Of a stretch of DNA of 64,000 nucleotides, positions 1 through 64,000 are shown in pieces. The position numbers were made by a program, and so were the translations under genes. Position 1 is the first letter of the stretch. Each line of letters starts with the position of its first letter. Source of the DNA: Microbulbifer sp. YPW16 (GTDB lineage Bacteria; Pseudomonadota; Gammaproteobacteria; Pseudomonadales; Cellvibrionaceae). Under the pieces are notes generated by a model. That model had not been told where the DNA came from. It worked only from the letters and a program-made list of their open reading frames with translations, and did no database searches. The DNA lies in NCBI RefSeq assembly GCF_021290385.1, contig NZ_CP089928.1, forward strand, positions 2,988,501-3,052,500. The letters run 5' to 3'.

Positions 1-556
1 TGATTGCCCGGCTGATTTCCTTCCATACCCGCTCGGCCACCAGGTGCTCGACCTCACCGGCCTCAACCATCTGGCGCATCAGGCCCATGGTGTCGTCGGC
101 AATCTGGAAGCCCAGGTGGTGGTAGCGGGCGGCAAAACGGGCCACCCGCAGTATGCGCAGGGGGTCCTCGGCGAAAGCGGGGGATACGTGGCGCAGCAAC
201 CGGGCTTCAAGGTCGGCGCGACCGTTATAGGGGTCGATCAGCTCGCCGCTGTCATCCTCGGCCATGGCGTTGATGGTGAGGTCGCGGCGCAGCAGGTCCT
301 GCTCCAGGGTGACGTCGGGGTCGGCGTGAACGGTGAAACCACCGTAACCGTGGCCGCTCTTGCGCTCGGTGCGGGCCAGGGCGTACTCCTCGCTGGTATC
401 CGGGTGCAGGAATACGGGGAAGTCGCGGCCTACAGGGGTGAAGCCCTGCGCGCGCATATCGTCTTCGGTTGCACCCACGACCACCCAGTCCCGCTCGTGC
501 ACCGGGCGCTCGAGGAGCCTGTCGCGGACTGCGCCGCCCACCAGGTAGATTTTCAT
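1..556 (-). CDS. cca: CCA tRNA nucleotidyltransferase, 5' part (cut by window edge)
   Basis: The reverse strand reads [20 protein letters not shown] and continues as a class II poly-A polymerase/CCA-adding fold: the GGxVRD nucleotide-binding loop at residues 7-12, then [10 protein letters not shown] and [15 protein letters not shown], which are diagnostic of Cca. The enzyme adds or repairs the 3' CCA end of tRNAs using CTP and ATP. About 185 codons are present and the C-terminal part lies outside the window, so a possible HD phosphohydrolase domain cannot be judged. The ATG is at 556-554. The order cca followed upstream by the SpoVR/YeaH/YeaG genes is the one I know from Pseudomonas. The family call is firm. 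Confidence 0.95.
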
Positions 557-675
557 CGCGGGGGCCTCGCGGGGGGAATACTGCTGTGCCGGTCTCGGCT
601 CTGTACCACTGTAATTCCTTGCGTCCGGCGCCGTGGAGAGCGTTCAAAGAGGAGGGGATTGAGCTTCTGGAAGAT

Positions 676-707
676 AAAAAAAAGGCCCCGAAAAAACAAG
701 GGGGCCC
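676..707 (-). terminator. Intrinsic terminator of the candidate small RNA
   Basis: The minus strand shows GGCCCC, an 11-nt T-rich loop, GGGGCC, then eight Ts (683-676). It lies upstream of cca, so it cannot end any annotated protein gene on that strand; the nearest upstream minus-strand gene is separated by an opposite-strand gene. Confidence 0.8.
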
Positions 708-814
708 AGGGTCTTAGGGTATACGCGTCGGCCCGGGGGCCGAAAAAGACTGTGCCCGGGGACGGGCGGAGTCGCCGGGCGACTCGGGTGGCAGTAAAGA
801 CCTGACTGCCAGAT
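676..814 (-). ncRNA. Candidate structured small RNA (or terminated leader of cca)
   Basis: No protein gene lies here, but the minus strand carries a near-consensus promoter (822-849), then four successive short hairpins and an intrinsic terminator ending in eight Us. Stems: 789-795/805-811 (7 bp), 769-776/778-785 (8-bp arms, in practice a 6-bp stem with a CCCGG loop), 754-758/763-767 (5 bp) and 729-734/737-742 (6 bp), then the terminator. The expected transcript is about 139 nt, and its loops are C-rich (CCCGG, UCCC). I recognise no Rfam family by eye; it is not obviously 6S, RsmY/Z or a riboswitch. Read-through into cca, 120 nt downstream, would make it an attenuated leader instead. Confidence 0.6.
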
Positions 815-821
815 GATGACA

Positions 822-849
822 ATTCTATTAAACCTGTCTTACCTGTCAA
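822..849 (-). promoter_or_regulatory. Sigma-70-type promoter for the candidate small RNA
   Basis: On the minus strand the -35 is TTGACA (849-844, perfect) and the -10 is TAGAAT (827-822, 5 of 6), with a 16-bp spacer. The start is expected near 814-817. The surrounding DNA is AT-rich compared with the GC-rich structured region downstream. Confidence 0.65.
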
Positions 850-1071
850 CAATTCATTTCGAGATTTTATTGAGGGACTTGGGATTACGTTCGTTAATAC
901 ACTATGAGGCCGAGCTAACGGCTGATTTTGCCAAAGCAAGCAGCATATTTTATAAGGGTAGGTCGATATCACAGCATAAATGCGCGTCGGCGGGGGGTGT
1001 TGGCCCCGTACGGTGGCGCAGATTTCGACATGGCCTGTAAGTAACCGCAGATGTTGGGGGAAATAAGAACG

Positions 1072-1638
1072 ATGAACGAACTGCATGTGCTCACCACCGG
1101 GGAAGCGGCGCGTTATTGTGGGGTTAATTTCCGTACGGTGATCCGCTGGATCGAGCGGGGCCAGTTGAAGGCCTACAAGCTGCCGGGGCGGGGCGACCAC
1201 CGGATCTGTGTGGAAGACTTTGTTGGCTTCCTGCGCGACAACGCCATGCCGGTCCCGGCAGAACTGGCCGCGGCCAGCCGCAAGGTCCTGATTATGGCGC
1301 AGAGCCAGGAGCTGATTGCTGCGGGTCGCCAGGCGTTGCAGCAGGGGGGCTGCGAGGTGGATGTGGCCGGCAACAGTTTTGTGGCGGGCACCATGCTGGC
1401 GGCGGCCAAGCCGGCCCTGCTGGTTATCGATGTCAGCCTCGAGCACAACAACGCCTTCGGTATCATCGATCACCTGCGTTCGCGCAATGAGTTTGCGAAT
1501 GTGCGGGTACTGGTCGTGACCGAAGCGTCCGAAAGCGACTCGCAGCGCTGGCTGGATGCGGGGGCAGACGCCGTAATCCAGGGGCCGGGGGATCGCGCCG
1601 AACTGGTGGCCAAGGCGAAGCTGCTGCTGGAAATGTGA
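1072..1638 (+). CDS. Excisionase-type HTH protein with degenerate response-regulator receiver
   Basis: The 188-residue protein starts MNELHVLTTGEAARYCGVNF, an excisionase/MerR-like winged helix (residues ~5-55: TTGEAA, TVIRWIERGQLKAYK, GDHRI). A CheY-like fold follows at ~70-188 (KVLIMAQSQEL, LLVIDVS, VLVVTEAS, DAVIQGPGD). The candidate phosphoacceptor Asp (VIDVS) and the Thr are present, but the usual acidic pair after strand 1 is missing and the conserved Lys is Gln, so this looks like a pseudo-receiver. The start at 1072 is preferred over 1051 because GGGGGA lies about 9 nt ahead. It converges on the SpoVR gene with a 10-bp gap. It is probably a DNA-binding regulator; its target is unknown. 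Confidence 0.8.
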   Translation: MNELHVLTTGEAARYCGVNFRTVIRWIERGQLKAYKLPGRGDHRICVEDFVGFLRDNAMPVPAELAAASRKVLIMAQSQELIAAGRQALQQGGCEVDVAGNSFVAGTMLAAAKPALLVIDVSLEHNNAFGIIDHLRSRNEFANVRVLVVTEASESDSQRWLDAGADAVIQGPGDRAELVAKAKLLLEM

Positions 1639-1648
1639 AGCGCCCGGC

Positions 1649-3229
1649 TCAGATGGGCTTGGGAACCAGCATGGACTCCTCTTCCCGTTCTGTCCGGTCG
1701 CGCCCCTGGTCCGGGCAATGAAAGCTTGCGGTGATCTCATCACCGTGCAGGCTGTTCAGGTGCACATCGAACCCCCAGAGCCGGTGGATATGCCGCAGCA
1801 CTTCCTTGGTGTCCTTGCCCAGGGGGCGGCGGCGATGCTGGGTGTGGTGGAGCGTCAGTGAGCGGTCGCCGCGGTTGGCCACCGAGAACACCTGTATATT
1901 GGGCTCGCGGTTGCCCAGGTTGTACTGTCCCGCCAGGTTAGCTCGCAACTGGCGGTAGCCGTCCTCGTCGTGAATGGCGTTGACCACAATTTCATTTTCG
2001 CGGTCGTCATCACTGATACAAAACAGTTTCATATCCCGCATTACCTTGGGCGACAGGAACTGCAGGATGAAACTCTCATCCTTGAAATCGCGCATGGCAA
2101 ATTGCAGGGTCTCCTTCCAGTTGCTGCCGGCGATGTCCGGGAACCACTCCCGATCCTCTTGCGTCGGCGCCTCGCAGATACGACGCAGGTCGCTGAAAAT
2201 ACTGAAGCCCAGGGTGTAGGGGTTAATGCCGTTGTAATACGGGCTGTCGAACGCCGGCTGGTAGATGACATTGGTGTGGCTCTGCAGGAATTCGATCATG
2301 AATCCCTCGGTCACACGCCCGCGCTTGTACAGCTCGGTTAGCAGCGTGTAGTGCCAGAAGCTCGCCCAGCCCTCGTTCATTACCTGCGTCTGGCGCTGCG
2401 GGTAGAAATACTGCGCCAGCTTGCGCACGATCCGCACCAGCTCCCGCTGCCAGTTTTCCAGCAGGGGGGCGTTCTTCTCGATAAAGTAGAGGATGTTCTC
2501 CTGCGGCTCTTCGGGGAAGCGGTGTGGGCTGTTGCCCTCATCGTCCTCTCCCATTTTGGGGATGGTCCGCCACAGGTCGTTCAGCTGGCGCTGGCGGTAT
2601 TCCTCGCGCTCTTTCTGGCGTCGCTCCTCCTCGACCGCGGAAATTGGGTAGGGCCGCTTGTAGCGGTCGACGCCGTAGTTCATCAGTGCGTGGCAGGAAT
2701 CCAGCACGGCTTCCACCTCGGCCTGGCCGTGGCGCTGCTCACACTCGCGGATATAGTTCTTGGCAAAGATCAGGTAGTCGATGATGCTGCTGGCATCGGT
2801 CCAGGAGCGGAACAGGTAGTTTCCCTTGAAAAATGAGTTGTGGCCGTAGCAGGCATGCGCAATCACCAGCGCCTGCATGGTCATGGTGTTCTCTTCCATC
2901 AGGTAGGCAATACAGGGATTGGAGTTGATCACAATCTCGTATGCCAGGCCCATCAGTCCGCGCTGGTAGTTATTCTCCACACTGATGAATTGCTTGCCGA
3001 ACGACCAGTGGTTGTAGCCCACCGGCATACCCACCGAGGAGTAGGCGTCCATCATTTGCTCGGAGCTGATTACCTCGATCTGGTTGGGGTAAGTGTCGAG
3101 GCCAAACTCCTCGGCAAGCTCGGCTATGGCGCGGTCGTATTCCCGGATCAGCTCGAAGGTCCACTCGGATGTAGTGGATATGGGGCCCTCGGCATGCGCA
3201 TCCGGCGAAGAGCTGGCTTGATCGAACAT
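1649..3229 (-). CDS. ycgB: SpoVR/YcgB family protein
   Basis: The 526-residue protein carries the SpoVR family hallmarks: YPNQIEVISSEQMMDAYSSV, NHWSFGKQF, IAHACYGHNSFFKGNY, MNEGWASFWHY and VIYQPAFDSPYYNGINPYTLG. The family is cytoplasmic and of unresolved biochemical role; in enterobacteria it is co-regulated with yeaGH in starvation and stationary phase. It is the last gene of a three-gene minus-strand operon: its ATG overlaps the stop of the YeaH gene by 1 nt (TAATG), which suggests translational coupling. Length is typical of the family. Family assignment is firm; function is only known as stress-related. Confidence 0.95.
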   Translation of the reverse strand: MFDQASSSPDAHAEGPISTTSEWTFELIREYDRAIAELAEEFGLDTYPNQIEVISSEQMMDAYSSVGMPVGYNHWSFGKQFISVENNYQRGLMGLAYEIVINSNPCIAYLMEENTMTMQALVIAHACYGHNSFFKGNYLFRSWTDASSIIDYLIFAKNYIRECEQRHGQAEVEAVLDSCHALMNYGVDRYKRPYPISAVEEERRQKEREEYRQRQLNDLWRTIPKMGEDDEGNSPHRFPEEPQENILYFIEKNAPLLENWQRELVRIVRKLAQYFYPQRQTQVMNEGWASFWHYTLLTELYKRGRVTEGFMIEFLQSHTNVIYQPAFDSPYYNGINPYTLGFSIFSDLRRICEAPTQEDREWFPDIAGSNWKETLQFAMRDFKDESFILQFLSPKVMRDMKLFCISDDDRENEIVVNAIHDEDGYRQLRANLAGQYNLGNREPNIQVFSVANRGDRSLTLHHTQHRRRPLGKDTKEVLRHIHRLWGFDVHLNSLHGDEITASFHCPDQGRDRTEREEESMLVPKPI

Positions 3230-4509
3230 TACGCGCTCACCTTCTGGCTGAACAACTGGCGGAAGACCGGGTAGATATCCTGTACATCGACGATCTGCTC
3301 CATGGCGAAGTGCTCGGGAAACAGCGTCCGGACACTTTCGTACTCCTCCCAGAGTGCCTGGTGGTCCCGGGGCGTAATCTCCACATAGGAGTAGTACTGC
3401 ACGTGGGGCATGATGTCGTCGATCAGGATCTTGTGGCAGGTGCTGGAGTCGTCGTTCCAGTTATCGCCATCGGAGGCCTGGGCACCGTAGATGTTCCACT
3501 CGCTGGCCGGATACCGCTCGCGCATCACCGTGCGCATCAGCTTGAGGGCGCTGGAGACGATGGTGCCGCCGGTTTCCCGTGAATAGAAGAATTCCTCCTC
3601 GTCCACTTCCTTGGCGCTGGTGTGGTGGCGGATAAATACCACCTCGGTGTATTCGTAGCTGCGTTGCAGGAACAGGTACAAAAGAAGGAAGAAACGCTTG
3701 GCCATGTCCTTGGTGGCCTGGTTCATGGAGCCGGACACATCCATCAGGCAGAACATCACGGCACGGGAGCGGGGCCGGGGCTGCTTCACCAGCAGGTTGT
3801 ATTTCAGGTCGAAATCGTCGAGGAAGGGAACCCGTTTCACGCGTCCACGCAGGTCGGCGATCTGGCCCTGCAGCAGGTCCACGCGGCGCTGGTCCCGCAG
3901 TGCGGGATCCTTGTTCTCTTCCTGCTCGAGCTCCTCCTCCAGCAGGCGGATATTGCGGCGCTTGCTGCTGGTAAGTGCAATCCGGCGGGCGTGAGCCGCG
4001 CGGAGGGACCGCACTACGTTCAGGCGGCCGGGCGTACCCTCGTTGCTGATACCGGCACGCACCACCTGAAAGGATTCATTGCCGGCGAGTCGGCGCTTGA
4101 CCATGTTCGGCAGCTGCAGGCCCTCGAACATAAAGTCGAGAAATTCCTCCTGCGAGATCTGGAACACAAACTCGTCCATGCCCTCGCCGCTGTCGCTGGC
4201 ACTGCCGCCACCGCCGCCGGAGCCGGACTGCTGCCCCTGACGGGGAATCCGGTCGCCGGTGGAAAACTGCTTGTTGCCCGGCAGTACCCTGTCTACATGA
4301 CCGCCGGCGCCGTGGGAGAAGATGGGCTCGCTGATATCCCGGGTGGGAATACTGATACGCTCGCCCTTCTCCATATCGGTGATCGAGCGACTGTTCATCG
4401 CCTCGCCTACAGCCTTCTTGATATGCGCTTTATAGCGCTGCAGGAAACGCTGCCGGTTCACCGTGCTCTTGTTTTTACCGTTGAGCCGACGGTCGATGAT
4501 GTAGCTCAT
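3229..4509 (-). CDS. yeaH: YeaH/YhbH family protein (DUF444, VWA-like)
   Basis: The 426-residue protein begins [20 protein letters not shown] as DUF444 proteins do, has a Gly/Ser-rich linker after [19 protein letters not shown], and a VWA-like segment [20 protein letters not shown] with the metal-site DxSGS. The family partners the PrkA-type kinase YeaG and the SpoVR protein in a conserved stress operon. It lies 16 bp downstream of the kinase gene and overlaps the SpoVR gene by 1 nt. The product is probably cytoplasmic; a metal-dependent protein-interaction role is inferred from the VWA motif and is not shown by the sequence. Confidence 0.95.
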
Positions 4510-4525
4510 AAACCCCTACAGCCGG

Positions 4526-6451
4526 TTACTGCGATTTGCGTACCCGCAGGTACCACTCCGATAACAGTCGAACCTGTTTCTCGGTATAACCCCGTTCCAC
4601 CATGCGATCGACAAAGTCGGCGTGCTTCTTCTTGTCGTCCGCTGAAGCCTTGGTGTTGAAGGAGATAACCGGGAGCAGGTCCTCGGTATTGGAGAACATT
4701 TTCTTCTCGATCACTGCGCGCAGCTTTTCATAGGAGCGCCAGTCCGGGTTTTTGCCCTGGTTGTTGGCGCGGGCGCGCAGCACGAAGTTGACGATCTCGT
4801 TGCGGAAGTCTTTCGGGTTGGAGATGCCGGCGGGCTTCTCGGTCTTCTCCAGTTCCTCGTTCAGGGCGCCGCGGTCGAGAATCTCGCCGGTCTCCGGGTC
4901 GCGGTACTCCTGGTCCTGGATCCAGAAATCGGCGTAGGTGACGTAGCGATCAAACAGGTTCTGGCCATATTCGGCGTAGGACTCCAGGTAGGCGGTCTGG
5001 ATTTCCTTGCCGATAAACTCCACATAGCGCGGTGCCAGGTATTCCTTGATAAAGCCCAGGTACTTCTCCTGGTATTCCGGCGGGAACTGCTCCTGCTCGA
5101 TCTGCTGCTCCAGCACGTAGAGGAGGTGTACCGGGTTGGCGGCCACTTCGGTGGCGTCAAAGTTGAATACCTTGGAAAGGATCTTGAACGCGAAGCGGGT
5201 AGAGAGGCCGTTCATGCCCTCATCTACACCGGCATTGTCACGGTATTCCTGGATGGTTTTGGCCTTGGGGTCGGTGTCCTTGAGGTTCTCACCATCATAG
5301 ATTCGCATCTTGGAATAGATACTCGAATTCTCCGGCGCCTTGATCCGGGATAACACGGAGAATTGCGCCAGCATGCGCAGGGTGTCGGGCGCACAGGGGG
5401 CCCTGTTCAGGGAGCTGTTTTCCAGCAACTTCTGGTAGATCTTGATTTCTTCCAGCACCCGCACGCAGTAGGGAACCTTGACGATATAGATGCGATCGAG
5501 GAACGCCTCGTTGTTGCGGTTGTTGCGGAAGGACTGCCACTCGGACTCGTTGGAGTGGGCGAGAATAATGCCATTGAATGGGATGGAGCCCAGGCCCTCG
5601 GTGCTGTTGTAGTTGCCTTCCTGGGTTGCAGTCAGCAGTGGGTGGAGCACCTTGATCGGCGCCTTGAACATCTCCACAAACTCCATCAGGCCCTGGTTGG
5701 CGCGGCACAGGCTGCCCGAGAAGCTGTAAGCATCGGGGTCATTCTGGGGAAAGTCCTCAAGCTTGCGGATATCCACCTTGCCCACCAGCGAGGAAATGTC
5801 CTGGTTGTTCTCGTCGCCGGGCTCGGTCTTGGAAATTGCCACCTGGTCGAGAATGGACGGGCGGACTTTCACCACCCGGAACTTGCTGATATCGCCCTGG
5901 TACTCATGCAGTCGCTTCATGGCCCAGGGAGACATGATGGTATTCACGTAGCGGCGGGGAATGCCGTAATCCTCCTCGAGAATCTGCCCGTCCTCTTCTG
6001 GAGAGAACAGGCTGAGGGGCGATTCAAACACTGGTGAGCCCTTGATGGCGTAAATGGGGATCTTCTCCATCAGCGCCTTGAGCCGCTCCGCCAGGGAGGA
6101 CTTGCCGCCACCCACCGGACCCAGCAGGTAGAGGATCTGCTTTTTCTCCTCAAGGCCCTGGGCTGCGTGGCGGAAGAAGGAAACGATCTGCTCGATCGCT
6201 TCCTCCATGCCGTAGAACTCGCTGAAGGCAGCGTAACGCTTGATCACTTTGTTGGAAAAGATACGCGACAGGCGTGGATCGTGGGAGGTGTCAATCAATT
6301 CTGCCTCGCCGATCGCCATCAGCATGCGTTCCGCCGGAGAGGCGTAGGCGCTGGGGTCCGCCTTGCACAGCTCCAGGTAGTCCTGGATGCTGAGCTCCTC
6401 TTCCTGGATGGACTCGTACCTTTCCTGGTAGTGATTGAAAATCGTATTCAT
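4526..6451 (-). CDS. yeaG: PrkA/YeaG serine protein kinase
   Basis: The 641-residue protein closely follows E. coli YeaG in my recall: it starts MNTIFNHYQERYESIQEEEL, has an AAA-type P-loop GPVGGGKS at residues 111-118, and a C-terminal PrkA domain ending FVDRMVERGYTEKQVRLLSE. The frame stays open upstream to 6706, but the start at 6451 matches the family N-terminus and has GGGAG 5 nt ahead; the longer leader is GC-rich and not family-like. It heads the yeaG-yeaH-ycgB operon, which in enterobacteria responds to nitrogen starvation and stationary phase. No clear sigma-54 site was seen in the 370-bp upstream region. Confidence 0.95.
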   Translation of the reverse strand: MNTIFNHYQERYESIQEEELSIQDYLELCKADPSAYASPAERMLMAIGEAELIDTSHDPRLSRIFSNKVIKRYAAFSEFYGMEEAIEQIVSFFRHAAQGLEEKKQILYLLGPVGGGKSSLAERLKALMEKIPIYAIKGSPVFESPLSLFSPEEDGQILEEDYGIPRRYVNTIMSPWAMKRLHEYQGDISKFRVVKVRPSILDQVAISKTEPGDENNQDISSLVGKVDIRKLEDFPQNDPDAYSFSGSLCRANQGLMEFVEMFKAPIKVLHPLLTATQEGNYNSTEGLGSIPFNGIILAHSNESEWQSFRNNRNNEAFLDRIYIVKVPYCVRVLEEIKIYQKLLENSSLNRAPCAPDTLRMLAQFSVLSRIKAPENSSIYSKMRIYDGENLKDTDPKAKTIQEYRDNAGVDEGMNGLSTRFAFKILSKVFNFDATEVAANPVHLLYVLEQQIEQEQFPPEYQEKYLGFIKEYLAPRYVEFIGKEIQTAYLESYAEYGQNLFDRYVTYADFWIQDQEYRDPETGEILDRGALNEELEKTEKPAGISNPKDFRNEIVNFVLRARANNQGKNPDWRSYEKLRAVIEKKMFSNTEDLLPVISFNTKASADDKKKHADFVDRMVERGYTEKQVRLLSEWYLRVRKSQ

Positions 6452-6821
6452 TGACAACTCCCTGTAGCGTGTCGGGCGACCTTCGTGTTCCAGTCGGGGC
6501 TCAGGCTCGCGGGATACTGCGCCGGGGGTGACCAGGCCATGGACTGTCGGCGAGATGGTGGCGCCCTGGGGGCGACACTGGTGCTGAATCGCGCTGCTGC
6601 GCTTAAACCAAAATCTATCTTTATTTCCGGTCCCTCGATGACCGGGCGGCGCTGCCGGGACGCGCCGGGCGAGGAAAATTACTTTTTGCTCTCGCTTTTC
6701 CAGCATAGCTCTCCCTTAAAGGGAGACGCCGGAGAGACCTCAATACAGGTTGAAAAGGGCGGCAGTTTTGCGCTCTACTTACGCCCCATTCCCGAGAACT
6801 AAAAAATGAAGGGCCAGACCC
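6452..6821. other. Divergent intergenic region between yeaG and galE
   Basis: This 370-bp region has no convincing gene. It holds a perfect palindrome with 7-bp arms around one base (CTCCCTT-A-AAGGGAG, 6711-6725), which could be an operator, and a weak sigma-70 candidate for galE (next entry). I saw no convincing -12/-24 sigma-54 element for yeaG. Confidence 0.5.
6750..6779 (+). promoter_or_regulatory. Possible galE promoter
   Basis: TTGAAA (6750-6755, 5 of 6), an 18-bp spacer and TCTACT (6774-6779, 4 of 6), 43 bp before the galE ATG. The match is modest. Confidence 0.35.
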
Positions 6822-7847
6822 ATGGCAATACTTGTGACCGGCGGGGCCGGCTACATTGGCACCCATACCTGCGTGGAACTGATCAGCGCTGGCTGGCAGC
6901 CGGTGGTGCTGGACAACCTGTGCAACAGCAGCGAGGCCGCCCTGCACCGGGTCGAGGCCATTACCGGCCAGCCGGTCAGTTTCCATCGTGGGGACATCGC
7001 CGATGAGCAGGTGCTGCGGGAAATATTTTCCCAATACCAGATAGATGCGGTGATTCATTTTGCCGGCCTGAAAGCCGTTGGCGAGTCGGTGGCACAGCCC
7101 CTGCGTTATTACGAGAATAATGTGGCGGGGACCCTGGCCTTATGCCGGGTCATGGAGGAGTTTGGCGTCAGGCAGCTGATCTTCAGTTCCTCCGCAACGG
7201 TCTACGGGGATCCGGCCAGCGTACCGATCCGCGAGGATTTCCCCACCGGCGCCACCAATCCCTACGGTGCCAGTAAGTTGATGGTGGAAGACATTATGCG
7301 TGACCTGTGCGCGGCCCCTGATGCGGGCTGGAAGGTCAGCCTGTTGCGCTATTTCAATCCCATCGGCGCCCACGAGAGTGGCACTATCGGTGAAGATCCC
7401 CAGGGTATTCCCAACAACCTGCTGCCATATGTTGCCCAGGTGGCCGTGGGGCGCCTGCCCGAGCTGCAGGTGTTCGGCAACGATTACCCGACTGTGGATG
7501 GCACTGGCGTACGCGACTATATCCACGTGGTGGACCTGGCTCGCGGCCATGTGGCAGCCCTGGAGAAGTTGGGCCGTGGGGACACCGACAGCGGATGTTA
7601 CACCTACAACCTGGGGACCGGTCGAGGCAGTTCCGTGCTGGAAATTGTAAAAGCTTTTGAAGAGGCCTCCGGTCGTGCCATTCCTTTCAAGGTGGTGCCG
7701 CGCCGCCCCGGCGATATCGCCGAATGCTACGCCGACCCGACAACGGCGGAGCGAGAGCTGGGATGGAAAGCGGAATATGACCTGCCGCGCATGGTGGAAG
7801 ACACCTGGCGCTGGCAGTCGCAGAATCCTCAGGGCTACCAGGGCTGA
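6822..7847 (+). CDS. galE: UDP-glucose 4-epimerase
   Basis: The 341-residue protein is an extended short-chain dehydrogenase. It has the NAD-binding GGAGYIG at residues 7-13, [12 protein letters not shown], the catalytic Ser of SSSATVYG (about 124), and the YxxxK pair in YGASK (Tyr148, Lys152). C-terminal [16 protein letters not shown] and [11 protein letters not shown] are typical of GalE. It interconverts UDP-glucose and UDP-galactose for exopolysaccharide or LPS sugars. Its length is normal. It is monocistronic and converges on the CapA-like gene. Confidence 0.95.
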
Positions 7848-7896
7848 CCCTGCCGGAAAGGGATGCCCACGCCTGGACAAGTGATGACTGTTGCCG

Positions 7897-8988
7897 CTAC
7901 CACTCCAGGAAGAAGCTGGTATCGGCCGCCCCCGGGCGGAGTTGCCCACCAAAGCGGCGGCACTCGCGGTCCAGTTTCTTCCTGAGCCACTCCCGGTCCA
8001 TCTCCGGCGCCTGCTCCAGTCGCAACCGCCGCGACTGGAGTGGGATCAGCTCCAGCGACTGCAATGCTCCATCTTCATTCAGCTCCACGCAGTACAGCAC
8101 CCGCAAGTCCGGCCGGAACTCTTCCTGGCCACCGATACCTTCGTAGTCGTTAATCAGGTCACCGCAGCCGTACAGGATCGGCCTGTCGCGGTAGACTTCG
8201 ATTGCCTTCGGGTGATGGGAGGAGTGACCGCACACCAGGTCGATGCCGCCTTCTATCAACCGGTGGGCAAATTGTTGTTGCTCGGCGGGTACGGCGTATC
8301 CCCAGTTGCCGCCCCAGTGTACTGACACCATGGTGACGTCTCCGGGGCTGCGGATGGCGTTGATGCGACTAACAATATTGTCGGCCATCTCCGCTGACAG
8401 GTTGTCTGCACGGCACACTCCGGCCGTGTCCGGCGTGGCCGCCCAGACCGGGGGAATGCCACTACTGCCATGACCACAGGCAAGTACCAGCAACCTTTGC
8501 GTGCCAGCTTCCATGACAGCCGGCCTGCAGGCATCCTGTATCAGGTTGCCTGCACCGACTGTTTTGATTTCCACTTCGCGAAGACGCGCCAGTGTCTCTT
8601 CCAGTCCTGCATAACCCCAGTCCAGGACATGGTTATTGGCGAGGCTACAGATGTCGACTTCCGCCACCGTAAGGCATTGCAGGTTGGCCGGGTGCATACG
8701 GTAGTGGATACCCTTGCCCGGCCAGCAGTCGTCACTGGTGGTGACAGCCGTTTCCAGGTTAATGACCCGTAAGTCTGGACGACGGGCCTGCATGACTGTA
8801 AGGGCATCACCCCAGATGTAGTCCGGTGAGACGGGCAGGGGAATGGGGCCATTGCGCTGCTCGGCGAGGGCTACATAGTCATAGGCAGATTTCAGCCAGG
8901 ACTCGTAGATTCTCGGATTGCAGGGGCTCGGGAGTATCTGGTCGATACCCCGTCCGGTCATGACATCGCCGGCAATAAGCAGTCGCAT
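7897..8988 (-). CDS. CapA/PgsA-like metallophosphatase family protein
   Basis: The protein begins MRLLIAGDVMTGRGIDQILP and carries the PGA_cap pattern: GDVMTGRG near the N-terminus, INLETAVT, CSLANNHVLDWG, VSVHWGGNW and a C-terminal VCGHSSHHPKAIEVY segment. CapA homologues act in poly-gamma-glutamate capsule assembly, but here there are no capsule neighbours and neither a signal peptide nor a membrane anchor, so the protein appears cytoplasmic. The ATG at 8988 (363 residues) is preferred: AAGGAG lies 11 nt ahead, whereas an in-frame GTG at 9000 would overlap that Shine-Dalgarno. The substrate is unknown. Confidence 0.85.
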   Translation of the reverse strand: MRLLIAGDVMTGRGIDQILPSPCNPRIYESWLKSAYDYVALAEQRNGPIPLPVSPDYIWGDALTVMQARRPDLRVINLETAVTTSDDCWPGKGIHYRMHPANLQCLTVAEVDICSLANNHVLDWGYAGLEETLARLREVEIKTVGAGNLIQDACRPAVMEAGTQRLLVLACGHGSSGIPPVWAATPDTAGVCRADNLSAEMADNIVSRINAIRSPGDVTMVSVHWGGNWGYAVPAEQQQFAHRLIEGGIDLVCGHSSHHPKAIEVYRDRPILYGCGDLINDYEGIGGQEEFRPDLRVLYCVELNEDGALQSLELIPLQSRRLRLEQAPEMDREWLRKKLDRECRRFGGQLRPGAADTSFFLEW

Positions 8989-9112
8989 ATCCCGGGCCAC
9001 TCCTTATAGACAAAAATAAAAACCCAATAACAGAGTTTCTTCGTCTACATTTGAAATTATATTCTCAAGTAAAATTGAATAAAAAAATTAAACTCTCCAT
9101 ATGATTCTTGAT

Positions 9113-9141
9113 TTGACGAGCATTTGGGGCGAATGAAGAAT
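9113..9141 (+). promoter_or_regulatory. Candidate promoter of the microcin operon
   Basis: TTGACG (9113-9118, 5 of 6), a 17-bp spacer and AAGAAT (9136-9141, 4 of 6). A second, weaker pair, TTGAAT-N17-TAAAAC, lies closer to the first gene. Which is used cannot be told from sequence. Confidence 0.4.
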
Positions 9142-9159
9142 TTTAGTGCATAATTTTCT

Positions 9160-9199
9160 AATAGCTGTCAGAAATATTTTCATTTTTTTTCAATAGCTG
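9160..9199 (+). repeat. Paired direct repeat AATAGCTG
   Basis: Two identical 8-bp copies at 9160-9167 and 9192-9199, spaced 32 bp, downstream of the candidate -10. Helically phased repeats are typical of activator or repressor dimers, but no regulator gene is in the island. Confidence 0.4.
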
Positions 9200-9300
9200 A
9201 ATGTTTATTCAAGGCTTGTAATTAAATGTAATGAGACAGTTTTGAATTTTACCAATATGGCATGTAAAACACCGTCCCTGTTTTCTTATTCAAGAGGGGA

Positions 9301-10557
9301 ATGTCGGCGGTGTCAGGGTTGTTCCGTAACCAGGTATTGCAGCGACAAGCGGATCGCCTGCACGGGGAGATCCTGTTACTGCCTCGCCTTTCCCATTTGG
9401 CTATTCTGGCTCTGTTATTGATTTGGGTGATTGCAGTTGTCGCATGGCTTTGCAGCAGTAATTACGCGCGGCAGGAAACGGTGCAGGGTTGGCTTGAGCC
9501 AGCGTCGGGCGTGGTGCGTGTCTATACGGATAGCCCGGGCATCATAAAGCAGGTATTGGTAGAGGAAGGGGAAAGTGTTGTCGAAGGCCAGCCGTTAATC
9601 GTGGTCAATGGCGATCGCATCCTAGACAATGGCAAGCACCTGGAATCTCTACTGTTGGCAGAGTATAAAAGTCAGCGCCAACTGCTTAATGAGCAGTTGG
9701 CGCGCAGCGAGAAGATCTACCGGCAACAACTACAAGACATACAGCAACAGACTGCTGCGACGAGACAGGATCTGTCGTTGCTGGAAAAGCAAATTGTGAC
9801 GCACACTCGTCGCTACACACTAATTTCGGAGCAGGCGGAGCGTTACCGGATTCTCAACGATAAAGGCCATGTTTCCTCTGCAGAGCTGGAAAGTGTGTTG
9901 GCGCAGGAACTGGAAATGCGCGCCGAGCGCCAGAGCCTGGAGCGCAACCGAGTCAAGCTGCAAAGCCAGATCCAACAATTAAAAAGCAAAATGGTGTTGC
10001 TGCCAGAAGAGCATGCCGATGTCGCCGACCAGTTGCGCGCGAGGCTTTCGGATCTGGCGCAGCGGGTTGCCCAATTGCATGGACAACGCGCCTACATCGT
10101 CAAGGCTTCCCGGGCGGGCGTAGTCAGTAATTTACAGGCTGAAGAGGGGCAACAGGCGCAAACAGGAGTCCCAGTCCTGTCCCTGGTGCCCGACGGACAA
10201 GCTTTGACAGCGCAGTTGCTGGTGCCAGTCCGCTCCGCTGGTTTTCTCGATGCGGGTCAATCCTTGAATATTCGTTACGACGCCTTTCCTTTCCAGAAAT
10301 TCGGGCTCTATAGCGGCAGCGTGCTGGAAGTCTCCGATACGGTCATGCTCCCAGATGAGCTGCTCAACACGCCTGTATCGGTACGTGAGCCTGTGTTCAA
10401 GGTTTCCGCGCAGCTGTCTCAGCCATCGGTCCGCGCTTATGGCGAGAATTTCCCGCTCAAGCCGGGTATGACTCTATCCGCCGATGTGCAGCTCGCCGAA
10501 CGCAGTCTTCTGCAGTGGCTGCTGGAACCCATCTATAGCCTGAAGGGACGGCTGTAA
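9301..10557 (+). CDS. HlyD/CvaA-type membrane fusion protein for peptide export
   Basis: The 418-residue protein has a short cytoplasmic N-terminus, one membrane segment (~31-51), a lipoyl-like half (GWLEPASGVVRVY, VEEGESVVEGQPLIVV), a long Gln/Glu-rich coiled coil (~115-235), and the second half (IVKASRAGVVSNLQAEEGQQ) with a C-terminal barrel (LKPGMTLSADVQLAERSLLQ). This is the periplasmic adaptor that links an inner-membrane ABC exporter to a TolC-like channel, as CvaA does for colicin V. No outer-membrane channel gene is nearby, so a chromosomal TolC is presumed. Its stop overlaps the exporter ATG (TAATG), so the two are coupled. Confidence 0.92.
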   Translation: MSAVSGLFRNQVLQRQADRLHGEILLLPRLSHLAILALLLIWVIAVVAWLCSSNYARQETVQGWLEPASGVVRVYTDSPGIIKQVLVEEGESVVEGQPLIVVNGDRILDNGKHLESLLLAEYKSQRQLLNEQLARSEKIYRQQLQDIQQQTAATRQDLSLLEKQIVTHTRRYTLISEQAERYRILNDKGHVSSAELESVLAQELEMRAERQSLERNRVKLQSQIQQLKSKMVLLPEEHADVADQLRARLSDLAQRVAQLHGQRAYIVKASRAGVVSNLQAEEGQQAQTGVPVLSLVPDGQALTAQLLVPVRSAGFLDAGQSLNIRYDAFPFQKFGLYSGSVLEVSDTVMLPDELLNTPVSVREPVFKVSAQLSQPSVRAYGENFPLKPGMTLSADVQLAERSLLQWLLEPIYSLKGRL

Positions 10558-12689
10558 TGGACGCGACTGCCCAGCAAGGAGCACGCCAGCCGCGCCCGGA
10601 GCAACTACTGCATTTTGCTACCGGTCGACGCCTGCCGGCAATACAGCAGACAGAGGCCGCGGAGTGCGGTCTGGTATGCCTGGCGATGATTGCCGGCTTC
10701 CATGGCTACGATACGGACCTGACAGCGCTACGTAGGCGTTTCAGTATTTCGAATCACGGTACCAACCTCAAAACCCTGATGGACATGGCCGGCCGCCTGA
10801 ATCTGGCAGGCCGCGCGCTGCGCCTGGAGCTGGAGCAGCTGGGAGAGCTTCAACTTCCCTGTGTGCTGCACTGGGATATGAACCATTTCGTGGTATTGAA
10901 GTCGGTGCAGCGCAGCAAGGTGACTATTCACGACCCTGCGATGGGCGAACGGGTGCTGACCCGTGAAGAGTTCGGTCAGCACTTTACCGGTGTTGCCCTG
11001 GAGCTCACGCCCACACAAGAATTCCAGGCGGGTGAAGATCGCAAGCACCTGAAGCTTCGTCATTTCTGGTCGCGTGTCACGGGGCTCAAGCGCAGCCTGG
11101 TACAGGTATTGCTGCTGTCCCTGTTGTTGCAGATTTTCGCCGTAGTCGCCCCTTTCTATGTGCAGACGGTGGTGGATGATGTCATTCTGCGCGGTGACGA
11201 AAACCTGTTGCTGGTACTGGCCATAGGCTTCGGTTTGTTGCTGTTGATACAGACCGGCACCAGCGCTCTACGCCAATGGGTGATACTGTATATTTCCAGC
11301 CGGCTCAATATGCAGATGGCCGCCAATCTCTTTCGTCACCTGATCCGGCTGCCAATGAGCTATTTCTCAACTCGGCATATGGGGGATGTGGTGTCGCGCT
11401 TCGGCTCCCTTAGCCAGGTTCGGGAACTGTTGACCACAGGGCTGGTCGCGGCGTTGGTGGACGGGGTTATGGCCCTTATCACGCTAACTGTCATGTTCTT
11501 CTACGACGTAGAGCTAACACTGTTAGTCCTGCTGATAGTGATGCTGTATGCAGTGCTGCGCCTACTACTTTTCCGGCCGTTGAGGCTGCTTACCGAAGAA
11601 AAGATCGTGGCCCAGGCGAAACACGATTCGCATTTTATGGAGTCCGTGCGCGCCATCCAGACTGTGAAGATATTCCAGCGCGAGAATGACCGCCAGGCGC
11701 AGTGGCAAAATCGCCTGGCGGATACCATCAACAAGGATATCCGCATCACGCGCTGGAATATCGGCTATGACACCATCAATCGACTCCTTTTTGGTCTGGA
11801 AAATCTGCTGGTCATCTATTTTGCCGCCACTGCGGTGATGGGAAATCTTTTCACGGTAGGGATGCTTTACGCCTTTATCAGCTATAAGACCCGATTTGTA
11901 GAGTCTATGGATGCGCTGATCGTTAAATGGATCGAAATCAAGATGCTCGGTCTGCACCTGGACCGTCTGTCCGATATTATTTTTACGCACATCGAAGAAA
12001 TCGACTCGGTAAATACCCTGGCGATAGGGGGCGGTGAATCTAAGCAGACCCTTGGCGGCACTATCGAAGTACGCAATCTGGGCTTTCGCTACGGTGAGGC
12101 GGAAGCACCCGCCTTCCAGAATCTGAACTTTTCCATCGAAGCAGGGGAAACTGTTGCCATTGTTGGTCCCAGCGGCTGTGGCAAGACAACGCTCCTTAAA
12201 TGTCTGATGGGACTGCTAGAGCCGAACGAAGGCGAAATACTGATTGACGGTCAGCCACTGAAGCAGGTGCCTAATTTTCGCTGCCAGATCGCCGGTGTTA
12301 TGCAGGACGACCAGCTGCTCGCCGGAAACATAGCCGATAACATTGCCTGCTTTGAGCCACAGCCGAATCTGCAGCGCATTGCGTACTGTGCTCAAATGGC
12401 TTGTATACACGAGGAAATTCTCGAAATGCCGATGCAGTACAACACGCTGGTGGGCGATATGGGAACGAGCCTCAGTGGCGGGCAGAAGCAAAGAATTGTG
12501 TTGGCGCGTGCGCTCTATCGTGCGCCTCGCATACTTTTCATGGATGAAGCGACCAGTCACCTGGATGTGGCGAATGAATCTTTGGTCAACGACCATATCA
12601 AGCAGCTCGCTATTACCCGGGTATTGGTGGCTCATAGGCCGGAGACGGTCGAATCTGCAGGGAGGCAGATAGAACTGATTGGCAGTTAG
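10557..12689 (+). CDS. C39-peptidase-containing ABC exporter (CvaB/LahT type)
   Basis: The 710-residue protein has an N-terminal C39 cysteine protease with all catalytic parts: oxyanion Gln31 region QQTEAAECG with Cys37, His110 in WDMNHFVVL, and Asp126 in IHDPAMG. An ABC transmembrane region (~165-445) follows, then a nucleotide-binding domain with Walker A GPSGCGKT (537-544), signature LSGGQ (639-643), Walker B ILFMDEATS and H-loop VLVAHRPET. The family cuts precursors after a Gly-Gly leader and exports the mature peptide. The two double-glycine precursor genes directly downstream are the obvious substrates. The catalytic residues are intact, so this is a maturing exporter and not one with a dead C39-like domain. 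Confidence 0.96.
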   Translation: MDATAQQGARQPRPEQLLHFATGRRLPAIQQTEAAECGLVCLAMIAGFHGYDTDLTALRRRFSISNHGTNLKTLMDMAGRLNLAGRALRLELEQLGELQLPCVLHWDMNHFVVLKSVQRSKVTIHDPAMGERVLTREEFGQHFTGVALELTPTQEFQAGEDRKHLKLRHFWSRVTGLKRSLVQVLLLSLLLQIFAVVAPFYVQTVVDDVILRGDENLLLVLAIGFGLLLLIQTGTSALRQWVILYISSRLNMQMAANLFRHLIRLPMSYFSTRHMGDVVSRFGSLSQVRELLTTGLVAALVDGVMALITLTVMFFYDVELTLLVLLIVMLYAVLRLLLFRPLRLLTEEKIVAQAKHDSHFMESVRAIQTVKIFQRENDRQAQWQNRLADTINKDIRITRWNIGYDTINRLLFGLENLLVIYFAATAVMGNLFTVGMLYAFISYKTRFVESMDALIVKWIEIKMLGLHLDRLSDIIFTHIEEIDSVNTLAIGGGESKQTLGGTIEVRNLGFRYGEAEAPAFQNLNFSIEAGETVAIVGPSGCGKTTLLKCLMGLLEPNEGEILIDGQPLKQVPNFRCQIAGVMQDDQLLAGNIADNIACFEPQPNLQRIAYCAQMACIHEEILEMPMQYNTLVGDMGTSLSGGQKQRIVLARALYRAPRILFMDEATSHLDVANESLVNDHIKQLAITRVLVAHRPETVESAGRQIELIGS

Positions 12690-12721
12690 CCAAATCTTCA
12701 TTGAGATAAGGAAATAGAGTT

Positions 12722-12943
12722 ATGAAAGAACTGGATGCCGCTAGCCTTGAGCTTGTAGTGGGTGGAGCAACGGATACTGAGGCTGCCATCTCTGGTGGTT
12801 TGATGGGAGCTTTAGGGGGCGCTGGAGCAGGTGTTGTAGTAGCTACGGTGGCTGCTACGCCCTTGGGCCTGAGCGTCTTGGCGGGGGCGGCCGTTGTAGG
12901 CGGTATTTCTGCAGCGTGGTCATTTGCGACTAATGAGAACTAA
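12722..12943 (+). CDS. Double-glycine microcin precursor A (glycine-zipper peptide)
   Basis: The 73-residue ORF begins with the 15-residue leader MKELDAASLELVVGG. It has the hydrophobic positions used by C39 proteases (Leu -12, Leu -7, Val -4) and Gly-Gly at -2/-1. The predicted mature part is 58 residues starting ATDTEAA, with stacked GxxxG motifs (GGLMG, GALGG, GAGAG), a long hydrophobic helix and a short C-terminus ending SFATNEN. No Cys is present, so no disulfide is expected. AAGGAA lies upstream of the ATG. It follows the exporter by 32 bp. Family-level call: class II microcin or bacteriocin, probably membrane-active; homology to a named peptide was not recognised. Confidence 0.85.
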   Translation: MKELDAASLELVVGGATDTEAAISGGLMGALGGAGAGVVVATVAATPLGLSVLAGAAVVGGISAAWSFATNEN

Positions 12944-12953
12944 GGAGGGAGAT

Positions 12954-13169
12954 ATGCAAGAGTTAAATCGAGATCAACTTGAGGCTGTGGTAGGCGGCTC
13001 AGAGATGACGGCGGTTATTGGAGGAATGTCGGGAGGAGCGTTAGCAGGTGCTTCTACCGGTGCTGGCATCGGCTTTGCCATCGGTGGCCCTGCGGGGGCG
13101 GCTGTTGTTGGGTTGATGGGGGCAGGCATTGGAGGTATATCCGGTGCACTAGCTGCAGCGTTTCGGTAG
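12954..13169 (+). CDS. Double-glycine microcin precursor B (glycine-zipper peptide)
   Basis: The 71-residue ORF begins with the leader MQELNRDQLEAVVGG, the same length and key positions as precursor A (Leu -12, Leu -7, Val -4, Gly -2, Gly -1). The start at 12954 has AAGGAGG 4-5 nt ahead, sitting just after the stop of precursor A (10-bp gap). An in-frame ATG at 12924 would give a leader overlapping gene A and is less likely. The predicted mature part is 56 residues starting SEMTAVIGG, with many GxxxG motifs (GGMSG, GALAG, GASTG, GAGIG, GFAIG, GGPAG, GGISG) and a basic C-terminus AAAFR. Tandem, unlike glycine-zipper peptides suggest a two-component, class IIb-like toxin. Confidence 0.85.
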   Translation: MQELNRDQLEAVVGGSEMTAVIGGMSGGALAGASTGAGIGFAIGGPAGAAVVGLMGAGIGGISGALAAAFR

Positions 13170-13177
13170 TTCTTGTA

Positions 13178-13198
13178 GGGCCCTCGCTTAGAGGGCCC
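13178..13198 (+). terminator. Hairpin after precursor B (attenuator-like)
   Basis: Perfect 8-bp stem GGGCCCTC / GAGGGCCC with a GCTTA loop, 8 bp after the precursor B stop. No U-tract follows, so it may be an mRNA-stabilising or partially terminating structure that sets precursor levels against downstream genes. Confidence 0.55.
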
Positions 13199-13276
13199 AT
13201 GCACTAGTATTCAATAGGTGTTAAGAATAGTAATTGATCCTTTGGGACCGTTGCATGGTTAAAACTGCTGGAGGAT

Positions 13277-13396
13277 ATGAGCTTACTCTATTTGGGAATT
13301 ACTAACACTGTTATTATGTGTTTATGGTTAGGCGTTTTTTCCAGGCTTTTATGTGGTGCATTATCCGGTGAGTTCATATGGGAGCCGATGTTTTAG
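13277..13396 (+). CDS. Candidate 39-residue hydrophobic small protein
   Basis: The ORF is ATG (13277) to TAG (13396). It begins MSLLYLGITNTVIMCLWLGV, is hydrophobic across residues ~3-30, has one Arg (RLLC) and ends FIWEPMF. GGAGG sits only 2 nt before the ATG, close but usable. It lies in the AT-rich tract between the precursor genes and the distal terminator, so it is probably co-transcribed. It could be a tiny immunity or accessory membrane peptide, or chance coding. No homologue was recognised. Evidence is its position, hydrophobicity and Shine-Dalgarno only. Confidence 0.3.
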   Translation: MSLLYLGITNTVIMCLWLGVFSRLLCGALSGEFIWEPMF

Positions 13397-13488
13397 TTTG
13401 GCTAATCTCTAGGTAAAGAGTTCTTCGAATAATTGGCTTGTGTCTTGATTGATTGTTTTGTGGTTGAGTATTTTGGTTTGATTTGGTC

Positions 13489-13638
13489 ATGAATATTATC
13501 TTTTTTTGGGTCTCTGTATTAGTTTCTTACTTTCTGGTGGTTTATTTTTCATCGCTGAATTTTAGCTGGGTGCCTGTCTATATTATAAATGCTGTCTTTA
13601 TAGGGGTTTCGATTTACTATCGTTACTTGAGAGGATAG
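13489..13638 (+). CDS. Candidate 49-residue two-helix membrane protein (possible immunity protein)
   Basis: The ORF is ATG (13489) to TAG (13638). The product starts MNIIFFWVSVLVSYFLVVYF, shows two hydrophobic segments (~3-20 and ~27-44) joined by a short polar turn (SSLNFSW), and ends in a basic tail IYYRYLRG. This is the size and topology of many small immunity proteins for unmodified bacteriocins. Its Shine-Dalgarno is weak; an in-frame TTG two codons upstream does not improve it. It lies before an intrinsic terminator at 13711, in the probable microcin transcript. Function is inferred from context; I recognised no family. Confidence 0.4.
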   Translation: MNIIFFWVSVLVSYFLVVYFSSLNFSWVPVYIINAVFIGVSIYYRYLRG

Positions 13639-13710
13639 AGGATGGGTTTTATAAATAATGGAATGAAGAAAGCGAGCAAGCTTTTATCTATAGTATAAAG
13701 ATGTAATTGA

Positions 13711-13741
13711 ATTGTAGCCGATATGGCTGCAATTTATTTTT
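13711..13741 (+). terminator. Intrinsic terminator of the microcin operon
   Basis: 8-bp stem TTGTAGCC / GGCTGCAA (one G-U pair), GATAT loop, followed by TTTATTTTT; an outer A-T pair extends it. It lies about 540 bp past precursor B, so the small hydrophobic ORFs are probably inside the same transcript, and the CPBP gene is outside or reached by read-through. Confidence 0.75.
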
Positions 13742-13822
13742 CAGTGAGACTCTTAGCAGTTTAAAATGATGAAATTTACGTCGAATCGTGAGCCTGGATA
13801 AAAATGATAAGGGAAATCAGCA

Positions 13823-14626
13823 ATGAATTTTTCTGAAGAAAGTATGTCTACTAATACAGAGGAATGCGGCCAGGGGCATCTCCCAAAATGCGGACTGTTG
13901 CCAAATCCTTGGTACGCCACTAGCTGGCTTGTCGTATTCGCAATCCTTCACTTTGTGGGCGTTTTTCTCTATATCGCCGGCTATGGTGGTTACCTGGGTG
14001 CGCAGCTGGGAGCGCAGGGGGAGGTTGTCGATCCAGCGTCGATCCAGCAGGCCGTGGAGATGCATATCCAGACGCCCGCTGCGTTGGCAGGGATGTACCT
14101 GACCCAGTTCTGCCTGATATTGCCTGCGCTATTGTTTGCATCCAGATTCGAGACCCAGACACGGCGGGCGACGCTGGCCATTTCCGGTTTCCGGTTGGAC
14201 TCCCTATGGCGCTGGCTGTCACTACTCGTGGTATTCATGATCGCACAGGTGGTGACGGTGAAGTCTCTCGGTGTCGAGCAGGGGGAATTTATGCAGATGC
14301 TGGCGGGCAGTCGCCATTTGCCGCTGGCGCTGGTGGTGGTATTCGCCGCGCCGTTACTGGAGGAGTTGCTGTTTCGGGGATACCTGTTTGGGGCCTGGCG
14401 ACAGACCCGGCTCGGTTTCAGTGGCACTCTGTTGCTGACCTCTGGCTTGTTTACCCTGATGCACTGGGGGCAATACCACTGGGTGCAGTTGAGTTTCGTT
14501 TTTGTACTGGCGCTATTGTTGGGGCTGGCACGGGAGAAGAGCGGTTCGGTATTACTGCCGATGCTGCTGCACTTGCTGAATAACCTTGTCAGTGCGGTTG
14601 TGGTTATATATCTGGGAATCTTGTAA
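13823..14626 (+). CDS. CPBP-family intramembrane glutamic endopeptidase (possible microcin immunity)
   Basis: The 267-residue polytopic membrane protein has the three Abi/CPBP motifs: EExxxR as EELLFR (Glu180, Glu181, Arg185), FxxxH as FTLMH (Phe210, His214), and HxxxN as HLLNN (His250, Asn254). Catalytic residues therefore appear intact. The family includes CAAX-prenyl-protease-like proteins and bacteriocin self-immunity proteins coded beside class II bacteriocins. The start at 13823 has AAGGGA 8 nt ahead. It sits 80 bp after the microcin operon terminator in the same orientation, so self-protection or processing is a reasonable inference. A housekeeping protease role cannot be excluded. Confidence 0.85.
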   Translation: MNFSEESMSTNTEECGQGHLPKCGLLPNPWYATSWLVVFAILHFVGVFLYIAGYGGYLGAQLGAQGEVVDPASIQQAVEMHIQTPAALAGMYLTQFCLILPALLFASRFETQTRRATLAISGFRLDSLWRWLSLLVVFMIAQVVTVKSLGVEQGEFMQMLAGSRHLPLALVVVFAAPLLEELLFRGYLFGAWRQTRLGFSGTLLLTSGLFTLMHWGQYHWVQLSFVFVLALLLGLAREKSGSVLLPMLLHLLNNLVSAVVVIYLGIL

Positions 14627-14637
14627 GGCGTCCCGCA

Positions 14638-14665
14638 AGCCAGTATTCACTGTGGGATACTGGCT
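14638..14665. terminator. Hairpin between convergent CPBP gene and apaH
   Basis: 9-bp perfect stem AGCCAGTAT / ATACTGGCT with a 10-nt loop, placed between the two convergent stops. T-tracts on either side are poor (TCGCTTT on plus), so efficiency is uncertain. Confidence 0.5.
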
Positions 14666-14669
14666 CGCT

Positions 14670-15482
14670 TTATGAGCCGCAATCCGCACAAAAAAACTTC
14701 TCATCACTAAGCCGCATTGCAGTCAGATACCCGCCCCAGACACAGCCAGTATCCAGCGCATAAACGTTCTCGGTATCAGCCCTTCCTTCCAGCGCCGCCC
14801 AGTGGCCAAAGATGATCTTGTCCTTCCTGGTTTTGCGCTCTGGAAAGCTGAACCAGGGGTGGTAATCGTTATGCTCCGCTTCCGGACCGCGCTTGGTGAC
14901 CAGGTCCAGAGTGCCGTCGGCCTTGCAGAAGCGCATGCGGGTGAAATAGTTGGTGATAGAGCGCAGGCGCTCGATGCCCAGCAGGTGCTCGTTCCAGCAG
15001 TGCGGCTCATTGCCATACATGCCGTAGAAGAATGCCTTGGCGAGGGCGTCGTCAGCAAGGGCGTGGTGTACTTCCCCGGATAGCTCGATTGCTTTGGTGA
15101 TACTCCAGATGGGCGGTATGCCGGCGTGGACCATGGTGAAGCCCTTCTTGTGGACTACCAGTGGCAGGCTCTGCAGCCACGTCAGTAGCTTGTCGGCGTC
15201 CTTCGCACGCAGGACCCTGGCCAGGTCGTGCTCCCTGTCTGTCAGGCGCTTGGCGCCATGGGCCAGCGCCAGCAGGTGCAGGTCGTGGTTACCCAGTACC
15301 GCGGTCACCTGGGAACGGTGTTCGTAGAGGAAGCGGAGGGTGCTCAGGCTGTCGTGGCCGCGGTGCACCATGTCGCCGGCCAGCCAGAGCTTGTCCCGGT
15401 CGGGGCGGAAGTGGATTTTATCCAGCAGGCGCATAAACGGGTCGAAGCACCCCTGGATATCGCCAATTGCGTAGGTCGCCAA
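14670..15482 (-). CDS. apaH: Symmetrical bis(5'-nucleosyl)-tetraphosphatase
   Basis: The 270-residue PPP-family phosphatase has metal-binding motifs GDIQGC (8-12), GDMVHRGHDS and GNHDLHLLALAHG, with a C-terminal FGHWAALEG and LDTGCVWGG. It splits Ap4A to two ADP, limiting alarmone-like dinucleotides and NpnN RNA caps. The start is a TTG (15482) with AGGGA upstream; no ATG fits the family N-terminus MATYAIGDIQG. It is the last gene of the lptD-surA-pdxA-ksgA-apaH series, a standard gammaproteobacterial order, 31 bp after ksgA. Confidence 0.95.
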   Translation of the reverse strand: MATYAIGDIQGCFDPFMRLLDKIHFRPDRDKLWLAGDMVHRGHDSLSTLRFLYEHRSQVTAVLGNHDLHLLALAHGAKRLTDREHDLARVLRAKDADKLLTWLQSLPLVVHKKGFTMVHAGIPPIWSITKAIELSGEVHHALADDALAKAFFYGMYGNEPHCWNEHLLGIERLRSITNYFTRMRFCKADGTLDLVTKRGPEAEHNDYHPWFSFPERKTRKDKIIFGHWAALEGRADTENVYALDTGCVWGGYLTAMRLSDEKFFCADCGS

Positions 15483-15513
15483 AACGCTGTCCCTGTGTCT
15501 CTGCTATGCCGAT

Positions 15514-16311
15514 TCAGGATTCGAGTGTGGCACAGTAGTTTGCCAGTTCGACAAACTCTTTCACACTGAAGGTCTCCGGACGGCGGCTGGCATCCAACGG
15601 CAGGGCAGCGGTGTCCAGGTCGGGGTAGAGCGGCTTGAGGGCATTGCGCAGGGTCTTGCGGCGCTGCTGAAAGGCCACGTTGACGATGCGTTCCAGCAGG
15701 CCTTCGTCGCTCGCCGCCAGCTCTGGTTTGTCGCGGGGGGTGAGCCGGACAATAGCGGATTCCACCTTGGGCGCCGGCCGGAAGGATTGCGGCGGCACCG
15801 GGAACAGGCCCTGTACGCGGCAATGGTACTGCACCATTACGCTCAGCCGCCCGTACGCCTTATTCCCGGGCGTGGCACTCAGGCGGTCCACTACCTCTTT
15901 CTGCAGCATAAAGTGCATATCCTGGACCATGCCGCGGAAAGAGAGCAGGTGAAAGAGCAGGGGGGTGGAGATGTTGTACGGCAGGTTGCCGACGATCCTG
16001 AGTGGCTTGTCCCGGGCCAGGGTGCTGAAGTCGAATTTCAGGGCGTCCTGCTCAATGATGCTGAAGTCGGGGTAGTCGCGAAACTTGAACTCCAGCATCG
16101 GGATCAGGTCGCGGTCAAGCTCAATGGCAGTAAGGCCGGGGCAGCGTTGTAGCAGCAGCGCGGTGATAGCGCCCTGACCGGGGCCGATTTCCACCAGCCG
16201 GTCTGTCTCCTTCGGCCCGATGGCGCGCACAATGCGCTCGATGATGTTTTCATCCACCAGGAAGTTCTGGCCGAAGCGCTTGCGCGCTTTGTGCTCGAAA
16301 AAATTATCCAT
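15514..16311 (-). CDS. rsmA: 16S rRNA dimethyladenosine transferase
   Basis: The 265-residue KsgA/RsmA has KRFGQNFLVDENIIERIVRA at the N-terminus, the SAM site EIGPGQGAIT, and catalytic motif IV NLPYNIS. The C-terminal part (QRRKTLRNALKPL) matches the family. It dimethylates two adjacent adenosines in helix 45 of 16S rRNA during late 30S assembly; loss gives kasugamycin resistance. It follows pdxA by 16 bp and precedes apaH in the same minus-strand operon. Confidence 0.96.
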   Translation of the reverse strand: MDNFFEHKARKRFGQNFLVDENIIERIVRAIGPKETDRLVEIGPGQGAITALLLQRCPGLTAIELDRDLIPMLEFKFRDYPDFSIIEQDALKFDFSTLARDKPLRIVGNLPYNISTPLLFHLLSFRGMVQDMHFMLQKEVVDRLSATPGNKAYGRLSVMVQYHCRVQGLFPVPPQSFRPAPKVESAIVRLTPRDKPELAASDEGLLERIVNVAFQQRRKTLRNALKPLYPDLDTAALPLDASRRPETFSVKEFVELANYCATLES

Positions 16312-16327
16312 AGAAAGAGTCTGTCAG

Positions 16328-17374
16328 TCAGAATGCGCGCAGTCGGGCCATTTGCACCGCCTGCGCCAGGGCGGCGCGCAGGCTGCCACTGTCGGCCTCG
16401 TTGCGGCCGGCAATGTTGAGCGCGGTGCCATGGTCCACGGAGGTGCGGATAAACGGCAGCCCGAGAGTGATATTCACTGCGTGCCCGAATCCCTTGAATT
16501 TTAACACTGGCAGGCCCTGGTCGTGATACATGGCCAGGACCGCGTCGCAGCGTGACAATTGCGGCGGTGTGAACAGGGTGTCGGCGGGCAATGGCCCCAG
16601 CAGTTTCAGGCCCAGGGACCGCAGCATTTCCAGGGAGGGCTCGATGACCTCGATTTCCTCCCGCCCCAGGTGCCCTCCCTCCCCCGCATGGGGATTGAGC
16701 CCGCATACACCGATACGCGGTTCGGGAATCCGGAACTGGTCGCGCAGGCTGCGGTGCAGGATGGTGATTACCTGTTCCAGGCGCTCGGAGGTAATCGCAG
16801 CGCTGACATCCTTGAGCGGCAGGTGCGTGGTGACCAGGGCTACCCGGAGGTCGGCGGCGGCCAGCATCATGACCACGCGCTCCACGCCGGCGATTTCGGC
16901 GAAGAGTTCGGTATGGCCGCTAAAAGCGATGCCCGCGTCGTTGATCACGCCCTTGTGCACCGGCCCGGTGACAACGGCATCGAAGGTGCGGTCCAGGCAA
17001 CCGCGTGCAGCGCTGCGCAGGGTATCCAGCACGTAGCGTGCATTGGCGGGATTGAGCGCCCCGGGCTGCGCCGGTTCGGCGAGGGCCACTGGCTGGACGT
17101 AGAGTGTGCCGGCGGGGGTGTCCGCTGGTGGCTGGTCGGGGTCAAAGGGAATCAGTCGCAGGGGGAGCCGCAGCTGTGCGGCGGTGTCCTCGAGTAACGC
17201 GGGATCGGCCACTGCCACGATCTGTGTCGGCCCGTGGTGCCGGTGGCCGTGATCATTGCCATTGCCGGAGGCGTAGTCCACCGCGCGCTCGGGGCCCAGG
17301 CTGGCCAGCTTGACCGCCAGCTCGGGGCCGATACCCCCGGGTTCCCCGGGGGTTAGCGCGATGCGCGGAATCAT
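16328..17374 (-). CDS. pdxA: 4-hydroxythreonine-4-phosphate dehydrogenase
   Basis: The 348-residue protein opens [20 protein letters not shown] and carries the family metal/substrate motifs [27 protein letters not shown] and [17 protein letters not shown]. It oxidises 4-phosphohydroxy-L-threonine in the DXP-dependent pyridoxal phosphate route. A His/Gly-rich insertion ([12 protein letters not shown], ~40-52) is unusual and may be a loop or metal-binding decoration. Its ATG overlaps the surA stop by 4 nt (ATGA). Confidence 0.95.
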
Positions 17375-18735
17375 TGCTGTTCCTGTTCCTCTTCCCCGGA
17401 TTCCCCGGCATCGTCACCGGCGCCCGGCAGCTTGATATCCACAAAGGCCTGGTCACGGATTTCGCGGCGCCAGTTCTGCAGCTCTTCCTCGTAGCGCCGG
17501 TTGCGCAGCAGATTGGCAGCCTGGTTGCGAATGTACTGGTCGGTCATATCCTGGTTGCGGCGGCCGTCAACCCGCAGGATGTGCCAGCCGAACTGGGACT
17601 TGAACGGCATGCTGATCTCGCCCACCGGGGTGTTGTTCATGGCCTGGGTGAACTCGGGCACGAACTGTCCCGGCATGGACCAGCCCAGGTCGCCGCCGGC
17701 GAGCATGGTGCCGATATCCTCGGAGTGCTCGCGGGCCAGCTCATCGAACTTGGCTTCGTCGTCCAGGAGTTGCTTGCGCAGGTCAATCAGCAGGTTGTAG
17801 GCAGCATCGTCATCGCGGATAGCACTGGTCTTGACCAGGATGTGGCGCACCTTGGTCTGCTCCACTACCTGCTCATTGGAACCGCGCTGGGCATGGATCT
17901 TCAGCAGGTGGAAGCCGGCGTCACTGCGGAACGGCTCACTGACATCGCCCACGCCCAGGCCGTCCAGCGCGTTGGCAAACAGGCCGGGCAGCTCCACGGT
18001 CTTGCGCCACCCCAGGTCACCGCCGGACAGGGCGTTCTGGCCTGCAGAGTTGGCGATGGCGAGTTCGCGGAAATTGGCACCAGCGGAAATCTGTTGCGCC
18101 AGTCGCTCGGCCTTCTCGCGGGCTTCCTGCACTTCGTCGGCAGGCGCGCTGGCACTTACCGGGATCAGGATATGGCCCAGCTCAAACTGGGGAGATTTCC
18201 AGAATTCGCCTTCCTTGGACCGGAGGAAGTTGTCGATATCCTGGTCGGTGATCTGGATCCGGTTGTTGACGCTGCCCTGTTCTACGCGGCGGATCAGGAT
18301 TTCCCGGCGGATCTGCTCGCGGAACTCGCGCATGGTGATGCCGTCCGCCTCAAGGCGCTGGCGGAACTCCTCGGGGCTGCTGCCGGCGTTCTGCTGTACG
18401 CGGGCTATGGCCTGCTCCAGCTCAGCATCGGAGACGCTGACCCCGGCGCGCTGGGCCATCTGCAGCTGGAGCCGTTCGATGATCAGCTGTTCCAGCACCT
18501 GGCGGCGCAGTACGTCCATCGGCGGAGCCTGTACCTGCTGGGTGCGGATCTGGTTCTGGATGGTATTGAGGCGCTGTTGCAGTTCACTTGCCATCACGAC
18601 GTCGTCGTCGACTACGGCGACCACCCGGTCCAGGGCCTGTACCTGGCCCAGGGCCGCGCCGGTGAACAGGGCGCAGGCGGCGGCGAGTGCCAGCAGGCCT
18701 CTCTTTGCGACGGACTTTGTCATTATATTCTTCAC
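17371..18735 (-). CDS. surA: Periplasmic chaperone / peptidyl-prolyl isomerase SurA
   Basis: The 454-residue protein has a signal peptide (KR then [18 protein letters not shown]), the SurA N-terminal chaperone domain ([20 protein letters not shown]), and two parvulin domains ([14 protein letters not shown] and [18 protein letters not shown]) with the typical DLGWRK and [10 protein letters not shown] turns. It helps fold outer-membrane beta-barrels, including LptD coded just upstream. The GTG at 18735 overlaps the lptD stop (GTGA); the ATG at 18723 (MTKSVAKRG) is an equally good start and also leaves a normal signal peptide. The C-terminus is Glu/Gln-rich. Confidence 0.95.
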
Positions 18736-21308
18736 TGTTTCAGTACTTCTCTCTGTTGAAAGTTGGGTATCCCCTGGCTGAGCATGTTGGTGACGGTGGT
18801 GCCCAGGCCGGCGAGCCCTTTCAGCTGGAACTCGATATATACCCCTTCGTCGTAGGTCAGCTCTTCAGGAGTTACCACATCCGCCAGGTCGTTGTCCAAC
18901 GTGCGCCGCCAGGCCAGGCGCACCTGGTAACAGCAGCTGTCATATTCGACGCCCGCCATGTACTCCAGTTCCCGGTCGAAAGTGACGTCATAGTTGGCCC
19001 GGGCCAGAATCGAGGTGCCGTTGGCCACCGGCAGTACCATGGAGGCGTCCAGTTGCTCGATGGGACCCTGGATCAGGTTGTCGCTGGCGTCGAATCTCTC
19101 TTCCCTGCGCAGGTAGCGATAGCTGAAGTTAAACAGGCGCAGGTCTTCGTCCAGGTAGCGGACGGTGAAGTCACCCCGGTCCAGCTCCATATCCTCATCA
19201 TCGTAAACCAGGTCACTACTGAGGCGTAGTGATTGCAGGGGGCGGCTTTCCAAGCGGGCGGCGAACTCCGAGCGGGGCGATTCGATGATCGGGTCCCTGA
19301 GCCCGACCTGGATGTCTTCCGAATAAAAGACCTGGCCGGCACTGGCCGCCAGCAGGTCCCGGCCGCTGGTCGGGTCGATGAACCTTGTGGTCAGGCCCAG
19401 GGCGATCCGGTCCGCGTCATCGATTCGGTCATTGCCATTGAAGCGACTGTCACGGAATAGCTGGTCATAGCTGAAAGTGAACAGTGAGGTATCGAATAGC
19501 AGGTCGTTACCGCCATCTGCCGGATTGGTGGTGATATTGAGGAAGTCTTCCTGCTCGGCATTGGAGCTGACCAGGCCGAACAGGCGCGGTTCCAGTGTCT
19601 GTACATAGTCGAAGCCGCGGAACTGGCCATTGCGCTCGAAGAAGAGGCCTGTATCCAGGGTGAACTGCGCGGCGGAGGCCTCGGGCGTATCGGAGCTCTC
19701 CGGCTTAAGGAACTGGTCGTTCAGGTCGTAACTCAGGTAGCGCATTGCCACGCCGGGGGTGAAGTAGCCCCACAGCCACTGGCGGTCCCAGTCCAGCTCG
19801 TAATCCAGCCGCGCGCGGTCGGCGGTAACGAAATCGCGGGTGCGCGTGGTGACACTGTTTATGTCGCCGGTGTCATTGATAAAGCGGATGGTCTGGGTTT
19901 CGTCGTGATCGAAGCTGGTCATCTCGTGCTCGAGATTGAGCAGCCAGTCCCCCCAGCGGTAGTTGCCGTCAATGTCCAGGCGCGGCAGCTGACTGTAGGT
20001 ATCAAAGCGGTCCTTCACCAGCTGCTGGTATTCCTGCAGGCGCAGGTTGGCGGTCCAGTGCTCGCCCAGCAGGCCGAACTGGGCCCGCTGGCTGAGCGCG
20101 GTTTCGGCCGACACACTCAGGTTGGAGGTGTCCAGGTCGCGGAAGTAGTCCGCGTCACTGACTTTTGTGTAGTCCACGTTGGTGCGCCAGGCGGACCCGC
20201 TGCTGCCCTGTTGTTCCACGTTCACGAGCCAGCGGTCCTCGCCCTTGGCGGGTAACACCAGTTCCTCGGGGAAGCCCTGGCGGATCAGCTCGCGGGCGTC
20301 CTCATCGTCGCCGCCCTCGTCGTCAGGCAGCCCGGCAAGGCGAACCTCGGTATTGAACCAGGGGTGGAGGTGGCGCACCTCCAACTCCGCGCCGGTACCG
20401 CGGTACTGGATATAGCGCGGCACGATGGTGGCATCCATCTGCGGGGCGATGTTCCAGTAGTAGGGGATGGCAATATCCCAGCCATTTTCATCGCTGTTGC
20501 TGATGCTGGGAAACAGCAGCCCCGACAGGCGTGCATCCCCCACGGGGAAGCGCAGGTAGGGAAAGTAGAATACCGGCACATCGAGGATCTCGAGGCGGAC
20601 ATTGCGCGCCACGCCCTGTCGCTCGACATTGTCGATATTGATCTCGCCGCCGTTCATGCGCCAGACCACGTGGCCCGGTTCACAGCGGGTGTAGTTGCCG
20701 GCAGACAGGTTCAGTTCGCCGCTGGCCTCGCGGGAAGCGTAGGCGGCGCTGCCATGAATGAACTGGTCGTGGATTACGTAGGTGGCGTCCTCAATCTCCG
20801 CCGCCTTGCTGCCGGTATTTACCTCTGCCGCACGGCCCCGCACCAGCAGGTTGGGTTCGCGCATTTCGATGGCACCGCGCAGGTAAGCGGTCTGGTTTTG
20901 GCGGTCGACATCCACCTGGTCTGCAAACAGCTGGCGGTAACCCTGGGTGATATGCACGTTGCCGCGCAGCTGCGCGGTGCCGTCATCCAGCCATTCCGAG
21001 CTGTCCGCGGTCGCCCGCAGCGGGGCCTCCTCCGGCAAGCGGTCGGCATTGAGATAATCGCGCGGCGGTGCCACAAACGCGCCGGAACAGACCGGCGGCA
21101 GGCCGGCCTGCAGTTCCGGGGCCAGTTGCGAGGCGGGCATCCAGTCGAGGAAAAGGTAGGGGTTGTCGCCCCCGGTTGCGCCGGGAGGGAGCTCCTCAGC
21201 TTGCACCCACACGGGCTGTGCGGCCATCAGGCCGATCGCCAGGGTTCGTGGGCGTGAAATCTGGGCGATCGCCAGTGTCAGGCGGCGCCAGCGGGAGGCT
21301 TCCAGCAT
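18732..21308 (-). CDS. lptD: LPS-assembly outer-membrane protein LptD
   Basis: The 858-residue protein has a signal peptide (TLAIGLMAAQPVWVQA), an OstA/LptA-like jellyroll region (GNVHITQGYRQLFADQVDVD, YTRCEPG with Cys) and a C-terminal beta-barrel with aromatic strands. The late Cys pair is present (DSCCYQVRLAW), matching the disulfides that link barrel and jellyroll in E. coli LptD. It inserts LPS into the outer leaflet together with LptE. It heads the minus-strand operon with surA. Length is as expected. A GGAACTT close to the ATG is not a usable sigma-E promoter. Confidence 0.96.
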   Translation of the reverse strand: MLEASRWRRLTLAIAQISRPRTLAIGLMAAQPVWVQAEELPPGATGGDNPYLFLDWMPASQLAPELQAGLPPVCSGAFVAPPRDYLNADRLPEEAPLRATADSSEWLDDGTAQLRGNVHITQGYRQLFADQVDVDRQNQTAYLRGAIEMREPNLLVRGRAAEVNTGSKAAEIEDATYVIHDQFIHGSAAYASREASGELNLSAGNYTRCEPGHVVWRMNGGEINIDNVERQGVARNVRLEILDVPVFYFPYLRFPVGDARLSGLLFPSISNSDENGWDIAIPYYWNIAPQMDATIVPRYIQYRGTGAELEVRHLHPWFNTEVRLAGLPDDEGGDDEDARELIRQGFPEELVLPAKGEDRWLVNVEQQGSSGSAWRTNVDYTKVSDADYFRDLDTSNLSVSAETALSQRAQFGLLGEHWTANLRLQEYQQLVKDRFDTYSQLPRLDIDGNYRWGDWLLNLEHEMTSFDHDETQTIRFINDTGDINSVTTRTRDFVTADRARLDYELDWDRQWLWGYFTPGVAMRYLSYDLNDQFLKPESSDTPEASAAQFTLDTGLFFERNGQFRGFDYVQTLEPRLFGLVSSNAEQEDFLNITTNPADGGNDLLFDTSLFTFSYDQLFRDSRFNGNDRIDDADRIALGLTTRFIDPTSGRDLLAASAGQVFYSEDIQVGLRDPIIESPRSEFAARLESRPLQSLRLSSDLVYDDEDMELDRGDFTVRYLDEDLRLFNFSYRYLRREERFDASDNLIQGPIEQLDASMVLPVANGTSILARANYDVTFDRELEYMAGVEYDSCCYQVRLAWRRTLDNDLADVVTPEELTYDEGVYIEFQLKGLAGLGTTVTNMLSQGIPNFQQREVLKQ

Positions 21309-21515
21309 CAGGTGATAAGTTCCGACTATCTTTAGAGTCTCTTCCCTAGGGAGCGGTGTGCAAAAAACAGCGGGTGATTCTACTTGAATGTAGAGACGGT
21401 TAACACTAATAGCACGCGGGCAGCCGGGCGTGGCGGCAATTTTTGCCGGGTTCGCTGGACGGCGGCAGTGGCGCCGTTACAATGCGGCCCGGAACTGGTG
21501 GAGTAGCAGCGGCGC

Positions 21516-22574
21516 ATGAGTGAGCGTTCGACAGATGAGATAGACATGCGGCGCACTGAGCTTGGCCAGTGGGCCACGCGGGCACTGTCGGCGGCGCAGC
21601 CGGTACAGTTACTGCCGCTGTCGGGCGATGCCGGCTTCCGGCGCTACTTCCGCACGGCTGGTGAATCACGCCTGATTGCGGTGGATTCCCCGCCCGAGCG
21701 CACTAACCCGGCGCGATTTGTGGCGCTGGCCGACTATCTCCGTCGTTTTGGCATCCATACTCCCCTGGTCATCGCGGCGGATGTCAGCCGCGGCTTTATG
21801 CTGCTGGAGGACCTGGGCGACCGACAGCTATTGTCCCTGCTCAGCGAGGACACGGTCGAGGGTCTTTATGGTGAGATGCTGACCGAGCTGCTGTGCCTGC
21901 AACAGATTCCCCGATCGGAGGAGCTGTTGCCACCATACAGCCGCGAGTTGCTGCAGATGGAAATGCGCATCCTGCCGGAGTGGCTGGCGGAAAAGCTGTT
22001 GGGCTATACCCTGGGGGCAGATGAGCAGCGACTGCTGGACCGGACCTTCAGCCTGTTGCTGGACTCTGCGGAGGAGCAGCCCCAGGTGCTGGTGCATCGC
22101 GACTACCACAGCCGCAACCTGATGGTGCGGGAGGGCGAACGCCCGGGAGTGGTGGACTTCCAGGATGCGGTCTGGGGTCCGGTTACCTACGACCTGGCCT
22201 CGTTGTTGCGGGATTGCTATATCCGCTGGCCCCGTGAACAGGTGGAGAAGTGGGCCCTGTGTTACGCGGCGACGGCGCAGTCGGCCGGTATCCTGCCGGA
22301 GGTGGATCGCGATACCTTCCTGCGCTGGTTCGACTGGATGGGCCTTCAGCGCCACATCAAGGTGCTGGGTATCTTCCCGCGGCTGTTCCTGCGCGACGGC
22401 AAGCAGGGCTACCTGCCGGACTTGCCGCTGGTAATGCGTTACACCCTGGAAGTCGCCGGTCGTTATCCCGAGCTAAAGCCCTTTGCCGAGTGGTTTGGCA
22501 CCGAACTTTTGCCGCTCGCCGAGCGTCAGAGTTGGTACCGCGACTACCGCACGGCAGGAGAGCGCGCCCGTTAA
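21516..22574 (+). CDS. amgK: N-acetylmuramate/N-acetylglucosamine kinase AmgK
   Basis: The 352-residue aminoglycoside-phosphotransferase-fold protein has the kinase catalytic loop HRDYHSRNLMV and the metal motif VVDFQDAVWGPVTYDLASL. Position divergent from lptD and 30 bp before murU is the diagnostic AmgK-MurU arrangement. It phosphorylates MurNAc (and GlcNAc) at the anomeric position in the cell-wall recycling route that bypasses de novo synthesis and lowers fosfomycin sensitivity. The start could also be the ATG at 21546 (MRRTELGQ); neither has a strong Shine-Dalgarno. Confidence 0.9.
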   Translation: MSERSTDEIDMRRTELGQWATRALSAAQPVQLLPLSGDAGFRRYFRTAGESRLIAVDSPPERTNPARFVALADYLRRFGIHTPLVIAADVSRGFMLLEDLGDRQLLSLLSEDTVEGLYGEMLTELLCLQQIPRSEELLPPYSRELLQMEMRILPEWLAEKLLGYTLGADEQRLLDRTFSLLLDSAEEQPQVLVHRDYHSRNLMVREGERPGVVDFQDAVWGPVTYDLASLLRDCYIRWPREQVEKWALCYAATAQSAGILPEVDRDTFLRWFDWMGLQRHIKVLGIFPRLFLRDGKQGYLPDLPLVMRYTLEVAGRYPELKPFAEWFGTELLPLAERQSWYRDYRTAGERAR

Positions 22575-22604
22575 ACCCAAGCTGCGAAGCGCACGAAGAC
22601 TGTA

Positions 22605-23312
22605 ATGAGCCAAGCAAACGATAATCAGGTCCCCGCTGCCATGGTACTGGCGGCCGGGTTCGGCAAGCGCATGCGGCCCCTGACCGATAATACACCCAAG
22701 CCGCTGCTGTCGGTGGCGGGCAAGCCGTTGATCGAGCACGCCCTGGATCGCCTGGCTGCGGTTGGGGTGCGCCGGGTGGTGATCAACCTCGGGTACCTGG
22801 GCGAAAAGATCCGCGAGCGGGTAGGCAGCGGTGAGCGCTGGGGGCTGGAGGTCCGCTACTCCGTCGAGGGGGAGCCGGTGGAAACTGCCGGCGGCATCCT
22901 CAAGGCGTTGCCCCTGCTGGGAGAGGATCCCTTCCTGGTGGTCAACGGCGATGTCTGGTGTGATTTTGACCTTTCCGGCTGGCTGGGGCGTCCCCTGCCG
23001 GCCGGCTGTCCGGGCCGCCTGCTGATGGTGCCCAATCCGCCGCACAACCCCGAGGGCGACTTCGGCATCGACAACGGCCTGCTGTCCGGCACTGCCACCC
23101 CCCGCTACACTTTTGCCGGCATCAGCTGGCTGCGGCCCGAAATGCTCACTGACTATCCGCGCCGGCGCACCTGCTTCGGTCTCGGGGAAGTCTTTGTGCA
23201 TAATGAGGACCGCCTGCAGGCGGAGCTCTACGAAGGCGACTGGTGCGATGTGGGCACCCCGGAACGCCTGCAGCGCCTGGATGCACGCCTGTGCGGCAAA
23301 ACTGAACAATAA
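22605..23312 (+). CDS. murU: N-acetylmuramate-1-phosphate uridylyltransferase MurU
   Basis: The 235-residue nucleotidyltransferase has the signature MVLAAGFGKRMRPLTDNTPK, then PLIEHALDRL, EPVETAGGILKALPLLG and FLVVNGDVWCDFD. It makes UDP-MurNAc from MurNAc-1-phosphate, completing the AmgK-MurU salvage started by the gene upstream. Length fits MurU better than the longer RmlA or GlmU enzymes. Regulation is likely shared with amgK. Confidence 0.92.
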   Translation: MSQANDNQVPAAMVLAAGFGKRMRPLTDNTPKPLLSVAGKPLIEHALDRLAAVGVRRVVINLGYLGEKIRERVGSGERWGLEVRYSVEGEPVETAGGILKALPLLGEDPFLVVNGDVWCDFDLSGWLGRPLPAGCPGRLLMVPNPPHNPEGDFGIDNGLLSGTATPRYTFAGISWLRPEMLTDYPRRRTCFGLGEVFVHNEDRLQAELYEGDWCDVGTPERLQRLDARLCGKTEQ

Positions 23313-23327
23313 GCAACAGGACTCACC

Positions 23328-23993
23328 ATGCCCGACTTCAAGATTGCCCCGTCGATCCTTTCCGCCAACTTTGCCCGGCTCGGGGAAGAGGTGGATGCCG
23401 TTCTGGCAGCCGGCGCCGACTGGGTGCATTTCGACGTGATGGATAATCACTACGTGCCCAACCTGACCATCGGGCCCATGGTCTGCCAGGCGCTGCGCAA
23501 ACATGGCGTCGAGGCGCCGATCGACGTGCACCTGATGGTGGAGCCGGTGGATGACATGATCCGCATGTTCGCCGATGCCGGGGCCACCTACATCACCTTC
23601 CACCCGGAGGCATCGCGCCACGTGGACCGCTCGCTGCAGCTGATCCAGGGCCTCGGTTGCAAGGCCGGCCTGGTGCTGAACCCGGCTACTGGGCTGGAAT
23701 CGGTGAAATACGTGATGGACAAGCTCGATATGATCCTGCTGATGTCGGTTAACCCCGGCTTCGGCGGCCAGAAGTTTATCCCTGCCACCCTCGACAAGCT
23801 GCGCGAGGCGCGCCAGCTGATCGATGATTCCGGCCGCGATATCCGGCTCGAGATCGACGGCGGTGTCACCCGGGACAATATCGCCGAGATCGCGGCCGCC
23901 GGTGCCGATACCTTTGTGGCCGGTTCGGCGATATTCAATGCGGACGACTACGCCCAGGTGATTGGCGCAATGCGCCGTGAACTCGCCCCCTGA
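23328..23993 (+). CDS. rpe: Ribulose-phosphate 3-epimerase
   Basis: The 221-residue TIM barrel has [32 protein letters not shown] (metal His/Asp), [28 protein letters not shown] and [12 protein letters not shown]. It interconverts ribulose-5-P and xylulose-5-P. AGGA lies ahead of the ATG. In Pseudomonas rpe is followed by gph (phosphoglycolate phosphatase) and then trpE; here gph is absent and a 250-bp leader region with trp signals follows directly. Confidence 0.97.
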
Positions 23994-24001
23994 CCCGGTG
24001 C

Positions 24002-24031
24002 CCGCCGGGGCGGGCCTTGCCCCCTCGGCGG
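24002..24031 (+). terminator. GC-rich hairpin after rpe
   Basis: Outer stem CCGCCG / CGGCGG with inner GGC/GCC pairing, 9 bp after the rpe stop. Only a short T-rich stretch (GGTTTGT) follows. Probably ends or attenuates rpe transcription before the trp promoter. Confidence 0.5.
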
Positions 24032-24045
24032 CAGGTTTGTAAACT
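24017..24045 (+). promoter_or_regulatory. Candidate trp operon promoter
   Basis: TTGCCC (24017-24022, 4 of 6), a 17-bp spacer and TAAACT (24040-24045, 4 of 6). The -10 lies in an imperfect palindrome with 8-bp arms (GCAGGTTT / AAACTTGC with one G-T pair, 24031-24048) that could be an operator. The start near 24052 would leave about 20 nt before the leader ORF. Confidence 0.4.
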
Positions 24046-24072
24046 TGCCAGCTCGACTGACGAGGCCACCCC

Positions 24073-24120
24073 GTGAACGCACCTGCTTCCCACTTCCACA
24101 GCTGGCGATGGCGCCACTGA
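24073..24120 (+). CDS. Candidate trp leader peptide (trpL-like)
   Basis: A 15-codon ORF starts at a GTG with ACGAGG 7 nt ahead and reads MNAPASHFHSWRWRH, stop TGA. Two Trp codons (24103-24105 and 24109-24111) lie one codon apart near the end, the arrangement of transcription-attenuation leaders, and trpE starts 123 bp later. GCGCC (24111-24115) over the second Trp codon can pair with GGCGC (24131-24135), which can instead pair with GCGCC (24153-24157), so two exclusive folds exist. This is a strong candidate by pattern only. Confidence 0.6.
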   Translation: MNAPASHFHSWRWRH

Positions 24121-24167
24121 CCCGCTGACCGGCGCGTCCCTTAGAGAGGCCTGCGCCTGGCATACCG

Positions 24168-24193
24168 CGGGCGGAGTTTGTCCAATCCGCTCG
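24168..24193 (+). terminator. Possible trp attenuator hairpin
   Basis: Stem CGGGCGGA / TCCGCTCG (8 bp with one G-T pair) with a 10-nt loop, 50 bp before trpE. No U-run follows directly, so if it attenuates transcription it may rely on Rho, or control translation instead. Confidence 0.35.
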
Positions 24194-24243
24194 GGTGATA
24201 ACCCAGATCAACACGATTGGTTTCAATCTTCTCCGGAGTCGCC

Positions 24244-25776
24244 ATGACCCCCAGTGAATACACCCAGCTTGCGTCTGCTGGATACAACCGCATACCGCTC
24301 GTCCGCCGCGTGCTGGCGGATATTGAAACGCCCCTGTCCACTTACCTGAAGCTCGCCGCCGGCCGCTACAGTTACCTGCTGGAATCCGTGCAGGGGGGCG
24401 AGAAGTGGGGCCGTTACTCGATTATTGGCCTGCCGGCCAGCACCATACTGCGGGTGCGGGATCACCGGGTGACGGTAGAGCGTGACGGCGAGGTCGTGGA
24501 GACCCACGATGTCGAGGACCCGCTGGCTTTCGTCGAGACGTTCCAGCAGCGCTATCGCGCCCCGGAACTGGCCGGCCTGCCGCGTTTCAATGGCGGCCTG
24601 GTGGGCTATTTCGGCTATGACTGCGTGCGCTATATCGAGCCGCGCCTGGCGGACACCTGCCCGCCGGATACCCTGGACAACCCGGATATCCTGCTGATGG
24701 TGAGCGACGAGCTGGTGGTGTTCGACAACCTGGCCGGCGCGGTTATTTTTATTGCCCATGCTGATCCGTCGGTGGAGGGGGATTTCGAGCGAGTCCAGCA
24801 GCGACTGGATGAACTGGTGACCCAGCTGGCGCGCCCGCTGCCCGATACCCCGCCGCTGGACCTGGACGGCAGCGGCATTGAGGAGGAGGCTTTCGAGTCC
24901 CACTACGGCGAGGCCGCCTTCAAGCACAGCGTCGACCGGGTCAAGGAGTACATCCTGGCCGGGGACGTGATGCAGGTGGTGCCGTCCCAGCGGCTCTCGG
25001 CACCCTACAGTGCGCCGCCGCTGAACCTCTACCGGGCCCTGCGCAGCCTCAACCCGTCGCCCTACATGTATTTCCTCGACCTGGGCGACCACCAGGTGGT
25101 GGGCTCCAGCCCGGAGATCCTGGTACACCTGGAAGATGGCGACATGACCGTGCGGCCGATCGCCGGCACCCGCAAGCGCGGTGCCACCGAGGCGGAGGAT
25201 GAGGCCCTCGAGCGGGAGTTGCTTGCGGACCCGAAAGAACTGGCCGAGCACCTGATGCTGATCGACCTGGGCCGCAATGATGTGGGCCGGGTGGCCGAGA
25301 CCGGCAGCGTGCGCGTCACCGAGAAGATGGCGGTGGAGCGTTACTCCCATGTCATGCATATCGTTTCCAATGTGACCGGCCGGATCCAGCCCGGCCTGAC
25401 GGCGATCGACGCCCTGCGGGCGGCATTGCCGGCCGGTACCCTGTCCGGGGCGCCGAAGATCCGCGCCATGGAAATCATCGATGAGCTGGAACCGGAGAAA
25501 CGCGGTATCTATGGCGGTGCGGTGGGCTACCTGGCCTGGAATGGCAATATGGATACCGCGATCGCCATCCGCACGGCGGTCATCAAGGATGGCCAGGTGT
25601 TTATCCAGGCGGGGGCCGGCCTGGTGGCCGATTCGGATCCCCAGTCTGAGTGGGACGAAACCATGAACAAGGCCCGGGCGCTGTTCCGGGCTGTGGCAAT
25701 TGCGGTGGCTGGTGAATCCCGGCCGGCCACCGGTGCGAGTGATGACGAGAGTAGTGAGACGGTCAACCATGAGTGA
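24244..25776 (+). CDS. trpE: Anthranilate synthase component I
   Basis: The 510-residue chorismate-binding enzyme has an N-terminal feedback-binding segment [19 protein letters not shown] (LLES motif for Trp inhibition) and a C-terminal catalytic domain with [51 protein letters not shown] and [18 protein letters not shown]. It makes anthranilate from chorismate using ammonia from TrpG. The start at 24244 has CCGGAG ahead; the frame is open to 24217 but without support. Its last 8 nt overlap the ion-channel gene. TrpG lies one gene further on. Confidence 0.97.
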
Positions 25777-26638
25777 AATGGAAATGACAGCGCCGGCGCG
25801 GACCGGTGTTGCCGATGCCTGTGCCCGCCTGGTAGCGGCGCCGTTGTTCAACCAGGTAATTATCGGCCTGATCCTGCTCAATGGCGTCGCCGTTGGCCTG
25901 GAGACCTCGGCCTGGGTCATGGAGCGCTTCGGCGGTTTCCTGCACGGCATCAACCAGCTGATCCTGGTCTCCTTCGTCCTCGAGGCGCTGGTCAAGATGG
26001 CGGCACATGGCAGCCGCCCGTGGCGCTATTTCGCCAGCGGCTGGAACTGCTTCGATTTCTCCATCATTGTGCTGAGCCTGGTGCCGGCCGCCGGCCCCAT
26101 GGCCACGCTGGCGCGGCTGGTGCGCGTGCTGCGTGTGCTGCGGCTGGTTTCGGCATTTCCGGAATTGCGGCTGCTGGTGGATACACTGCTGCGCAGCCTG
26201 CCAAGCATGTTCCATATCGCGCTGCTGATGGGGATCATCTTTTATATTTACGGAGTGGCCGGTTATTTCCTTTTTGCAGAAATCGACCCGACCCACTGGC
26301 GCAGCCTGCCGATCGCGCTGCTGAGCCTGTTCCGGATTGTCACCTTTGAGGACTGGACCGACATCATGTACACCGCCATGGAGGTGATGCCCTGGGCCTG
26401 GCTCTATTTCGTCAGCTTCGTGGTGATGGGCGCATTCGTGATGATCAACCTGTTTATCGGCGTGGTGCTGAATAACCTCGAGGAGGCCAAGCTGCGCCGC
26501 CTCGATGAACTGCAGTTGCCGCCCAGCCAGACAGAGATACTCCGCGAGCTGCGCGCCACCCAGGAAGCGCTGGCACGCCTGCAGAGACGCATGGACAGAA
26601 CCGCCACACAGCCAACTGGAGAGGCCGCTGAACAATGA
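25769..26638 (+). CDS. Voltage-gated-type cation channel (NaChBac-like 6-TM ion transport protein)
   Basis: The 289-residue protein has one six-helix ion-channel unit: S1-S3 (~20-110), an S4 with repeated Arg ([13 protein letters not shown]), a pore helix and filter ([13 protein letters not shown]), S6 ([20 protein letters not shown]) and a C-terminal coiled coil ([20 protein letters not shown]), the tetramer-forming tail of bacterial Nav channels. The filter TFEDWTD differs from the NaChBac type TLESW by extra acids. The ATG at 25769 overlaps trpE by 8 nt and the gene overlaps trpG by 4 nt (ATGA), so it is translated within the trp operon. A role in tryptophan synthesis is not evident. Confidence 0.88.
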
Positions 26639-27213
26639 TTCTGATGATCGACAATTACGACTCCTTCACCTGGAATGTCGTGCAGTACATGGCCGAACTG
26701 GGAGCGACAGTGGAGGTGCGGCGCAACGACGAGATCAGTGTGGCGGATATCGAGCGCCTTGCGCCGGAGAAAATCGTGATCTCGCCCGGGCCCTGTACCC
26801 CGAATGAGGCTGGTATCTCCATGGAAGCCATCCGTCGCTTTGCTGGTGAAATCCCGATCCTCGGTATCTGCCTGGGTCACCAGAGTATCGGCCAGGTGTT
26901 CGGTGGCCGGGTGGTTCGTGCGGGGCAGGTGATGCACGGCAAGACCTCTCCCATCGTGCACAACAACCGCGGGGTGTTCCACAACCTCTCCAATCCGTTC
27001 GAGGCGACCCGTTACCACTCACTGGTGGTGGAAAAGGGCAGCCTGCCGGATTGCCTTGAGGTAACTGCGTGGACTGAAACCGAGAGTGGTGAAATCGACG
27101 AGATCATGGGTCTGCGCCACCGCGAGCTGGCGGTTGAGGGAGTGCAGTTCCATCCCGAGTCCATACTCACCCAGCATGGTCACGACATGCTGAGGAACTT
27201 TCTGGATGTCTGA
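26635..27213 (+). CDS. trpG: Anthranilate synthase glutamine amidotransferase component
   Basis: The 192-residue class I amidotransferase has [20 protein letters not shown], the nucleophile elbow [11 protein letters not shown] (Cys) and the His-Glu pair in [10 protein letters not shown]. It supplies ammonia to TrpE, and in many bacteria also to PabB. It is placed after the ion-channel gene (4-nt overlap) and 24 bp before trpD. The length is typical of free-standing TrpG/PabA. Confidence 0.97.
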
Positions 27214-27237
27214 ATAATAACGACCAGGGGAAACGCT

Positions 27238-28283
<1,046 letters not shown>

Positions 28284-28287
<4 letters not shown>

Positions 28288-29078
28288 GTACGCCGACGAT
28301 CCTGAAGACTATTGTCGAACGCAAATGGCAGGAAGTGGCCGAACGCAAGGCCGGGATGCCGCAGGCCGAAGTGCGCGCACTGGCCGAGCAGCAGCCGGAC
28401 TGCCGCGGCTTTGTGGACGCGATCGAGGGCCGTATTGCCGCCGGCGAGGCGGCAGTGATCGCCGAGATCAAGAAGGCCTCGCCGAGCAAGGGGGTAATCC
28501 GCCCGGACTTTATTCCCGCCGAGATCGCCAGCAGCTATGCCCGCGGTGGCGCGGCCTGCCTGTCGGTGCTTACCGATGTGGACTTTTTCCAGGGCGCCGA
28601 CGCGTACCTGCAGCAGGCCCGTAACGCCGTGCGCCTGCCGGTGCTGCGCAAGGATTTCACAGTCGATCCCTACCAGGTGTTCGAGGCACGGGCCATTGGC
28701 GCGGACTGTATCCTGCTGATCGCCGCCTGCCTGGACGACGCGCAGATGCGCGACCTGAATGCCCTGGCGCTCGAGCTGGGCCTGGACGTGCTGGTGGAAG
28801 TGCACAACCGCGCAGAGCTGGAGCGTGCACTGGTGCTGCCCAATCGCCTGGTGGGAATCAACAACCGCAACCTGCATACTTTTGAGGTCCAGCTGGAAAC
28901 CACATTCAAACTGCTGGACCTGATTCCCGACGACCGGATTGTGGTCACCGAAAGTGGTATCCACACCACCGACGATGTGGCGGCCATGCGCGGCCATGAC
29001 GTGAATGCCTTCCTGGTTGGGGAGGCCTTCATGCGCGAAAAGGAGCCGGGGCGGAAGTTGCTGGAGATGTTCAACTGA
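28284..29078 (+). CDS. trpC: Indole-3-glycerol-phosphate synthase
   Basis: The 264-residue TIM barrel has [88 protein letters not shown] and VTESGIHT. It closes the indole ring. It is a monofunctional enzyme without a fused TrpF. It ends the trp series; trpF, trpB and trpA are not in the window, as usual for pseudomonad-type genomes. Confidence 0.97.
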
Positions 29079-29115
29079 CGGGATTACGTTGCCCGGACTT
29101 TGCCCGGGCAAGCAA

Positions 29116-29151
29116 TAAAAAAGGGCGAACCCGTGGGTTCGCCCTTTTTTT
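29116..29151. terminator. Bidirectional terminator between trpC and vfr
   Basis: Stem GGGCGAACCC / GGGTTCGCCC flanked by seven As (29116-29122) and seven Ts (29145-29151). It lies between convergent genes and should work on both strands. Confidence 0.92.
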
Positions 29152-29171
29152 GTGCTGGGGAAAAGGCGGGC

Positions 29172-29807
29172 TCAGCGGGTGCCGTAGACCACCATGGTCT
29201 TGCCTTTCACCGACACCAGTCCCTGTTCTTCCAGGGTCTTGAGCACGCGGCCGACCATCTCCCGGGAGCAGCCCACAATACGGCCGATTTCCTGGCGGGT
29301 GATCTTGATCTGCATGCCCTCGGGATGGGTCATGGCATCCGGCTCGTTACACAGGTCGAGCAGGGTGCGGGCCACACGGCCAGTCACGTCCAGGAATGCC
29401 AGGTCGCCCACCTTGCGGGTGGTATTGCGCAGGCGGCTCGCCATCTGGGTGGCCAGGGAGAAGAGGAACTCCGGATGCTGGCGTGTGAGTTCCTGGAACT
29501 TGCCATAGGAGATCTCCGCAACCTCGCACTCGGTCTTGGTGCGCACCCAGGCGCTGCGGGTGTCCTGGTCGAACAGGCCCATCTCGCCGAAGAAGTCGCC
29601 ATCGTTCAGGTAGGCGACAATCATTTCCCGCCCTTCGTCGTCCTCGATCAGGACGGTTACCGAGCCGCGCATGATGAAGTACAGCGATTCACAGCGGTCG
29701 CCGGCATAGATGATTGTGCTCTTGGCCGGGTAGCGGCGCCGGTGGCAATGCGCAAGAAAGTCTTCGATATTGCCAGTGGACATGGATTCTTCGGTAGCAA
29801 CCGTCAC
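29172..29807 (-). CDS. vfr: Vfr/CRP-family cAMP-responsive regulator
   Basis: The 211-residue protein closely resembles P. aeruginosa Vfr in my recall: [20 protein letters not shown], the cAMP pocket [12 protein letters not shown] with Arg/Ser (DTRSAWVR), hinge [16 protein letters not shown], and the [23 protein letters not shown]. The GTG at 29807 is chosen because AAGGAG lies 7 nt ahead; the ATG at 29783 lacks a Shine-Dalgarno. It is expected to be a global regulator of motility, secretion or carbon use. It is followed by a bidirectional terminator. Confidence 0.95.
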
Positions 29808-30155
29808 GGATCTACTCCTTATTCTTAAATTTGTGCCTGATCCCCGCCGGGAGTGCAATCAACGCGATGCCGGCAAATTATCCCCTGAAAAGCCGGTCCC
29901 CGACAGTGGCACCACCCGGGAATCGCTCGCGTTGTGACCTGAAACACCGTCACCGTGCCAACTGCTTTTGCTCTGGCCGGATGTGGGCTCGCAACGGAGT
30001 CTGTGAGAGGGCGGTCAGTACAGCTGCCTACTATACCGCATTGAGCGCCTGCGAAAAGGCTGGGATGACGATTGGTAATGACTCCCGGGACGCGGTCGAG
30101 TTCCCCTGTGATAAGCTTGCCGCCCGTTTTTTTGAGATTGCAGAGGAGCAGGCGC
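29808..30155. other. Divergent intergenic region vfr / OsmC-like gene
   Basis: About 350 bp without a convincing gene. No clean TGTGA-N6-TCACA Vfr site was seen; the closest, TTGTGAC then GTCACC, has wrong spacing. Promoters for both genes must lie here but none stands out. Confidence 0.4.
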
Positions 30156-30563
30156 ATGCAGGCCAGAGTAACCTGGGTGGACGGTGTCACTTTTGTCGGT
30201 GAGGCCGGTAGTGGCAACTCCGTGGTGATGGAGGGCGGTGAGAAGAACAACGGCATTCGCCCGATGGAAATGATGCTGCTGGGAGCGGGTGGTTGCGCCT
30301 CCTACGACGTGGTCACCATCCTGCAGAAGGCCCGGCAGGACGTGATCTCCTGCCACTGTGAACTTACTGGGGAGCGGCCGGATGCCACACCGGCACCTTT
30401 TACCCGTATCGAGATGGAATTTGTCGTACGCGGCAGGAACATCAAGGAAAGCCAGGTGGCCCGGGCGGTGGAGTTGTCTGCGGACAAGTACTGCTCCGCC
30501 TCCATCATGCTGAAGAATGCCGGGGTGGAGATTGTGCACCGCTACCGGATCGAGGAGGCGTGA
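30156..30563 (+). CDS. OsmC/YhfA family protein
   Basis: The 135-residue protein has the OsmC fold pattern: GEAGSGNSVVMEGGEKNNG, RPMEMMLLGAGGCASYDVV with the first active-site Cys, and KYCSASIMLKNAG with the second. Members reduce organic hydroperoxides, though the YhfA branch is poorly defined. The start at 30156 has GAGGAG 8 nt ahead; earlier in-frame starts lack support. It lies between vfr and coq7 as in Pseudomonas, where speD intervenes; speD is absent here. Confidence 0.9.
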   Translation: MQARVTWVDGVTFVGEAGSGNSVVMEGGEKNNGIRPMEMMLLGAGGCASYDVVTILQKARQDVISCHCELTGERPDATPAPFTRIEMEFVVRGRNIKESQVARAVELSADKYCSASIMLKNAGVEIVHRYRIEEA

Positions 30564-30588
30564 GCCTCCTCCCCGCGACCCGAAGTGA

Positions 30589-31236
30589 TTAAACCCGGTA
30601 ACTGGCCGAGGTCATTACCTTCGACACCAGTGTCATCAGGCCTTTTACCGGGGCCGGAAACCGGGCGCCACCGGCGGCGAGTGCCGCGTGCTGGTGCTCG
30701 GCTTCATCCTCCCGCATCTGCTCGACAATGGCCCGGCTCTTGGAGTCCTGGGCCGGCAGCTGTTCCAGGTGGCTGTCCAGGTGCTTGCAGACCTGCTCCT
30801 CGGTGGCGGCCACAAAGCCCAGGCTGACCCGGTCGCTGACCTTGCCGGCCGCGGCGCCGAGGCCGAAAGAGAGCCCGTACCACACCGGGTTGAGCAGGCT
30901 GGGGCGGCTGTCAAGTTCGCGCAGCCGCTGCTCACACCAGGCCAGGTGGTCCACTTCCTCCTCGGCGGCGTGCTCCATCTCCTCGCGCACATCGGGCAGC
31001 TTGGCTGTCAGTGCCTGCCCCTGGTAGAGGGCCTGGGCACAGACTTCCCCGCTGTGATTGACCCGCATCAGGCCCGCCACATGGCGGCGCTCACGCTCGT
31101 TCAGCTCGGGCTCCTCGCACCCCCTGGCCGGAGATGGCCGCGGATGGGAGGGCGCTCCAGGGCTGAGGGTGCGCAGGGCGCGGTCCGCCTGCAGCAGCAG
31201 GCGATCCAGGCCGGTCAACTGGCGTTCTCTGGACAT
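30589..31236 (-). CDS. coq7: Demethoxyubiquinone hydroxylase
   Basis: The 215-residue di-iron carboxylate protein has the iron ligands [49 protein letters not shown] and [11 protein letters not shown]. It carries out a late hydroxylation in ubiquinone synthesis at the inner membrane. The N-terminus holds a Pro-rich insertion ([12 protein letters not shown]). It lies 34 bp downstream of purD in the same orientation. Confidence 0.95.
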
Positions 31237-31270
31237 GGCTGGCCTCCGGGTCAGTACTCAGGTGCTCGGG

Positions 31271-32569
31271 TTATTGCTCGGTGGACTGCTGTTCCCGCTC
31301 AACCGCACGATAGCCGATATCCTTGCGGTAGAAAACGCCGTCCCAGTAGATCCCGCGGGCGGCGTTATAGGCATTGGCCTGGGCATCGGCAACCGTGTCG
31401 CCCAGTGCCGTCGCACACAGTACCCGTCCACCGCTGGTGACAACCCGCTCGCCGTCCAGCGCGGTACCAGCATGGAACACCTTGGCGTTTTCGCCGTCGG
31501 CCCGCTCCAGGCCGGAGATGGCGTCGCCCTTGCGATAGCTGCCGGGATAGCCATTGGCGGCCAGCACTACACCGAGGGCCGGGCGCGAATCCCATTCCAC
31601 GCTGACCTGGTCGAGGCGCTTTTCCACCGCCGCCTGGCACAGTTCCACCAGGTCGGACTTCAGCCGCATCAGGATGGGCTGGGTTTCCGGGTCACCGAAG
31701 CGGCAGTTGTACTCGATTACCTTGGGGGCGCCATCGGCATTGATCATCAGTCCCGCGTAGAGGAAGCCGGTGTAGGGCATGCCCTCTTCAGCCAGGCCGC
31801 GCACCGTGGGTTCGATGACCTCTTCCATGATGCGCTGGTAAACCTGGTCGGTGACCACCGGGGCCGGGGAATAAGCGCCCATGCCGCCAGTGTTCGGGCC
31901 GGTGTCCCCGTCGCCCACGCGCTTGTGGTCCTGGCTGGTGGCCATCGGCAGGATATGCTCGCCGTCAACCATTACGATAAAGCTGGCTTCCTCGCCGGTG
32001 AGGAACTCCTCGATCACCACTCGGCAGCCGGCGTCGCCGAAGGCATTGCCGGACAGCATGTCGCGTACCGCCAGTTCTGCCTGCTCCTCGCTCTCGGCGA
32101 CGATCACGCCTTTGCCCGCGGCCAGGCCGTCGGCCTTGACCACGATCGGGGCACCCTGCTCGCGGATATAGGCAACGGCGGGCTCAATCTCGGTGAAGTT
32201 ACGGTAGGCGGCAGTGGGAATCTGGTGCCGCTCGAGGAAGTCCTTGGTAAAGGCCTTGGAGCCCTCGAGCTGTGCAGCCGCCTTGGAGGGACCGAAGATT
32301 GGCAGGCCGCGGCTGTTGAACAGGTCGACAATGCCGTCGACGAGCGGTGCTTCCGGGCCCACGATGGTCATCTGCACATCGTTGGTCTCGGCAAATTCCG
32401 CCAGGGCGGAAAAGTTGTCGACGCCGATGGCGAGATTCTGCACTTTGGGTTCGCGGGCAGTGCCGGCGTTACCCGGTGCCACGAATACCGTCTCGACCGC
32501 AGGGTTCTGCGCCGCTTTCCAGGCCAGTGCGTGCTCGCGGCCGCCGGCGCCAATTACCAGTATGTTCAT
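31271..32569 (-). CDS. purD: Phosphoribosylamine-glycine ligase
   Basis: The 432-residue ATP-grasp enzyme begins MNILVIGAGGREHALAWKAA and has IVGPEAPLVDGIVDLF, FGPSKAAAQLEGSKAFTKDF, VVKADGLAAGKGV, NTGGMGAYSPAPVV and VIEYNCRFGDPETQPIL. It performs the second step of purine synthesis. The ATG at 32569 has GGGGAG 6 nt ahead, better than the in-frame TTG at 32575. purH lies upstream after a 141-bp gap. Confidence 0.96.
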   Translation of the reverse strand: MNILVIGAGGREHALAWKAAQNPAVETVFVAPGNAGTAREPKVQNLAIGVDNFSALAEFAETNDVQMTIVGPEAPLVDGIVDLFNSRGLPIFGPSKAAAQLEGSKAFTKDFLERHQIPTAAYRNFTEIEPAVAYIREQGAPIVVKADGLAAGKGVIVAESEEQAELAVRDMLSGNAFGDAGCRVVIEEFLTGEEASFIVMVDGEHILPMATSQDHKRVGDGDTGPNTGGMGAYSPAPVVTDQVYQRIMEEVIEPTVRGLAEEGMPYTGFLYAGLMINADGAPKVIEYNCRFGDPETQPILMRLKSDLVELCQAAVEKRLDQVSVEWDSRPALGVVLAANGYPGSYRKGDAISGLERADGENAKVFHAGTALDGERVVTSGGRVLCATALGDTVADAQANAYNAARGIYWDGVFYRKDIGYRAVEREQQSTEQ

Positions 32570-32710
32570 CCTCAACTCCCCCTGTATCGGCCGATTGGAT
32601 GCAAATTTGTTGCGCTATTTTAGCCCGAATTCACTCCGGGATTGTGACGGGGCGGCAGGGTCGGGAAAATCCCGCTCCTGCCGCCGCCACTGCGGTCGGT
32701 GAGACTCTGG

Positions 32711-34282
32711 TCAGTGGCGGAAATGACGCATGCCGGTGAGCACCATCGCCATATCGTGCTCGTCGGCGGCGGCGATCACCTCGTCATCGCGGATCGAGCC
32801 GCCTGGCTGGATCACACAGCTGATGCCGACCTTGGCGGCATTGTCGATACCGTCGCGGAAGGGGAAGAAGGCATCGGAGGCCATAACGGAACCCTGTACC
32901 TCCAGCCCGGCGTGCTCGGCCTTGATGGCGGCGATACGGGCGGAATTGACACGGCTCATCTGGCCGGCGCCCACACCGATGGTGCGCCCGTCCTTGCCGT
33001 AGACGATGGCGTTGGACTTGACGAATTTCGCTACCTTCCAGGTGAACAGCAGGTCGCGAATCTCGGCCTCGGTGGGTTGGCGCTTACTGACCACTTTCAG
33101 GTCTGCAGCGGTGATTACCCCGTCATCGCGGTCCTGTACCAGCAGTCCGCCATTGACGCGTTTGTAGTCCAGCGCCGGGGTGCGCTCGTTGTCCCACTCG
33201 CCGCAGGCCAGCAGGCGCACGTTCTTTTTCTCGGCCACGGCGGCGCGCGCCTCTGCCGAAATGCTGGGGGCGATGATCACCTCGACAAACTGCCGTTCGA
33301 CAATCGCTTTTGCGGTCTCGCCATCCAGCTCGCGGTTGAACGCGATGATGCCGCCGAAGGCGGATTCCTTGTCGGTCTCGAATGCCAGGTCGTAGGCATT
33401 GAGGAGGCTGTCAGCAATGGCCACACCGCACGGGTTGGCGTGCTTGACGATCACGCAGGCCGGTTCGTCGAAGGCCTTGACGCATTCCAGTGCCGCATCG
33501 GTGTCGGCGATATTGTTGTAGCTGAGTTCCTTGCCCTGCAACTGCTCGGCAGTGGCAATGCCGGCCTCGGCCGGATCGGCCTCGACATAGAAGGCCGACT
33601 TCTGGTGCGGGTTCTCGCCGTAGCGCAGGTCCATTTTCTTGATGAACTGGCTGTTGAAGGTGCGTGGGAAGGGCTCCTTCTCGCCCTCCTTGATGGAACC
33701 CAGGTAGTTGGCGATGGCGCCGTCGTAGCCGGCGGTGTGCTCGAAGGCTTTCACTGCCAGGTCGAAGCGCTGCGCCTGGTCCAGGGCCCCGTCATTGGCT
33801 TTCATTTCACTGATGATGGCGTCGTAGTCGGAGGCGTTGACCACGATCGCGACGTCCCGGTGGTTCTTGGCCGCAGCGCGCACCATGGTCGGGCCACCGA
33901 TATCGATATTCTCGATGGCGTCGGGCAGGGTGCAATCCGGTTTGGCCACGGTCTGGGCGAAGGGGTAGAGGTTGACCACCACCATGTCGATGGGGGTGAT
34001 GCCGTGTTCTGACATGACACTGTCGTCTGTGCCGCGCCGGCCCAGGATGCCACCGTGGACTTTCGGGTGCAGGGTTTTAACGCGTCCGTCCATCATCTCC
34101 GGGAAGCCAGTGTAGTCGGAGACTTCCACAACCGGGATGCCGGCTTCCTTGATCTGGCGGTGGGTGCCGCCGGTAGAGAGGAGCTCCACGCCCATTGCGG
34201 CTAGTTCGCGGGCGAATTCAACGATTCCGGTCTTGTCCGACACGCTGATCAGCGCGCGGCGAATCGCAACCTTGTCAGTCAT
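32711..34282 (-). CDS. purH: Bifunctional AICAR transformylase / IMP cyclohydrolase
   Basis: The 523-residue protein has an MGS-like IMP cyclohydrolase domain at the N-terminus ([53 protein letters not shown]) and the transformylase domain ([43 protein letters not shown], ending LTGMRHFRH). It completes IMP synthesis. Divergence from fis/dusB is absent: fis lies upstream on the same strand, separated by a terminator hairpin. Confidence 0.97.
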
Positions 34283-34390
34283 AACATTGGGTCCGTCTGT
34301 TTTCTGAAAGGAGTTGGTGCCGCCGATCCCGTCAGCGGCAGGGCCCCGGGAGATTCCGGTGCCGGTAAAATAGACTTACAGTAAATAAGT

Positions 34391-34420
34391 GAGGGGGGAT
34401 GAGTGTCCCCATCCCCCCTC
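34391..34420 (-). terminator. Terminator-like hairpin after fis
   Basis: Perfect 11-bp stem GAGGGGGGATG / CATCCCCCCTC with an 8-nt loop, 30 bp past the fis stop. On the minus strand ACTTATTTACTG follows, a poor U-tract, so efficiency is uncertain. Confidence 0.65.
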
Positions 34421-34449
34421 GCGATAAACAGTGCGCTGGGCGCCCGGGC

Positions 34450-34761
34450 TCAGAGGAGTCCGTAGCGCTTCAGTTTCTTGCGCAGGGTGCCGCGGTTCAG
34501 TCCCAGCAGCTGTGCCGCGCGGGTCTGGTTGTGGCGGGTGTATTTCATCACCACTTCCAGCATAGGCGCTTCGATCTCGGACAGGACCATGTCGTAGACA
34601 TCGGTGACCATCTGGCCGTCCAGGTGGCGGAAGTAGTTCTCCATCGCATGCTCGACAGCGTCGCGCAGTGACTGCTGCTGCGGCTGTTGGAGTTGCGTCT
34701 GGCCCCCGGTGGCTACTTCTTCTTCGTTGCCCGTATCCGGAATGATTGCTTCGTTGTTCAT
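34450..34761 (-). CDS. fis: DNA-binding protein Fis
   Basis: The 103-residue protein ends in the Fis four-helix core and HTH ([39 protein letters not shown]), with the activation segment before it. The N-terminus carries a Gln-rich stretch (TQLQQPQQQ) that is longer than the enteric arm. Fis is a nucleoid and rRNA-promoter regulator. It is co-transcribed with dusB (4-nt overlap), the standard dusB-fis operon. Confidence 0.96.
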
Positions 34762-35756
34762 GCCGCTTGTGCCCCTCTCGTTATTCGGCGTTCAAACCAC
34801 TCTTGAACGCTGGCATGTTGTGCTTCTGCGCTGTCTAGTTGGAAAAAGGTCTTGCGAAAGGACTCGCTGTCCGCGAGTGTCTTCAGGTACCAACCCACAT
34901 GCTTGCGGGCGATACGGACCCCCATCACTTCACCGTAAAAACGGTGCAATTCACCCAAGTGGGCGAGCAAAATATCCCTGACTTCTTCCGGTGAGGGTTC
35001 GGGTAGCCGCTCGCCAGTGGCGAGGTAGTGGGCTATCTCCCGAAATATCCATGGCCGTCCCTGCGCTGCTCGGCCAATCATCACTGCAGCGGCTCCGGTA
35101 TAGTCGAGCACCTCGCGGGCGCGCTCGGCACCGGTTACGTCCCCATTGGCGAAAACCGGGATCTTCACCCTGGATACAATTTCGGCAATGGTATCGAATT
35201 CAGCGTGCCCGTGGTAGCCACAGGCACGGGTGCGGCCGTGCACCGCCAGGGCTGAGATGCCCAGCTCCTCTGCCATTCTGGCCACGGTGACACCGTTGCG
35301 GGACTCTGTGCACCAGCCTGTGCGAATCTTCAGCGTCACCGGTACCGGTACCGCCTCAACCACTGCCCGGAGAATGTCCCCGACCAGTTTTTCGTCCCGG
35401 AGCAGGGCGGAGCCCGCCGCTTTTTTGCAAACTTTCTTTGCCGGACAGCCCATGTTGATATCGATGATCTGGGCGCCCCGGCGCACATTCTCCTGTGCCG
35501 CCTCGGCCATCATCTCCGGGTCGCCGCCAGCGATCTGCACCGAGATCGGCTCTTCCTCGCCGGTGTGGTCGAGGCGCAGGCGCGACTTGCGGCTGTTCCA
35601 CAGGCGCGTGTCCGAAGTGACCATCTCGGATACCACCAGGCCCGCCCCCATGCGCCGGCACAGCTGGCGGAACGGACGGTCTGTAACGCCGGCCATTGGC
35701 GCCAGAATTACCGGGTTGCCGATAATGTAGGGCCCTATGGCGATGTTGCTCGACAA
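34758..35756 (-). CDS. dusB: tRNA-dihydrouridine synthase B
   Basis: The 332-residue FMN TIM barrel has [64 protein letters not shown] (catalytic Cys), [29 protein letters not shown] and [14 protein letters not shown]. It reduces specific uridines in tRNA D-loops. The start is a TTG (35756) with GGAG 7 nt ahead; no earlier ATG fits. Confidence 0.96.
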
Positions 35757-35928
35757 GGTCTGCTCCGCGGAGTGGGCGTCAAAAGAGCCGCCTATGATAG
35801 CGGCTGACCCGGGATTGGAAAAGCGAAAAACCGTGCAAATTGGTTGCGAGCTGTGCGTTTAGGTTGATGATTGCGCAATTTTCGCCGTTTTAAGCGCCAA
35901 TTCCGCCACTTTATTATTGTCTGTATAG

Positions 35929-37065
35929 TCAGTTGGCAGTCAGCAGCTCGTAATTGATTGCCTCACGGCCCGGATCCTCGATCTCTATGGCGATATGCAC
36001 CGGGCTGCCGGATGGCATTTCCCTGCGCCCGGCCAGTTCGCCCTGCAGGTATTCGCGCGGGGCGAAGCGCCGGCTGGCCACTGGCTGGTTCTTCAGGTTG
36101 CTGAACCGCAGCAGCAGGTCCGGGAATGGCTGGTCGAAGTCGGCGGTATTCAGCAGTACCGCGTCCACTACCAGGGCCCCGGCGATCTCCGGGTGGCTGC
36201 GGACCACCAGGTTGGAGGTGCGGATTGCCTGCAGGTCCCTGAGTTCGGGCAGCTGGCATCCCAGGGCCGGGCAGGCCCAGGTGTAGACGGTACGCCAGGG
36301 CTGCTGCCGGGCCAGGCTGTCAAAGCGATAAATGCCCAGCTGTAGCACCAGCGCCAGGGACAAAAGAACAGCCAGCAGTCCCCACAGCCACCCGGGGACA
36401 CGGCGCTGCTGCTGTGGGGCCCAGCTCACTTCCAGTGGTGCCGGCTCGATCGAGGAAAGCAGGCGTTCGCGCTCGGGACGGTCATCGCCCGGGACAAGCC
36501 TGTCGCTGTGATCGTCTGCCTCGGCAGGGTCGGTGGGAGGTTCTCGATAGCCTGCCCATGGATCGCCGGCGGCATCGAGCTCGCTCGGGCTTGATCCGGG
36601 GGATGCTTCCCACGGTGAAGAGTCCGGTTCCTCCTCATCCTCTTCCCGGAGCACGGCTTCCGTCTCCGGCTCTTCCGCCTCCTCGCCGGGGGCAGCGCCT
36701 GCATCCAGGTCGCGCCACTGGGTTTCGCCAAAAGCGTCGCCAATCAGGGGCTGGTCTTCATCCGCGCTGCTTTCATCATTCCCCGGGGAGTCGGTCGCGG
36801 CGCTGGCAGGCACGGTGGGCGGGGCCGCACTCTCCTCATCGTCCAGCAGTATGTCGTCGTGGATCAGGAAGTCGTCGTCTTCCAGCAGGGCCTCCAGTTC
36901 CTTCTGCGAGTCCACCTCGCTGTCGGCGAAGAGGATATTCTCATCGGCACGAAAGACCTGCAGGCAGGAGCCACAGCGCACCGCACCACGGGCGGCGCGC
37001 AGCTGCTGTTCGCTGACATGAAAAGAGGTGCTGCAGTGGGGGCAGCGGGTAACCAGTTGCGACAT
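35929..37065 (-). CDS. Zinc-ribbon protein with DUF3426 domain
   Basis: The 378-residue protein starts with an MJ0042-type zinc finger (TRCPHCSTSFHV, AVRCGSCLQVFRA), then a long acidic low-complexity linker (~60-225), one membrane segment (WLWGLLAVLLSLALVLQLGI) and the C-terminal DUF3426 domain. The finger faces the cytoplasm and DUF3426 the periplasm. Function is unknown. The place between prmA and dusB-fis is conserved in related genomes. Confidence 0.88.
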   Translation of the reverse strand: MSQLVTRCPHCSTSFHVSEQQLRAARGAVRCGSCLQVFRADENILFADSEVDSQKELEALLEDDDFLIHDDILLDDEESAAPPTVPASAATDSPGNDESSADEDQPLIGDAFGETQWRDLDAGAAPGEEAEEPETEAVLREEDEEEPDSSPWEASPGSSPSELDAAGDPWAGYREPPTDPAEADDHSDRLVPGDDRPERERLLSSIEPAPLEVSWAPQQQRRVPGWLWGLLAVLLSLALVLQLGIYRFDSLARQQPWRTVYTWACPALGCQLPELRDLQAIRTSNLVVRSHPEIAGALVVDAVLLNTADFDQPFPDLLLRFSNLKNQPVASRRFAPREYLQGELAGRREMPSGSPVHIAIEIEDPGREAINYELLTAN

Positions 37066-37259
37066 TCGACTTTGGCAGAATTTATTCGGTGGACAAGTTT
37101 AGGCGCCCACGGAGTCGCGGGGCAAGACCATGTAAGGGCGAGTAAGCGGCAGACGGTAAGTAACTGCTCGCCTGGCCTGCTCCCGCCAACACCGTTGGCC
37201 GCGACGGGGGTCATTCTTTCGCAAGGCAGCATGGCTGCCGATATTAGCGTGGTCAGGCC

Positions 37260-38141
37260 CTAGGTACGACGGGTGCCGCTCAGGCGCACCCATTCCTCCC
37301 GCTGGCCATCTTCCTCGAAATCGACCCACTGGCTGTAGGCCTGGCGCACCTGCTCCGCCTGGCTGGCGAGGATGCCCGAGAGGCACAGGCGCCCGCCCGG
37401 GCGGGTCAGTGCCACCAGCTGCGGGGCCAGCTCAACCAGTGGGCCCGCAAGGATATTGGCCAGCACCAGGTCAACCGGCTCCTGCGGCAGCTTTTCCGGC
37501 ATGTACACCGGGAAGCGCTCCGGGGCTAGGCCATTGCGGACCGCATTGTCGGCACTGGCGCGCAGTGCCTGTGGATCGATATCGGTGCCCAGGGCGCGCT
37601 TTGCGCCCAGCAGCAGTGCTGCGATTCCGAGGATGCCGGAACCGCAGCCGAAATCTATTACTGTCTTGCCCTCCACCGGTTCGCGGGCGAGCCACTGCAG
37701 GCAGAGAAAGGTGGTGGGATGGGTGCCGGTACCGAAGGCCAGTCCGGGATCCAGCATCAGGTTCACCGCCCCGGGATCCGGTGGTTCGCACCAGCTGGGA
37801 CAGATCCACAGGTTGTCGTCGCACTGGATCGGGGTGTAGTGGGCCATCCACTCCCTTTCCCAGTCCTTGTCTTCCAGCTGTTCCCAGCGCGCATTAGGCA
37901 ATGGCTGCCCCAGGGCGGAAGCCGCCATGGCCTCGACGCGGGCGGTATCCACCTCGGCATCGAAGAGGCCGGTCACCCGGGTATTGTCCCACAGCGGTAT
38001 CTCTCCCAGCCCCGGTTCAAGGATCGGCTGGTCGGCATTGTCCTGCAGGGTGACGGAGACAGCGCCCGCGGCGAGCAGTGCATCCTCTATGGGTTCCGCC
38101 TGTTCGCGGTGGGTATCTATGCGGAGCTGGAGCCAGGGCAT
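37260..38141 (-). CDS. prmA: Ribosomal protein L11 methyltransferase
   Basis: The 293-residue protein has MPWLQLRIDTHREQAEPIED, PGLAFGTGTHPTTFLCLQWL, the SAM motif VIDFGCGSGILGIAALLLGA, GTDIDPQALRASADNA and LVLANILAGPLVELAP. It trimethylates ribosomal protein L11. Monocistronic by spacing (194 bp to the DUF3426 gene, 123 bp to accC). Confidence 0.96.
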   Translation of the reverse strand: MPWLQLRIDTHREQAEPIEDALLAAGAVSVTLQDNADQPILEPGLGEIPLWDNTRVTGLFDAEVDTARVEAMAASALGQPLPNARWEQLEDKDWEREWMAHYTPIQCDDNLWICPSWCEPPDPGAVNLMLDPGLAFGTGTHPTTFLCLQWLAREPVEGKTVIDFGCGSGILGIAALLLGAKRALGTDIDPQALRASADNAVRNGLAPERFPVYMPEKLPQEPVDLVLANILAGPLVELAPQLVALTRPGGRLCLSGILASQAEQVRQAYSQWVDFEEDGQREEWVRLSGTRRT

Positions 38142-38222
38142 GTTCGGGACTCGGGTAGTGATTGGTGGTCGTGCGCTCGGGTGGCGCTAGTGTAGGGGGG
38201 AACAGGGCGATCGCCCAGGGGG

Positions 38223-38256
38223 CCGGCACACGGGGCCGTGCGGCCCCGTGTGCCGG
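38223..38256. terminator. Very stable hairpin between accC and prmA
   Basis: Perfect 15-bp stem CCGGCACACGGGGCC / GGCCCCGTGTGCCGG with a GTGC loop, just past the accC stop. No U-tract on either side; it may protect the acc mRNA 3' end or act with Rho. Confidence 0.6.
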
Positions 38257-38264
38257 TAGGTCGG

Positions 38265-39605
38265 TCAGAGACCGAGCTTTTTCTCGAGATAGTGGATGTT
38301 GACCCCGCCCTCGGCAAAGGCGCTGTCGCGTACCAGCTCCTCCTGCAGTGGGATATTGGTCTTGATGCCGTCAACGATCAGCTCGGAGAGGGCCACGCGC
38401 ATGCGTGCCAGCGCCTCCTCGCGATTCTCGGCGTGGGTGATCACCTTGGCAATCATCGAGTCGTAGTTGGCCGGTACCGTGTAACCCGAGTACAGGTGTG
38501 AGTCCACCCGCACGCCCAGCCCGCCGGGGGTGTGGAAGTTGTTGACCTTGCCGGGGCAGGGGAAGAAGGTCTTCGGGTCCTCGGCATTGATGCGGCATTC
38601 GAAAGAATGACCGCGGATCACCACGTCTTCCTGGCGGATGGAAAGCTTCTCACCGGCGCACACACGGATCTGCTCCTTGATCAGGTCGAAGCCGGTAACC
38701 ATCTCGCTGACCGGGTGCTCTACCTGGATGCGGGTATTCATCTCGATAAAGTAGAAGCGCTCGTCCTCGTACAGGAATTCGAAAGTGCCGGCACCGCGAT
38801 AACCGATATCGATGCAGGCCTGGACGCAGGATTCCTGCACGTCGCGGCGGACATCGTCGGGGATGCCGGGGGCCGGCGCTTCCTCGAGCACCTTCTGGTG
38901 GCGGCGTTGCAGCGAGCAGTCGCGGTCCCCCAGGTGGATGGCATTGCCCTGTCCGTCGGACATCACCTGGATTTCCACGTGGCGCGGGTTCTGCAGGAAC
39001 TTCTCCATATAGACGGTGCTGTCGCCAAAGGCGGCACCGGCCTCGGACTTGGTCACGGAGATGGCATTGAGCAGGGCCGCCTCGGTATGCACCACGCGCA
39101 TGCCGCGACCACCGCCGCCGGCGGCGGCCTTGATGATTACCGGGTAACCGATTTCCCGGGCGATCTCGATGCAGCGGTCGCCGTTTTCAGGCAGTGACCC
39201 GTTGGAGCCCGGCACAGTGGGTACGCCGGCCTTTTTCATGGCGGCGATCGCGGACACCTTGTCGCCCATCAGCCGGATCACGTCCGCGTCCGGGCCGATA
39301 AAGGTAAAGCCGCTCTTCTGGACCTGTTCGGCGAAATCGGCATTTTCGGCGAGGAAGCCGTAGCCGGGGTGTACCGCCACGGAATCGGTGATCTCCATCG
39401 CCGAGATGATCGCCGGAATATTCAGGTAACTTTGCGGGGACGGGTTGGGGCCGATGCACACGGCCTCGTCGGCGAGGCGCACATGCTTGAGGTCGCGGTC
39501 CACCTGCGAGTGCACGGCGACGGTGGAAATGCCCATCTCCTTGCACGCGCGCAGGATTCGCAGCGCGATCTCACCCCGGTTGGCAATCAGTACTTTATCA
39601 AACAT
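38265..39605 (-). CDS. accC: Acetyl-CoA carboxylase, biotin carboxylase subunit
   Basis: The 446-residue ATP-grasp enzyme has [34 protein letters not shown], the glycine loop [53 protein letters not shown] and [19 protein letters not shown]. It carboxylates biotin on AccB. It lies 15 bp downstream of accB. Confidence 0.97.
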
Positions 39606-39620
39606 GCTGGATTATCCCGG

Positions 39621-40091
39621 TCAGACGATGGTGACGAGCGGCTGGTCGAATTCCACCGGCTGGCCGTCCTCGACCAGGATGCTCTCGATGGTGCCGGCCT
39701 TGTCCGCCTCGATCTGGTTCATCATTTTCATGGCCTCGACGATGCACACCACATCGCCCGGCTTCACTTGCTGGCCCACTTTCACAAACGGTTCCGCGCC
39801 GGGGCTGGAAGCGGCATAAAAAGTGCCCACCATGGGGGACTTGATCGCATGGCCGGTCAGGGCCGGGACGGATTCCTCCGGCTCGGAGGCCGGGGCAGCG
39901 GGCGCTTGCGCTGGGGCGGCTGCCGGGGCCGCGGGGGCCACCTGGGCCGGCATCTGCGCCATCATCGGTTGTGGGGCGTTGCTGACCCCACGGCTGATGC
40001 GCACCGATTCCTCACCTTCCTTGATTTCCAGCTCGCCGATATCCGATTCCTCGAGCAGTTCAATCAGTTTTTTAATTTTGCGGATATCCAT
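39621..40091 (-). CDS. accB: Acetyl-CoA carboxylase biotin carboxyl carrier protein
   Basis: The 156-residue protein starts [20 protein letters not shown], has an Ala/Pro-rich linker ([20 protein letters not shown]) and a biotinyl domain with the biotin Lys in [16 protein letters not shown]. An in-frame GTG at 40100 is possible, but ATG 40091 fits the family N-terminus. It is co-transcribed with aroQ upstream and accC downstream. Confidence 0.96.
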
Positions 40092-40133
40092 AGTTCTCAC
40101 TCGCAGTCTTGGGTGATGACAGTATTGGGTTGG

Positions 40134-40568
40134 TTAAAGTTCGTTTAGCGCCGCCTGCAGCGCCAGGGTGTAACTCGCCGGGCCGAAGCCGCAGATCACG
40201 CCCCGGGCCAGGTCGGAAAAATAGGAATGGCGACGGAACTCCTCCCGCGCGTGCACATTCGACAGGTGCACCTCGATAAACGGGATAGCCACGGCCGCCA
40301 GCGCATCGCGCAGGGCCACGCTGGTATGGGTAAAGGCGGCGGGGTTGATCACGATGCAATCAATGCCCTCGCGGCCAGCGGCGTGCACTCGCTCGATCAG
40401 TTCCGCTTCGCTGTTGCTCTGCAGGGATTCCAGCTGGTGGCCGGCCGCTGCGCACTGCTGGCGCGCTGCGCGGTCGATCTCCGCCAGCGTGGTCGCACCA
40501 TAGACCGCCGGTTCACGCGTGCCCAGCAGGTTGAGGTTCGGTCCATGCAGCAGAAGGAGGCGTGCCAT
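40134..40568 (-). CDS. aroQ: 3-dehydroquinate dehydratase, type II
   Basis: The 144-residue protein has [56 protein letters not shown] and [20 protein letters not shown] with the catalytic Tyr/His. It dehydrates dehydroquinate in the shikimate pathway. It heads the aroQ-accB-accC operon; the 257-bp region upstream toward dsbD holds repeats of TTAGC(T)AA but no clear promoter. Confidence 0.96.
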
Positions 40569-40825
40569 AGCTTGTCCTGAAGAAAAAGCGCGAAACGGTC
40601 ACAAAAAATTAGCGAAAATTGGCTAACTTGCCGGGAACGGTCACGTTTGCGCCCCGGATGGCCATAATCGGGGCGAGTGTGCCCCAAAAATGACCCCCTG
40701 TCCATGACCTGGAGCACGGATTATTGACGTTAGGCGCAGTTCGGCGAATTTTGCCGCTAAATTAGCTAACTAGTCGATGTGCAGTGGCTTGATCGCCAGA
40801 TTGGTTGGCTATAAAGACCGGCCGG

Positions 40826-42619
40826 TCACAGGCTGGCGGAAGCGGGCGTGCGGGCCGCTCTATCCAGGGCCTCCAGCAGTCCGTCGCGGCTGAGGACCTG
40901 TGGCAGGATGCGGGGCTCGCCGCCACCAGCGGGGTAGAGCAGGTACAGCGGAACGCTGGTGCGGCCGTGGCGCGCCAGCAACTCGCTGATCTGTGGGTCC
41001 TGGTTGGTCCAGTCGCCCTTGAGCGCCACGACGCCCAGTTTCTCGATGGCGGTGCTGACTTCGTCGCTCGACAGCACCACTTTTTCATTGGCCAGGCAGG
41101 TGATGCACCAGGCTGCCGTCATATTGGCCAGTACCGGGCGGCCCTCGGCGCGGGCGCGATCCAGGCGTTCTGGTGAGTACGATTCCCAGTACCCCGAATT
41201 GGTGGCCACCTGCGTCACGGTTTCCAGCCGTGGCAGCAGGGCCACAGCGATGGCGATGGCCGCGATGGCCGTACCGCCCTTGAACCAATGCCACTGGGGG
41301 CGCGGCCACAGCCACAGGGCGAAGGCAATTGCCACCGCCCCGGCGAGCACCAGCGCCACGCCGTCGCTGCCACTCTGGCGGCCCAGCACCCACAGCAGCC
41401 AGACTGCGGTGAGGTACATGGGGAAGGCGAGCAGTTGCTTGAAGCGATCCATCCAGGGCCCCGGCCGCGGCAGCCGTTCCACCAGCCCCGGTGCATAGGT
41501 CAGCGCCAGGAAGGGGGCGGCCATCCCGGCCCCCAGGGCCGCAAATACCGACAGGGCAACCGGGGCGGGCTGGGTGACTGCAAACCCCAGGGCGGAGCCC
41601 ATCAATGGCGCGGTACAGGGGCTGGCCACGAGCGTGGCCAGGGCGCCGGTGGTGACCGAGCCGCGCAGGCCCGGGCTGTTACTGACGCCATGGCCGATAC
41701 CCATCAGGCGACTGCCGAACTCGGTGACCCCGGAGAGGCTCAGCCCCATGGCGAAAAACAGGTAGACCAGTACCGCCACCAGTACCGGCGACTGCAGCTG
41801 GAAGCCCCAGCCGATCGCCTCACCGCCGGCGCGCAGGGCCAGCATCAGGCCGGCGATGGCGACAAAGCTCGCCACTACACCGGCGCTGTAGGCCCAGCCG
41901 TGGGCGTGGCGCTGCGCCGGCACGCGTGCTGTCTCACTGATCGCCAGCAGCTTGATGGATAGCACCGGGAACACGCAGGGCATCAGGTTGAGAATCAGCC
42001 CGCCGATAAATGCCCCCAGCAGGGCCAGCGGCAGCGAGAGGCTTGAGCCCCCGGCGCCAGGGTCCGCGCCACCGGGGGGAGTGGATGCGGGGGGAGTCGT
42101 CCCGCCACTGGCCGGTGTGGCGGTACCGTTGCCGTAGTCCAGGTCAAAGACCCGTGTTTCCGGCGGATAGCAGAGGCCGGCATCGGCGCAGCCCTGGTAG
42201 TGGACCTCCACCCTGGTGGTGCCTTCGGCCTGCGGCAGTGGGATTTCCAGTTGCAGCCGGTAGACCTCGGTCTCTTTCTCGAAATAGTCGTCCCAGATTA
42301 CCTCGCCCTCGGGCAGGTTGAGGGGCAGCTCGGTGCGCTGGTCGCCGTCGATCTGGTAGAGGGCGAGTTTGTCGCGATAGAGGTAGTAGCCCTCGGCAAT
42401 CTGGAAGATGGTGCTGGCGCCGCTGTCGCTGAACAGGAAGTCCTGCTGGTAGGCTTCGTCCACCTTCAGGAAGGCCTCATCCTGTGCGGCCCCGCCCAGG
42501 GGAGTGCCAAATGGGGACTGTGATGCCTGCGCAACCGCGTGCATCGCGCCGAGTACCAGGGTGGCCAGGACCAGCAAAAGGGGGAATTTTTTTCGTAAAC
42601 CGTTGGTCATCACAGTCAT
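40826..42619 (-). CDS. dsbD: Thiol:disulfide interchange protein DsbD
   Basis: The protein of about 597 residues has a signal peptide (LLLVLATLVLGAMHAVAQA), the periplasmic alpha domain with CADAGLCYPPE, an eight-helix core with the conserved pair LNLMPCVFP and ASPCTAPLMG, and a C-terminal thioredoxin-like domain with WCITC. It passes electrons from thioredoxin to periplasmic disulfide isomerases and cytochrome c maturation. Start codons GTG 42622, ATG 42619 and ATG 42610 are all possible; ATG 42619 is given. It lies divergent to the lipoprotein/copper-chaperone operon. Confidence 0.95.
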   Translation of the reverse strand: MTVMTNGLRKKFPLLLVLATLVLGAMHAVAQASQSPFGTPLGGAAQDEAFLKVDEAYQQDFLFSDSGASTIFQIAEGYYLYRDKLALYQIDGDQRTELPLNLPEGEVIWDDYFEKETEVYRLQLEIPLPQAEGTTRVEVHYQGCADAGLCYPPETRVFDLDYGNGTATPASGGTTPPASTPPGGADPGAGGSSLSLPLALLGAFIGGLILNLMPCVFPVLSIKLLAISETARVPAQRHAHGWAYSAGVVASFVAIAGLMLALRAGGEAIGWGFQLQSPVLVAVLVYLFFAMGLSLSGVTEFGSRLMGIGHGVSNSPGLRGSVTTGALATLVASPCTAPLMGSALGFAVTQPAPVALSVFAALGAGMAAPFLALTYAPGLVERLPRPGPWMDRFKQLLAFPMYLTAVWLLWVLGRQSGSDGVALVLAGAVAIAFALWLWPRPQWHWFKGGTAIAAIAIAVALLPRLETVTQVATNSGYWESYSPERLDRARAEGRPVLANMTAAWCITCLANEKVVLSSDEVSTAIEKLGVVALKGDWTNQDPQISELLARHGRTSVPLYLLYPAGGGEPRILPQVLSRDGLLEALDRAARTPASASL

Positions 42620-42760
42620 CACAGTTCAAATTCTTTAAAGTCAGCATTAATCTGACTGTCCGGACCGTCACGGGTTCATTGCGAAACCGGCGGCGGAAGC
42701 AGTATAACGGTGACTGCGGTGCAAAAAAACGGTACAAAAAAACAACATCTGGAGTTGGGC

Positions 42761-43498
42761 TTGTCGAATCACTCGGGATTCCGTGCAGTAGCGGGCGCAA
42801 TGGTGCTGGCCTGCTGGCTTACGGGGTGCGTTACTTCAACACCGGTCCCCGCCCCGCGGGCGGTGCCCCTGCCTGAGCCAGCGAAGCCGGCCGGCCCGAC
42901 GCCGGAGGAAATTCGCCAGCGCAACGTGGAGTTCTTCCTGGCCCGCGCCGAGGCCGCCCAGCGGCAGGGCTTCCTGACCCGGCCACCCGGTGCCAGTGCC
43001 TTTGACTATTACCTGCGGGTGCGCCAGCTGGATCCGGACAATCGCCGCGCGGCCAGTGGTATCCAGACGATTGTGATCGAGTTTGTCGAGCGCGCGCGGG
43101 ATGCCCTGCGCCGTCGCTCCTTTGGTGAGGTCAATGCATACCTGAACCGTGCCGACGAGCTGGCTCCTGATAACCCGCTGGTCGGCGAAGTCCGCGCGCA
43201 GCTGGCGCGGGAGCGGAGCCGCGCCAGTGCGGGGCTGCCCGAGGGGGAGTCGGTCAAGTTGTCACCCGGCGCCCTGTCGGCGAAGTCCCCGGAGATGGTG
43301 GCGACGTTAAAGGACCTGGCCCAGCGTATCCGGCGGGAGAATCAGCGTATTATCATCATTGCGCGCCAGGATGCCGAGGGACGCTGGATCTACCAGAAGC
43401 TGCGCGAGGCGGTACCCGGTTACCGCGTGCGCGGGGATATCAAGGTCGGTGGGACGCCACAGGTGATCCTGACCGGCTCCATGGGGGGAGCTGAATAG
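42761..43498 (+). CDS. Putative lipoprotein of unknown function
   Basis: The protein of about 245 residues has a lipoprotein signal (AVAGAMVLACWLTGC, lipobox L-T-G-C), then a Pro-rich stretch, then a helical TPR-like region (EEIRQRNVEFFLARAEAAQR, YYLRVRQLDPDNRRAASG, YLNRADELAPDNPLV), and a C-terminal domain ending GTPQVILTGSMGGAE. The start is taken as TTG 42761 because GGAG lies 6 nt ahead; GTG 42710 gives an over-long n-region. It overlaps the PCuAC gene by 1 nt. No family recognised; it may be a periplasmic scaffold. Confidence 0.75.
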   Translation: MSNHSGFRAVAGAMVLACWLTGCVTSTPVPAPRAVPLPEPAKPAGPTPEEIRQRNVEFFLARAEAAQRQGFLTRPPGASAFDYYLRVRQLDPDNRRAASGIQTIVIEFVERARDALRRRSFGEVNAYLNRADELAPDNPLVGEVRAQLARERSRASAGLPEGESVKLSPGALSAKSPEMVATLKDLAQRIRRENQRIIIIARQDAEGRWIYQKLREAVPGYRVRGDIKVGGTPQVILTGSMGGAE

Positions 43499-43941
43499 TG
43501 AAGCAATGGCTTCTTTGTTGCCTGGCAATGGCGGCGCTCAGTGGCAGCCCGCTGGCGGCCGCGGCACTGGATATCGACGGTTATGCCCGCGAGACACTGC
43601 CGGGTGCCACCATGTCGGCAGCATACCTGACGCTGCGCAATGGCGGGGATACCGCCCGCACCCTGGAACGGGTAGAGTTACCGGGGGTCGAGGGCGCCCG
43701 GGCGCAAATACACAGTACCGTCAGGGATAACGGAGTGAGCCGTATGCGTCCCCTGACGGCGCTGCCGGTTCCTGCGACCAGTTCAGTGGCGATGGCGCCG
43801 GGGGGGATTCACCTGATGCTCAGCGGGGCCGAACTCAGGGCAGGCGGGCAGGTCCAATTGCGACTGCATTTCGCCGACGGTGAAGTGCAACTTATCAGTG
43901 TGCCGGTGCGCGGTGCCGCCGGCCAGGCGCACCACCACTGA
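43498..43941 (+). CDS. PCuAC-type periplasmic copper chaperone
   Basis: The 147-residue protein has a signal peptide (WLLCCLAMAALSGSPLAAAA) and fits the PCuAC copper motif by spacing: His in QIHSTV, ten residues to Met in SRMRPL, 21 residues to His-Leu-Met in GGIHLML. A C-terminal HHH tail may add metal binding. The family delivers Cu(I) to cytochrome oxidase. GTG start overlaps the previous stop (TAGTG). Confidence 0.9.
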   Translation: MKQWLLCCLAMAALSGSPLAAAALDIDGYARETLPGATMSAAYLTLRNGGDTARTLERVELPGVEGARAQIHSTVRDNGVSRMRPLTALPVPATSSVAMAPGGIHLMLSGAELRAGGQVQLRLHFADGEVQLISVPVRGAAGQAHHH

Positions 43942-43997
43942 CTATAGGAATTTAGCGCCCGCGCACGCGGGTGGATAAAGACAAACTGGAGGTATCA

Positions 43998-44567
43998 ATG
44001 AAAAAAATTGTGATCAGTCTGCTGGCAGTCCTGATGGTGGCCTGTGCCCACAGCCCGGTGGAAATCCAGGTGCGGCCGCAAGTCGATGTTGCTCCCGAGG
44101 CTTTCGGTACTGGCTTCTCGGTCAGTGTCCAGGGCGCCAACAAGCTGCCCGGCGGCGGACTGGGTTCCCTGGGGGGCATTTACGCCGATCAGTCTCAGGT
44201 TCGGCTGGGCAACAATGTCGAGGACGCCCTGGCTGAGACCCTGAAAGAAGGGTTCCGGAACTGGTCGTTTGAACCGGTATTCAGCGGCGCCGACGTCCAG
44301 GTAGTGGCCAGCCTGACCAGCCTGAAGTACGACAGCCCCAACGGGCTGGTGACGAGTAAGGTGGATTCCTCCGCGGAGGTGCAGTTGGCGGTGACCATCG
44401 GGGGTTCCACTTACTATGGCAATTACCGCTCCAGCGGCAAGGATCGCAACCTGATCAAGCCGGCCAAAGAGGAAGTGGAAGGGCGTATCAATGGCCTGCT
44501 GAGCGCCACGCTGCAGCGGGCGTTCGAAGACGAAAAACTCAAGAGCTTCCTGCGAGCGAATCTCTGA
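43998..44567 (+). CDS. YajG-family lipoprotein
   Basis: The 189-residue protein starts MKKIVISLLAVLMVACAHSP, lipid-modified Cys at 16, and resembles E. coli YajG in segments such as VEIQVRPQVDV, VSVQGANKLPGGGL and YYGNYRSSGKDRNLIKPAKE. The start at 43998 has GGAGG ahead. Function of YajG proteins is unknown; an outer-membrane-attached periplasmic role is likely. Confidence 0.85.
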   Translation: MKKIVISLLAVLMVACAHSPVEIQVRPQVDVAPEAFGTGFSVSVQGANKLPGGGLGSLGGIYADQSQVRLGNNVEDALAETLKEGFRNWSFEPVFSGADVQVVASLTSLKYDSPNGLVTSKVDSSAEVQLAVTIGGSTYYGNYRSSGKDRNLIKPAKEEVEGRINGLLSATLQRAFEDEKLKSFLRANL

Positions 44568-44592
44568 CGGGAGCTGGTGAAGCGGCACTGCT

Positions 44593-46416
44593 GTGCCGTT
44601 CGCCGCGCCCCGTTGGGGTGCCCAGCTCGCGCGAGGCAGGGACAGCCGAAAACACTGTGAGCCCGCAACCTTGACCAAATTCGATCCGAAATCCGTGTCA
44701 GAACTCGGCCCGCTGGCGCAGGCCGGGCACACCCAGGCCGCGGCCGGCCGGATCAGCGCAGCTGCCGCTGAACTGGCGCTGGGCGCCGTGGCTGACGGGG
44801 TTCTGGTCGCCGACGCGACCGGGCGGATCACCTACTGCAACCCCCTGGTGGCGGAGCTCACCGGCGGAGTGGTGGCATTGTTGCCGGGGGAGTCGCTCAA
44901 CGAGAGGCTATCCCTGTGGAACGAGAGTGGTGAGCAGTTGCCACCGCTGTTGCCTGACGGCGCCGAAGCTGCCTCCCATGAACTGACGGCCTACCTGCAG
45001 TGCCCCACCGGCGACAATGACCCGGCCCCACTCAGCCTGGGTGTGAACGTGGTGCGCGACGGATCCACGCTTGAAGGCTTTGTCATTATCCTGCGCGATA
45101 CCACTGCCGCGCGACGTCTCTCCTCTCGCCTGAGCTGGCAGAATACCCATGATGCCCTGACGCACCTGCCCAACCGGCAACTGTTTGAATCGGAACTGCA
45201 GCAGAGCCTGTCCGCCTGCGAGGACCGCCGCCACCACCATGTACTGCTCTACCTGGATGTTTACCAGTTCAAGGTGGTGAACGACACCCTGGGCTACCGC
45301 GCCGGAGACCAGTTACTGGTGCAGCTGGCGGAGTTGCTGGCGGCCTGCCTCGCGCAGGAGGACCTGTTCGCCCGGGTCGGTAGTGACGAGTTCGCCATCC
45401 TGTTGCGCGATTGCTCGATCGAAGAGGCTCGTCGCGTGGTACTGCGCCTGCGGGAGACGGTCAAAGGGTTCTCATTCCAGTGGGAGGGCAGCGACAGCCG
45501 GGTGGCCCTGTCCATCGGTGCGGTAGCAGTCGATCACCACGCCAGTTCCGTCAGCCAGCTGCTCGCCTCCGCCAATGATGCCTGCAGCGCGGCCCGGGAC
45601 CAGGGCCGCAACCGGGTAAAGCTGTTCAGCGATTCACGCAAGGTGCTGGAAAAGCGCCGCCAAACGATCTGGGTGGCTGAAATCCATGCGGCCCTGCGGG
45701 AGGACCGGCTACTGCTGCACCGCCAGCCGGTGGTCAGCCTGGGCGGGGAGCGGGGTGTCCACCATTACGAGGTGCTGGTGCGCATGCGCGGACGGGACGG
45801 GGACCTGATTCCGCCGGGGATGTTCCTGCCGGCCGCAGAGCGTTACGGCCTGATCGAGGAAGTCGATCGCTGGGTGATTCGCCGGGTGTTCCAGCATATG
45901 GCCGCCGAGTCCGGCGGCGACGAGGAAAGCTATGCAATCAACATCTCCGGCCTGAGCCTGGGGGATGAGGCCTTCGTGGACTTCGTGCTGGCGGAGCTGG
46001 CGGACGCAGGGGTGGCGCCGTCGCGGGTACAGTTCGAGATTACCGAGACCAGTGCCATCAACAACCTGCAGCGGGCCCTGATCTTTATCCACAGGTTACG
46101 CGCCGCGGGCTGCAGTTTTGCGCTGGACGACTTTGGCCAGGGCGCTTCGTCCCTGGCTTACCTGCGGCAGCTGCCGGTGGATTACCTGAAAATCGATGGC
46201 AGCTTCGTGCGCAACATGCTCGACGACGAGATCGACAGCGCCATGGTGAGCACCATCGACCACCTGGCCAAGCAGATGGGCATCAGCACCATCGCCGAGT
46301 ATGTGGAAACGCCGGAATTGATGGAGAGATTGCGGCAGATGGGTGTCGATTACGCCCAGGGATTCGGTATTGCGGCAGCGGCCGAGTTTCCCGACCGGGA
46401 AGCCGGCAGCAGCTGA
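44593..46416 (+). CDS. PAS-GGDEF-EAL family protein with altered motifs
   Basis: The ORF has an N-terminal PAS-like domain (~60-175: VADGVLVADATGRITYCNPL), a GGDEF domain (DALTHLPNRQLFESEL, LYLDVYQFKVVNDTLGYRAG, RVGSDEF in place of GGDEF) and an EAL domain (YEVLVRMRGRDG in place of EALLRW, INISGLSL, FEITETSAI, DDFGQGASSLAYLRQL, AEYVE). The GSDEF and EVL variants leave core metal/catalytic Glu and Asp in place, so partial activity is possible. The start is uncertain (GTG 44593, TTG 44671 or GTG 44695; none has a Shine-Dalgarno). Confidence 0.85.
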   Translation: MPFAAPRWGAQLARGRDSRKHCEPATLTKFDPKSVSELGPLAQAGHTQAAAGRISAAAAELALGAVADGVLVADATGRITYCNPLVAELTGGVVALLPGESLNERLSLWNESGEQLPPLLPDGAEAASHELTAYLQCPTGDNDPAPLSLGVNVVRDGSTLEGFVIILRDTTAARRLSSRLSWQNTHDALTHLPNRQLFESELQQSLSACEDRRHHHVLLYLDVYQFKVVNDTLGYRAGDQLLVQLAELLAACLAQEDLFARVGSDEFAILLRDCSIEEARRVVLRLRETVKGFSFQWEGSDSRVALSIGAVAVDHHASSVSQLLASANDACSAARDQGRNRVKLFSDSRKVLEKRRQTIWVAEIHAALREDRLLLHRQPVVSLGGERGVHHYEVLVRMRGRDGDLIPPGMFLPAAERYGLIEEVDRWVIRRVFQHMAAESGGDEESYAINISGLSLGDEAFVDFVLAELADAGVAPSRVQFEITETSAINNLQRALIFIHRLRAAGCSFALDDFGQGASSLAYLRQLPVDYLKIDGSFVRNMLDDEIDSAMVSTIDHLAKQMGISTIAEYVETPELMERLRQMGVDYAQGFGIAAAAEFPDREAGSS

Positions 46417-46436
46417 TCCCGCTGCCGGGTATACAC

Positions 46437-47465
46437 TCAGCGGGCGGGTCCGCTGTTGCCCTCCGCCAGTTCCGGCTCCTGCTGCAGGTCGCCGTATTGC
46501 CCGGCCCGCAAGCGCGGTCCGTACTGGCTCACCACCCGGGCGGCGGCGCGACAGGCCAGTTTGCCCGCCTCGGCAAAGCCCATACCGCGGTTCAGGCCAT
46601 AGATAAACGCCCCGGCAAAGGTATCGCCGGCGCCATTGGTGTCGATCGCGTGCACTTTGGGGGCCGCCACCTGGTGCTGGCGCTCGCCGTCCCACACCAG
46701 TGCGCCATCGCCGCCCAGGGTGATGGCAAAGCTGCGACAGTGCCGGGCCAGTGCCGCCGCGGCCGCCTCGACTGAATTCGTGCCGGTATATCCCAGCGCC
46801 TCATCCCGGTTGCAGAACAGCAGGTCGACACCGTTGCCGATCATTTCCCCCAACCCGTCGCGGAACAGCTGGACCATCGCGGGGTCCGAAAGGCTCAGGG
46901 CGGTTTTTACGCCGGCCGTCTCGGCCTCCTCGCGCAGGGTAATGGCCGCCTGGCGACCGGTGTCGGAGGAAACCAGGTAGCCCTCTATGTAGGCCCAGCG
47001 GGAGGCCCGCAGGGCTTCCCGGTCCAGCTCGGCCACAGACAGCTCACCGCTGATCCCGAGGAAAGTATTCATGCTGCGCTCGGCGTCCGGTGTCACCAGC
47101 ACCAGGCACTTGCCGGTAATGCCAGCGTCGGCCTGCTCCAGTGCCGCAGGGTAAGAGACGCCGGCCCGGGACAGGTCGGCCCGGTAGAAGTCGCCATTGT
47201 CATCACCGGCTACCTTGCAGGAGTAGAAAGTGCGCAACCCCAGGTAACTGGCGGTGATGATGGTGTTGGCCCCGGAACCCCCGCAAGCGCGCTTGGCCGT
47301 CACCAGGTGGTCCTGCAGGTCGCTGACCAGCTGGGCCTGGCGCGATTCATCCACCAGGGTCATGACGCCCTTGTCGACACCCAGTGACTGGAGGTCGCCG
47401 TCGGTAACCTCGATTTCGGTGTCCAGGAGGGCGGCGCCAATGCCGTAGAGATCGTACTGGTGCAT
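46437..47465 (-). CDS. PfkB-family carbohydrate/adenosine kinase
   Basis: The 342-residue sugar kinase starts MHQYDLYGIGAALLDTEIEV, has the glycine motif ACGGSGANTIITASYLGL and the PfkB signature DTNGAGDTFAGAFIYGL with the catalytic Asp. Substrate cannot be set from sequence; adenosine or ribose-type sugars are usual for this branch. The ATG at 47465 has AAGGA ahead. It converges on the PAS-GGDEF-EAL gene with a 20-bp gap. Confidence 0.85.
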   Translation of the reverse strand: MHQYDLYGIGAALLDTEIEVTDGDLQSLGVDKGVMTLVDESRQAQLVSDLQDHLVTAKRACGGSGANTIITASYLGLRTFYSCKVAGDDNGDFYRADLSRAGVSYPAALEQADAGITGKCLVLVTPDAERSMNTFLGISGELSVAELDREALRASRWAYIEGYLVSSDTGRQAAITLREEAETAGVKTALSLSDPAMVQLFRDGLGEMIGNGVDLLFCNRDEALGYTGTNSVEAAAAALARHCRSFAITLGGDGALVWDGERQHQVAAPKVHAIDTNGAGDTFAGAFIYGLNRGMGFAEAGKLACRAAARVVSQYGPRLRAGQYGDLQQEPELAEGNSGPAR

Positions 47466-47547
47466 AGGGGTCCTTGTTCGGGGATGGATTGGGGCTGGTT
47501 CAGGGGGCATTATGGCCGCCGGCAGGTCAAGTGCAAGTCGGCCGGGT

Positions 47548-47575
47548 TTGACATGTCCGTTGCAGGGCTTATAAA
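47548..47575 (+). promoter_or_regulatory. Strong sigma-70-type promoter upstream of mrcB
   Basis: TTGACA (47548-47553, perfect), 16-bp spacer, TATAAA (47570-47575, 5 of 6). Start expected near 47582, leaving a leader of about 100 nt before the mrcB ATG. Confidence 0.7.
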
Positions 47576-47684
47576 TGCCCGGCCCGGGGCGTGTGCTGCG
47601 GTCCGGGGAAGCATGAGGTAATTTGGGAACGGCGCGGACGTCCCCCTATCTATAGTTTACGTATTGGGTTGGTACTGCATCGCT

Positions 47685-50339
47685 ATGGCTGCAACTAAGC
47701 GCAAACGCGCGAAATCTTCAAAACAGGCAAGACTGCACCGCTGGCTGGTGCGGCTGGGACTGCTGGCGCTGGTGGGCGCCCTGGCCCTGGCGGGCTATAT
47801 GGTCTACCTGGATATGCAGCTGCGTGAACGGCTGGACAGCCGCCAGTACCAGTTGCCGGCCCGGGTATTCGCCCGCCCGCTGGTCCTGCGGGAGGGGATG
47901 CCCCTGCGTCCGGATGAACTGATGGCTGAGTTCGATGCCCTCAGCTACCGGGAGAAGAAACCGCTGACCGAGCCGGGCCAGTGGCACCGCGAGGGCATGG
48001 AGTTCCGTATCTGGCGGCGGGATTTCGCCCATGCAGACGGCCGAGAGCCTGCCGCCCAGGTAACCTTCCGCCTGCGGAACGACGAGCTCAGTAACCTGCG
48101 CGACGAAAATGGCCAGAAAATCGGTAAATTCCGCCTGGATGCGGCGCCCATTGGCACCCTCCTGGGTGGGGGGGACGACCGCAACCCGGTGCGCTTCGCC
48201 GATATTCCACCATTGCTGGCCAACACCCTGATCGCCGTGGAAGACCAGGATTTCCTGCACCACTTCGGTGTTTCACCCCGGGGCATCGCACGCGCCATGA
48301 TTGCCAATATCAAGGCCGGCAGTGTGGTGCAGGGTGGATCCACGATTACCCAGCAGCTGGTCAAGAACATCTTCTTCGACCACAAGCCGAGCCTGCAGCG
48401 CAAGATCAATGAAGCGTTGATGGCCATCCTGATGGAGCTCCACTACGACAAGCCCTATATCCTGCAGGAGTACATCAACGAGGTGTGGCTTGGCCAGCAG
48501 GGCAGCCGCGCCATTTATGGCTTCGGGCTGGCGGCCGAATTCTATTTCCAGAAACCGCTGGATACCCTCGAGCCGCACGAGATGGCCCTGCTGGTGGGGC
48601 TGGCCAAGGGGGCGTCCTACTACAATCCCTGGCGCCATCCGGAGCGGGCGCTCGAGCGCCGCAACACTGTCCTCGATGTAATGATGGAGCAGGGCCTGAT
48701 CTCCGAGGAGGCCCACAAGGACTATCGATCCCGCCCGCTGGATGTGGCCAGCGCCGGTGCCGCGGCGCAGAATCCCTACCCGGCGTTTACCGAACGGTTA
48801 CTGGAGGAATTGCGCCCCTACTACTCCTATGAGGAGCTGCGTACTGCCGGGCTGCGGGTTTATACCTCGCTGTCGCCCTGGATCCAGAAGCTGGCCGAGG
48901 ACGCGGTCAGTGCCCGCGCCGAGCAGATCGAGAAGGACCGCGGTATCCAGGAGGACTCCCTGCAGGCGGCCACGGTATTGCTGGATAACAACAGCGGTAA
49001 TGTACTGGCGATGGTGGGCGATCGCCGCCCCCACTACCCGGGTTTCAACCGGGCCCTGGAGGCGCGTCGCCAGGTGGGGTCGCTGATCAAGCCGGCGGTG
49101 TACCTGACGGCGCTGGAGCGGCCGCACCAGTACAACCTGGCCACACCGATCGAGGACGCCCCCATCCGCGTGGAGGGTGACAACGGCGATGTCTGGATGC
49201 CGGCGAACTTCGGCAACAAAAGCCATGGCCCGACGCCCCTGTACCTGGCCCTGGCCAAGTCGTACAACCAGGCGACTGCCCGGCTGGGGCTGGACCTGGG
49301 ACTGGAGAACGTGCGCCAGACCATCCGCCGGCTGGGGGTGCAGGCGGACCTGCCACGGGTTCCCGCCCTGCTGTTGGGGGCCGTGGAAATGACCCCGTTC
49401 GAGGTGGCAGGCATGTACCAGACCATCGCCAATGGCGGCGAGCATGTGGAGCCGCGCACCCTGCTGGCGGTGGCGAACGCGGACGGCGAGCAGGTACAGC
49501 GCTTCCGCCGGCGCAGCAACCGCGGCGTGGACGAGGTGCCGGCCTACCTGCTGCGCTATGCCATGGAGCAGACGATGAAAGAGGGTACCGGTAAAAGCGC
49601 CATGCGGCGCCTGCCGGGCAGTGTGGCGTTTGCCGGCAAGACCGGCACCACCAACGACTACCGCGACAGCTGGTTTGCCGGCTTCTCCCCGGACGTGACC
49701 GCTGTGGTCTGGCTGGGCCGCGACGACAACGAGCGCACCAGCCTGACCGGTGCCACCGGCGCGCTGACGATCTGGACCGAGGTCATGCGCAAGCTGCCAC
49801 ACCGCCACGGCCGGGTGGAGCCGCCGCGGGGCGTGGAATTCAAACCGGTGAACGCGCGCGGCCAGTATATGAATCCGGAGTACTGCCGGGGCGGCATGGA
49901 AATGCCGTTCTCCTACGAGACCCGCCTCGAGCCGGCACCGGAATGTCGCGGGCGCGATCGTTTCCGCTGGTTCCGCGACTTCTTCGGTGATGACCGGGAC
50001 GACAATCGCCGCGACGATGCCGCCCCGCGGGAGGATATGACCCCGGGCTGGGGGGTGGACCCGGATGAAGACGATCGCCAGCGTGAGCGCGAGCGCCAGT
50101 TGCAGGAGCAGCTGCGCATGGATGATGAACCCCTGCAGTTGCCGCGCGGTGAGGAAGAACGGTTGCGGCGTCAGGAGGACCTCTGGCAGCAGGAGGAGCG
50201 CCGTGCCGAAGAGGAGCGCCAGCAGCTCCAGCGGCGCCTGGAAGAGGAAGAGCGTCGCCGGGAAGAGCTGCAGCGCCGTGGCGACGTGCCGGTGGAAGAG
50301 GCAGAGCCCTGGCCCGGCGATGAGGACCAGTGGCCCTGA
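47685..50339 (+). CDS. mrcB: Penicillin-binding protein 1B (bifunctional transglycosylase/transpeptidase)
   Basis: The protein has a basic cytoplasmic tail (ATKRKRAKSSKQ), one membrane segment (~30-48), a UB2H-like region, the GT51 domain (AVEDQDFLHHFGVSPRGIAR, GGSTITQQLVKNIFF) and a transpeptidase with SxxK in GSLIKPAVYL, SxN SYN and KTGTTNDYRDSWFAGFS. It polymerises and cross-links peptidoglycan at the inner membrane. ATG 47685 is chosen over TTG 47664. The last ~125 residues form a highly charged, Arg/Glu/Gln-rich tail beyond the usual end, likely a coiled coil. Confidence 0.95.
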   Translation: MAATKRKRAKSSKQARLHRWLVRLGLLALVGALALAGYMVYLDMQLRERLDSRQYQLPARVFARPLVLREGMPLRPDELMAEFDALSYREKKPLTEPGQWHREGMEFRIWRRDFAHADGREPAAQVTFRLRNDELSNLRDENGQKIGKFRLDAAPIGTLLGGGDDRNPVRFADIPPLLANTLIAVEDQDFLHHFGVSPRGIARAMIANIKAGSVVQGGSTITQQLVKNIFFDHKPSLQRKINEALMAILMELHYDKPYILQEYINEVWLGQQGSRAIYGFGLAAEFYFQKPLDTLEPHEMALLVGLAKGASYYNPWRHPERALERRNTVLDVMMEQGLISEEAHKDYRSRPLDVASAGAAAQNPYPAFTERLLEELRPYYSYEELRTAGLRVYTSLSPWIQKLAEDAVSARAEQIEKDRGIQEDSLQAATVLLDNNSGNVLAMVGDRRPHYPGFNRALEARRQVGSLIKPAVYLTALERPHQYNLATPIEDAPIRVEGDNGDVWMPANFGNKSHGPTPLYLALAKSYNQATARLGLDLGLENVRQTIRRLGVQADLPRVPALLLGAVEMTPFEVAGMYQTIANGGEHVEPRTLLAVANADGEQVQRFRRRSNRGVDEVPAYLLRYAMEQTMKEGTGKSAMRRLPGSVAFAGKTGTTNDYRDSWFAGFSPDVTAVVWLGRDDNERTSLTGATGALTIWTEVMRKLPHRHGRVEPPRGVEFKPVNARGQYMNPEYCRGGMEMPFSYETRLEPAPECRGRDRFRWFRDFFGDDRDDNRRDDAAPREDMTPGWGVDPDEDDRQRERERQLQEQLRMDDEPLQLPRGEEERLRRQEDLWQQEERRAEEERQQLQRRLEEEERRREELQRRGDVPVEEAEPWPGDEDQWP

Positions 50340-50360
50340 CGGCACCCCGTTAAAGGGGGC

Positions 50361-50714
50361 TCAGATATCGTGGGCTTCGGCCCACTCCTTTAATTGATCC
50401 AGCACCGACAGTGATGAGCGACCGAATTCGGTGATCGTATAGGCCACCGCAATGGGACGTGTGCTCAGCACCTCGCGACTGACCAGTCCCTGTTGCTCCA
50501 TTTCTTTCAGTCGCTGGTCCACCATTTTCTTGCTGGCGCCTCCCAGCTGGCGCGCCAGTTCATTGAAGCGCACCGGGCCATCCTGCAGGTGCCACAGAAT
50601 CGAGCCTTTCCATTTGCCGCCGATGATGCGCATGCCCCTCTCAATCGGGCAGGGCTCCAGGCAGGTATCACTGTTTCCGGCATTTGCCGGAGATCTTTGC
50701 TTGGTTTCACTCAT
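50361..50714 (-). CDS. HxlR-family transcriptional regulator
   Basis: The 117-residue winged-helix protein has the HxlR core CPIERGMRIIGGKWKGSILW, FNELARQLGGASKKMVDQRL and PIAVAYTITEFGRSSLSVLD. Two Cys (18 and 22) precede the DNA-binding domain; HxlR proteins such as YodB and HypR sense electrophiles or disulfide stress through Cys here. It is divergent from the MdaB-like gene, with operator-like repeats between, so control of that operon is likely. Confidence 0.9.
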   Translation of the reverse strand: MSETKQRSPANAGNSDTCLEPCPIERGMRIIGGKWKGSILWHLQDGPVRFNELARQLGGASKKMVDQRLKEMEQQGLVSREVLSTRPIAVAYTITEFGRSSLSVLDQLKEWAEAHDI

Positions 50715-50806
50715 TGGTCACATTTCCTCTCGGGCCTGGCCGCTGGACTCCCGCTAGCTGGCGACTGCTTGTGCGTGCTTGCGCGGTTGAGCTCTGATGT
50801 CCGCAA

Positions 50807-50850
50807 GGTTACAAAAAGTATACTGGTTGACAGTAGTAACCTAAGGTAAC
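50807..50850. promoter_or_regulatory. Operator-like repeats in the hxlR/mdaB intergenic region
   Basis: GGTTAC (50807-50812) and GTAACC (50836-50841) form an inverted repeat, and GTAACCTAAGGTAAC (50836-50850) is a near-perfect palindrome. A TTGACA (-35 like, 50827-50832) lies between the repeats, pointing to repression of the plus-strand operon. Confidence 0.5.
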
Positions 50851-50895
50851 AGTATTCCGCGGACTTATCCATCCACAGTATTTGCGGAGCCGCGA

Positions 50896-51513
50896 GTGAA
50901 TCTCTTTATCATCAATACCCACCAGTACTACCCGTTCTCTGAAGGCAAGCTGAGTGCTGCCATGGTTGCGATCGCCAGGGAAGAGGCAGAGGCCGCCGGC
51001 CATGCGGTCAAGGTCACCACCATGCAGGATGCCTATGACGTGGAGGCGGAGCTGGAAAAGCATGAGTGGGCGGACGTTATCCTGTTGCAGGTCCCGGTCA
51101 ACTGGATGGGGGTGCCCTGGTCATTCAAGAAATACATGGATGAGGTTTATACCGCGGGTATGTCCGGGCGACTTTGCGACGGCGATGGCCGTCACCGGGA
51201 CCAGCCGGAAAGGCAGTATGGCACTGGCGGTGTGCTGGGCGACAAGCGCTATATGCTCTCACTGACGTTCAACGCACCGGCGGAGGCATTCGGTGACGGC
51301 AACCAATTCCTGTTCAAGGGGCGGGATGTCGACGACCTGTTCATGCCCACCCACATGAATTTTCGCTTTTTCAACATGTCCCCGCTGGAGACATTTGTCT
51401 GCTATGACGTGATGAAAAACCCGGAGACAGAAAGCGACAAGCTGCGCTTTCGTGAGCACCTGCGCAAACAGCTCAACCTGGGGAGCGCCACCCGGGAGAG
51501 CGGTGCAGCCTGA
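50896..51513 (+). CDS. MdaB-like NAD(P)H:quinone oxidoreductase
   Basis: The 205-residue flavodoxin-fold protein opens [20 protein letters not shown] and has [20 protein letters not shown] and [18 protein letters not shown], as in MdaB/YrkL quinone reductases. It performs two-electron reduction of quinones, preventing radical cycling. It is divergent to the HxlR gene and 40 bp before the peroxiredoxin-like gene. GTG start at 50896. Confidence 0.9.
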
Positions 51514-51553
51514 CTGATTGAACGGAATTGAATAGCAAGTCGAGGAATTCCCC

Positions 51554-52090
51554 ATGAGCCGACAAAGCAGGCCGGCAGCCGGAGAGCCCTTCCCGGAAGT
51601 GCTGGTAACCACGCTGGATGGCAAGGCCGTCCAGTTAGGCCATGCATGTGAGGAGGCCGACTGGACCATGGTGGTTGTCTACCGCGGGCAGCACTGCCCG
51701 CTATGCACCCGCTACCTGAACCAGTTGGAGAATTACTGGGACAGGCTCTGTGCCAACAAGGTTGGGCTGATGGCGGTGTCAGCGGACTCACGCGAGCAGC
51801 TGCAAGCGCATATGGAAAAGCTGGAAGTTTCTTTCCCTGTAGCTTACGGGCTTACGGTTGAGCAGATGCAAGCGCTCGGCGTCTATATTTCAGTACCCCG
51901 TTCTGCCGCGGAAACGGACCATAACTTTGCCGAACCGGGTATTTTTGTGGTTAATCAGGACGGTAACCTGCACGTGGTGGATATTTCCAATAATCCATTC
52001 GCACGGCCGGATATAGAACAATTGGTTTCCGGGCTCGAGTGGATCAGGGACCCGAAGAATGATTACCCGGTCCGGGGGACCTTCCGTTAA
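51554..52090 (+). CDS. AhpC/TSA-family peroxiredoxin-like protein
   Basis: The 178-residue thioredoxin-fold protein has a CxxC in VVYRGQHCPLCTRYLNQLE, where peroxiredoxins carry the peroxidatic Cys, then MAVSADSREQLQAH and EPGIFVVNQDGNLHVVDISN. It probably reduces peroxides or disulfides. It forms a small redox operon with the MdaB-like gene under the HxlR regulator. AGGAA precedes the ATG. Confidence 0.87.
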   Translation: MSRQSRPAAGEPFPEVLVTTLDGKAVQLGHACEEADWTMVVVYRGQHCPLCTRYLNQLENYWDRLCANKVGLMAVSADSREQLQAHMEKLEVSFPVAYGLTVEQMQALGVYISVPRSAAETDHNFAEPGIFVVNQDGNLHVVDISNNPFARPDIEQLVSGLEWIRDPKNDYPVRGTFR

Positions 52091-52103
52091 ATGATCCCGT
52101 CCT

Positions 52104-52129
52104 CCCAGCCGCCAGTCCCGGCGGCTGGG
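52104..52129. terminator. Hairpin between the redox operon and hemB
   Basis: 10-bp perfect stem CCCAGCCGCC / GGCGGCTGGG with a 6-nt loop, between convergent genes. No U-tract on either strand. Confidence 0.5.
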
Positions 52130-52183
52130 ATCAGGGTCGGAATGCATTGCAGCTGCCCTGGTGGCCAACTGGCCGCAACGGGG

Positions 52184-53713
<1,530 letters not shown>

Positions 53714-53742
53714 CGGGGGATTCCGCCAGGCCGGGGCTGTTG

Positions 53743-55032
53743 TCAGCTACCGGCGATGGATGCCAGCACACGGCGGGCGGCCGCCACTGTCTGCTCGATG
53801 TCTTCCTCGCTGTGGGCGGCGGACATGAAGCCGGCCTCGTAGGACGCCGGGGCAAGGTAAACTCCCTCGTCCAGCATGCCATGGAAGAACCGGTTGAATT
53901 GCTCGTTGTTGCACGCCATGACCTGTTGGTAATTGGTTACCTGTGGCTCCTCGGTAAAGAAGAAACCGAACATACTGCCGGCACGGTTGGCGGTCATGGG
54001 AATGCCCACCTCTTTCGCAGCCTCAAGCACGCCGTTGACCAGCTTCTCGGTCCGGTCGTTGAGTTGCTGGTAGAGCCCGGGCGCCTGCACCAGGCGCAGG
54101 GTCTCCAGGCCCGCCACCATGCCTACCGGGTTGCCGGACAGTGTGCCGGCCTGGTAGATCGGCCCCAGCGGCGCGATCTTCTCCATGATCTCCCGCTTGC
54201 CGCCGAACGCGCCCACCGGCATGCCGCCGCCGATCACCTTGCCCAGGGTGGTGATATCCGCCTCGATGCCAAAGTGGCCCTGGGCGCCGGTGAGGCTCAC
54301 CCGGAAGCCGGTCATCACCTCGTCCAGGATCAGCAGTGCGCCGTGCTGGTCACAAACCTCCCGCAGCGTCTCGAGGAAGCCCGGAACCGGGGGGACGCAG
54401 TTCATGTTGCCGGCCACCGGCTCGACGATGATGCAGGCAATCTCGTCGCCAATCTCGGCAAAGCACTGCCTGACCGACTCCGGGTCGTTATAGTTCAGGG
54501 TGATGGTGTGGTCGGCCAGTGACGCCGGCACACCGGGAGAGGAGGGCACGCCCATGGTCAGGGCGCCGGAACCGGCCTTCACCAGCAGGGAATCGGAATG
54601 GCCGTGGTAGCAGCCCTCGAATTTGACGATTTTGTCGCGGCCGGTATAGCCGCGCGCCAGCCGGATGGCGCTCATGGTGGCTTCGGTACCGGAATTTACA
54701 AAACGCACCAGATCCATGTTGGGCCATAGCCGGCACAGTTCTTCGGCCAGTTCGGTTTCCAGCTCGGTGGGCGCCCCGAAACTGAGGCCGGACTGTGCCT
54801 GTTCCACCACCGCCTCGATCACCTCGGGCTGCGCGTGCCCCAGCACCATGGGGCCCCACGACTGCACGTAATCGATATAGCGCTTGCCGTCGGCGTCAAA
54901 CAGGTAGGCACCCTCGGCGCGCTCGATAAACAGCGGCGTGCCCCCGACCGCGCGGAAGGCGCGCACCGGCGAATTGACCCCGCCGGGAATGACTTTCTGG
55001 GCTTCGGCAAAAAGTTGCTCGGATTTACTCAT
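53743..55032 (-). CDS. hemL: Glutamate-1-semialdehyde 2,1-aminomutase
   Basis: The 429-residue PLP enzyme starts [20 protein letters not shown] and has [77 protein letters not shown] and the PLP Lys in [17 protein letters not shown]. It makes 5-aminolevulinate for heme. The frame is open upstream to 55167 but 55032 matches the family. Confidence 0.97.
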
Positions 55033-55185
55033 AGCGATCTGCGGCCTTGCTGATTGGCTGGAAATTTGGCGGGTATTATCCGGATGGCCGACGGCGGGAG
55101 CAAATGCGCGGCGCACTGGCGACAGCCACTGCACAGGGCTTGCCATGGGGAGCATGCCGGCGGGCAAAAGCTTTATGTGGTTGCT

Positions 55186-55974
55186 TCAGCGCTTGGTCCA
55201 GAACAGGCGGTTCGGGACCGGCCGGCCCATCCCCAGCCGGCGGCTGTCGGCGATCGCGCTCCAGGTGAACTGCTGGCTGCGACTCACTGCCTCGATCACT
55301 GTGAGGCCGTGCGCAATATGGCAGGCGATGGCGGTGGCGAGGGTACCGCAGGTGCCGTAAGCGGCGGGCGGGAGGCGCCGCCAGAGGAACTGTCGCATCA
55401 GGCCGCGTTCGTCGTAAAGCCGGTTTTCCAGCTGCTGGTCGGCGGCCGGGACCCCGGTGAGCAGCAGGTAGCGGCAGCCGCTTTCCAGTAGCTCCTGTGC
55501 CTGGGCATCGAGTACGTCAGCCTCCAGGGCCATGGCACGGGCCTCGCGGCGGTTGGGGCAGACCATGGTGGCAAACGGTAACAGCAGGGAGGTCATCGCT
55601 TCCCACAGCGGGGGAGCCAGCAGGCTCTCCTTGTCGGCCAGGGTGGCGTCCGGGTCGATCACGATGGGAATGTGGGGGTAGTCGGCAAGCACGCTGTGGA
55701 GTGCGCGTACGTTTTCCACTGAGCCGAGGTAACCGACCTTGATCGCGGCCACCGGCAGGTCTTCCAGCACCGCCCGGGCCTGCTCCACCAGCAGCGTGTC
55801 CTCCACCGGCGCCACGCCCTGGAGTTCGCCGGTGTCACAGACACTGATAGCGGACACCACGGAAGTGCAGTGGCATCCCAGGCTCACCGCGGTCTCGGTG
55901 TCCGCGGTGATGCCGGCACTGCCACTGGGGTCGTGGTGGGTGACGGTAAGAATGATGGGTTGGCGTGTATCCAT
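55186..55974 (-). CDS. thiD: ThiD-like hydroxymethylpyrimidine kinase, divergent
   Basis: The 262-residue ribokinase-fold protein has THHDPSGSAGITADTETAVS (family: GTDPSGGAGIQAD), VIDPDATLADKESLL and PNRREARAM. The end motif reads YGTCGTLATAIACHIAHG where ThiD proteins have HGTGCTLS, so the Gly and Cys are swapped. In Pseudomonas thiD lies next to hemL with thiE between; thiE is missing here. Function in thiamine pyrimidine salvage is likely but activity may differ. Confidence 0.8.
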   Translation of the reverse strand: MDTRQPIILTVTHHDPSGSAGITADTETAVSLGCHCTSVVSAISVCDTGELQGVAPVEDTLLVEQARAVLEDLPVAAIKVGYLGSVENVRALHSVLADYPHIPIVIDPDATLADKESLLAPPLWEAMTSLLLPFATMVCPNRREARAMALEADVLDAQAQELLESGCRYLLLTGVPAADQQLENRLYDERGLMRQFLWRRLPPAAYGTCGTLATAIACHIAHGLTVIEAVSRSQQFTWSAIADSRRLGMGRPVPNRLFWTKR

Positions 55975-56066
55975 TTCCTGTCGGGGCGATATCCGGGGTA
56001 TTGGGCGCGACCAGAGATGCCCTAATTCTAGTTGTTATATGGCGGTGGGCCGGAATGATCCGGTGC

Positions 56067-56489
56067 CTAAAACGGCCGCACCACCGCAAGAATCACGATC
56101 GCCACCAGTGCCAGCACTGGTACTTCGTTGAAAATGCGGAAATAACGCCCGGATTTGGTGACGGTACCGGCGGCGAACTGCTTCACATAGGCGCCGCACA
56201 TATGGTGATAGCCGATCAGCAATACCACCAGCAGCAGCTTGGCGTGCAGCCAGCCGGCGCTCTTGTAGTAGTCGAGGTTGAAGGTGATCAGCCAGCCGCC
56301 CAGCAGGATGGTGGCAAGCATCGACGGCAGTCCGATGCCGCGGTACAGGCGCCGCTCCATGATGCAGAAACGGTCGCGGCTGGTGGCGTCGGTGGCATCC
56401 CGGTGGTAGACGAACAGCCGCGGCAGGTAGAACAGTACGGCGAACCAGCAGACCATGGCCACAATATGGAAGGCTTTGACCCAGAGCAT
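56067..56489 (-). CDS. hemJ: Protoporphyrinogen IX oxidase HemJ
   Basis: The 140-residue four-helix membrane protein has MLWVKAFHIVAMVCWFAVLF, YLPRLFVYHRDA, MERRLYRGIGLPSM and WLHAKLLLVVLLIGYHHMCG, with the conserved His residues of HemJ. It carries out the penultimate heme step in genomes without HemG/HemY. ATG 56489 has AAGGA 7 nt ahead. It lies downstream of the ClC gene on the same strand. Confidence 0.93.
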   Translation of the reverse strand: MLWVKAFHIVAMVCWFAVLFYLPRLFVYHRDATDATSRDRFCIMERRLYRGIGLPSMLATILLGGWLITFNLDYYKSAGWLHAKLLLVVLLIGYHHMCGAYVKQFAAGTVTKSGRYFRIFNEVPVLALVAIVILAVVRPF

Positions 56490-56547
56490 TGCGTATTCCT
56501 TGTTGTTTTCGTCCTCGCGACCATGCCGGCCCGCGGGGCAGCAGGGG

Positions 56548-58359
56548 TCACTTGCGATAAAAGTTGTCGATGTCTGCCGGCAGGATAATGCCCGCGGCGT
56601 CATTGTCCAGCATGCCCGAATAACCGCGGGAGATATACAGGGCGTCGGCCTTGCTGCTTTCCAGTTTCTGGTGGGCCTCCAGCAGTGTGCTGCGCCAGTT
56701 GAGCCCGGCCGCCGCAAAGCGCTCGCCGGGCAGCTTGAGCAGGTCCACCGGGGGCTCCTCCCCCTCCACCGCCTGGCTGCCCTCCGGGGCACCTTTCTTT
56801 TCCTCCACCCGTTGCAGGAAGCTGGCGAGGTCGGCTGCCCGCAACAACTGGTGCGCGGGTTCGTCCGGCAACTCTACCAGCACCCACAGCGGGTGGCGCT
56901 GAATCAGCCGCTCGGCCTGGCTCCGCCCCACTTTCTGTGGTGACACCACAAAGCGCCGTTCCATCACGCTGGCGACCCCCACGCGGTTCAGCATCTGTGC
57001 TCGCCAGGTGGGGGTGCCGCTCTTGTCCATGGCTCGCAGGGTCTCCTGGAAGATACCCTGGGCTGCAAAAAAGTAGCGGCTCACCAGGCAGGCCACCACG
57101 ATCATCATCATGCCCGGGAAGAGCACGTTGGGGTTGTAGGTGAGTTCCAGGATTGCCAGCAGCGCCGCCAGTGGTGCATCCAGCAAGGCGGCCATCATCG
57201 CGGCCATGCCCACCATGGCGTAGAAGCCCGGGCTGGCGGTGTACTCGCCCAGCCACAGGTTGGCCAGGCTGCCGGCTATGCCGCCCATGCAGGCGCCGAG
57301 GAACAGGCTGGGGCCGATCACGCCCCCGGGAATGCCCAGGCCGGAGGCCAGCGCCGTCGCCACCATTTTCGCCGCCACGATCACCAGCAGGGCCCCCAGG
57401 GCAAGTTCGCCCAGCATTGCCAGTTCGAGGGTGTCATACCCCGCGCCGAGGATCTCCGGCACCCAGATGCCCAGGGTGCCGGTCACCAGCCCGACCGCCA
57501 GGAAACGCAGGATCGGTGCGCGGCGCTGCATGGGGGCCAGGTATCTCTGGGCGCGAATGAAGAGTGCGGCGAGGGTGCCGATGACTACGGCACAGAGCAG
57601 CAGCACCGGCAGCTCGGCCAGCGAGCTGAGCTGGATCGCGGGTACGTTGAAAGCCGGCTGGTTGCCGAAGGCCAGTTGGGTGATGGCGCTTCCGGTCGCT
57701 GCAGCGAGGATGACCGGCAGGAAACCCACCACCGAGTACTCGAGCATCACCACTTCCATGGCAAACACCACCCCCGCCAGCGGGGTGTTGAAGGAAGCCG
57801 CGATCGCCGCTGCCACACCGCAGCCGAGCAGGCTGCGCACCGAATTGTTGGGGAGTTTAAGCCTGCGCCCGAGCCAGCTGCCACTGGCGGCGCCGAGGTG
57901 TACTGCGGGGCCCTCGCGACCCACGGACTGGCCGCTGACCAGCGCGATTGCACCGGCGAAAAACTGCAGTAACGCGTTGGCCACTGGCATATTGGCCTGG
58001 TGGTTGTGCAGGCGGTCGAGCACATGGACCACACCCACCAGCCGCCAGCCGGGGCTCAACAGCTGGTAGATGGCCCCCAGTACCAGCGCTCCGCCAACGG
58101 GCAGGGCGAAGCGCCAATAGGTGGGCAGGCTTTCATAGCGCTCGGGGATGGACAGGAACAGCTCCGCCGGTATTTCGCTCAGCAGGCGAAAGGCCACCGT
58201 CACCGCTCCCGCGAGGATGCCGGTCAGCAGGGCCATGGCCAGCAGCGGTGCCAGCGCCTCCTGGGATGACAGCTGCAGGCGCCACTTTTCCAGTCCCCGT
58301 TCGCGCAGGGGCCATTTCGGCTGCTTTTTTTTACCCGTGGGGCGCGCTTTCCTGAGCAC
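56548..58359 (-). CDS. ClC-family chloride channel/transporter with C-terminal CBS region
   Basis: The 603-residue protein has about ten hydrophobic helices. It keeps the gating-Glu motif [20 protein letters not shown] and [20 protein letters not shown], but the first filter motif GSGIP is replaced by GVVHVLDRL. The C-terminal ~150 residues hold CBS-like sequence ([34 protein letters not shown]). The GTG start has AAAGGA 6 nt ahead. The gating Glu suggests an H+/Cl- exchanger, but the altered filter makes ion choice unsure. Confidence 0.9.
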
Positions 58360-58383
58360 CGTGCGTCCTTTCCCGATGGTGGC

Positions 58384-58412
58384 TTGTGGTAGAGTGCAGC
58401 CTCCATTATACA
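58384..58412 (+). promoter_or_regulatory. Candidate argC promoter
   Basis: TTGTGG (58384-58389), 17-bp spacer, TATACA (58407-58412), 60 bp before the argC GTG. It overlaps the divergent clcA leader. Confidence 0.4.
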
Positions 58413-58471
58413 GGCCGCGCCGGCGGTGTATGGGTGAGCCCGGTACGGATACAGCAGCGAGGAGTCAGACA

Positions 58472-59518
58472 GTGATCAAAGTAGCAATCGTCGGCGGGAC
58501 CGGATACACGGGGGTGGAGCTGCTGCGACTGCTGGTATTGCACCCGCAGGTAAGCCTGGCTGCGATCACCTCCCGCGCCCTGGCAGGGCAGCCAGTGGCG
58601 GAACTTTTTCCCAGCCTCCGGGGTCACTGTGACCTGGCTTTCTGTGAACCGGACCTGGCCCAGTTGGCCACGTGCGATGTGGTCTTTTTTGCCACTCCCC
58701 ACGGGGTGGCGCAGGCCCAGGTGCCGGAACTGGTGGCACGCGGGGTAAGGGTCATCGACCTGTCGGCGGATTTCCGCCTGCGCGATATCGCCACCTGGGA
58801 GCGCTGGTATAACCAGTCGCATGCCGCGCCGGAGCTGGCGGCGGAAGCCGTGTACGGCCTGCCCGAGGTCAACCGCGAGCAGATTGCGGGGGCACGGCTG
58901 GTGGCCTGCCCGGGCTGCTACCCGACAGCGATCCAGCTCGGCTGGATCCCGCTGCTGGAGCGCAACCTGGTGGAGCCGGGGCACCTGGTGGCGAGTGCCG
59001 CGAGCGGCGCCACCGGCGCCGGGCGGCAGGGCAAGACCGAGTTGCTGCTGGCCGAGAACAGTGACAGCTTCCGCGCATATGCGTCAGGCGGCCATCGCCA
59101 CCTGCCGGAGATCGAGCAGGGACTGCGCCGGGTGCAGGCCGCAGGCAGTGCCGAGCCGCGGGTGACCTTTGTGCCACACCTGCTGCCGATGGTGCGCGGT
59201 ATCCATGCGACCCTGTTCGCGCGGCTGAACGGGGACAGCGGTCTGGCTGAGCTGCAGGAACTGTACGAACAGCGGTATGCCGCTGAACCATTTGTGGACG
59301 TGCTGCCACCAGGCAGTCACCCGCAGACCCGCAGCGTCAGGGGGAGCAACATGTGCCGTATTGCCCTGGCGCGGCCGGATGACCGGGACACGGTGGTGGT
59401 GATGTCGGTGATCGACAATCTCGCCAAGGGCGCCTCGGCCCAGGCCATCCAGAATATGAACATCATGTTTGGCCTGAATGAGAAGCTCGGACTGGAGAGC
59501 CCGGCGCTGCTGCCTTAG
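58472..59518 (+). CDS. argC: N-acetyl-gamma-glutamyl-phosphate reductase
   Basis: The 348-residue protein starts [20 protein letters not shown] and has [25 protein letters not shown], the active-site Cys [29 protein letters not shown] and [11 protein letters not shown]. It reduces acetylglutamyl phosphate in arginine synthesis. GTG 58472 is chosen: GAGGAG lies 7 nt ahead and the frame upstream overlaps clcA antisense. Followed by a DUF6776 gene as in Pseudomonas. Confidence 0.96.
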
Positions 59519-59578
59519 AATCGTCAGATTCAACAGGCTCACAAGTAAGTCATAACGAGATAAGAACACACGGGTGTC

Positions 59579-60322
59579 ATGGCACATAAAGTAAAAGGCA
59601 GTAAACAGTACCGCATGAAGGTAGTGCCGCACCGGCCCTACTCCGGCGCCCTGACGTTGCTGGGGGTGACGCTGCTGGTACTGGTCACCTCGGCGGCCGC
59701 TTACTTCGCCGGCCAGCACCACCTGCGTAAGGGGCTGGATCGCAAGACCATGGCCCACGAGGAGTCCCTGGACAGGCTCGATTCCCTGCGCAGGGAAAAT
59801 GAAGCCCTGCGGCTGCGGGTGGCCACGGCCGAGCAGTCACTGGCGATCGGTGAGCAGGCGGACGAGAAAGTGCGGGCCGAGCTGGTGGAGAAGGAAAACC
59901 GGATCGCCGAACTCAAGCAGGAAATTTCCTTTTACCGGGGCCTGATGGCGCCGGATGATGACGGCGATGGTGTTTCCATCGGCCGTTTCAGTCTTTCGCA
60001 AATGGCCGATGAGCGGCGCTACCAGTTCAAACTGTTGGTGCAGCAGTCGGCCACGCGACACAGCGTGGTGACGGGGCACGCGACCTTCACCGTGGTGGGC
60101 AGTCAGGATGGACAGCCAAAACGCTATCCGCTCAGCGCCCTGTCGCAGCAGGTGGACAGCGAAAAGATCGCCCTGCGCTTCAAATATTTCCAGAATATTG
60201 AGGGCGAGCTACAGTTGCCTCATGGCTTCGAGCCAGAGGGCGTTGAGCTGTTGCTCAAGTCCAGCGCGCGTAAGGGGTTCAATATCGAGCAGCGTTATGG
60301 CTGGCTGGTTCAGAAGAGCTGA
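59579..60322 (+). CDS. DUF6776 family membrane protein
   Basis: The 247-residue protein has a basic N-terminus, one membrane segment (~22-44), a coiled coil (MAHEESLDRLDSLRRENEAL through ELKQEISFYRGLMAPD, ~60-120) and a periplasmic beta-rich domain. It is a conserved pseudomonad-type gene of unknown function next to the bactofilin gene, suggesting a linked envelope or shape role. Confidence 0.85.
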   Translation: MAHKVKGSKQYRMKVVPHRPYSGALTLLGVTLLVLVTSAAAYFAGQHHLRKGLDRKTMAHEESLDRLDSLRRENEALRLRVATAEQSLAIGEQADEKVRAELVEKENRIAELKQEISFYRGLMAPDDDGDGVSIGRFSLSQMADERRYQFKLLVQQSATRHSVVTGHATFTVVGSQDGQPKRYPLSALSQQVDSEKIALRFKYFQNIEGELQLPHGFEPEGVELLLKSSARKGFNIEQRYGWLVQKS

Positions 60323-60358
60323 TGCCAGGCGCTGATTGCACGAGGTTTTGACTGGATT

Positions 60359-60805
60359 ATGTTTAGAAAGCAAGAGAAAGAGAAGACGACGACTATGGCT
60401 AGCTCTGGAAGTAACCACACGACCCTGATCGCCCGCCAGACCGAAGTGAGTGGCGACCTGCATTTCCGCGGTAACCTGGTGGTTGAGGGCACCGTTCACG
60501 GGAATGTCAGCGCACACAGCGACAGTGACGCGCGCCTGCAGATTGTCGATGGCGGCAAGGTGGAAGGTGAGATTCGCGTGCCGCACGTGGTCATCAATGG
60601 CAACGTCAAGGGCGATGTGTATGCCGTTCGCCACCTGGAGCTCTCCGCCAAGGCAATGGTTGAGGGCAACGTGCACTACAAGCTGATCGAGATGGTCAAG
60701 GGCGCACAGGTCAATGGCTCCCTGGTTTCCAACGTTGAGATGGACAACGCCGGTGAGCCGCGCATGCTCGAGTATTCCGAGGAGATCTCGGTCGACTCCG
60801 AGTAA
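60359..60805 (+). CDS. Bactofilin
   Basis: The 148-residue protein has the repeating beta-helix of bactofilins (TEVSGDLHFRGNLVVEGTVH, DGGKVEGEIRVPHVVINGNV, LELSAKAMVEGNVHYKLIEM). It forms polymers at the membrane that organise cell-wall enzymes. ATG 60395 is a possible shorter start. It lies 36 bp after the DUF6776 gene; M23 peptidases are common partners, and one lies 1.7 kb downstream. Confidence 0.93.
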   Translation: MFRKQEKEKTTTMASSGSNHTTLIARQTEVSGDLHFRGNLVVEGTVHGNVSAHSDSDARLQIVDGGKVEGEIRVPHVVINGNVKGDVYAVRHLELSAKAMVEGNVHYKLIEMVKGAQVNGSLVSNVEMDNAGEPRMLEYSEEISVDSE

Positions 60806-60820
60806 TCCCGGCTCTCTTTG

Positions 60821-60852
60821 ACCGGCTGGTCGGCCTCTGTCGGCCGGCCGGT
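60821..60852. terminator. GC-rich hairpin after the bactofilin gene
   Basis: 9-bp stem ACCGGCTGG / CCGGCCGGT (one G-T pair), 14-nt loop, no U-tract. Low confidence. Confidence 0.3.
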
Positions 60853-60864
60853 GTATGCGGCCGA

Positions 60865-60889
60865 ATACTTGACTGATTTCGTCGGTTTT
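60865..60889 (+). promoter_or_regulatory. Possible IscR type-1-like site over the erpA promoter
   Basis: Half-sites ATACTTGACT (60865-60874) and GTCGGTTTT (60881-60889) match 22 of 25 positions of the IscR type-1 consensus as I recall it. The site covers the -35 TTGACT (60869-60874); a weak -10 CACTAT lies at 60892-60897 after a 17-bp spacer. ErpA is IscR-controlled in E. coli. Confidence 0.55.
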
Positions 60890-60961
60890 AGCACTATGGC
60901 GGCCCCCGGGCCCAGCTCAGTACAATGGGTGGGCTGGCCCATATTCTGCCGAGAGAGACTT

Positions 60962-61315
60962 ATGTCAGAAGCTGTTTCCTTTTCTCCCGAGCCGGTGATC
61001 GTTACCGAGAAGGCTGTGGCCAAGGTCAAGAGCCTGCTTGAAGAGGAGGGCAATCCGGAGCTGAAACTGCGGGTGTTCGTCACCGGCGGCGGCTGTTCCG
61101 GCTTCCAGTACGGGTTCACTTTCGATGAGCTGGTGGCTGACGACGATGCGCTGGTCGAGAAAGATGGCATCGAGGTCGTGGTAGACCCGATGAGCTATCC
61201 GTACCTGGTTGGGGCAACAGTGGACTACGAAGAGGGCCTGTCCGGCTCGCGCTTTGTGGTGCAAAACCCCAACGCTTCCTCCACCTGCGGCTGCGGGTCA
61301 TCATTCTCCATCTGA
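60962..61315 (+). CDS. erpA: Iron-sulfur cluster insertion protein ErpA
   Basis: The 117-residue A-type carrier has the three Cys ligands in [13 protein letters not shown] and STCGCGSSF. It delivers 4Fe-4S or 2Fe-2S clusters to apoproteins such as isoprenoid and respiratory enzymes. ATG 60962 has a GAGAGA ahead; an open frame to 60818 is unsupported. An IscR-like site lies upstream. Confidence 0.96.
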
Positions 61316-61417
61316 TCGCCCGGGATGAACCCGGGCCGGGTCCTGTCCTGTTCCCGTAGCTCGGCTGTCCCTTATCTTCCTGCCTTCCCTGCTCCCGCCT
61401 GGCCGCTCGCCATCCAC

Positions 61418-62527
61418 TCAGGCGGGGTAGATACCTCCGAGCACCGTTTCGCGAACCGCGCCGGTTACACCGGGACAGTTGCCCGGGAGCCCGTGCATGG
61501 TCTGGCGCGCCAGCCACGCGAAGCCGACAGCCTCCAGCCAGTCGGCGTCGATACCATAACTGCCGGTGCTGGCGATCGACCAGGTGGGCAGGCGCCGGTG
61601 CAGGCGCTGCATCAGGTCCGCATTGCGTGCGCCCCCACCACAGATCAGCAGCTCACCGCCGTTGGCAAAGGCGTGCACGGCGTCCGCGATACTGGCGGCA
61701 GTGACCTCGGCCAGGGTCGCCTGAACGTCCGCCGGGGCCAGCTCCAGGCCCTCGCCAGCCCGCTCCAGCCAGGTGGGATTGAATGCCTCGCGCCCGGTGC
61801 TTTTGGGGGCTGGGGCGGTGAAATAGGGGTCGGCCATCAGGCGGTTGAGCAATTCCGGGCTGACGCGACCGCTGGCGGCCCAGGCGCCGTCGCGGTCAAA
61901 TGGCTGGCTGCGGTGCAGGCCAATCCAGTAGTCCAGCAGGGCATTGCCGGGACCGGTATCGTAGCCGCGCACGCTGCCGTCGGCGCGTAATTCAGTGATA
62001 TTTGCCATGCCGCCGATGTTCACCACCGCACGATCGCGGTCGGCCGCGAAGGCCGCCTTGTGAAAGGCTGGCATCAGTGGGGCGCCCTGGCCACCGAGGG
62101 CCATATCGCGCCGGCGGAAGTCTGCCACCGTGGTAATACCGGTGCGGGTGGCGATGGTGTTGGGGTCGCCGATTTGCATGGTAAAAGGGTGGGCGACAGT
62201 GCCGGGCGGCCGGTGGCGCACGGTCTGGCCGTGGCTGCCGATAGCGGTGACTCCGGCCGGTTTGACCCCGGCATTATCCAGCAGGGCCAGGGTTGCCTCG
62301 GCAAACAGCTGGCCCAGCTGGCAGTCCAGCTGGCCGGCCCGGTCCAGTTCCGAGGGGCCGGGGGCGCAAAGGGCCAGCACGGCATCGCGCAATGCAGGGG
62401 GGATCGGGTGGCCCAGCGTGGCGATAATATCGGCCCTGGACGACGTTTCCTCAGAGAACTCGACCAGCACCGCGTCGACACAATCGACGCTGGTGCCGGA
62501 CATCAGGCCGACATAAAGCTCGCCCAT
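61418..62527 (-). CDS. anmK: Anhydro-N-acetylmuramic acid kinase
   Basis: The 369-residue hexokinase-fold protein has YVGLMSGTSVDCVDAVLVEF (the usual Gly after Asp is Cys), AIGSHGQTVRHRPPGTVAHP, VNIGGMANITEL, GYDTGPGNALLDYWIGL and ICGGGARNADLMQRLHR. It turns 1,6-anhydro-MurNAc to MurNAc-6-P in wall recycling. It converges on erpA and lies downstream of an M23 peptidase gene. Confidence 0.95.
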   Translation of the reverse strand: MGELYVGLMSGTSVDCVDAVLVEFSEETSSRADIIATLGHPIPPALRDAVLALCAPGPSELDRAGQLDCQLGQLFAEATLALLDNAGVKPAGVTAIGSHGQTVRHRPPGTVAHPFTMQIGDPNTIATRTGITTVADFRRRDMALGGQGAPLMPAFHKAAFAADRDRAVVNIGGMANITELRADGSVRGYDTGPGNALLDYWIGLHRSQPFDRDGAWAASGRVSPELLNRLMADPYFTAPAPKSTGREAFNPTWLERAGEGLELAPADVQATLAEVTAASIADAVHAFANGGELLICGGGARNADLMQRLHRRLPTWSIASTGSYGIDADWLEAVGFAWLARQTMHGLPGNCPGVTGAVRETVLGGIYPA

Positions 62528-62531
62528 AGGG

Positions 62532-63914
62532 TCAGTTGACGTTTTGTTGGTTTTGTTCTTCGCCGCGTTGTGCCAGCGCCGGTTGCTCGTAATTTTCCAG
62601 TTTTGCCAGCAGGGGCTGGGTCTGGGCGCGGAAGCGCGCCATCTCGGAATCCGGGATGGACTTGGCCTTGGGCAGCTTGCGCACGATGGTGGCAGGGTTG
62701 CGGTGATGGCCGTCTACCAGGAACTCGTAGTGCAGGTGGGGGCCGGTTGCATACCCGGTGGCGCCGACGGTGCCGATCACCTGGCGCTGCTTGACCCGGT
62801 CGCCCACCTTCACCTTGCGCTTGTTCAGGTGCAGGTAGCGGGTGATGTAGCGCTCGCCGTGCTTGATAAACACATAATTGCCATTGGGCCTGCTATAGCC
62901 GGCCTTGATTACGCGCCCGCTGCCAGCAGCATATACCGGGGTGCCGCGCGGTGCGGCGTAATCGGTTCCGTTGTGTGGCCGGCGGGTTTTATGGATCGGG
63001 TGCAGGCGGCTCGGGTTGAAGTGTGAGCTGATGCGGGCAAAGTCCACCGGGGTGCGGATAAATGCCTTGCGCATGCTTTTGCCATCAGGGGTGTAGTAGT
63101 TGGCATCACCGTTCTGGTCGACGTAGCGCACCGCACTGAAGGTTTTCCCCTGGTTGACGAATGTCACCGCCTGGATAGGGCCATTGTCGATCTTCTCGCC
63201 GTCGAGGAATTCTTCCTCAAAGAGTACGCTGAAGTGGTCTCCTTTCCTGATGTCGAGGGCAAAGTCGATATCGGAGCTGAAGACCTGCGCCATTTCCATG
63301 ATGAGGTTATTGCTCAGGCCCGCGTTGTTACCGGCAACAAACAGGGAGCTCTCGATCTCTGCCTGGCGGTAGGCCGGGTAACTGTCGGCCTCCCGCTGGT
63401 GCAGGGCATAGCTGAAGTCGCCGCTGTCACCGCGCTTGAATTCCAGGCGGCTGAGGCGATCCCGGTGCACCTCCAGGCTGTCGAGTGAGCCGTCACCAGC
63501 GATATGGAAGGTGAGTTCCTCACCGGGGCTCAGTCGCGCAAGGCCCTTGGCTTCCTTGCCGCTCTCCAGTAGCTCGTACATATGGCGGATATCCACGCCG
63601 GCACGGTCAAACAGGTTGGAGAGGGTGTCGCCGTTACGAACCTTCACCCGTTTGCTGCTGGTGGGGGCGGGGGTTGCTGGAGAGGCCTCGGGTGCGGCGT
63701 CGGCAGCGGCCATGACCACGGCGGGAGCAGCTTCCTCAACTGCGGACAGGGTCACAGGCAATGAATGGCGCTTCGCCTCTACCTCTGGGGTGGAGACGAA
63801 CATGGCGAGTGCCAGCGCGCAGCTTGCGGCACCTGCCGCGAGGGCATGGGTGCGCGGGAAGTGCTGGCGCAGTGCGCCCAGCAGGCGCGGCTTGGTAGTG
63901 CGATGATTCTGCAT
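62532..63914 (-). CDS. M23-family peptidoglycan endopeptidase (MepM/OapA-like)
   Basis: The 460-residue protein has an N-terminal membrane/signal segment (ALAAGAASCALALAMFVSTP), an OapA/LysM-like region (VRNGDTLSNLFDRAGVD), and a C-terminal M23 LytM domain with HxxxD as HNGTD and HLHYEF, so zinc ligands are intact. It cleaves peptide cross-links to allow wall growth. ATG 63914 is chosen; the frame opens to 63986. In relatives tyrS lies next, beyond this window. Confidence 0.92.
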   Translation of the reverse strand: MQNHRTTKPRLLGALRQHFPRTHALAAGAASCALALAMFVSTPEVEAKRHSLPVTLSAVEEAAPAVVMAAADAAPEASPATPAPTSSKRVKVRNGDTLSNLFDRAGVDIRHMYELLESGKEAKGLARLSPGEELTFHIAGDGSLDSLEVHRDRLSRLEFKRGDSGDFSYALHQREADSYPAYRQAEIESSLFVAGNNAGLSNNLIMEMAQVFSSDIDFALDIRKGDHFSVLFEEEFLDGEKIDNGPIQAVTFVNQGKTFSAVRYVDQNGDANYYTPDGKSMRKAFIRTPVDFARISSHFNPSRLHPIHKTRRPHNGTDYAAPRGTPVYAAGSGRVIKAGYSRPNGNYVFIKHGERYITRYLHLNKRKVKVGDRVKQRQVIGTVGATGYATGPHLHYEFLVDGHHRNPATIVRKLPKAKSIPDSEMARFRAQTQPLLAKLENYEQPALAQRGEEQNQQNVN

Positions 63915-64000
63915 GGTCTTAACAGGAGGCGCTGTTTGTACTTGTCTTGCGTGCTTTGCGGTGTCTAAAAAACGAACACCAAACACCCTTTATATCAAAA

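Follow-up and report, generated by a model that had tools for sequence, protein, structure and literature searches.

Few class II microcins are proven (10 were counted, mostly from Escherichia coli; PMC9746304). These colicin V-type systems comprise a precursor with a leader, a C39-peptidase ABC exporter (PCAT) with catalytic Cys, His and Asp, an adaptor and a TolC acting in trans. The same set was recognized at a chromosomal locus of the marine genus Microbulbifer, within a 64-kb stretch of DNA that was analysed as a whole (the window). The window differs from the class II microcins (PMC9746304) in that two peptides, A1 and A2, are encoded in tandem, only A2 falls into a named family (Bacteriocin_IIc) and immunity is represented by candidates only. 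Among proven architectures, that of mcbABCI in Moraxella catarrhalis (PMC2761928) comes closest, with an exporter 46.8% identical to that of the window over residues 18-701. Comparison of the window with pLQ510 revealed the same order on one strand: adaptor, exporter, a double-glycine peptide whose leader motif spans 15 residues, and a small gene. However, mcbABCI has a single peptide, and both its killing activity and its immunity gene are proven (PMC2761928), whereas the window has two peptides and candidate immunity ORFs, and comparison of the McbC core with A1 and A2 stayed below z 6, so that neither core can be called McbC-like.

Three further systems are informative. CdzC and CdzD of Caulobacter (PMC5380434) are an analogue, being two small glycine-rich proteins that leave by a type I system whose TolC is not encoded locally, and the same work (PMC5380434) describes islands in which conserved exporters are accompanied by CaaX proteases and variable toxins. 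In the C. crescentus arrangement of Cdz, toxin-immunity and exporter operons are divergently oriented, whereas all genes of the island lie on the plus strand. The effector-immunity arrays of the Vibrio cholerae type VI secretion system (T6SS; PMC5361080) resemble the relatives of the island in that new units displace old ones from the machinery gene while the array persists; the machinery is a different one, and in the exporter system displacement is marked by a copy of one end of the exporter gene. Finally, a megaplasmid locus of Shewanella oneidensis MR-1 encodes an adaptor, an exporter with 51.7% identity and two adjacent proteins annotated as 'bacteriocin-like peptide', but it is plasmid-borne and its cores are different.

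The features of the locus, in window coordinates, are the following:

7897-9000, minus strand: PGA_cap (CapA-like) gene, left flank, assigned by Pfam
9001-13822, plus strand: microcin-type island with adaptor, exporter, A1, A2 and two small ORFs
9217-9232, plus strand: TGTAAT-N4-TGTAAT direct repeat, operator-like, 68 bp 5' of the adaptor ATG
9301-10557, plus strand: HlyD-family adaptor (membrane fusion protein), 418 aa, HlyD_3 48.6 bits
10557-12689, plus strand: C39-peptidase ABC exporter (PCAT), 710 aa, assigned by Pfam and alignment to 6mpz
12615-12677, plus strand: exporter codons 687-707 of 710, including the 20-codon stretch with the highest codon conservation
12722-12943, plus strand: precursor A1, 73 aa, 15-aa double-glycine leader and 58-aa core
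12954-13169, plus strand: precursor A2, 71 aa, 15-aa double-glycine leader and 56-aa glycine-rich core
about 13178-13198, plus strand: hairpin directly 3' of the cargo genes, z -2.9
13277-13396, plus strand: 39-aa hydrophobic ORF, candidate immunity protein, with a small hydrophobic protein at the same position in relatives
13489-13638, plus strand: 49-aa (from ATG) hydrophobic ORF with a basic C-terminus, second candidate immunity protein
13708-13736, plus strand: terminator-like hairpin between island and CPBP gene, from a consensus scan
13823-14626, plus strand: CPBP/Rce1-like membrane protease homologue, site neighbour, Rce1-like 70.7 bits (cut-off 22.4)
14670-15482, minus strand: apaH, right flank and site anchor, present in 48/48 genus genomes

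An earlier note on this DNA had described a self-contained microcin island in an AT-rich insertion, with all genes from the adaptor through CPBP on one strand. The ORF list bears out the latter, and with a GC content of 0.508 the region 9001-13822 was the minimum among all 4822-bp windows taken in 250-bp steps across the 64 kb (mean 0.618, sd 0.033). The non-coding parts are the AT-richest of the island (9001-9300 has only 29% GC), and position 9001 is the base directly past the neighbouring capA-like gene. No tRNA was found in positions 1-30000 and no Rfam family in 8000-16000. The proposed export set of class II microcin or colicin V type, comprising two precursors and located in a marine gammaproteobacterium, was upheld. 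We consider it probable that the locus is a two-peptide class II microcin-type export island, likely encoding a membrane-active toxin, and one occupied slot in a modular lineage. The island is real and of a known kind, within a lineage whose cassette architecture is apparently undescribed; the novelty of this architecture rests on the relatives and not on the island of the window alone.

The adaptor, described in the earlier note as CvaA-type, exceeds the HlyD_3 cut-off (22.2) and stands directly 5' of the exporter, as the membrane fusion protein of a class II microcin does; against TIGR01843 it reaches 144.6 bits, under the cut-off of 208.65. Translation could begin at ATG 9301 or GTG 9310, and since the latter aligns with relatives it may be the true start. 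The exporter scores 125.7 bits for Peptidase_C39 (cut-off 22), 143.1 for ABC_membrane (28) and 117.2 for ABC_tran (25). Cys37, His110 and Asp126, reported as intact from the letters alone, were counted on the translation and are the same residues in the alignment to the solved C39 domain 6mpz, consistent with the catalytic PCAT of a class II microcin. It is not an NHLP/NHLM bacteriocin exporter in the sense of TIGR03796 (512.8 bits, cut-off 853.3). Two TolC-type proteins above the TIGR01844 cut-off are encoded in the genome and none in the island, which agrees with the predicted use of a host TolC in trans. The island can hence not be called complete or self-contained, as a TolC must come from elsewhere in the genome and immunity is only guessed.

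Comparison of the locus across related genomes, which the earlier note had proposed, showed that the island is present in some relatives and absent from others. The distance between galE and apaH is at most about 9.1 kb in 43/48 genus genomes, and what lies in this gap varies across the genus: the exporter was found there in 6/48 genomes, nearly all with differing cargo and one beside an ATP-grasp gene. In eight genomes nothing lies between capA and apaH, which are only about 80-370 bp apart. Patchy presence together with base composition suggests a foreign origin of the island, although an old insertion followed by repeated loss may account for the pattern as well. The exporter and adaptor trees group G000, G047 and G015 much like the apaH tree and thus give a recent transfer of the exporter no support. 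Trees of the 5' and 3' parts of the exporter disagree, which could point to a mosaic gene, but taxa were few and support uneven, so this was not used as proof. The genus copies of the exporter are 76-88% identical; that of G015 carries one in-frame TAG.

In the earlier note, absence of both precursors from every orthologous locus with a retained exporter was to count against the toxin reading, and taken literally this is what was found, as A1 and A2 were matched at 0/5 other same-site loci. However, other leader peptides occupy that slot, and the absence is therefore read as cargo exchange and not as a refutation. By eye, a leader peptide follows 20/21 of the genus's exporter 3' ends; when a double-glycine precursor was strictly required within 270 bp, 17/21 passed, against 0.29% of shuffled flanks and 9/1663 control windows. 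Outside the genus the slot is less regular (a leader peptide within 300 bp at 14/21 family loci), and pattern searches found none in most Pseudoalteromonas loci. The cargo cores are mostly unrelated, with z > 6 in 4/276 pairs when the second G039 peptide, which matches A2, and the peptides of G026 contig 9 were excluded. A similar pump at the same place with different peptides suggests that the weapon is swapped like a cartridge. The locus provides two testable candidate peptides from a marine genus whose empty and refilled sites form a natural set.

A possible route of this exchange is indicated by the exporter gene itself. Codons 687-707 include its best conserved 20-codon stretch, with a codon identity among 10 copies of 0.67 compared with 0.44 gene-wide, and the exporter end recurs beside displaced cargo in relatives. 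Such copies were found at 9/102 exporter loci, mostly between stacked cargo units; they are uncommon, and locus L066 breaks a simple order rule. They derive from the 3' end of the exporter at 6/102 loci, from the 5' end at 3/102 and from the middle at 0/102. Copies of the 5' end occurred at 3/11 loci with an adaptor-exporter gap of at least 400 bp versus 0/80 where both genes adjoin, and at these loci leader peptides lie inside the gap. The exporter end on contig 61 of G039 was not scored as a fragment because it is cut by the contig end. No displaced exporter end was detected in the window by relaxed tblastn (E <=10) and blastn (E <=1) of 12690-14700 and 9001-9300, the best exporter match having a chance-level E of 0.11. 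From the relatives, and with the window bearing no such mark, we infer that recombination at the exporter end swaps one cargo cassette for another.

In its general form, this reading would make Gram-negative microcin exporters cartridge holders: new cassettes would enter at the cargo-facing end and push old ones outward, leaving a stack tagged with the 3' exporter end where cargo follows the exporter and with the 5' end where cargo precedes it. One type of exporter at a single chromosomal slot would then serve peptides that are unrelated to each other, whether of one-peptide or two-peptide type or associated with ATP-grasp (and then likely modified), A1 and A2 being the current cartridge of one species. 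To us the evidence for and against this general form is evenly balanced. The displaced ends might instead stem from tandem duplication in place or represent a cis-acting element, unrelated to cassette acquisition, an explanation we hold to be possible but short of probable. In G057 the stacked peptides are alike, so that in-place duplication explains this array equally well; the codons near the exporter end are the best conserved of the gene, and in a decayed copy in G019 the end is partly kept (80-83% in two 30-column blocks versus 30-67% in other exporter columns). On the other hand, the stacked peptides are unrelated in G023 and G019, and by eye also in G054, and most copies match the cargo-facing end, whichever side of the exporter this is. 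A nucleotide element at the exporter end was rejected as a wide cis signal, being strong in Microbulbifer and near kin and absent from most distant genera. Should the tags mark cassette exchange, they would be a simple sequence signature for unknown microcins and their protection genes, for which similarity is a poor guide, and they would demonstrate that secreted peptide weapons can evolve by displacement, like T6SS effectors.

The two double-glycine precursors reported earlier were confirmed as a tandem, and with 10 bp between A1 and A2 the leader peptides are adjacent, as in class IIb two-peptide bacteriocins. A proposed profile search against bacteriocin families gave a divided result: A2 exceeds the cut-offs of Bacteriocin_IIc (27.5 bits, cut-off 27.1) and bacteriocin_sig, while A1 stays under that of bacteriocin_sig and reached no Pfam cut-off. 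Neither matched a PHROG or PADLOC family. The protein collection returned no A2 homologue and also missed A2 itself, so this search was blind to it. A1 has a metagenomic relative, P0002 (77% identical), and A2 has relatives in G039 and G054; a further A1 match, located within a 517-codon frame of G062 (E 0.002), and four further A2 matches (E 0.005-0.007) were judged to be chance. By sequence comparison the peptide cores are new, with no named family but Bacteriocin_IIc for A2. The suggestion of a possibly undescribed system hence applies to the cores and not to the architecture, which matches that of the proven mcbABCI locus (PMC2761928) and is similar to Cdz (PMC5380434).

The exporter peptidase would cleave both precursors after Gly15, and the cores of 58 and 56 residues would leave through the host TolC and likely act jointly as a membrane-active toxin on related bacteria. 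Both are Gly- and Ala-rich and helical by prediction; the structure model of A1 is weak (pLDDT 67). A less likely arrangement is that A1 and A2 are separate one-peptide bacteriocins that merely have the exporter in common. Related loci often have one to three differing precursors behind a single exporter, the cores of A1 and A2 are only weakly alike (z 2.4), and GxxxG motifs, as expected of the two glycine-zipper proteins of a Cdz-like contact-dependent bacteriocin, are enriched in A2 (9 vs 4.6, p = 0.006) and not significantly in A1 (3 vs 1.8, p = 0.25). Against this, tandem pairs with an A2-like second member recur. The G039 pair has an A2 homologue in second place (core z 8.6), while its first peptide has a weak resemblance to A1 (z 3.0); in G054, which belongs to another genus, the second member matches A2 (44%, E 1.3e-5) and a 48-aa hydrophobic protein follows the pair. 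S. oneidensis MR-1 likewise has its two peptides side by side behind a related exporter.

In the two-peptide reading, self-protection would be provided by the small hydrophobic protein just 3' of the cargo (the 39-aa or the 49-aa ORF) or from elsewhere. Both ORFs, whose presence the earlier note had pointed out, are shorter than known immunity proteins (51-216 aa; PMC9746304). Neither has a Pfam family, the 49-aa ORF has no homologue in the protein collection, and homology identified no immunity gene in the island; relatedness of the 49-aa ORF to a membrane protein of G039 was rejected (z 0.1). Hairpins at cargo ends fell below z -2.5 in 11/15 cases compared with 0/30 control windows. The reported terminator was only partly substantiated: the hairpin after A2 has no T-run, and the terminator-like hairpin before CPBP comes from a class barely above chance (10 found, 6.5 expected, sd 2.7).

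Among Gram-positive bacteriocin loci, some rely on CPBP proteins for immunity. The CPBP gene, counted among the system's parts by the earlier note, is found close to the exporter locus in 5/12 exporter-bearing genus genomes, including G023 at another chromosomal place, but the association is not significant (9/36 without the exporter; Fisher p = 0.29). CPBP also occupies the same site in seven genomes without this exporter, in G047 it is 85% identical although the cargo is unrelated, and the terminator-like hairpin may, weakly, part it from the island. We therefore regard an immunity function, and hence membership in the system, as improbable; CPBP is probably not an integral part of the island.

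C39 exporters also process signalling peptides, e.g. the substrates of ComA, whose structures turned up alongside 6mpz in the C39 structure comparison, but exported signals or surface or adhesive peptides are improbable given the high cargo turnover behind a conserved exporter, the small hydrophobic proteins 3' of the cargo in several relatives and the proven bacteriocin of related machinery (PMC2761928).

The island has no regulator of its own, as the earlier note had stated, yet a conserved operator-like repeat that is common to other genomic sites lies 5' of the operon. The sequence TGTAAT-N4-TGTAAT occurs 11 times exactly and 31 times with at most one mismatch in the genome, compared with 2 for the reversed control, and 9217-9232 is its sole match in the window. 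Across the genus, 10/16 regions upstream of this operon contain it with at most one mismatch, against a null of 0.35%.

The observation of a microcin-type island in the window (2988501-3052500 of the complete 4.19-Mb genome) was confirmed, and the broad reading of the earlier note, a class II-like microcin island at 9001..14626, was right. The parts list in the available text of PMC9746304 was used to assess class II microcin membership.

Genes of the island and its flanks (window coordinates)
7897-9000, minus strand: capA-like gene, left flank of the island
9301-10557, plus strand: HlyD-family adaptor
10557-12689, plus strand: C39-peptidase ABC exporter
12722-12943, plus strand: double-glycine precursor A1
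12954-13169, plus strand: double-glycine precursor A2
between the capA-like gene and apaH, plus strand: two short hydrophobic ORFs and a CPBP gene
14670-15482, minus strand: apaH, right flank of the island

With 50.8% GC, the segment 9001-13822 is the lowest among window segments of equal length (mean 61.8%), and it contains the sole Peptidase_C39 match of the genome (E up to 0.001). The claim that the island is complete and self-contained was not borne out, as the two TolC-type proteins above the family cut-off are both encoded elsewhere in the genome. A PrkA-type serine kinase gene near galE (4526-6706) is an ordinary neighbour.

Both precursors carry leaders of 15 residues ending in Gly-Gly, followed by cysteine-free cores of 58 (A1, net charge -3) and 56 residues (A2, net charge 0), for which AlphaFold models were helical with weak to moderate confidence (pLDDT 67 for A1, 78 for A2). 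A2 scored above the cut-offs of Pfam Bacteriocin_IIc (27.5 vs 27.1) and bacteriocin_sig (16.1 vs 15.7); A1 stayed below the latter (12.7). Among 5.8 billion proteins, A1 matched itself and one 71-aa metagenomic relative (77%), and the search with A2 gave zero matches, missing even A2 itself. Credible A2 relatives were detected in two of 144 family genomes, G039 (E 3.7e-6) and G054 (E 1.3e-5, another genus). In G039 two tandem precursors stand behind an exporter end, and the relative is the latter of them (core z 8.6; first precursor vs A1: z 3.0). G054 also has a tandem pair with the relative in second place, after which a 48-aa hydrophobic protein is encoded.

The gene order is that of mcbABCI of Moraxella catarrhalis, whose exporter is related (46.8%); the island does not represent a new kind of system. 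According to the available text of PMC2761928, killing and immunity are proven for mcbABCI. In the Cdz system, two-protein glycine-zipper toxins are described, with variable toxins next to conserved exporters and CaaX proteases among the genes of such islands (PMC5380434, available text). A close homologue of the CPBP gene was found in 14 of 48 Microbulbifer genomes, in 11 of them, the window counted, at the galE/capA-apaH site. The earlier note had included CPBP in the island; since its association with the exporter was not significant across the 48 genomes and since seven genomes (one of them, G043, with an adaptor fragment retained) have CPBP at the site but not this exporter, we treat it as a neighbour.

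In Microbulbifer, the genus of the window, 43 of 48 genomes have galE no more than about 9.1 kb away from apaH (spacing about 80 to 9135 bp); in the stretch examined around apaH in the remaining five, no close galE was found. A capA-like gene is present on the galE side of apaH in 13 genomes. Its gap to apaH measures about 80-370 bp in eight of these and is filled in five, four times by this exporter and once, in G026, by an exporter just 40% identical. This exporter occupies the site in six of 48 genomes (the window genome G000, G047, G012, G014, G015 and G019), with an in-frame TAG in the G015 copy, while copies of at least 76% identity occur in 12, some at other places and some broken. No tRNA was detected in window 1-30000 and no Rfam family in 8000-16000. 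Adaptor and exporter trees group G000, G047 and G015, much like the apaH tree, and therefore an old insertion with losses would be as possible as a recent transfer.

Behind the conserved exporter, the adjacent peptide genes (cargo) vary. At 21 exporter 3' ends from 13 genus genomes, a leader peptide was recognized by inspection after 20, that of G015 ending in Ala-Gly; the sole exception, G041a, carries transposase-like sequence as judged by eye. A strict leader pattern was matched at 17 of the 21; in shuffled sequence its rate was 0.29%, and 9 of 1663 control windows contained it. Only 4 of 276 pairs among 24 cargo cores (21 from the genus) were similar (z > 6), and among the six same-site genomes a common cargo type was found in G012 and G015 only. 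Hairpins with z below -2.5 followed 11 of 15 cargo ends tested vs 0 of 30 control windows. In G014, at the galE-apaH site, an 85% identical exporter is followed by a 53-aa precursor, a 413-aa protein with weak, under-cut-off likeness to ChaN and a 316-aa ATP-grasp protein scoring under the cut-offs of TIGR04187 (108 bits) and MvdC TIGR04185 (106 bits); this locus likely encodes graspetide-type modification of its cargo. On contig 9 of G026, three similar precursors start FVCGGLCV or IVCGGLCV after the leader. The protein encoded after them resembles a pyridine nucleotide-disulphide oxidoreductase, a possible hint at disulphide chemistry. Beyond Microbulbifer the cargo slot is less uniform, with a leader peptide within 300 bp in 14 of 21 family loci; in most Pseudoalteromonas loci the pattern search gave none. 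Two Pseudoalteromonas loci (L018, L019) carry, 3' of the exporter, three short peptides and then four tandem near-identical 36-aa double-glycine-type peptides spaced by about 133 bp.

Displaced second copies of exporter-gene ends (tags) were sought within the loci of 102 distinct full exporters from the window, Microbulbifer, the family and more distant loci, using 240 nt each of the 3' end, middle and 5' end. Six loci contained a 3'-end copy, none a middle copy and three a 5'-end copy. All 3'-end copies lie downstream of the exporter (G023 and G019 of Microbulbifer, G057, G054, G047 and the Alteromonadaceae MAG locus L066). G057 has a tandem array of three, and the copy in G047 is a 49-nt scrap of sequence inside the exporter end; no tag was found in the window island. 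All 5'-end copies lie upstream (L011, L057, L060), in loci with 400 bp or more between adaptor and exporter and with leader peptides in that gap. Such a gap was seen in 11 of the 102 loci, 80 had adjoining genes and 11 lacked an upstream adaptor. L066 is of the gapped type, yet has a 3' copy, and downstream cargo is also present there; the table of gene order by copied end (5, 0; 1, 3) gave p = 0.048. A Cellvibrio MAG locus (L254), outside the six counted, has an exporter-end copy at protein level only. Cargo stands behind the tags of G023 (45 bp), G019 (53 bp), L066 (290 bp), G054 and the first two of G057; none was found after the third G057 tag or the G047 scrap. In G019 (L109, 9046-9915), a 289-aa Clp-protease-like protein is encoded between the first cargo and the displaced exporter end.

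In the cassettes of G039 and G041 (L116, L117) the operon middle is missing: what remains is the start of the adaptor joined to the end of the exporter, with an operator-like repeat, adjacent cargo and a small hydrophobic protein retained. The remnant joint is a single open frame in G039; in G041 the frame is lost ahead of the exporter end. Both cassettes possibly rely on an exporter in trans. Across 10 Microbulbifer copies of the exporter gene, conservation is highest in codons near its end (window 12615-12677), and the stretch includes the motif TCTGCAGGGAGGCAG with the AGG codon. We infer that the tags reflect insertion or displacement of cargo cassette by cassette; for the tag array of G057, duplication in place would explain the arrangement equally well. 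The nearest evolutionary pattern to such tagged cassettes is the T6SS displacement array of V. cholerae, as far as described in the available text of PMC5361080. Neither exporter-end-tagged microcin cassettes nor Microbulbifer microcins are described in titles and abstract openings of the mostly non-subscription literature searched. New here are the A1/A2 peptide pair and, apparently, the tagged cassette architecture in relatives.

Upstream of the operon, a direct repeat TGTAAT-N4-TGTAAT is located at 9217-9232. It may be a response-regulator box, given its likeness to 10-bp direct repeats, in which case the island would be wired to a host regulon. Of 16 genus copies of the operon, 10 have the repeat upstream with at most one mismatch (null 0.35%), whereas none of 67 other loci has it there. 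The genome holds 11 exact copies, and 31 with at most one mismatch vs 2 for the reversed pattern; these copies appear to mark a regulon. Some of the other exact sites (among L224-L235) precede lipoprotein-like or receptor-like genes, as judged by eye from their N-termini.
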